Of a stretch of 24,634 bases of DNA, positions 1-24,634 are shown one piece after another (the first letter of the stretch is position 1; each line of letters opens with the position of its first letter). Source of the DNA: a virus. A program made the translations under genes and the position numbers. The stretch spans positions 1 to 24,634 of IMG/VR virus record IMGVR_UViG_3300044957_000184; one strand, written 5' to 3'. The notes beneath the pieces are model-generated. The model searched no databases. It saw nothing but the letters and a program-made list of their open reading frames with translations, and was not told where the DNA came from.

Positions 1-1
1 C

Positions 2-88
2 GACATGGTGGATCTCATGACCATCCTCGGCGGCATCCTCGGCCTCGGCGGCTTCCGGACCTATGAGCGTGTGAAGGGGAAGGCATGA
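2..88 (+). CDS. C-terminal end of a putative phage holin (partial)
   Basis: An open frame enters from the left edge and ends at TGA 86-88, overlapping the next start as ATGA. The visible 28 residues hold a Gly/Leu/Ile-rich hydrophobic stretch (TILGGILGLGGF) followed by RTYERVKGKA. A last membrane helix ending in an R-T-(Y/F/L)-E-K/R-(V/I)-K-G tail is what I associate with small three-helix phage holins (Holin_3TMs type). That makes a holin the best guess, but only the tail is visible, so topology and length cannot be checked. The frame has no stop between base 2 and 88. It may equally be another small membrane protein of the same operon. Confidence 0.5.
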   Translation, partial: DMVDLMTILGGILGLGGFRTYERVKGKA

Positions 89-291
89 CCCGCATCGAAA
101 TCGTCAACCAAGTGTGGCTCCCGGCCTACCTGCACGCCCTAGGCCGGGGGCACGACACCATCCGTGCCCGTGACATTGCCCGCACGGCGGTGGCGGACTA
201 CTACGAAGAGACCCGCAGGGCCGAGCAGGCTGAGAGGCAGCTCGCCCAACAACCGCCGAAGAGGCCAACCATTCCGGACCACCCCGCATGA
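85..291 (+). CDS. hypothetical protein, 68 aa
   Basis: It starts at ATG 85, overlapping the upstream stop, and ends at TGA 289-291, overlapping the next ATG (288). The purine run gtgaaggggaagg just upstream can act as a ribosome-binding site. The protein is soluble-looking: residues 1-45 read like an alpha-helical domain with alternating hydrophobic and charged residues, and the C-terminus is rich in Gln, Arg and Pro. I do not recognise a family. The stop-start overlaps on both sides and the G/C-ending codons support a real gene translated with its neighbours. Confidence 0.65.
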   Translation: MTRIEIVNQVWLPAYLHALGRGHDTIRARDIARTAVADYYEETRRAEQAERQLAQQPPKRPTIPDHPA

Positions 292-386
292 ACTTCTCCA
301 AGCAAGTAGCTGCTGTGGCGTTGGGGATCATCCTCACCTACATCGGCTTCTCCGCAATCATCACCGTCATCGGAGCTGCCCTGTGA
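288..386 (+). CDS. tiny single-pass membrane peptide, 32 aa
   Basis: This is a short ORF from ATG 288 to TGA 384-386. It overlaps the previous stop as ATGA and shares GTGA with the next start. Translation gives a short basic head (MNFSKQ) and then about 25 hydrophobic residues (VAAVALGIILTYIGFSAI and onward), with almost nothing after the membrane segment. Its two junctions and the absence of any other frame here support expression. A peptide this small next to a holin-like C-terminus could be a lysis accessory or a small inhibitor of a membrane process. No family is recognisable, so this is a positional guess. Confidence 0.6.
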   Translation: MNFSKQVAAVALGIILTYIGFSAIITVIGAAL

Positions 387-685
387 TCACACCCCAAACG
401 AACCACCCGTCCCGAGCCGTTCGCCTGTTCGCCGTCCTGACGGCCTTGCTGCTCGTGCTGTTGCTGCTGCCGTTCGGCCTAGCCATCGCGGCCGTGGTGA
501 TGACTTTCGAGTTCTCGCTGGCTTTCTTCGTGGTCGTCTTCGAGGCAGTGGGTCAGGCCTACAAAGGCCAGTCGTTCATCCATGCGCGCACTTACACCCT
601 CTCCGAGTGGGCGGCCTTCTACGGCAATACCATGCTGAACGCCGTGATAGGTCCTACCAAGGCCGTCTGCGTCGGGCTGGACTGA
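383..685 (+). CDS. hypothetical membrane protein, 100 aa (GTG start)
   Basis: The frame is open from far upstream, but the start that fits is GTG 383, overlapping the preceding stop (GTGA), with GGAG at 371-374 eight bases upstream. Using an earlier ATG would overlap two genes completely. The product has a polar head of about 12 residues, then a long hydrophobic region (about residues 13-55) rich in Leu/Val/Ala and wide enough for two membrane passes. A polar C-terminal half with several aromatic residues follows (YTLSEWAAFYGN). No family is recognised. Clustering with the 32-aa membrane peptide and the holin-like C-terminus suggests a membrane or lysis role, but this is inference. Confidence 0.65.
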   Translation: MITPQTNHPSRAVRLFAVLTALLLVLLLLPFGLAIAAVVMTFEFSLAFFVVVFEAVGQAYKGQSFIHARTYTLSEWAAFYGNTMLNAVIGPTKAVCVGLD

Positions 686-686
686 C

Positions 687-1472
687 ATGGCGTCGCGGCG
701 GCTCGCGCTGATCGACGCCGACATCTACGCCTACACAGCAGCGGCGACCGGGCAGGAGAGCTTTCGGTGGCCTGACGCGGAGGCGCCGGTGGCCGTTCAG
801 ACCTCAGACCTGGCGGACACCATCCGAGCAGCAGAGGAGTCCGTGCTCGACGCAGCCGCCAAGGTGAAGGCCAGCCGCACCATCGTGTGCCTCTCGTGCC
901 CCTCGGCCGAAGGGTTCCGGGTGCGGCTCCTGCCAACGTACAAGGCCGGCCGCGTGCCGAAGCCTCTGCAGCTCGCGGCGGTGAAGGACCACTACCGGTC
1001 CCGCTTCGAGTGCATGGAGCGGCCGCTGCTGGAGGCGGACGACCTGCTCGGCCTGCTCGCCACCTCGGCCCCCGAGCGCGGGTGGGAGACGGTGCTGGTG
1101 TCCGGCGACAAGGACCTGCGCCAGATTCCCGGCAACTTCTACGACCCGATCCGGGGGATTCTCGGGCGGGTGGATGAGGAGGCCGGGCTGCGCCTGCACG
1201 CCCTGCAGACCCTCACGGGCGACCCGGTGGACAACTACTCCGGCTGCCCCGGCATCGGCCCGGTGAAGGCGGCGAAGCTGCTCACCACACCGGACGGTGC
1301 GTGGTACCCACCGAATGCGTGGTGGCCGCTGGTGGTGTCGGCATACGAAGCGAAGGGCCTGACGGAGGACGATGCGCTCGTGCAGGCGCGCGTGGCGTTC
1401 ATCCTCCGGAAGGGCTACTACAACGACCAGACAGGAGAAGTGAAGCTATGGCAACCCCCATCGGAGAACTGA
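687..1472 (+). CDS. 5'-3' exonuclease (T7 gp6 / FEN-like)
   Basis: A 261-aa protein of the flap-endonuclease/5'-3' exonuclease superfamily, corresponding to T7 gene 6 exonuclease (about 300 aa). That enzyme degrades host DNA and removes primers in T7-like phages. The metal-binding acidic residues are visible in the family order: D10 and D12 near the N-terminus (LALIDADI), E116-x-D118-D119 (LLEADDLLG) and D141-x-D143 (SGDKDL). A helix-three-turn-helix DNA-binding loop follows around residues 186-198 (GCPGIGPVKAAKL). A lysine-containing arch segment (YKAGR) lies between the first two acidic groups. The start ATG 687 is one base after the upstream stop. The 3' end overlaps the DUF3310 gene by 25 nt, consistent with one operon. 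Confidence 0.93.
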   Translation: MASRRLALIDADIYAYTAAATGQESFRWPDAEAPVAVQTSDLADTIRAAEESVLDAAAKVKASRTIVCLSCPSAEGFRVRLLPTYKAGRVPKPLQLAAVKDHYRSRFECMERPLLEADDLLGLLATSAPERGWETVLVSGDKDLRQIPGNFYDPIRGILGRVDEEAGLRLHALQTLTGDPVDNYSGCPGIGPVKAAKLLTTPDGAWYPPNAWWPLVVSAYEAKGLTEDDALVQARVAFILRKGYYNDQTGEVKLWQPPSEN

Positions 1473-1762
1473 GGGCGAAGTGCTTGGACTCGTGCAATGA
1501 CTACGGCTGTGTCCGCACGAGTAACTGTTCGAAGTACCCCGAAACCCCGCCGCCCACGGCCACCCAAGTCGGCGGAGACCACTACCGCAAGAACGCCATC
1601 CAACCCATCGACTACATCCGCCAGAACAATCTCGGGTACTGCGAGGGCAACGTGGTGAAGTACATCACTCGGTGGCGCGACAAGGGATGGATCGACGACC
1701 TGCGCAAGGCCAAGCACTACATCGACTTCCTGATCGAGGAGGCGCAAGGCGATGCCCGGTAA
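1448..1762 (+). CDS. DUF3310 family protein with N-terminal Cys cluster
   Basis: A 104-aa protein. Its C-terminal two-thirds is a clear DUF3310 domain: VGGDHY at residues 41-46, then a QPIDYI segment, CEGNVVKYITRW beginning at C65, and a final KAKHYIDFLIEEA helix. DUF3310 proteins are common in phages and have no firmly assigned function; nucleotide-kinase labels in databases are weakly supported. Residues 8-27 carry four cysteines (C12, C16, C21, C27) after LRAKC. This resembles a diverged form of the Cys-rich LRAKCxxC...C...C-P module found in many phage proteins. The start ATG 1448 is chosen for the AGGAG around 1434-1438. An earlier in-frame ATG would lie deep inside the exonuclease gene. 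Confidence 0.88.
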   Translation: MATPIGELRAKCLDSCNDYGCVRTSNCSKYPETPPPTATQVGGDHYRKNAIQPIDYIRQNNLGYCEGNVVKYITRWRDKGWIDDLRKAKHYIDFLIEEAQGDAR

Positions 1763-1934
1763 CGCACCCGAGCTGCACAAGGACGACGACGGGACGTGGA
1801 CGGTGCGGCTGGACGAGGCCTCGCAAGCCGCCTTCGTCCGCTGGCTGTGCCTGACCTACGCTGTGCCCGAGAAGGCCGCTGCGGCATTGAAGGGGGCGCG
1901 GGGCCTAATTGTGCGTCCAGCTTCCAAGGCCTAA
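1752..1934 (+). CDS. hypothetical protein, 60 aa
   Basis: ATG 1752 lies inside the last codons of the DUF3310 gene (11-nt overlap) and the frame ends at TAA 1932-1934, just before the tRNA-like gene. The protein is small and soluble: an acidic head (HKDDDGTWTVRLDE) with a beta-hairpin look, then helices (SQAAFVRWLCLTY, PEKAAAALKGA). No family is recognised. The tight overlap and the codon bias matching its neighbours argue that it is translated. It is the last gene of the upstream non-structural cluster. Confidence 0.6.
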   Translation: MPGNAPELHKDDDGTWTVRLDEASQAAFVRWLCLTYAVPEKAAAALKGARGLIVRPASKA

Positions 1935-1951
1935 GAAGTTCTTCTGGACCC

Positions 1952-2020
1952 GTGGTGATCGTCTAACGTAAGGACCCCGGAGATAGTCCGGAAATGGGAG
2001 TTCGAGTCTCCCTCACCACT
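1952..2020 (+). tRNA. tRNA-like gene with a 5-nt anticodon loop
   Basis: The acceptor stem is a perfect 7-bp helix: GTGGTGA (1952-1958) with TCACCAC (2013-2019). The T arm is canonical: GGGAG (1996-2000), loop TTCGAGT, CTCCC (2008-2012). The D arm has GTCT (1961-1964) against GGAC (1972-1975) with one T-G wobble, but its loop carries G-T where tRNAs have the invariant GG. The anticodon arm is abnormal: CCGGA (1977-1981) pairs with TCCGG (1987-1991), leaving only GATAG as a 5-nt loop, two short of normal. Forcing a 7-nt loop leaves four pairs and puts G rather than U at position 33. The variable region is AAAT. Position 73 is T, followed by CCT, not CCA. Overall a tRNA-like fold is certain; amino-acid identity cannot be assigned. 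Confidence 0.75.
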
Positions 2021-2039
2021 CCTCCCTGCGGAGCACGCA

Positions 2040-2264
2040 ATGACAAGCGAAGAAGCACAGAGACTTCTCCACACCCACCTCGACTCTCGGGTGGTGGAAG
2101 CTCTGGAGGTACTCATCCCCAACCGTCTTCCGGGTGACCTGTCCTTCGGTGAGAGAGACATCAGCTCTCGCATCGGTGAACAGCGGGTCATCTCCCTCCT
2201 GCGCGGCGTCGTAGCCCGCAGGGAGCAGAAGGCGCGTGACGCCAACCCATCAACCACCAAGTGA
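2040..2264 (+). CDS. hypothetical protein, 74 aa
   Basis: It starts at ATG 2040 with GGAG at 2030-2033 six bases upstream, 19 nt after the tRNA-like gene. The product is predicted alpha-helical and soluble. It is highly charged, with an SFGERDISSRIGEQR segment in the middle and a basic tail (RREQKARDA). No family is recognised. It is the first of two small genes preceding the portal, where T7-like phages often carry small unknowns or minor virion components. Confidence that it is a gene is good because of the start signal and spacing; the function is unknown. Confidence 0.7.
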   Translation: MTSEEAQRLLHTHLDSRVVEALEVLIPNRLPGDLSFGERDISSRIGEQRVISLLRGVVARREQKARDANPSTTK

Positions 2265-2269
2265 CCTCC

Positions 2270-2515
2270 ATGTGTACCAAGTCCGTCTTCCGCTCCATCG
2301 GGCGCGTATTCGGGGTGGGTGGCAAGGGGCCGAACGCCCCCGAACCTACCGCTCTCCCCCGCCGCGCCGAAGCCCCCGCGCAGTCCCTCGCCAATCCCGA
2401 AGAGTACGGGATGAGCCGCGAGGAGATGAAGAGGCGCAACCGCTTCAAGCTCCGCCTCGACCAAGACTTCTCCGCCGCACCTGGCGGAACCGCACCCCCA
2501 ACTCTGGGGATGTAA
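2270..2515 (+). CDS. hypothetical protein, 81 aa; possible minor virion protein
   Basis: ATG 2270 gives MCTKSVFRSIGRVFG, a basic amphipathic head. A GTG at 2261, overlapping the previous stop, would add three residues; neither start has a strong ribosome-binding site, so the choice is uncertain. The middle is Pro/Ala-rich, a charged helix follows (SREEMKRRNRFKLRLD), and the tail is GGTAPPTLGM. The composition and its place immediately before the portal recall the small T7 gp6.7/gp7.3-type virion or tail-assembly proteins. No diagnostic motif is present, so that is a positional suggestion. It ends three bases before the portal start. Confidence 0.65.
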   Translation: MCTKSVFRSIGRVFGVGGKGPNAPEPTALPRRAEAPAQSLANPEEYGMSREEMKRRNRFKLRLDQDFSAAPGGTAPPTLGM

Positions 2516-2518
2516 CGC

Positions 2519-4069
2519 ATGAGCGCCCCCTCCGCAACGGAGGGGACTGCGAAGGCTCGCTACGCCCAGCTCGACCACGACCGCCTGCCGTACCTCCGGC
2601 GGGCGCGTGCGGCGGCGGCCCTCACCATCCCCTCGCTCATCGTTCCGGACGGTCACACCCCGACCTCCGAGCTACCCACCCCCTATCAGTCCTTCGGTGC
2701 CCGTGGCGTCAACAACCTCGCGGCCCGCATCGCCCTCACGCTGTTCCCTCCGGGCACCCCATTCCACAAGCTGACCCTTTCCGAGGAAGTGCGCGAGCAG
2801 GCCGGCGCGTCCGAAGGCGAAGTGTCCGCCGGTCTTGCCCGTGCGGAGCGCATCACCGTCGCCGACCTCGAAGCCTCCGCCTACCGTGGCGTGATGGTCG
2901 AGGCACTCAAGCACCTGCTCGTCGCCGGCCAGTTCGGCATGTTCTGGCCGTCGTCTGGTCGCCCCCGCCTGTTCCCCCTCACCCATTATGTCCTCCTGCG
3001 CAGCCCCTCGGGGCGCCTGCTGGAGGCCATCGTGCAGGAGAAGCTGGCGTGGGCAGAGCTGGAGGATGACGTGGTCGACCAACTGGTCGCCAACGGAGTC
3101 CCGCAGGCGGCCGAGTGTCGCGGCAAGGTAGACAAGACCGTCGACGTCTACACCCACATTCGCTGGACCGGTAAGCGTGTGATCTGGCACCAAGAGGTTG
3201 AGGGTGTCGTCATCGAAGGGTCCGTGGGCAACAAGCCCGCCGACCGTTCCCCGTGGATGTTCCCGCGCCTCATGGAGGAGGCGGGCAGCTCCTACAGCCG
3301 GGGCTACGTTGAGGACTACATCGGCGACCTCAAGTCTCTGGAGGCCCTGCGCGAGTCCATCGTCAACGGCGCCCTAGCGGCTTCGTGGATGCTGCTGCTG
3401 CTCAATCCGGGCAGCACGCTTACCATCGACGACATCCGCACCGCTGCCTCTGGCTCCGTGCTCTACGGGACCAAGGACGACCTCACGGCCGCCCAGCTCG
3501 ACAAGATTCCCGACCTCGCGTTCGTGGAGTCCGTGGCCCTCAAGATCGAAGAAGCCCTAGCTCACGCCTTCCTGCTCAACAGCGCCATCCAGCGCAACGG
3601 TGAGCGGGTGACGGCCGAGGAGATTCGGTACATGGCTGACGAGCTGGAGACCCAGCTTGGCGGGCTGTACTCGACCCTAGCCTACGACCTGCAGATTCCG
3701 GTCGTTCAGGCGAGCATGGGCCGTCTGGAGGCTGCGGGCCGACTGCCGAAGCTGCCGTCCGACCTCGCTGCCCCCACCATCGTCACGGGTGCCGAGGCTC
3801 TCGGACGAGGCAACGACATTACCCGCCTGCGCACCTTCGCGTCCTTGGTCCAAGAGACCTACGGTCCCGAAGTCCTTGTGCAGAGCACCAACCCCTCCGA
3901 GTTCATGTCGCGCCTTGCGGCTGGCCTCAACATCGTCGCGGACGGTCTCGTGAAGACCCAAGACGAGGTGGAAGAGGAACAAGACGCCGCTGCTGGTGCC
4001 GCCATGTTGGGCGCTGCAGCGGAGCAATCCATCACAGCCGGTGGTGCCCAAGCGGCCCCGCCGGCATAA
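2519..4069 (+). CDS. portal protein / head-tail connector (T7 gp8-like)
   Basis: A 516-aa protein close to the T7 gp8 length (536 aa). The portal forms the dodecameric ring at the head vertex through which DNA is packaged and ejected. The family signature near the N-terminus is present at residues 60-77 (GARGVNNLAARIALTLFP), corresponding to the GARGLNHLAS..LFP segment of T7 gp8. Later features include the SYSRGYVEDYIGDLKSLEAL region and the RNGERVTAEEIRYMADELE helix, both typical of the C-terminal stem and wing of T7-like portals. The Ala/Gly-rich tail is low complexity. The start ATG 2519 has GGGGAT a few bases upstream. It is followed by a small unknown, the scaffold and the capsid, the standard T7 order. 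Confidence 0.95.
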   Translation: MSAPSATEGTAKARYAQLDHDRLPYLRRARAAAALTIPSLIVPDGHTPTSELPTPYQSFGARGVNNLAARIALTLFPPGTPFHKLTLSEEVREQAGASEGEVSAGLARAERITVADLEASAYRGVMVEALKHLLVAGQFGMFWPSSGRPRLFPLTHYVLLRSPSGRLLEAIVQEKLAWAELEDDVVDQLVANGVPQAAECRGKVDKTVDVYTHIRWTGKRVIWHQEVEGVVIEGSVGNKPADRSPWMFPRLMEEAGSSYSRGYVEDYIGDLKSLEALRESIVNGALAASWMLLLLNPGSTLTIDDIRTAASGSVLYGTKDDLTAAQLDKIPDLAFVESVALKIEEALAHAFLLNSAIQRNGERVTAEEIRYMADELETQLGGLYSTLAYDLQIPVVQASMGRLEAAGRLPKLPSDLAAPTIVTGAEALGRGNDITRLRTFASLVQETYGPEVLVQSTNPSEFMSRLAAGLNIVADGLVKTQDEVEEEQDAAAGAAMLGAAAEQSITAGGAQAAPPA

Positions 4070-4081
4070 CGGAGATTCCCA

Positions 4082-4327
4082 GTGGTAAAGAAGACCGACC
4101 CGCAGTTCAGCACCGAGGATGCCGCCATTCCGGTTGCGTCCGACAAGCCGGCGCCCGCCATCCCCACGATGGGTGCGCTGGAAGACCGTCCGCCCAGCCA
4201 GAACGACCCCGAAGGCGCCCCGCCGGTTCCCCCGGTGGAGGACCCCTCCGCCCTTCCGCCCTACCCCGGCAACGCCGCGCAGGGCACCTTCGTGATGGCT
4301 GACGGCACCATTGTCCGCAACTGCTGA
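4082..4327 (+). CDS. hypothetical Pro-rich protein, 81 aa (GTG start)
   Basis: It starts at GTG 4082 with GGAG at 4071-4074, seven bases upstream, and ends two bases before the scaffold start. It is about one-fifth proline, with acidic and Ala-rich stretches and a short ordered-looking end (GTFVMADGTIVRNC) that closes on a cysteine. It looks largely disordered. It lies between portal and scaffold genes and is probably made with them, perhaps as an assembly factor or minor head component. No family is recognised. The clean ribosome-binding site and tight spacing support it as a real gene. Confidence 0.7.
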   Translation: MVKKTDPQFSTEDAAIPVASDKPAPAIPTMGALEDRPPSQNDPEGAPPVPPVEDPSALPPYPGNAAQGTFVMADGTIVRNC

Positions 4328-4329
4328 CC

Positions 4330-5100
4330 ATGAGCGATCCCACTCAGCAGCAGGCCACTGCCCCCGGCACGCCCGAGCACGACGCCGCAATGGTGGCAAA
4401 GTTCGTGGCCGCCGGGGGCCAGGCCCCGGACCAGCTGGCCCCGGCTTCCGTGCAGCAATCCACGCCGACCCCCGGCCTCCCCGACAAGTTCAAATCCGTC
4501 GAGGAGCTGGCCAAGGCCTACGCGGAGCTGGAGGCCAAGCTGGGCAAGAAGGACGACCCCGCCAGGCCTGAGCCGAAGGCCGAGGACGGCAAGCAGCCCC
4601 CGCCCACCGTGGACGTGGACAAGCTGTCCGACGAGGTGGCCGAGAACGGCAAGCTGTCCGAGGAGTCCATGAAGGCCCTGCAGGCCAAGGGCTACTCGCA
4701 GGCCGAGATCGACGCCTTCGTGGCCGGGCAGGTCGCGCTCGCCGAGCAGACCGTGCAGGACCTGTACGCTCTTGCTGGCGGCGAGGACAACTTCAAGGCC
4801 GTGCAGCAGTGGGCCGCCGCGTCCATGTCCGAGGCCGAGAAGGAGGTGTACCACTCTGCGCTGGAGAAGGACGAGGTGAGCGCCAAGCTGGCGATCCAGA
4901 ACCTCGTGCTTCGCTACCAGCAGGAGAACGGCGCCCTCCCGGCCCGCACCATCTCAGGCAGCCGGACCTCCACTGGCGGCGCGGTCGCCCCCTTCGCCTC
5001 CATCGCGGAGCAGAGTGCTGCCATCCGGGACCCCAGGTACGGAAAGGACCCCGCCTACCGCAAGCAGGTCGAGGCGCGGATCATGGCCAGCACCCTGTAG
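4330..5100 (+). CDS. capsid assembly scaffolding protein (T7 gp9-like)
   Basis: A 256-aa, highly charged protein. Its disordered Gln/Pro/Ala-rich head (residues 1-50) leads into KFKSVEELAKAYAELEAKLG, a motif seen in phage scaffolds, then a Pro/Lys/Asp-rich linker and a helical middle. The C-terminal 40 residues (AAIRDPRYGKDPAYRKQVEARI) match the conserved tail of T7-like capsid assembly proteins, which binds the coat protein. T7 gp9 is about 307 aa, so this is somewhat short. The location immediately before the capsid gene is as expected. The protein would act inside the procapsid and leave before or during DNA packaging. Confidence 0.9.
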   Translation: MSDPTQQQATAPGTPEHDAAMVAKFVAAGGQAPDQLAPASVQQSTPTPGLPDKFKSVEELAKAYAELEAKLGKKDDPARPEPKAEDGKQPPPTVDVDKLSDEVAENGKLSEESMKALQAKGYSQAEIDAFVAGQVALAEQTVQDLYALAGGEDNFKAVQQWAAASMSEAEKEVYHSALEKDEVSAKLAIQNLVLRYQQENGALPARTISGSRTSTGGAVAPFASIAEQSAAIRDPRYGKDPAYRKQVEARIMASTL

Positions 5101-5114
5101 CACAGAACGTCCCC

Positions 5115-5284
5115 GGCCCGTTGCAAGCCGGGCCTCCGAAATTGCAACCCGAGGGCAACCTCGGTGATCCGGGCGCCAACATGCGCGTGCGAGGCCTCCC
5201 TCGCCGGATCACCAAGGTGCCTTTGCGCACCCCGTAGCACTCCCTCCTTCTACGCGTGACACCCGTCACGGCCCGCTGCGGCGG
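5115..5284 (+). ncRNA. densely structured leader RNA of the capsid gene, with a three-way junction
   Basis: The 256-nt gap between scaffold and capsid holds no credible gene but a chain of hairpins. H1 is GGCCCG 5115-5120 with CGGGCC 5129-5134. H2 is CCGAGG 5149-5154 with CCTCGG 5159-5164, closing a GCAA tetraloop. H3 is a perfect 10-bp outer helix 5163-5172/5204-5213 that encloses two further hairpins, GCGC 5173-5176/5183-5186 and CGAGG 5190-5194/CCTCG 5199-5203, with only GTG unpaired: a compact three-way junction. H4 is GGTGC 5216-5220/GCACC 5227-5231. H5 is CGTGAC 5255-5260/GTCACG 5265-5270, and H6 is CCGC 5273-5276/GCGG 5281-5284. H2 and H3 share two bases. In T7 this gap holds the phi10 promoter and gene 10 leader. 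I infer a regulatory or stabilising leader, or processing signals. Confidence 0.6.
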
Positions 5285-5356
5285 ACAACCCTGAACGTAG
5301 ACCCGCGTGTGTGATGGCGAGGCTCCCTCCCTTCATTCACTCAAAGGCAGATCGCA

Positions 5357-6283
5357 ATGCCCAACGCAACCGTACTCAACTTCGGCCAGGTCAACTTGTC
5401 CGGCGCCACCGATGCCTTGTTCCTCAAGGTCTACGGCGGCGAGGTGATGGCCGCCTTCGAAGAGGCCAACCGCTTCATGGACCGCACGATGGTCCGCAAC
5501 ATCAACTCCGGTCGTTCCGCCGCGTTCCCCGCGACTTGGAAGCTGACCGCTGCCTACCACACGGCTGGTAACGAAATCCTCGGCCAGACCTCCGCGACGA
5601 ACGAGCGCGTCATCCTCATCGACGACCTGCTCGTGTCCTCGGCGTTCCTCGCTCGCATCGACGAGGCGAAGACCCACTACGAGGTTCGCTCGATCTACTC
5701 GAAGGAGTCGGGCCGCGCGCTCGCGTATGCCATGGACCGGAACCTGGCTCAGGTTCTCATCAACGCGGCCCGCTCGGCTGCGACCGTCACCGGCGGCTTC
5801 GGTGGTGGCCAGCTCACGAACGCGAACTTCCCGACCGATGGCGCCACTCTCGCCGCTGGCATCTTCAACGGTGCCCAGATTCTGGACGAGAAGGACATCC
5901 CGACGGATGACCGCTACGCCATGCTGCGCCCCGCGCAGTACTACCTGCTCGTGCAGACCACCAACGTCATCAACCGTGATTGGGGTGGCTCGGGCGTCTA
6001 CGCGGACGGCAAGGTGCTGAAGGTCGCCGGTGTGTCCATCGACAAGTCGAACCACATCCCGAGCACCAACATCGCCACGGGTCCCACCGCCTACCAAGGC
6101 AACTTCACGCCCACGACCGGCATCGTGTTCCACAAGTCGGCCGCCGGCACCGTGAAGCTGCTGGACCTCAAGGTGGAGATGGAGTACGAAATCCGCCGGC
6201 AGGGCACGCTGATCGTGGCGTCCTACGCTGCGGGTCACGGCATCCTGCGCCCCGAGTCCTCGGTGGAGCTGCGCGCCTCCTAA
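5357..6283 (+). CDS. major capsid protein (T7 gp10-like)
   Basis: A 308-aa HK97-fold coat protein of the T7-like podoviruses, shorter than T7 gp10A (345 aa). Family features in order: an N-terminal arm with EEANRFMDRTM, a P-domain region including YHTAGNEILG and NERVILIDDLL, and the spine-helix motif HYEVRSIYSKESGRALA starting at H107, which parallels HYDVRSEYTSQLGESLA of T7. The C-terminal end has VEMEYEIRRQGTLIVASYAAGHG. The start ATG 5357 has a weak AAAGG upstream. It follows the structured leader and is followed by a strong hairpin. I saw no convincing slippery site near the stop, so a T7-style 10B extension is not supported. Confidence 0.93.
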   Translation: MPNATVLNFGQVNLSGATDALFLKVYGGEVMAAFEEANRFMDRTMVRNINSGRSAAFPATWKLTAAYHTAGNEILGQTSATNERVILIDDLLVSSAFLARIDEAKTHYEVRSIYSKESGRALAYAMDRNLAQVLINAARSAATVTGGFGGGQLTNANFPTDGATLAAGIFNGAQILDEKDIPTDDRYAMLRPAQYYLLVQTTNVINRDWGGSGVYADGKVLKVAGVSIDKSNHIPSTNIATGPTAYQGNFTPTTGIVFHKSAAGTVKLLDLKVEMEYEIRRQGTLIVASYAAGHGILRPESSVELRAS

Positions 6284-6300
6284 TCGGAGACTACGCAGTA

Positions 6301-6326
6301 GGGGGAGGGGTATCCGACCCTCCCCC
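6301..6326 (+). terminator. strong hairpin after the capsid gene (terminator-like)
   Basis: GGGGGAGGG (6301-6309) pairs perfectly with CCCTCCCCC (6318-6326) around an 8-nt loop, 18 bases after the capsid stop. Its place matches the T7 late terminator T-phi. It lacks the following T run (ATTCCCC follows), so it may attenuate, protect the 3' end, or need another factor, rather than act as a classic intrinsic terminator. Confidence 0.6.
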
Positions 6327-6352
6327 ATTCCCCGACCCTCTGGAGCCACACC

Positions 6353-6613
6353 ATGTCCGCAGTCATCTACACCGGCCGCATTCAGGGCCAGACGTCCGCA
6401 GGTGCGGCGCTCGCCACGCAGAACCCCGTCACGCTCCACGCGGACGGGAACCTGCGCTGGACGGATGCCGCAGGCCGGCGCCGGGTCGCCGCAATCCGGG
6501 GCGACCTCGCCATCCTGATCCGCGACATCTTCCAAGGCGCGGGCGGCCTCCCGGCCACCGCAGGCAATCGCCTGATTCCGTTCGACGCTCCGCGCACGAG
6601 CACCGCGACCTAA
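6353..6613 (+). CDS. hypothetical protein, 86 aa
   Basis: It starts at ATG 6353 with CTGGAG about 8 bases upstream, after the capsid hairpin, and stops just before an intrinsic terminator. It is thus flanked by two transcription-stop-like elements. The sequence looks compact and beta-rich at first (SAVIYTGRIQGQ, ALATQNPVTLHADGNLRW) and then basic (GRRRVAAIRGDLAILIRDIF). No family is recognised. Between capsid and tail genes, candidates are a head decoration or head-completion protein, but nothing in the sequence decides this. Codon use matches the neighbours. Confidence 0.7.
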   Translation: MSAVIYTGRIQGQTSAGAALATQNPVTLHADGNLRWTDAAGRRRVAAIRGDLAILIRDIFQGAGGLPATAGNRLIPFDAPRTSTAT

Positions 6614-6640
6614 GTCGCACACACCATCTTCACCACCTCA

Positions 6641-6672
6641 AGGGGGCGAGAGCAATCTCGTCCCCTTTTTTT
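6641..6672 (+). terminator. intrinsic (rho-independent) terminator
   Basis: An 11-bp stem (A6641-A6651 against T6656-T6666, with one G-T pair) closes a GCAA tetraloop and runs directly into seven T residues (6666-6672). This is a textbook intrinsic terminator. It lies between the 86-aa gene and the tailspike, so it should lower expression of the tailspike and downstream tail genes relative to the capsid. Confidence 0.92.
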
Positions 6673-6680
6673 CGAGGACC
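6669..6680 (+). repeat. 12-bp flank shared by the two adhesin genes (copy 1)
   Basis: TTTTCGAGGACC lies at the end of the terminator, immediately before the tailspike start; it also contains the tailspike ribosome-binding site (GAGG). A near-identical TTTTCGAGCACC (11 of 12) stands in the same relation to a terminator hairpin and the tail fibre start at 19094-19105. Confidence 0.45.
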
Positions 6681-6685
6681 GCTGT

Positions 6686-8992
6686 ATGCCTCTCTACACC
6701 ACCTACGGCAACGGGGTCGCCACCGACTTCCCGGTACCCGGCGCCGGCACCGTGCTGTCCGTACTGGTCAACGGTTCCGGGACGTCGTTCACCCAGCCCG
6801 ACGGCCGCCACATGCTTCGTCTGGCGTCCCCGCCTCCGGCCGGGCAGACCGTGGTCATCGACTACGCTCTCACGGTTCCCCGGTTCCGGCTGGAGGAGTT
6901 CGGCGGAGGCACCTCGGCCACCGCCGCGCAGAACTCTGCCGCATTCTCGGCGATCTTCACGGCCACCGGCGGCGTCTGCGAAATCGCCCTCGGCCCCGGC
7001 GACTACCAAGTCAACGCAATCAACCTGACCACCACCGCCGCCGTTCGTCTGGCCATCACCGGCAGCGGGATGGGGATCACCCGGCTCATTCAGCAGGACA
7101 ACACGCGCGTCCTTCTCGTGAACCTGAACGACCCCGGCATCGACCCGACGCCCGGCTCTTGGGTCGTTCTCAACGCCTTCACGATGGTCGGGACGTGGCA
7201 GGCCAACCAATCGCTGGGCGGCGACAGCAACCGGCATGTGGACATCCGCCGCGTTGCACAGGTGGCGCTGAGTCGTGTCGAGTCCCAGTACTGCCGGATG
7301 ATGGCCCTGACGGCCCTGTATTGCGGGGACGTCAGCGTGAACGAATGCCGCGTTCTGTACTGCGCGCGGGACGCAATCAACCTGGCGTCCTGCTACCGCA
7401 CCTCGGTCCTCGGCAACCACATCCGCCACTGCAACGACGACGCCATCGCCGTCCACGTCACCGGCGCGCAGTTCAACCCCCCGCCAGAAGGGCACGTCAT
7501 CTCCGGCAACTACTGCGAAGACTCGTTCGGCATCAAGATGCTCGGGGCGCGCAACAGCACCGTGTCCAACAACGTGTGCCGCCGCGTGAAGGGATACGGC
7601 ATCTACCTGAACCACGAAGACCCGGAAGGCCGGTCGGACCACATCAACGTCAACATCTCCGACAACACCATTCTGGACGTGTTCCAGGCCGCCTGCTGGC
7701 CCGGCTTCGGCAACGTACAGCACGGCATCTTCGTCGGGAACCGCGCCACGTCCGCCACTCTGCGTGTGATCGGCGGCACCCCCACCATCGCGCGCCCGGA
7801 AGTCACGCAATACGCGAGCAACCAGGCGGCCTCCAAGAGCGTGGGTGCCCGTGGAATTCGCATCACCGGGAACATCATCGCCCAGACGCTGGCCAAGCCG
7901 ACGAACAACTACACCGAGTTTGGGTTCAACCGCTCGGCCCCCGCGCTGCAGCGGTCGTTCGCTTCCGGCGGATGGACCGACCTGACCTCCACCTGGGCGT
8001 CGTTCACCACCATCAATTCCGGAAACGCCATCGTTCTCACCGGATTCATTGACAGTGTGGACATCCTCAACAACAACATCGAGGGGTGGAGCCGGGGCAT
8101 CCTGCCGAGTGCATCGGCTGGCGTGTTCGAGGTGAACGTTCGCGGTAACCGCTTCTTCCGCATCGCTCAGTACGCCGTCGACTTGGAGTCCGGCGCCGTT
8201 CGTCGGGGCATGTTCCTGCTCGAAGGCAACTTCTTCGACCTCGACCCGTACCTGGAGAACTCGCAGCACAACGCGAACGGAACGTGGACGCTGACGACGA
8301 CCCAGTTCGGATCGGTGGCCAACACCTTCAACTGGGATGGGCCTTTCTTCTTCGTCGGAAACACGTTCCGCAATTGCCACCAGATCATCCGTGGCGGCGG
8401 CAACGGGCGCGTGGTGTATGCGGGCAACACCTACATCATGCAGCCCGGCTCGGGGTTCACCCACAACAACGGCGGGTTCAACGGCGCCACGAACCGAGGC
8501 ATCGGCTTCCCCAACGGCGCCTTAGATCCGACCGCTCGAATCCTGTGGGAGGACAGCGACCCCACTTCCGCAACGTATGGTCAGGTGACGCACGCCAGCG
8601 GCCGGGCCGTGGCCGGCTCTCCGGGCGGCAGCACCGTCCTCGCGGGGATCACCGGCGACCTGTGGCTCAACACCGACTCCACCCTTGGGGGCATCGTTGG
8701 CTACCGGCGCCTGACCACGGGAACCGGGAACGCCATCGGCACGGATTGGGCCATCGTCGGCACGCGGCACGGAACCTCGACGCAGAACGGCACCGGCGCG
8801 CAGACGGTGTTCACCATTCCGCACGGGCTGGGGACCACTCCCGCCGGTGCTCAGGTGAACGCGGGTTCGGCAGACGCTCGCGGTCCGTTCCACGTCTCGT
8901 GGGATGCGACGAACATCACCGTCACCTACGGGGCGGCCCCGGCCTCCGGCACCAACAACGTCGTTCTTCGCTGGACCGTCCACGGCAGCTAA
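6686..8992 (+). CDS. tailspike protein, right-handed beta-helix (putative depolymerase)
   Basis: A 768-aa adhesin. Residues 1-65 form a short N-terminal domain (TTYGNGVATDFPVP, VLSVLVNGSG) resembling the virion-attachment domain of the other tail fibre in this window. From about residue 70 to 620 there is a long succession of short beta-strand repeats with N-x-I/V motifs (HVISGNYCED, NSTVSNNVCRRV, HINVNISDNTI, VDILNNNIEGW, LEGNFFD), the signature of a pectate-lyase-type parallel beta-helix. The last 75 residues (HGLGTTPAGAQVNAGSADARG, then WDATNITVTY) are a C-terminal module common on phage spikes. Such proteins usually bind and often cleave host capsule or O-antigen; no catalytic residues can be named. 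GAGG 6674-6677 serves the ATG at 6686. Its place between capsid and gp11 is not T7-like. Confidence 0.85.
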   Translation: MPLYTTYGNGVATDFPVPGAGTVLSVLVNGSGTSFTQPDGRHMLRLASPPPAGQTVVIDYALTVPRFRLEEFGGGTSATAAQNSAAFSAIFTATGGVCEIALGPGDYQVNAINLTTTAAVRLAITGSGMGITRLIQQDNTRVLLVNLNDPGIDPTPGSWVVLNAFTMVGTWQANQSLGGDSNRHVDIRRVAQVALSRVESQYCRMMALTALYCGDVSVNECRVLYCARDAINLASCYRTSVLGNHIRHCNDDAIAVHVTGAQFNPPPEGHVISGNYCEDSFGIKMLGARNSTVSNNVCRRVKGYGIYLNHEDPEGRSDHINVNISDNTILDVFQAACWPGFGNVQHGIFVGNRATSATLRVIGGTPTIARPEVTQYASNQAASKSVGARGIRITGNIIAQTLAKPTNNYTEFGFNRSAPALQRSFASGGWTDLTSTWASFTTINSGNAIVLTGFIDSVDILNNNIEGWSRGILPSASAGVFEVNVRGNRFFRIAQYAVDLESGAVRRGMFLLEGNFFDLDPYLENSQHNANGTWTLTTTQFGSVANTFNWDGPFFFVGNTFRNCHQIIRGGGNGRVVYAGNTYIMQPGSGFTHNNGGFNGATNRGIGFPNGALDPTARILWEDSDPTSATYGQVTHASGRAVAGSPGGSTVLAGITGDLWLNTDSTLGGIVGYRRLTTGTGNAIGTDWAIVGTRHGTSTQNGTGAQTVFTIPHGLGTTPAGAQVNAGSADARGPFHVSWDATNITVTYGAAPASGTNNVVLRWTVHGS

Positions 8993-9004
8993 CTGAAACT
9001 CACC

Positions 9005-9619
9005 ATGTCTGAACTCCGCACCTCCGAACTCGACGCTGTGAACTGGCTCCTCTCCCTCATCGGGGAGGGGCCGGTGAACAACCTCGAAGACACCGGCCTC
9101 ATCGACGTGGCCTCCGCGCAGGACGATCTGCGGCAACTCTCCCGCCAGATTCAGATGAAGGGCTGGCACTTCAACACCGAGGACGAACAGGAGCTGCTGC
9201 TCGACTCGAACGGCGAGATTTCGGTTGGGGCGAACTGGCTCTCCGTGCGGGCGACCGCACGCGATGGCCGGGACGTTGTCGTCCGCAACGGGAAGCTGTA
9301 CGACCGCCGCAATCAGACCTCCGTGTTCGAGAAGGCGGTCGAGGTTCGGCTGGTCTACTTCCTCCCTTGGGACGACCTCCCCGAGTACGCCCGCAACTAC
9401 ATCAAGGCCCTCGCGGGCGAGAAGTTCCAGAAGTCGCGGGTGGGTTCCACGGCGCTGCACCAGCTCTCGCAAGAGGACGTGGCTCGGGCGCGGGTGGACT
9501 TCCTGCGCGAGGACGGCTCCCATCGTCAGGTGAACTTCCTCTACGACAACCCGAGCATGGTGACCAAGAGGGATCGCTCCTCCGAGTACGCCATCATCGG
9601 CAACCGCTACATCAGGTAA
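9005..9619 (+). CDS. tail tubular protein A (T7 gp11-like)
   Basis: A 204-aa protein matching T7 gp11 (196 aa), the dodecameric adaptor that joins the portal to the tail nozzle. Characteristic are the opening SELDAVNWLLSLIGEGPVNNLE, the helix DLRQLSRQIQMKGWHFNTE, and the later block VYFLPWDDLPEYARNYIKALAGEKFQ, followed by VARARVDFLREDG. It starts 12 nt after the tailspike stop without a clear ribosome-binding site and ends three bases before gp12, so the tail genes are probably co-translated. It acts in the virion after head filling. Confidence 0.93.
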   Translation: MSELRTSELDAVNWLLSLIGEGPVNNLEDTGLIDVASAQDDLRQLSRQIQMKGWHFNTEDEQELLLDSNGEISVGANWLSVRATARDGRDVVVRNGKLYDRRNQTSVFEKAVEVRLVYFLPWDDLPEYARNYIKALAGEKFQKSRVGSTALHQLSQEDVARARVDFLREDGSHRQVNFLYDNPSMVTKRDRSSEYAIIGNRYIR

Positions 9620-9622
9620 CCC

Positions 9623-11701
9623 ATGTCCCTCGTCACGCAGACCATCGCCAACCTCTACAACGGAGTGAGCCAGCAGCCCCCGGCGTCCCGCGACCTCTCG
9701 CAGTGCGAGGTGCAGGAGGATTGCTACTCGGCGCTGGCAGCGGGACTCACCAAGCGGCCCCCGGTGCACCACATCGCGGAGCTGATCAACGCCCCCGTGG
9801 CCAACATCTACTGCCACTTCATCGACCGGGGATCCGGGGATCGCTGGGTGGCTGTGGCCCACAACGGGACCATCCGGGTGTTCAACGCGGACACCGGCGC
9901 AGAGGCCACGGTCTCTGCCCCGGCTGGTTGGGGTTACATCAGCTCCGCCACCAGCCCGCGCGACGACATCCTGATGCTCACCGTGGCCGACTACACCTTC
10001 GTGGTGAACCGTCAGGTCACGGTGACCACGGATCCCGCCACCGTCCCTGGCTCCCTCTCGGCCACCGTGCAGCGGTTCTCGGACCTCCCGGCCGCCGGTA
10101 GCTCCTCTGGCCAGATTCGCCAGATTGCCGGCGACAACACCTCGTCCTTCGACGACTACTACGTCCGCTCGAACGGCACGGTGTGGGTGGAGCACGTCAA
10201 GCCGGGCATCACCTACAAGCTCAACCCGGCCACCATGCCCTACCGGCTGGTTCGCAACGGGGCCAACTCCTTCATCTTCACGCAGAACATCTGGGCCGAC
10301 CGGCTGGTGGGGGACGACGTCTCCAACCCCGACCCCTCGTTCGTGGGTCGCAAGATCAGCGAGCTGTTCTTCTACCGCAACCGCCTCGGGTTCCTCTCCG
10401 GCGACAACGTGGTCCTCACGCGCGCCGGCGATCCCTTCAACCTGTTCGCCAAGACCTCGACGCTGGTGTCCGATGAGGACCCCATCGACCTCACGGTGGC
10501 CCACCCGCGTGTGGCCATCCTGCGCCACGCGGTGTCCTTGCAGGGCGCCCTCGTGCTCTTCGGGGACCGGGTGCAGTTCGAGCTGGACGGCGGTGAGGTG
10601 CTCTCCCCGAAGACCGCCCGCATCGTCCAGACCACGGAGTTCGAGACCATCACGAGCACCCGCCCGGTTGGCTCGGGCGCCACCGTGTTCTTCGCGGTGC
10701 CCCGTGGTGGCTACATCGGGGTGCGGGAATACTACGTCGACCCCGACAGCTCCACGAACCAAGCTCCGGACATTACGGCCCAGGTTCCCGCCTACATGCC
10801 CGGCCCCGCCCGCGAGCTGATCGCCAGCCCCAACGAGGACCTGCTGTTGGTCCGCACCGGCAACGCGAACCTCGCCGGCTCCATGTACGTCTACAAGTTC
10901 TATTGGGACCCTTCGACCCAACGCAAGCTGCAGTCCTCGTGGTCCCGATTCAACATCGCCCTCGGGGCGGGGGACGCGGTGGAGGGTGCGGGCTTCTACG
11001 GCACCAAGCTGATGCTTGTGGTCCGTCGTGGCACCAAGCTGTTCTTGGAGTACATGGAGTTCCAAGAGTCGGTGTTCGATCTGGAGGACGATGCTGGCAA
11101 CGGCATCAAGATCCACCTAGACCGCCGCTGGACCACCACGGCAGGCGTCTACGACTCCGCGTCGCAGACCACCTCGTGGACCCTCCCGTACCCCGTGGAC
11201 ACCGGCCTCGACGTGGTCGTTGGGGTGTGCATCGACCCCAACTTCCCGGCCCTCGAAGGTGACAGCCCGGCGGTGACGATGGTCACGAGCACGCTCGCGC
11301 GGGTGCAGGGGGACTACTCCGGCGCCGGCATGGTGTTCGGCGTGCCCTACGAGTCCGTGTTCGAGTTCAGCGAGCAGTTCGTGCGCAACCAGCAGAACGC
11401 CGCCACGCTGGATGGGCGCCTGCAACTGCGCTACTTCTCGGTGCTCACCAACCTCACCGGGTTCCTCGAAGCTGAGGTGATCCGGCCGGGGCAGACCACG
11501 GGCCGTTCGGTGTTCACGGCGAAGTCGCTGGGCAACTACACGCTCGGCAGCTCTAGCCTCGTGCGAGACCGGTTCCGGTTCCCGGTGTTCGGCAACAGCC
11601 GCACGGCCCGCATCCGGCTCAAGTCCAAGTCCTACCTCCCCTTCGCGGTGCAGTCGGCCGAGTGGGAGGGCTACTACGTTCCACGATCCCGGAGGATGTG
11701 A
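9623..11701 (+). CDS. tail tubular protein B / nozzle (T7 gp12-like)
   Basis: A 692-aa protein; T7 gp12 is 794 aa. The N-terminal family motif is clear: NLYNGVSQQPPASRDLSQCE, then AAGLTKRPP. The central diagnostic segment FFYRNRLGFLSGDNVVLTRA and the following DPFNLF are present, as is the FYWDPSTQRKLQSSWSRF strand region typical of these beta-propeller-bearing nozzles. Six copies would form the nozzle through which DNA passes. The stop TGA 11699-11701 overlaps the next start. The shorter length suggests a reduced fortress or platform domain compared with T7. Confidence 0.93.
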   Translation: MSLVTQTIANLYNGVSQQPPASRDLSQCEVQEDCYSALAAGLTKRPPVHHIAELINAPVANIYCHFIDRGSGDRWVAVAHNGTIRVFNADTGAEATVSAPAGWGYISSATSPRDDILMLTVADYTFVVNRQVTVTTDPATVPGSLSATVQRFSDLPAAGSSSGQIRQIAGDNTSSFDDYYVRSNGTVWVEHVKPGITYKLNPATMPYRLVRNGANSFIFTQNIWADRLVGDDVSNPDPSFVGRKISELFFYRNRLGFLSGDNVVLTRAGDPFNLFAKTSTLVSDEDPIDLTVAHPRVAILRHAVSLQGALVLFGDRVQFELDGGEVLSPKTARIVQTTEFETITSTRPVGSGATVFFAVPRGGYIGVREYYVDPDSSTNQAPDITAQVPAYMPGPARELIASPNEDLLLVRTGNANLAGSMYVYKFYWDPSTQRKLQSSWSRFNIALGAGDAVEGAGFYGTKLMLVVRRGTKLFLEYMEFQESVFDLEDDAGNGIKIHLDRRWTTTAGVYDSASQTTSWTLPYPVDTGLDVVVGVCIDPNFPALEGDSPAVTMVTSTLARVQGDYSGAGMVFGVPYESVFEFSEQFVRNQQNAATLDGRLQLRYFSVLTNLTGFLEAEVIRPGQTTGRSVFTAKSLGNYTLGSSSLVRDRFRFPVFGNSRTARIRLKSKSYLPFAVQSAEWEGYYVPRSRRM

Positions 11702-12195
11702 TGCGTGCTGTCGATCCGTTTCAGCTCTCCATGACCCGCCTCGGCGAGTTCGGGGAGAACATGCGCGCCGCAGACGTCAACGAGTGCAAGGCGGCCGGCT
11801 GGAGAGACCCTCTGGCCGCCGTCCTCGAAGCTCTGCACTGGAGCGGCTCGCGTTCGTGGGCACTGGTGGACGGGACCGGGCGGGTTTGGGTACTGGCGGG
11901 GCTGGCCGAGTCCTCGGACGTGGAGAATGACATCCTGCTCCAGCCGTGGTTCGTGGCCCGTGAAGGGCTGCGGCCGCGAGACCTGGTGCGCGCCGGCAAG
12001 GTGATCTACTCCCTGATGGAGTGCCACCGCCACAACAGCGCCGGCGAGCGCCGGGTCTTCTGGAACACGGTGTGGAACAAGGCCGTCCAGTCCCACACCT
12101 TCATAGAGCACTTCGGCTTCCGTCTCGACAGGCGGCCGAAGTCCATCCTCCGGCACCCAAAAACCGGAGAGTTTTTCTACCCATTCGAGTCCTGA
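11701..12195 (+). CDS. internal virion protein A (T7 gp13-like)
   Basis: A 164-aa protein. The frame is open further upstream inside gp12, but ATG 11701 is chosen because it overlaps the gp12 stop (TGATG) and has GGAGG at 11691-11695. The protein opens with a helix and then WALVDGTGRVWVLAGLAE and ends with FIEHFGFRLDRR, a layout seen in gp13-like phage proteins that resemble GNAT acetyltransferases. T7 gp13 is 138 aa and needed for correct assembly of the internal core. Position directly between gp12 and the gp14 homologue supports the call. Whether it is enzymatically active cannot be told. Confidence 0.8.
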   Translation: MRAVDPFQLSMTRLGEFGENMRAADVNECKAAGWRDPLAAVLEALHWSGSRSWALVDGTGRVWVLAGLAESSDVENDILLQPWFVAREGLRPRDLVRAGKVIYSLMECHRHNSAGERRVFWNTVWNKAVQSHTFIEHFGFRLDRRPKSILRHPKTGEFFYPFES

Positions 12196-12198
12196 CCC

Positions 12199-12819
12199 AT
12201 GTCCACTTCTCAGGCAGTCTTGGGCGCTTTCCAGATTGCCGCGCAGATAGAGGCCTTCGGCGCTGCCCGCAAGGCGGCGCGCCGGCAGCGCGAGCACTTA
12301 GCCCGTAACACGCAGCTCGCCTACGAAGACCTCGATCTGCAGGCCATTGAAATGCAGCAGGCCGTCGCCGAGAAGGCAAGCTTGCGCGCCAGGCAGGGCA
12401 TCGCGGAGCGTGGGCGTCTTGCGGCGGTTTTCGCCGACTCTGGCGTGGTTGGTAACACGCAGATGCGAATCCGTGGCGAATCTCTGTTCAACGAAGGGGA
12501 CGACATATCGTCCATGCAGTCGAACCTTCGCAAAGGGATAAATCAAATCAAACGCCAGAAGCTCGCCACCTACGAAAACGCCACGCAGCAACTGGCCGGC
12601 ATTCAGCGCCCATCAGTTCTTGGCCTCTTGGGTGGTATCTCCAGCACTGTTGCAAGCAGCGCGTCACTGTCGTCAGGGGCGGGGCGGGTGGGCACTTCCA
12701 TAGGTAATTGGTCAAGCGGATTCTCTTCTCGTTTCCGCATTGATGGTGGTGGTGGTCGGCTCATCGGCGACGCTGGCGGAGTCCAAGGCAACATCAACCG
12801 CATCTACGGAAGCACATAA
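12199..12819 (+). CDS. internal virion protein B (T7 gp14-like)
   Basis: A 206-aa protein close to T7 gp14 (196 aa). It has an Ala-rich N-terminal segment (QAVLGAFQIAAQIEAFGAARKAARRQREH), a long helix, the family-typical ERGRLAAVFADSGVVGNTQMRI loop, and a Ser/Gly-rich hydrophobic C-terminal half. gp14 homologues are ejected into the host outer membrane as part of the DNA-translocation channel. The stop overlaps the next start (TAATG). Codon use is visibly looser than in its neighbours (ATA, AAA, AAT, GTT codons), hinting at a different evolutionary history for this block. Confidence 0.88.
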   Translation: MSTSQAVLGAFQIAAQIEAFGAARKAARRQREHLARNTQLAYEDLDLQAIEMQQAVAEKASLRARQGIAERGRLAAVFADSGVVGNTQMRIRGESLFNEGDDISSMQSNLRKGINQIKRQKLATYENATQQLAGIQRPSVLGLLGGISSTVASSASLSSGAGRVGTSIGNWSSGFSSRFRIDGGGGRLIGDAGGVQGNINRIYGST

Positions 12820-14537
12820 TGGCTAGACCGCAGACGCAGCGCAAAGGAGGCATGCGCTTAGGAAACCCCCTTATGGCGCAGGGGGAAGCCCCCGTAGTTG
12901 CCGCCCGCCAAATTCAGCGAATTGTAGGCGAGGACAGGTCTATCGCCGAGTACATCTCTGGTCTAGTCTCTTTCGGAAAGGCGGCCGACACCGTTGTCGA
13001 ACGGCTTGATAAACGGGACCGAGAAGCCGGCGCGGCGGCTCGGCAAGCCGGCATGTCAAAGAACGAAAAAGCCAGTGCTGCATGGGCGGAGGGCTACCAG
13101 CGGGCCGATGCCGCGCTGGCTGGAGACGCCGATGGCGAAGAGATGCTGCAGGGCGTCCTTGCCGGGCAAGACATTGGTATGAGTTCCGAGGGGTACATTC
13201 AGCAGGTCTACAAGTTAAAGACGCGCGGCATGGTAGACGGACCCTTCAAGGCCGCCTACGACACCGCGTTCGCCGCGAAGGCTGACCGGCTCCGCACGCT
13301 GTTCGCAGATCGCCAGCGCGAGCAGGTGATCGCCAAGGCCGAGGAGGACACGCAGGCCCTCATCGACAAGACCTTCGAGCAGTTCCTGTCGAAGGGCGCT
13401 CAGAACATCCAGCGCGCCTCTGACGAGACCGAGGACGAGTACCTCGCCCGCGTCGCACGCGCGAAGGAAGGTGCCGACGTTCCCGACGCTATTGCTCTGC
13501 AGACCCTGTACCAGCACGCCAAGTCGGTAGGCGTGACCGGTGCGCGCTTCAACGCGATGCTGCTGGCCACCGCCAACCTCTACGGCAACCGCGGAGTTCC
13601 CGAAGCCTTCGAGGCCCTCAAGGCCGACCGGGCGGACGGCACCCCGTCCATGTACCGCATCCCCGAGTTCAAGAAGGCCATCGACGAGGGCCAGCAGATG
13701 GCCGAGCGGGTGCAAGCGGATCAACGCCGGCAGGAGCTGTTGCGCCTCAAGGCGGAGCGCGAGCAACGCCGCGAGGACATGCTCGCCCCGATCTACACCG
13801 AGGCATTCGCCGGTGGTGACCTGAACAAGGCGCGCGTCGCCTTCGAGGCCATCGTGCGTGCGAACCCCGGCCTCTTCAACGCTGACGACGTCTACAAGCA
13901 CGCAGACCGCCTCAAGCGGGTGGAGGCCAAGGTCGAGACCGAGGAGGAGCGTCTGCGCGCCCGCGACCTCGTGATGGGCATCTACTCCGGGGCCACGAAG
14001 TGGAAGGACGTGGTCGCTGCCGAGCTGCCGCTGTCCCTGCAGAACATGCTGGTGGAGAAGTGGCAGTCGTGGCAGGACCGCACTCGGCAGGGCGAGGACC
14101 GCCACCGCAAGCTCTCTGAGGAGTACGTCAAGGGAGCACGCGTGCAGGGGCACCTGAACACCCTCAAGAACCTCGACTCCGGCATCAACGACCCCTTCTC
14201 CGAGCTGGACGGCGAGCAGAAGAACAAGTACCGGCTGGCGCGCGTCGCCGCCGAAAACTACTTCATGCAGGCCGTTGAGGACTCCTTGGGCATGCCTGAC
14301 CCTGCCAAGCGGGACGCCTACATCGACTCCGCCGCCAAGCAGGCCCTCTCCATGTTCGACAACCAAGTGGCACCCCTACGCGCATCCGGGGCCAATGCTG
14401 GCTCCAAGCCGCCCTCCATCACCTCCCGCTCACCGGAGGACGCCATCGCCCGCGCACGTCGCGGCGAGATCACGGCTCAGGAGGCCGAGCGCCAGGTTCG
14501 CTACTTCCAGAAGAACCCTCAGCACATCCAACGATGA
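12819..14537 (+). CDS. internal virion protein C (T7 gp15-like)
   Basis: A 572-aa, mostly alpha-helical protein between the gp14 and gp16 homologues; T7 gp15 is 747 aa, so this is a shorter version. Its N-terminus (MARPQTQRKGGMRLGNPL), a Gly-rich charged region, and long helical stretches with Arg/Glu/Ala repeats (RQELLRLKAEREQRREDM) fit the family, which forms the ejected periplasmic tunnel with gp16. The call rests partly on gene order. The first 130 or so codons share the looser codon use of the upstream gene; from about 13,240 onward strict G/C-ending codons return. The stop overlaps the next ATG (ATGA). Confidence 0.85.
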   Translation: MARPQTQRKGGMRLGNPLMAQGEAPVVAARQIQRIVGEDRSIAEYISGLVSFGKAADTVVERLDKRDREAGAAARQAGMSKNEKASAAWAEGYQRADAALAGDADGEEMLQGVLAGQDIGMSSEGYIQQVYKLKTRGMVDGPFKAAYDTAFAAKADRLRTLFADRQREQVIAKAEEDTQALIDKTFEQFLSKGAQNIQRASDETEDEYLARVARAKEGADVPDAIALQTLYQHAKSVGVTGARFNAMLLATANLYGNRGVPEAFEALKADRADGTPSMYRIPEFKKAIDEGQQMAERVQADQRRQELLRLKAEREQRREDMLAPIYTEAFAGGDLNKARVAFEAIVRANPGLFNADDVYKHADRLKRVEAKVETEEERLRARDLVMGIYSGATKWKDVVAAELPLSLQNMLVEKWQSWQDRTRQGEDRHRKLSEEYVKGARVQGHLNTLKNLDSGINDPFSELDGEQKNKYRLARVAAENYFMQAVEDSLGMPDPAKRDAYIDSAAKQALSMFDNQVAPLRASGANAGSKPPSITSRSPEDAIARARRGEITAQEAERQVRYFQKNPQHIQR

Positions 14538-17500
14538 ACGACACCCTCGACCACGAATACCTGCAGGAACGCGCGAAGCGGATGCGGGACACCGACCGCA
14601 AGCTGCTGGACTCTCTGGAGACCGAGCTGGCGCAGTCCCCCATCACCGCCCCCGCAGCGCCCGAGCCGGCCCCCGCCGCCCCGGAGAAGAAGGGACCCGG
14701 CGTGGTCCGCGAGACCGCACGCGCCGTGGTCGGGGCACCCCTCGACGCGGTGGGCGGGATCGTGTCCCTGTGGGACGACTCCGCCGCCGCGCTGGAGAGT
14801 GCGTTCCTCACCGCCCGTGAGTACCTCACCGGCCAAGCGGCGGCCGAGGCAGAGCGCACCGCCCAGCAAGGCCCCTTCGGGGGCGGGCCGGCAGGGCAGG
14901 CCTTCAAGCAGTCGAAGCGTGCCATCGTGGCGGACAACGAGTCCGGCGTGGGCCGCGTGGCCCGAGGCATCGGCCAGTTCGTTGTCCCCTTCCTCGGGAC
15001 CTACAAGGTCCTCGGGTCTGCCGGCGCCTTCTCGAAGTCCGTCGCAGCGAAGGGCATGGTCGCAGGCGCGGCTACCGACTTCGCCGCGTTCGAGGCCGAG
15101 GAGGCCCGCCTGACCGACATGCTCGCCGAGTGGACGAAGGACAACCCTTCGGCCATGGCGGACGTGCTGCGGTGGTGGGCCGACCGAGACCCCAACTCGA
15201 AGCTGGAATCCCGCGCCCGCACGGCCGTGGAGGGCATGTTCCTCGGCGGCATCGCTGAGGGCATCTTCGCCTCGTGGAAGACCCTGCGCCGCTACTGGCA
15301 GGCCAAGGGCAAGGACGTCCCGGAGGAGATCGCGCAGAAGGTCGTGGCCGCCCGCGGCGCGGAGGAAGAGGCAGCCACGCGCGAGACCGACCGCATCCGT
15401 GCCGCCCTCGAAGAGATCGAAGCTCGCAAGGCCGCCACTGCGAAGGCGGGGGCCGAGGCGAAGGAGCGGGCCGCCGCGCAGTCCGCCCGTGCCGCCCGCG
15501 AGGGCAAGGCGGCGGAGATTGCCGCCAAGGCTGCGGAGGCCGAGAAGAAGGCCGCCGAGGCCGTGGCTCGCGCCGTCAAGGAAGCGCAGGCAGCTCAGGC
15601 CGCCGGTGCCGCCAAGAGGCTCGAAGTGGAAGCGGCAGCCTCCGGGGACGCTGCGCTCACCAAGGTACCTGAGCCGCCTCGCACGGTCGCCGAGCTGGAC
15701 GCGGAGGTGGTCATCGGCAACCGCCGCGCCAGTGCGTGGGAAGAGGCCGCCAGCGACGTGCTGGTCACCGGAACCCGATTCACCCCCTCAGAGGTGAACG
15801 TGGCCGGACTGATCGACGTGCTGCTCCGCAAGCCCGGTGCCCTGCGCAGCGCCGATGACCAGATCCTCCTGCGCAACTACGCTGACCTGGCCAAGGAAGC
15901 GGAGGAGCGGCTGATCGCCGATGGCGTGCTGCCCCCGCCGGGCCGCTCGGACCTCGAAGTGGTCAACCGCGGCACCGGGGCATTCACTGACACCGAGCGC
16001 CGCATCCTGCGCGAAGGCGGGGAACTGCCCGGCGAAGGGCCGTGGCGCGGCTGGCCGACCTCTGAGTCGGACGCCGCCCGCATCGCAGCCGAGGCCGCCC
16101 AGCGTGCCGGCCGCGTGCAGCAGGCAGTCGAGGTGGCCCTGGCCCGCTCCGAAGGAGAGGCGGGTGGCCTCGGTGGCCGCCAAGGCGGCTTCGCCAGCCC
16201 GGCACTGCTCGCGCACGTCGCGGGTGGTGGTGCCGGCGCTCTGGTGGGCTACGAGCAGAACGGTGTCGAAGGGGCATTCCTCGGAGCACTGGCCGGCTTG
16301 GCCGGGGCCTCGGGCGTGATGCGTCTGGCGAAACGTGCCTCAGCCGCCAAGGCCGCGAAGACCCCGGATGCCGCCAAGGTCTCCGCCTTCAAGAACTACC
16401 TCGACGACGTGGATGCGGCCGACGCTGCCCACTTCTTCCGAGACGCGGATGGGCTGGAGGTCAAGGCCTCCGTCTCCTCCGCCCCCAACCGCCAACCCCG
16501 CGTCACCGAGACGCAAGCGCAGCGGATGGTGGAGGCACTGGTGCGCGGCGACGTTCTGGCCGCAGCCGACGAGGCGGCCTCGTGGATCAACTGGAAGTAC
16601 GTTGACACCGACGAGGACACCGCGCTGCTAATGCGCCAACTGGAGGAGCGATTCTCCGGCGCGGCCGCTCGGGTTGGCTCCGCCCGCATGGGTGATGCCG
16701 CCGTCTACCAGCTCGCCGACTCCATGGGGATGACCCCCAAGGCCCTCAAGGAGCTGAACGAGGACGTGGCCGCACTGGCCCCGCGCCTGATGGCGGCCCG
16801 CGTGTTCGAGCTGGCCAGCGCGAAGCGGTCGCTGGAGCTGGTGCAGGCCATACAGAACGGCGGGGGTGGCATGTCCCTGCCGGCCCTGATCGTGGCTGCC
16901 CACAAGCAGATGCGCATCACGGCCACCGCCATGGCCTACGTCAAGGGTACGAAGTCCGAGGTAGCACGCGGCCTGCGCTCCCTGCGTCTCACCGCCAAGA
17001 CCCCGGACTCCATGTTCCGCGAGGCGATGGAGATCATCGAAAGCCTCGGCGGCCTCGACATGAACGTCAAGGAGCTGGCGCGGCTGGCCACCCTCTCGCC
17101 CGAGCAGATGGCGAAGGCCTCGCAGAAGTCCATGCTGGCCAAGACGGCAGACGGCTTCCTCGAAATCTTCATCAACGGCCTGCTGTCCGGCCCCATCACC
17201 CACACCGTCAACGCCACGTCGAACCTCCTCGTGGCCGTGTCGGGCGTGTCCGAGAAGACCGTGTCTGCCGCCGTGGGCGCGCTGACCAGGTCCAAGGATC
17301 GCACGACGTTCGGCGAGGTGGGTGCTCAGATGATGGGCATGATGGCCGGCATCCGCGATGCTGTGCGGGTCACCGCGCGGGGCCGCGAGGCCCTCATGCG
17401 CTCCGCAGGCCAAGCGGTGCGTGGGGACTTCCGAGGCGCCGCCAGCACCATCGGAGCCGCCGGACCGGACCTGGGCAACGCGTGGCGCACCTTCGCCAGC

Positions 17501-19051
17501 AACACCCCTGTGGTCGATGCCATGAGCACCGGGAAGCTGGACGCCGGCATCAACCCGGCCCTCACCGCCGAGAACTGGAAGCTCGACCCCAACAGCTTCG
17601 CTGGACGGGCCATGGACATCTTCGGGTCTCTGGTGCGGGTGCCGGGCAAGGCACTCATGACCGCCGACGAAATCTTCAAGACGATGCACTACCGTGGGCA
17701 GCTTCACGCCCAAGCGTTCCGCGAGGCCAGCAAGAAGGGCCTCAAGGGGGACGACCTCGTCGAGGAGATGGCTCGGATCATCGACGACCCGAGCGACGCC
17801 GTGCGCGAGGTGGCCCTGCAGGAGGCGCGCTACCGCACCTTCACCACGGAGTTGGACGGAATTGGCGGCGAATTGCAGAAGATGGTGGTCAACCATCCGG
17901 TGCTGCGCCTGATCCTCCCGTTCGTGCGCACGCCGGTGAACATCATGAAGTACAGCTTCGAGCGTCTCGGGGCCTCCAAGGAGCTGTGGCAGGACCTCGC
18001 TGCAGGTGGCGCTCGGCGCGAGCTGGCCCTCGGCAAGCTCTCCACCACCGGCCTCATCGCCTCAGCGTACCTCACGCTGCAGGCGGGTGGGAACCTCACC
18101 GGAGGATTGGAGAAGCAGAAGACCGCCGAGGAGCTGGCACGCCGTCCGCCCTACTCCATCCGGGTTCCCGGCACGGACACCTGGATCGACTACAGCCGCA
18201 TGGAGCCGCTCGGGTCCGTCCTCGGCATGATCGCTGACGCAGGCAACCTCATGGGTCAGCAGGACGCCGGGGAGGCCGAGCTGACCGCTGCGGGGCTGAT
18301 GGCCACCATCGCCCGCAACGTGACCTCCCGCACCTACCTCGAAGGTCTGGCCGGCTTCTTCGACGCGGTCTCGTCCGGGCAGCCGGACAAGGCCGAGCGG
18401 TTCATTGCCAGCACCGTGGCCGCTGCCGTGCCGTTCTCTTCCGCTCTCGCAACCGCAAGCCGCGAGATCGACCCGGAGATGAAGGAGGCGCGTGGGGTGC
18501 TCAATCGTGCGGCCGCGCGGTACTGGCCGCTGAACGAGGACATCCCCCCGCACCGCGACGTCTTCGGGCGCCCCGTGCTGTACCGGGAGGGCCTCGGTCC
18601 CGATTGGCTCTCTCCGGTCCGGCTGGCGCAGGAAGACCGCTCTCCGGCAGCGCAGGAGATCGCGCGCCTCGACATCGACCTCCAGCGGCCCACCCGCACC
18701 CTCGACCGCTCGCGCGGCGTGGGCGTGGAGCTGACGCCGAAGGAGTACGACGAGATGCTCGTGAACATCGGGCAGAAGGTGCGCGTCGGTGGCAAGAACC
18801 TGCAGGAGCGTCTCGACGATCTGGTGGCCTCCCCGGCCTACCAGAACGCCCCCGAGGACGGCTCCGGGGTCTACAAGACCTCGAAGCAGTTGATGATCGA
18901 GAAGGTCTACCAGACCTACGTCAACGCAGGCAGGCGCATGCTGATCCAGCAGAACGCCGCCGTGCAAAAGCGGTTCCTGGGCAACCGGGAGAATGCGCTG
19001 AACGCCCTCATCGGGCGCCCTGTGGTCCCGCTGGACACCCCAGCGGAGTAG
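14534..19051 (+). CDS. internal virion protein D, giant (T7 gp16-like)
   Basis: The largest gene, 1,505 aa (T7 gp16: 1,318 aa), in the gp16 position. The beginning is a Pro/Ala-rich linker, not the lytic transglycosylase domain found at the T7 gp16 N-terminus; I see no transglycosylase Glu motif there. Residues about 270-372 form an Ala/Glu/Lys/Arg coiled coil, and residues about 551-600 a Gly/Ala-rich hydrophobic stretch (AHVAGGGAGALVGYE, FLGALAGLAGASGV). The C-terminal third has blocks common in giant podovirus structural proteins: MHYRGQLHAQAFREASKKG, a HPVLRLILPFVRTPVNIMKY segment, and YSRMEPLGSVLGMIAD. It would be packed in the head core and ejected through the cell envelope. The family call is by order plus these blocks. 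Confidence 0.85.
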   Translation: MNDTLDHEYLQERAKRMRDTDRKLLDSLETELAQSPITAPAAPEPAPAAPEKKGPGVVRETARAVVGAPLDAVGGIVSLWDDSAAALESAFLTAREYLTGQAAAEAERTAQQGPFGGGPAGQAFKQSKRAIVADNESGVGRVARGIGQFVVPFLGTYKVLGSAGAFSKSVAAKGMVAGAATDFAAFEAEEARLTDMLAEWTKDNPSAMADVLRWWADRDPNSKLESRARTAVEGMFLGGIAEGIFASWKTLRRYWQAKGKDVPEEIAQKVVAARGAEEEAATRETDRIRAALEEIEARKAATAKAGAEAKERAAAQSARAAREGKAAEIAAKAAEAEKKAAEAVARAVKEAQAAQAAGAAKRLEVEAAASGDAALTKVPEPPRTVAELDAEVVIGNRRASAWEEAASDVLVTGTRFTPSEVNVAGLIDVLLRKPGALRSADDQILLRNYADLAKEAEERLIADGVLPPPGRSDLEVVNRGTGAFTDTERRILREGGELPGEGPWRGWPTSESDAARIAAEAAQRAGRVQQAVEVALARSEGEAGGLGGRQGGFASPALLAHVAGGGAGALVGYEQNGVEGAFLGALAGLAGASGVMRLAKRASAAKAAKTPDAAKVSAFKNYLDDVDAADAAHFFRDADGLEVKASVSSAPNRQPRVTETQAQRMVEALVRGDVLAAADEAASWINWKYVDTDEDTALLMRQLEERFSGAAARVGSARMGDAAVYQLADSMGMTPKALKELNEDVAALAPRLMAARVFELASAKRSLELVQAIQNGGGGMSLPALIVAAHKQMRITATAMAYVKGTKSEVARGLRSLRLTAKTPDSMFREAMEIIESLGGLDMNVKELARLATLSPEQMAKASQKSMLAKTADGFLEIFINGLLSGPITHTVNATSNLLVAVSGVSEKTVSAAVGALTRSKDRTTFGEVGAQMMGMMAGIRDAVRVTARGREALMRSAGQAVRGDFRGAASTIGAAGPDLGNAWRTFASNTPVVDAMSTGKLDAGINPALTAENWKLDPNSFAGRAMDIFGSLVRVPGKALMTADEIFKTMHYRGQLHAQAFREASKKGLKGDDLVEEMARIIDDPSDAVREVALQEARYRTFTTELDGIGGELQKMVVNHPVLRLILPFVRTPVNIMKYSFERLGASKELWQDLAAGGARRELALGKLSTTGLIASAYLTLQAGGNLTGGLEKQKTAEELARRPPYSIRVPGTDTWIDYSRMEPLGSVLGMIADAGNLMGQQDAGEAELTAAGLMATIARNVTSRTYLEGLAGFFDAVSSGQPDKAERFIASTVAAAVPFSSALATASREIDPEMKEARGVLNRAAARYWPLNEDIPPHRDVFGRPVLYREGLGPDWLSPVRLAQEDRSPAAQEIARLDIDLQRPTRTLDRSRGVGVELTPKEYDEMLVNIGQKVRVGGKNLQERLDDLVASPAYQNAPEDGSGVYKTSKQLMIEKVYQTYVNAGRRMLIQQNAAVQKRFLGNRENALNALIGRPVVPLDTPAE

Positions 19052-19062
19052 TTCCTCCCCCG

Positions 19063-19097
19063 CCCCTCCGCCTGACCACCGGAGGGGTTCCTATTTT
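19063..19097 (+). terminator. probable intrinsic terminator after the gp16-like gene
   Basis: CCCCTCCG (19063-19070) pairs perfectly with CGGAGGGG (19080-19087) around a 9-nt loop, followed by TTCCTATTTT, a broken T-rich tract. It fills most of the 55-nt gap between the gp16-like gene and the tail fibre gene. The interrupted T run suggests incomplete termination. Confidence 0.7.
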
Positions 19098-19105
19098 CGA
19101 GCACC
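19094..19105 (+). repeat. 12-bp flank shared by the two adhesin genes (copy 2)
   Basis: TTTTCGAGCACC sits between a terminator hairpin and the tail fibre ATG (19107). It matches 11 of 12 bases of TTTTCGAGGACC before the tailspike (6669-6680). Confidence 0.45.
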
Positions 19106-19106
19106 C

Positions 19107-20354
19107 ATGGCACTCGCACAGACCTCCTATCCTTCCGCCGGAGTCGGCCCCTACACGATCCCGTTCCCGTACCTCGTGCGCGCCCACGTCGAGGTGCTGG
19201 TGAATGGCGCCCTCCAAACCCAAGGGGCCGCCTACACCTTCCCCACCGCGTCCTCCATCCAGTTCACCGCCGTCCCTGCGCCGGGCACCATCGTCATCCG
19301 ACGCAACAGCTCGCAGGTGGCGCGCCTCACGAACTACCAAGACGGCTCGAAGCTGGGCGAACAACAGCTCGACTTCGACGTCAACCAAGCCTTCTTCGTG
19401 GCACAGGAGGCCCTCGACGAGGCCGAGCTGGCCATCGTGGGTGGCGCGCCGGCGTCTGCAGGGCTGGTGGCGGTCGTTGCTGCGGGCAACTTGGCGTCTA
19501 CCAACGTTCAAGCAGCTCTTCTCGAACTGCAGGGCGACGTCGATACCTTGTACAGCGCCGATGCGGCTCTAGACTCCCGCGTTGCCGTCTTGGAACTGGC
19601 ACCCTCCCAGATTCCTGTCGGAACCGTATTGGATTGGGCCGGATTGGCCGCACCGCCTTCCGGCTATCTGGATTGCAACGGCAGTGCGGTGAGTCGCACC
19701 ACCTATTCCGCCCTGTTCTCGGCCATCGGAACCGCATACGGGAGTGGCGACGGCAGCACCACGTTCAACCTGCCGGACTTTCGTGGCCGAGTTTCGCTCG
19801 GGCAAGGCACCGGGACCTTGGTAGATACGGTCTCAGGAACCGCATCCAGCAATGCCGTTCCGGTGGCAAGCAACGCCGACAAGTGGATCACCGGAATGGA
19901 AGTCACCGTGTCTGCGGTGAGCGGATTCACTGGGGTCAGCAACGGCAGCTATTTCGTCATTCGGGTCTCCAGCACGTCGATTCGCTTGGCGACCACCTTG
20001 GCGAACGCGCAGAACGGTACCGCTGTGACCATCACCGGCACCGGATCGTTCACGCTGACGCATGCGCTCACCCCCCGCACTCTCGGAGACGTGGGCGGCC
20101 AAGAAGCGCACGCCATGTCGTCCACCGAGCTGCTGCTGCACACCCACGTTCAGAACCCCCACCTGCACGCCATGACCACGGACGCCGGCATTGCTGGTTC
20201 TAGCAGTGTGGTCAGCGACATCGTTAACCGGACTTCGACCACGGCCGAAGTCAACACCGCCAACGCCACGGCCACCAACCAGAACACGGGCGGGAACGCG
20301 GCGGCCAACGTTATGCAGCCTTACTTGGCAGTCCGCAAGATCATCAAGACCTGA
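19107..20354 (+). CDS. tail fibre protein: T7 gp17-type N-terminus plus tail-collar domain
   Basis: A 415-aa adhesin. Residues 1-115 match the T7 gp17 N-terminal virion-attachment domain (YTIPFPYLVRAHVEVLVNG, IVIRRNSSQVARLTNYQDGS, then LDFDVNQAFFVAQEALDEAE). A short coiled coil follows (VQAALLELQGDVDTLYS). From about residue 169 it is a phage tail-collar domain (GTVLDWAGLAAPPSGYLDCNG, FNLPDFRGRVSLGQGTG). Between the collar halves, residues about 256-318 hold an extra beta-rich module (WITGMEVTVSAVSGFTG, then SIRLATTLANAQ). The end carries THVQNPHLHA, a His-rich stretch like the metal-binding HxH of trimeric fibres. It would recognise the host surface. Compared with T7 gp17, the C-terminal shaft and tip are replaced. 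Confidence 0.88.
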   Translation: MALAQTSYPSAGVGPYTIPFPYLVRAHVEVLVNGALQTQGAAYTFPTASSIQFTAVPAPGTIVIRRNSSQVARLTNYQDGSKLGEQQLDFDVNQAFFVAQEALDEAELAIVGGAPASAGLVAVVAAGNLASTNVQAALLELQGDVDTLYSADAALDSRVAVLELAPSQIPVGTVLDWAGLAAPPSGYLDCNGSAVSRTTYSALFSAIGTAYGSGDGSTTFNLPDFRGRVSLGQGTGTLVDTVSGTASSNAVPVASNADKWITGMEVTVSAVSGFTGVSNGSYFVIRVSSTSIRLATTLANAQNGTAVTITGTGSFTLTHALTPRTLGDVGGQEAHAMSSTELLLHTHVQNPHLHAMTTDAGIAGSSSVVSDIVNRTSTTAEVNTANATATNQNTGGNAAANVMQPYLAVRKIIKT

Positions 20355-20360
20355 TCGCCT

Positions 20361-20570
20361 ATGAACATCGACCTCACTGCTCTTGGCATCTCCGCTCTCC
20401 CCAAGCTGGCAGCGGCCGGGCTGTTGGCCGTGGCTGCCTCGGTGGTCACCACCTACACCCTGCGCAGCGACATTCAGCACCTGACCGCAGCGGTCGCTGA
20501 ACTTCGCTCCGAAGTCCGCCAGATTCGCGCCGACCTGTATGTCCCTCGCTCCAGCGATCCCAAGCACTGA
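20361..20570 (+). CDS. small membrane protein, possible holin (T7 gp17.5 position)
   Basis: A 69-aa protein with one hydrophobic segment (about residues 14-32, LPKLAAAGLLAVAASVVTT) followed by a heptad-like charged helix (LRSDIQHLTAAVAELRSEVRQIRADL). It lies directly after the tail fibre gene, the place of the T7 class II holin gp17.5 (67 aa), so a lysis role is plausible. The single membrane segment plus coiled coil would also fit a spanin-like or anti-holin peptide. It lacks a clear ribosome-binding site and probably relies on coupling to the fibre gene 6 nt upstream. The 3' end overlaps the next gene by 32 nt. Confidence 0.7.
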   Translation: MNIDLTALGISALPKLAAAGLLAVAASVVTTYTLRSDIQHLTAAVAELRSEVRQIRADLYVPRSSDPKH

Positions 20571-20940
20571 CCAACTGCTGTCCACCGCACCCCGCCGACT
20601 TGCCCTTGCCGGCAAGCGGTGGGCGCTGCGCTTCGAGGCCCCTCCGGCCTCCAAAGATCCTGACGGGGACGCCTGCGGCCTCACGGTCTACGGCGACCTC
20701 ACCATCTTCATCGACCCGAACCAACCTGTCTCCGAGCTTCTCGACACGGTCACTCACGAGCTGCAGCACGCCATCGCTCACGCTTACGGACCATTCGACT
20801 TGGAGTCCGAGTCCGTGAGCATCGACGAGCAGGCAGCCACTCTGGCCGGCCGTGGCTGGTCCGACCTACTCATCTCCAACCCCAAGCTCGGCCCTTGGCT
20901 CTCCAAGCTGGCCAGAGTCTCCCGCAAGGAACACCGCTGA
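20539..20940 (+). CDS. putative zinc metallopeptidase (HExxH) of unknown role
   Basis: A 133-aa protein. The start ATG 20539 lies inside the upstream gene. It has the layout of small phage SprT/IrrE-like metallopeptidases: a strand block GKRWALRFEAPP, a short strand ending LTIFIDPNQP, a helix VSELLDTVTHELQHAIAHAYG with the zinc motif H73-E74-L-Q-H77, and a following helix SIDEQAATLAGRG whose E97 is a candidate third ligand. Similar small proteins with a conserved HExLHA helix occur in many phages with no assigned function. It could act on a host or virion protein during lysis or assembly, but the context between a holin-like gene and TerS is only suggestive. The motif is seen directly; the activity is inferred. 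Confidence 0.78.
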   Translation: MSLAPAIPSTDQLLSTAPRRLALAGKRWALRFEAPPASKDPDGDACGLTVYGDLTIFIDPNQPVSELLDTVTHELQHAIAHAYGPFDLESESVSIDEQAATLAGRGWSDLLISNPKLGPWLSKLARVSRKEHR

Positions 20941-21128
20941 TGTACAAGCTCCGAAAACTCATGAGTGTCGACAAGAAGAACACCCCCGGATCCACTTCCA
21001 AGGTCCAGCAGCTCGTGGACTCCGAGCGCCGCAACCGCTACCTGATGTGGGCCGAGAAGCAGGCCATGGACGGCAACAAGCCGAGCATGAGCTACATGCA
21101 GTGGGTCGAGGCCGGGGAGCCTGACTGA
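20940..21128 (+). CDS. hypothetical protein, 62 aa
   Basis: The chosen ATG at 20940 overlaps the upstream stop (TGATG), and the frame's stop overlaps the small terminase start. An upstream ATG at 20895 would overlap the metallopeptidase by 46 nt and is less likely. The product is basic at the N-terminus (MYKLRKLMSVDKKN), then helical and rich in aromatic residues (RRNRYLMWAEKQAM, MSYMQWVEAGE). No family is recognised. Stop-start overlaps on both sides suggest translational coupling with the packaging genes. Confidence 0.65.
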   Translation: MYKLRKLMSVDKKNTPGSTSKVQQLVDSERRNRYLMWAEKQAMDGNKPSMSYMQWVEAGEPD

Positions 21129-21412
21129 TGACCGAGCGCCGCACCACCAAGAACGTCGAGGCCCTCCTCGACAAGCTGGTGGACGTGTTCGATGACGTGC
21201 TGACTAATGGGGAGACCGAGACCACCCGCGAAGGCGAGGTGGTCCGGGTGACCCCCAAGCCGGCCACCCTGAACGTCATCCGCCAGTTCATCGAATCCCA
21301 AGGCGTCAAGGTCTTGGTCGAGAAGAACCCCAAGGTGCAAGCCGTGGCCGCCAAGGTCCTCGCGCTGCCCATCCAGCCCAACGAGATCAACCCGAAGGAG
21401 CGGGCTGGCTGA
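21128..21412 (+). CDS. terS: terminase small subunit / DNA maturase A (T7 gp18-like)
   Basis: A 94-aa helical protein, close to T7 gp18 (89 aa). Features are LLDKLVDVFDDVLTNGE, a TPKPATLNVIRQFIESQGVKV segment that is typical of small terminases of T7-like and cyanophage podoviruses, and a charged tail. The small subunit recognises concatemer DNA and stimulates the motor. In T7 the genes gp18 and gp19 are close together; here a ribonucleotide reductase gene separates this gene from the large terminase. Confidence 0.85.
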   Translation: MTERRTTKNVEALLDKLVDVFDDVLTNGETETTREGEVVRVTPKPATLNVIRQFIESQGVKVLVEKNPKVQAVAAKVLALPIQPNEINPKERAG

Positions 21413-21445
21413 CGCCGGCAACGCTCCCACCCGAAAGCCACACCC

Positions 21446-23068
21446 ATGCACCAATTCCGCAGCTCCCTCGGCGAGTCCATCTTCCGCATCAAGTACGCAC
21501 AGGGTCCCAGCGACTCCTGGCCTGCGCTTGCGAAGCGGGTGGTCGACTCGGTGTGCCGAGGACTGATGCACGGCGACGACTGTGACCAGCTGGAGAAGTA
21601 CATCGCCGAGATGAAGTTCATCCCCGGCGGACGCTACCTCTACTACGCGGGCCGCCCGGCCAGGTTCTACAACAACTGCTACCTCCTGCGCGCGGATCAC
21701 GATACCCGCGAGGAGTGGTCGGCACTGGCGCAGCGCGCGATGTCCTGCCTCATGACCGGCGGCGGCATCGGGATCGACTACACCGCCCTGCGCGGTGAAG
21801 GCTCCGCGCTGTCCCGCACCGGCGGCCTCGCCTCCGGCCCCATCCCCCTCATGCACTCGATCAACGAGATCGGCAGGAATGTGATGCAGGGGGGCGCCCG
21901 CAGGTCCGCGATCTACGCCAGCCTGAACTGGAAGCACGCCGACGCCGAGAAGCTGCTGGTGGCGAAGAACTGGGCCGACCAGTCCATCACGAAGGAGGTC
22001 TCGCATTGGGATGCGAAGCAGGAGAACTTCAACCACGCAGCCCCGCTGGACATGACCAACGTCAGTCTGAACTACGACGACGAGTGGCTCCGTGCAGGGC
22101 CTACGAACGGGACCTTCCTGAAGAACTGCCGGCAGGCGATGCAGACCGGGGAGCCGGGGTTCAGCTTCAACTTCGGCTCGAAGCAGAATGAGACGCTGCG
22201 CAATGCCTGCACCGAGGTGACCTCCGAGGACGACTCGGACGTGTGCAACCTCGGCAGCATCAACCTCGGCAGCATCGACAGCATCGCGGAGCTGTACAAC
22301 GTCGCCATTCTGGCCTCGCAGTTCCTGGTGTGCGGCACGATGCGCGCCGAGCTGCCCTACGAGAAGGTCTACACCGTGCGGGAGAAGAACCGCCGGCTGG
22401 GGCTGGGGCTGATGGGGATGCACGAGTGGCTCCTCAAGCGGGGCTGCAAGTACGAGGTGACGCCCGAGCTGCACACTTGGCTGAACACCTACAAGCTGGC
22501 CAGCGAGTCGGGTGCCAACTACCTCTGCGACCGCCTGAGCATCTCCCACCCCGTGGCCTACCGGGCCATCGCGCCCACCGGGACCATCGGAATCCTCGCG
22601 GGCACCACCACAGGAATCGAACCCCTGTACGCCGTGGCCTACAAGCGCCGGTACCTCAAGACCGGCACGCAGTGGGTCTACAAGTACGTCATCGACGAGG
22701 TGGCCGAGACCCTGATCCAGACCCACGGGATCGACCCCTCGAAGATCGACACCGCCTCCGAGATGGCCAAGGACTTCGAGCGCCGGGTCAAGTTCCAAGC
22801 CGACGTGCAGGACTACGTCGACATGGCCATCTCCTCGACTATCAACCTGCCCGCGTGGGGCACGGAGTGGAACAACGAGGACCGGGTCTCGGAGTTCGCC
22901 CAGGTACTGGCCAAGTACGCCCCCCGGCTGCGTGGGTTCACCGCCTACCCCGACGGGTCCCGTGGGGGCCAGCCCCTGACCGCCGTGGACTACCACGAGG
23001 CCAAGGGGGCCACCGGGGTGGAGTTCGAGGAGAACGACTCCTGCAAGGGGGGCGTCTGCGGCATCTGA
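21446..23068 (+). CDS. nrdJ: class II (adenosylcobalamin-dependent) ribonucleotide reductase
   Basis: A 540-aa reductase that would convert ribonucleotides to deoxyribonucleotides for phage DNA synthesis. The catalytic set is visible: N253-x-C255-x-E257 (NACTEV, the thiyl-radical cysteine and its partners), the redox pair C78 (FYNNCYLL) and C267 (VCNLGSINL), and the C-terminal reducing pair C533-x4-C538. Other class II hallmarks are FIPGGRYLYYAGRP, MTGGGIGIDYTALRGEGS, NVMQGGARRSAIYASL and RAIAPTGTIGILAGTTTGIEP. There is no ATP-cone at the N-terminus, and it is shorter than typical bacterial NrdJ (over 700 aa), as is common in phages. No radical-carrying NrdB gene is visible, fitting a B12-dependent enzyme. 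The start has no clear ribosome-binding site, and 33 nt separate it from TerS. The neighbourhood is unusual for T7-like phages. Confidence 0.92.
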   Translation: MHQFRSSLGESIFRIKYAQGPSDSWPALAKRVVDSVCRGLMHGDDCDQLEKYIAEMKFIPGGRYLYYAGRPARFYNNCYLLRADHDTREEWSALAQRAMSCLMTGGGIGIDYTALRGEGSALSRTGGLASGPIPLMHSINEIGRNVMQGGARRSAIYASLNWKHADAEKLLVAKNWADQSITKEVSHWDAKQENFNHAAPLDMTNVSLNYDDEWLRAGPTNGTFLKNCRQAMQTGEPGFSFNFGSKQNETLRNACTEVTSEDDSDVCNLGSINLGSIDSIAELYNVAILASQFLVCGTMRAELPYEKVYTVREKNRRLGLGLMGMHEWLLKRGCKYEVTPELHTWLNTYKLASESGANYLCDRLSISHPVAYRAIAPTGTIGILAGTTTGIEPLYAVAYKRRYLKTGTQWVYKYVIDEVAETLIQTHGIDPSKIDTASEMAKDFERRVKFQADVQDYVDMAISSTINLPAWGTEWNNEDRVSEFAQVLAKYAPRLRGFTAYPDGSRGGQPLTAVDYHEAKGATGVEFEENDSCKGGVCGI

Positions 23069-23071
23069 CCC

Positions 23072-23124
23072 TGTCCACAAAACGTGAGTGTTCACTACGC
23101 GTGGACAAGCCCGATTTGTGAACA
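23072..23124 (+). repeat. symmetric array of four TGTYCAC motifs
   Basis: TGTCCAC (23072-23078) and TGTTCAC (23089-23095) are followed by their exact inverses GTGGACA (23101-23107) and GTGAACA (23118-23124). Both like-oriented pairs have a 17-bp period and the whole is symmetric about base 23098. The motif resembles DnaA boxes of GC-rich bacteria (TTGTCCACA): the four sites match 6-8 of 9 bases. As RNA the two exact 7-bp pairings cross (a-b-a'-b'), giving a pseudoknot, or nest as a near-perfect dyad. It lies between the reductase and terL. A protein-binding array or structured RNA is inferred. Confidence 0.6.
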
Positions 23125-23135
23125 AACCGCCGCCA

Positions 23136-23173
23136 AGGCCCCTGAGACGCTCTACAACGCGTTTTGGGGGCCT
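23136..23173 (+). repeat. inverted repeat upstream of terL
   Basis: AGGCCCC (23136-23142) is the exact inverse of GGGGCCT (23167-23173), with a 24-nt spacer holding the palindrome AACGCGTT (23156-23163). There is no T tract after it, so it is not a classic terminator. Further on, a 5-bp hairpin GCGCC/GGCGC with a TTCT loop (23215-23228) lies just before the terL start. The rest of the gap (23069-23244) shows no credible gene. Confidence 0.4.
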
Positions 23174-23244
23174 CTGGCTACCTGCACCCATCCGCTTCCG
23201 TTTCCGTAAGCCACGCGCCTTCTGGCGCAGCCGCAGCCCCATCC

Positions 23245-24634
23245 ATGACCGAACCGCTGACCGACTACCGCATCACCTTGGAGGATGGCTCCGAGGTCGA
23301 CATGCTGGACTACGACTTCCGCAACTTCGTGGCGGCCCTTTGGGGGGAGCTGGGACTCCCCCCACCCACCGCCATCCAGAACGATGTGGCCCACTTCCTC
23401 GCCCACGGCCCCTCCCGCCGGGTGGTCGAGGCCTTCCGGGGGGTGGGCAAGAGCTGGCTCACGGCCGCCTACGTCCTCTGGAGGCTCCGGAAGAACCCCG
23501 AGGAGCGTGTGCTGGTCGTCTCGGCCTCCAAGGACCGCGCCGACGCCTTCTCCATCTTCTGCCGCACCCTGATCGAGCGGGTGCCCTTCCTGCAGCACCT
23601 CAAGCCGCGTGTGGACGACGGGCAACGGGACTCCGCCATCGCCTTTGACGTCGGCCCCTCCAGCCCCCACCAGGCCCCCTCGGTGCGCTCGGTGGGCATC
23701 ACAGGCCAGATGACCGGTGGCCGGGCGACCATCATCGTCGCCGACGACGTGGAGACCCCCAAGAACTCCCTCACCCAGCTCCAGAGGGACCGCCTCGGGG
23801 AGCTGGTCAAGGAGTTCGACGCCGTGCTCGTGCCGGGCGGGGAGGTGGTCTACCTCGGCACCCCGCAGTGCGAGGAGAGCCTGTACAACGCCCTGCCTGA
23901 GCGGGGCTACACGGTGCGGGTGTGGCCCGCCCGGTACCCCACGCCTGAGTGGCTGGCCCACTACGGGCACACCTGCTCCCCGATGATCCGGGAGGCGGTC
24001 GAGATGCACCCGGCCATCGCTGGGCGCTCGACCGAGCCGTCCCGGTTCTCCGACGAGGACCTGAGAGAACGGGAGCAGTCCTACGGCCGCTCGGGGTTCG
24101 CGCTGCAGTTCATGCTCGACACCCGCGCCTCGGACGCCCTCAAGCACCCCCTGCGCATCTCGGACCTCATCGTGATGGCCATCGACCCAAGGGCCGAGCT
24201 GGTCCCCGTAAGGGTACAGTGGGCGTCAGGGCTGGAGCAGGCTCACGAGTCCCTGCCCTCGGTGGGCTTCAAGGGAGACAGGTGGCACAAGCCCATGTAC
24301 GTCTCCAAGGACTTTGTTTCTCCCTCCCGAAGGGTGATGTGGATCGACCCCTCCGGCCGAGGCAAGGACGAGACAGCCTTCGCCGTGGTGGCCTTCAACG
24401 CCGGCCAGCTCTACCTCCTCAAGTCTGGGGGCTACCGGGACGGCTACGGAGACACGACGCTGGAGGGATTGGCTGATGTAGCCAAGGAGTACAAGGTGAA
24501 CGAGGTGTGGGTGGAGAGCAACTTCGGGGACGGGATGTTCCTCAAGCTGCTGGCACCCACCCTCTTCCGCAAGCACCCCTGCAGACTGGAGGAGGAGCAC
24601 TCCACCGGCCAGAAGGGGCTGAGGATCATCGACA
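23245..24634 (+). CDS. terL: terminase large subunit / DNA maturase B (T7 gp19-like), 3' truncated
   Basis: The frame runs from ATG 23245 off the right edge (463 codons visible; T7 gp19 is 586 aa). It encodes the packaging motor: Walker A AFRGVGKS at residues 63-70, Walker B with acidic D167, D168 and E170 (TIIVADDVE), and a coupling segment VVYLGTPQ. The nuclease domain begins with the first catalytic Asp D368 (VMWIDPSGRGKDETAF), and ESNFGDG supplies a second conserved acidic strand. The start has no recognisable ribosome-binding site (a C-rich sequence precedes it). I keep ATG 23245 because no better in-frame ATG or GTG exists upstream and the N-terminal length is right for the family. Confidence 0.93.
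   Translation, partial: MTEPLTDYRITLEDGSEVDMLDYDFRNFVAALWGELGLPPPTAIQNDVAHFLAHGPSRRVVEAFRGVGKSWLTAAYVLWRLRKNPEERVLVVSASKDRADAFSIFCRTLIERVPFLQHLKPRVDDGQRDSAIAFDVGPSSPHQAPSVRSVGITGQMTGGRATIIVADDVETPKNSLTQLQRDRLGELVKEFDAVLVPGGEVVYLGTPQCEESLYNALPERGYTVRVWPARYPTPEWLAHYGHTCSPMIREAVEMHPAIAGRSTEPSRFSDEDLREREQSYGRSGFALQFMLDTRASDALKHPLRISDLIVMAIDPRAELVPVRVQWASGLEQAHESLPSVGFKGDRWHKPMYVSKDFVSPSRRVMWIDPSGRGKDETAFAVVAFNAGQLYLLKSGGYRDGYGDTTLEGLADVAKEYKVNEVWVESNFGDGMFLKLLAPTLFRKHPCRLEEEHSTGQKGLRIID

Follow-up and report, generated by a model that had tools for sequence, protein, structure and literature searches.

What does a phage of the T7 type keep in the long non-coding gap between its scaffold gene and its capsid gene, and do the hairpins in this gap belong to the capsid gene as a structured RNA leader? 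The locus in question lies in IMG/VR record IMGVR_UViG_3300044957_000184, of which 24,634 nt have been analysed as a whole (hereafter the window); judged from its sequence, the window is part of a T7-like podovirus, and its genes comprise a portal-type head-tail adaptor (phrog_449), a scaffold, a capsid, and tail and internal virion proteins. The first-pass annotation had described positions 5115-5284 as a structured stretch in the one long gap of the structural region; a structured stretch is indeed found there, but the non-coding gap itself is longer, comprising 256 nt (Table 1).

An identical gap occurs in two IMG/VR contigs (one base different over 1954 aligned), and these two therefore contribute no covariation. 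Among public phages, capsid protein identity to the window does not exceed 55%, and blastn has returned no match in the gap. Sigma-70 promoters have not been found in the gap, and neither has an intrinsic terminator, i.e. a GC stem followed by a T-run (scan of positions 1-12000). Outside the gap, a terminator-like site with a 12-bp stem and a T-run is located on the + strand at 6640-6667, after a small ORF downstream of the capsid gene.

Table 1. Positions of the genes, hairpins and conserved element in and around the capsid leader of the window.
Feature	Position	Strand	Description	Basis
Scaffolding (head assembly) protein gene	4330..5100	+		phrog_1052, E 2.8e-47
Non-coding leader	5101..5356	+	Scaffold-capsid gap, 256 nt	Sequence and gene calls
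H2	5149-5164	+	CCGAGG-GCAA-CCTCGG, GNRA loop	Sequence
Three-way junction	5163..5213	+	10-bp helix around hairpins 5173-5186 and 5190-5203	Sequence, fold, shuffles
Putative tRNA-like reading of the junction	5166..5214	+	Acceptor-like GATCCGG/CCGGATC, 7 bp, then A and CCA (5211-5214); no T-loop	Read from the sequence; some relatives have tRNAs or T arms at this place
H4 (candidate)	5216..5231	+	GGTGC-CTTTGC-GCACC	Sequence
H5	5255..5270	+	CGTGAC-ACCC-GTCACG; adjoins the core, base 5270 also in P1	MFE fold
Core element	5270..5290	+	GG-C-[CCGC UGCG GCGG]-ACAA-CC	Covariation, pairing test, model R1
Core, P1	5270-5271/5289-5290	+	Outer helix	
Core, P2	5273-5276/5281-5284	+	Inner helix	
Core, YNMG loop	5277-5280	+		
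Core, AYAA bulge	5285-5288	+		
H6	5273..5284	+	P2 hairpin, UGCG loop	P2 covariation, 47 sequences
Major capsid protein gene	5357..6283	+		phrog_267, E 3.3e-73

Hairpins and folding of the leader

Helices H2, H4, H5 and H6 and the three-way junction have all been read from the sequence at the positions originally annotated; H2 and the 10-bp helix, although each is present, share bases 5163-5164, and so cannot both form fully. The gap has an MFE of -105.6 kcal/mol (z -3.06) and the originally noted stretch 5115-5284 an MFE of -82.6 kcal/mol (z -3.76), with one of 200 shuffles as stable in either case. Three tiles that belong to tail or internal virion protein genes fold more strongly relative to their shuffles, however, leaving tile 5101-5270 in fourth place among the 288 tiles of the window, and energy alone would consequently not single out the region. 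Structure on the opposite strand of the gap has been rejected (z -1.55, 17 of 200 shuffles as stable).

The most elaborate of these structures is the three-way junction, in which a perfect 10-bp helix, GGTGATCCGG/CCGGATCACC at 5163-5172/5204-5213, encloses the hairpins GCGC-CAACAT-GCGC and CGAGG-CCTC-CCTCG, separated by three free bases (5187-5189). The + strand of the window (24.6 kb) has a single junction of this type, and none has arisen in 4000 shuffles of the gap or 40 shuffles of the whole window, which bears out the expectation that such a fold is hard to get by chance.

Homologues of the junction have not been found, either by blastn of the gap against the fetched loci or by a scan of IMG/VR for its exact stems. 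The former has returned the gap's own copies, matches to positions 5264-5301, and three weak matches in two contigs that had been brought in by the stem scan; the latter has returned the two contigs of the phage itself and seven others, in whose available stretch no capsid relative is detected by tblastn. As none of the related leaders has been found to contain the junction, covariation is unable to test it, and among the leaders compared the larger three-way junction appears to be found only in this phage.

The conserved core element and its tie to the capsid gene

The comparison of related leaders is based on 11 aligned capsid proteins and on related IMG/VR loci, fetched as the best 80 of at least 597 relatives. 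The part of the leader that has counterparts in relatives is the stretch 5264-5301, and best of all 5270-5293, which corresponds to H6 together with the ACAACCCTG after it. In alignment A3, made of 47 distinct 36-nt sequences, the element takes the form RRC-[stem]-YNMG loop-[stem']-AYAAYY, with an inner stem of 4 bp; the loop is YNMG in 46 of the 47 rows (TGCG, TGAG, CGAG, TACG or CACG), the single exception being CGTG at locus L016.

The two outer and four inner pairs of the element are paired in 95.0% of the 282 cells of this alignment, and all six pairs show changes on both sides. Pairing of P2 in 100% of the rows is partly a product of selection, because the rows were picked by a score that partly rewards pairing and are not a neutral sample. 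The covariation score of the 47 rows is 0.856, whereas 500 shuffles give 0.232 (sd 0.025) and slid pairings give 0.09-0.22; two of the five covariation measures do not rise above the shuffles (pairs with double changes, 6 versus 5.1; further pair types, 16 versus 15.7). RNAalifold alone predicts the four inner pairs. In the 96 distinct matches of model R1, which was built from the 47 sequences, the score is 0.801 versus 0.200 in shuffles, with an alignment that is fitted to the model and leans to it; G-U pairs occupy 11 of 573 cells in this larger alignment, and these few pairs, together with the YNMG loops, are a pointer to RNA. The window, itself among the 47 sequences, matches R1 with 35.2 bits (E 2.5e-8).

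Compensatory changes in homologous gaps, proposed from the outset as the test of the leader, are thus strongly present for H6 and the bases around it, but not for the three-way junction. The existence of the core element as a conserved RNA structure is well supported. Its folding energy is ordinary, with a mean z of +0.2 over 59 leaders, and the sequence upstream of it has a mean z of -1.77, compared with -1.41 in the capsid coding sequence; the MFE z-score has been rejected as a marker of such leaders, those of relatives being barely more stable than coding DNA and the core close to zero.

The pairing of the element is also seen where it has not been demanded. IMG/VR has been scanned with the pattern GGCCNNNTGMGNNNGACAACC, in which the loop and the base are fixed, three stem positions are free and pairing is not required, yielding at least 119 stretches, of which 80 loci have been kept; these 80 matches represent 33 distinct 21-mers, many of them related, and are not 80 independent cases. 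The three free positions are all paired in 70 of the 80 loci, whereas 2000 shuffles average 8.4 such loci and never exceed 18; counted over distinct stem halves, 22 of 31 are paired, where 2.3 are expected and the shuffles reach at most 9. By tblastn, a capsid gene follows downstream in 69 of the 70 pairing loci (the contig of the 70th ends 47 nt on) and in none of the 10 loci that do not pair fully. Pairing and the link to the capsid gene go together, neither having been demanded by the scan.

The distance to the gene is also constrained: in 67 of these 69 loci the pattern is followed by the extrapolated capsid start at a distance of 53-97 nt, and in the remaining two (L143 and L146) at 580-592 nt; locus L082, on the same contig as L143, has its element 768 nt before the first matched capsid residue. 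This tie to the capsid start makes a free phage RNA, one of the functions originally suggested, less likely. The broader suggestion of a structured RNA leader belonging to the capsid gene holds for H6 and the core, through covariation and the tie to the gene; for the junction, no counterpart has been found in the searches above.

As for a fortuitous structure in GC-rich DNA, it could be argued from the GC content of the window (66%), from the three coding tiles that fold more strongly against their shuffles and from the lack of junction homologues in our searches; for the core (5270-5290), however, it is excluded by the pairing test and the capsid association, and the absence of the junction from 4000 shuffles also speaks against it, though the junction, H4 and H5 may still be products of chance. 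Taken for the leader as a whole, this explanation is highly improbable.

Distribution of the element and the variable block upstream of it

Model R1 finds matches at E ≤ 0.1 in 77 of 97 sources; the loci from which it was built match by construction, and 18 of the 77 remain once model rows and their copies are set aside, a count from which we have excluded one more locus (L039) that lies outside the model rows solely through a match shifted by one base. The match starts 74-174 nt before the capsid gene in 76 of the 77, the exception being L082. In 35 whole records, R1 matches at E ≤ 1 in 30 and at E ≤ 0.01 in 25, in all 25 of them in the capsid leader, and the second-best matches are in no record better than E 0.017.

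Carriers of the element include Bordetella phage BB8, Roseobacter phage CRP-114, Rhizobium phage TRX32-1, RHEph01, RHEph21, Pasto, Prochlorococcus phage P-SCSP2, Pelagibacter phage HTVC025P, the uncultured phage MedDCM-OCT-S42-C7, HTVC011P and Syn5, where the element lies about 95 nt before the capsid gene. In P-SSP7 the match is weak (E 0.027, 104 nt before the capsid gene) and its AYAAY imperfect; the same phage has a glutamine-II riboswitch between psbA and the capsid gene (L265 1023-1076, + strand; 48.1 bits, E 6.4e-11). By these matches, the element is common to the capsid leaders of many T7-like phages of very different bacteria.

In other T7-like phages the model does not detect it. Five of the 35 records (T7, Lo5R7ANS, ctgrD200, G002 and G015) have no R1 match at E ≤ 1, and five more (G011, G017, LUZ100, YIMV22061 and ProddE) have matches of E 0.019-0.77 that we have not counted and that, in G011, G017 and LUZ100, are located outside the capsid leader. 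Among 12 further records, seven are without a match (T7, phiKMV, LUZ19, S-CBP4, ICP3, MedDCM-OCT-S04-C24 and gh-1). The one match in 3MF5 is weak and distant from the capsid gene. In SP6, the best match (E 0.0018) is located on the minus strand inside the terminase gene and has been taken as chance; single weak E-values of so short a model are accordingly not proof of the element.

A strict descriptor with free helix length finds the element in 48 of 92 distinct leaders and in none of 460 shuffles or 92 capsid-coding stretches; it misses the other 44 leaders, many of which are found by R1. A long form occurs in LUZ100, Lo5R7ANS, Pasto and several contigs, with the base and the YNMG tip kept and the helix between them extended, so that the part between base and tip grows from 12 nt to 32-35 nt, or to 54 nt in L067 and L078. 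Four of the long forms (L010, L077, L079 and L080) have a common inner CCAAC on the 5' side, which suggests a subfamily with extra structure.

Upstream of the core, the leaders differ. Of 132 loci, near copies among them, 10 have a tRNA or a perfect T arm within 320 nt upstream, compared with two in 916,711 control bases, and ARAGORN calls tRNAs in six of the 132. Some leaders have a bulged hairpin 20-60 nt upstream, a descriptor score of at least 20 being reached in 24% of 58 leaders versus 5% of capsid-coding stretches, and in others terminator-like hairpins can be seen by eye. A single, universal bulged hairpin has been rejected, as it is confined to some lineages and the window has none by the descriptor. 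In Syn5, the sequence just upstream of the core resembles mascRNA (E 0.011, 23.4 bits, below the Rfam cut-off of 42.5). The upstream block takes several forms and is not one conserved element.

Mapped transcript ends are available for LUZ100, for which the published report gives 22 termination sites (five of them predicted as intrinsic) and describes a local phage promoter that serves the capsid gene (PMC10134795). The annotated features are 100 bases long and have been taken to run from -60 to +40, as inferred from T16, which has its T-run at position 60. Placed in this way, the 3' end of T14 would fall two bases before the tRNA-Asn, and that of T15, which has no T-run, inside the bulged hairpin just upstream of the element; we infer that these two annotated terminators (L005, OP329100.1 20769-20868 and 20970-21069) are RNA processing ends rather than transcription stops.

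Could the element, then, be itself a processing site, where RNase III, E or P cuts in or beside it or the preceding hairpins and thereby makes the end of the capsid mRNA? The enrichment of T arms and tRNAs upstream, the mascRNA likeness in Syn5 and the two LUZ100 ends at their inferred positions, of which the one inside the hairpin hints at RNase III, are consistent with such a role, and in the window the junction would be the cut module, perhaps a tRNA-like fold without an anticodon arm: its topology is of this kind, with arms of 4 bp and 5 bp, the second joined directly to the acceptor strand, and the 7-bp GATCCGG/CCGGATC is followed by A-CCA, though the ACC can also pair with GGT. A T arm with a TTCRANN loop is absent from the junction, however, the loop being CCTC, of 4 bases; ARAGORN finds no tRNA at the junction, and Rfam none in the window at its cut-off. 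A descriptor of tRNA-like junctions fits four of 112 leaders (among which the junction of the window has the top score), compared with 22 of 996 coding tiles and 15 of 1120 shuffles; as it is not clearly enriched in leaders, the junction has been rejected as member of a tRNA-like family. We consider the processing-site explanation unlikely; the junction may be this lineage's variant of an upstream cutting block, or a product of chance.

A second tRNA-like stretch is located in the window at 1952-2022 (+ strand), where ARAGORN calls a tRNA-Tyr with anticodon ata, below the Rfam tRNA cut-off; its acceptor (GTGGTGA/TCACCAC) is 7 bp long and its T arm perfect, it lies just before an ATG at 2040, and it is perhaps a tRNA-like processing signal. 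Upstream of it, on the same strand, two reading frames (687-1472 and 1301-1762) have a 5'-3' exonuclease domain (PF02739) and a DUF3310 domain.

Proposed role and comparison with known systems

The core element probably serves to control the production of the shell protein. The reading that we put forward, at a little short of an even chance, is that it is a cis-acting RNA in the leader of the capsid mRNA, located after a variable cut or stop, which sets the stability and/or the translation of this mRNA. Upstream, a changeable block would cut or end the incoming transcript; this block can be a tRNA, a hairpin of the bulged or terminator-like type or, as in this phage, the junction. The core begins 74-174 nt upstream of the capsid start codon, and after the cut it would be located close to the 5' end of the mature mRNA. 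A specific partner, encoded by the phage or taken from the conserved factors of the host (for instance a ribonuclease or a ribosomal protein), would then read the core in the RNA, i.e. its short outer helix, its asymmetric internal loop (one C opposite AYAA) and its inner helix with a YNMG tetraloop, and the core with its partner would raise the stability and/or translation of the mRNA. The cis action, the partner, the upstream cut and the effect of the element are parts of the model that we infer. A free stem sequence combined with a fixed internal loop and a fixed loop type fits recognition as RNA by a partner; a role as stabiliser alone would not explain the fixed internal loop.

A translational operator, as in MS2, would share this recognition: the scaffold, the capsid or another phage protein would bind the hairpin and feed back on capsid synthesis. 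A fixed internal loop and tetraloop type on a free stem would be typical of a protein site, there is a single good match per genome, before the capsid gene, and the very different hosts make a phage-coded partner plausible. The spacing of 53-97 nt to the extrapolated start keeps the element away from the ribosome site, however, and T7 has no match despite its homologous scaffold and capsid genes; this alternative is on the unlikely side.

A DNA signal or transcription stop, i.e. a promoter of the phage RNA polymerase or a terminator, might be expected from the promoter annotated just before the capsid gene in some T7-like phages (phi10 of T7; 3MF5). The stem sequences of the element, however, vary freely yet in pairs, R1 has one good match per genome, and there is no T-run. 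In LUZ100, about 550 nt separate the mapped promoter phi7 from the capsid gene downstream, and none of the annotated 3' ends falls at the element; in Syn5, what we take to be the promoter consensus occurs, with up to two mismatches, only at 4929 and 44797, i.e. elsewhere. The mapped features of LUZ100 and these promoter positions in Syn5 favour a cis-acting mRNA signal over a promoter or terminator, and we give the latter a very low probability. The 400 nt upstream of the capsid gene have been examined in seven phages for repeated 20-mers, the best of which recur about as much as the top 1-5% of random 20-mers; a search for phage promoters by repeats has given recurrent families in LUZ100 and RHEph01, none of them adjoining the core.

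Separately, LUZ100 and RHEph01 (L118-L122) have many TATCCACCAGYGMAT-like sites; two of those in LUZ100 are located, by eye, between sigma-70-like hexamers, and others where genes end, the capsid gene among them. Such TATCCACCAGYGMAT-like sites could be repressor operators or "stoperator" sites in temperate T7-like phages.

More broadly, the cis-acting mRNA signal that we favour would belong to a new RNA family of T7-like phages, read by a partner at C/AYAA and setting capsid output post-transcriptionally, with exchangeable tRNA, tRNA-like or junction modules upstream that free the capsid mRNA by cutting, where T7 uses a dedicated local promoter; this extended proposal is possible but rather doubtful. 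The hosts of the phages in the proposed family would be cyanobacteria, SAR11, roseobacters, rhizobia, Bordetella and Pseudomonas.

Capsid protein is needed in large excess over the other late proteins. The element, kept before the capsid gene in phages of distant hosts but not detected in T7 or in several related phages, makes it testable how phages without a promoter at the capsid gene reach the right excess; it also provides a compact RNA part, and could serve as a marker when metagenomic phages are annotated.

Rfam 15 has no family at gathering score in the window, and in 12 other loci only a tRNA (in L034); searches by E-value give chance-level matches for positions 5101-5380 of the window and for the BB8 leader, and nothing at the core in the leaders of Syn5 and P-SSP7. 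Among the literature matches listed, judged by title and the start of the abstract and with subscription journals and preprints outside the scope, none describes the element. In the passages considered, the LUZ100 report (PMC10134795) does not mention it, and the word "hairpin" is absent from the main text.

Of the known systems nearest to it, the leader of T7 gene 10 belongs to the same gene in the same phage family, controls capsid expression locally and has a 5' stem-loop; T7, however, has no R1 match at E ≤ 1 in its whole genome (NC_001604), and phi10 is annotated 63 nt before gene 10. The mascRNA (RF01684), a tRNA-like RNA, is eukaryotic; it is matched below threshold by the Syn5 leader and, up to E 5, not at all by the leader of the window. 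The coat-protein operator of MS2 is likewise a small hairpin with a bulge and a fixed loop that acts on a phage gene, but MS2 is an RNA phage, and its operator overlaps the start of another gene. In the capsid operon of LUZ100 (PMC10134795), a mapped phage promoter, 3' ends and a tRNA-Asn precede the capsid gene, and they are followed by the long form of the element and then by the gene. Finally, the tip loop found in 46 of the 47 rows is that of the UNCG/YNMG tetraloop hairpins, a generic motif, to which the element adds its C/AYAA base and its link to the capsid gene.
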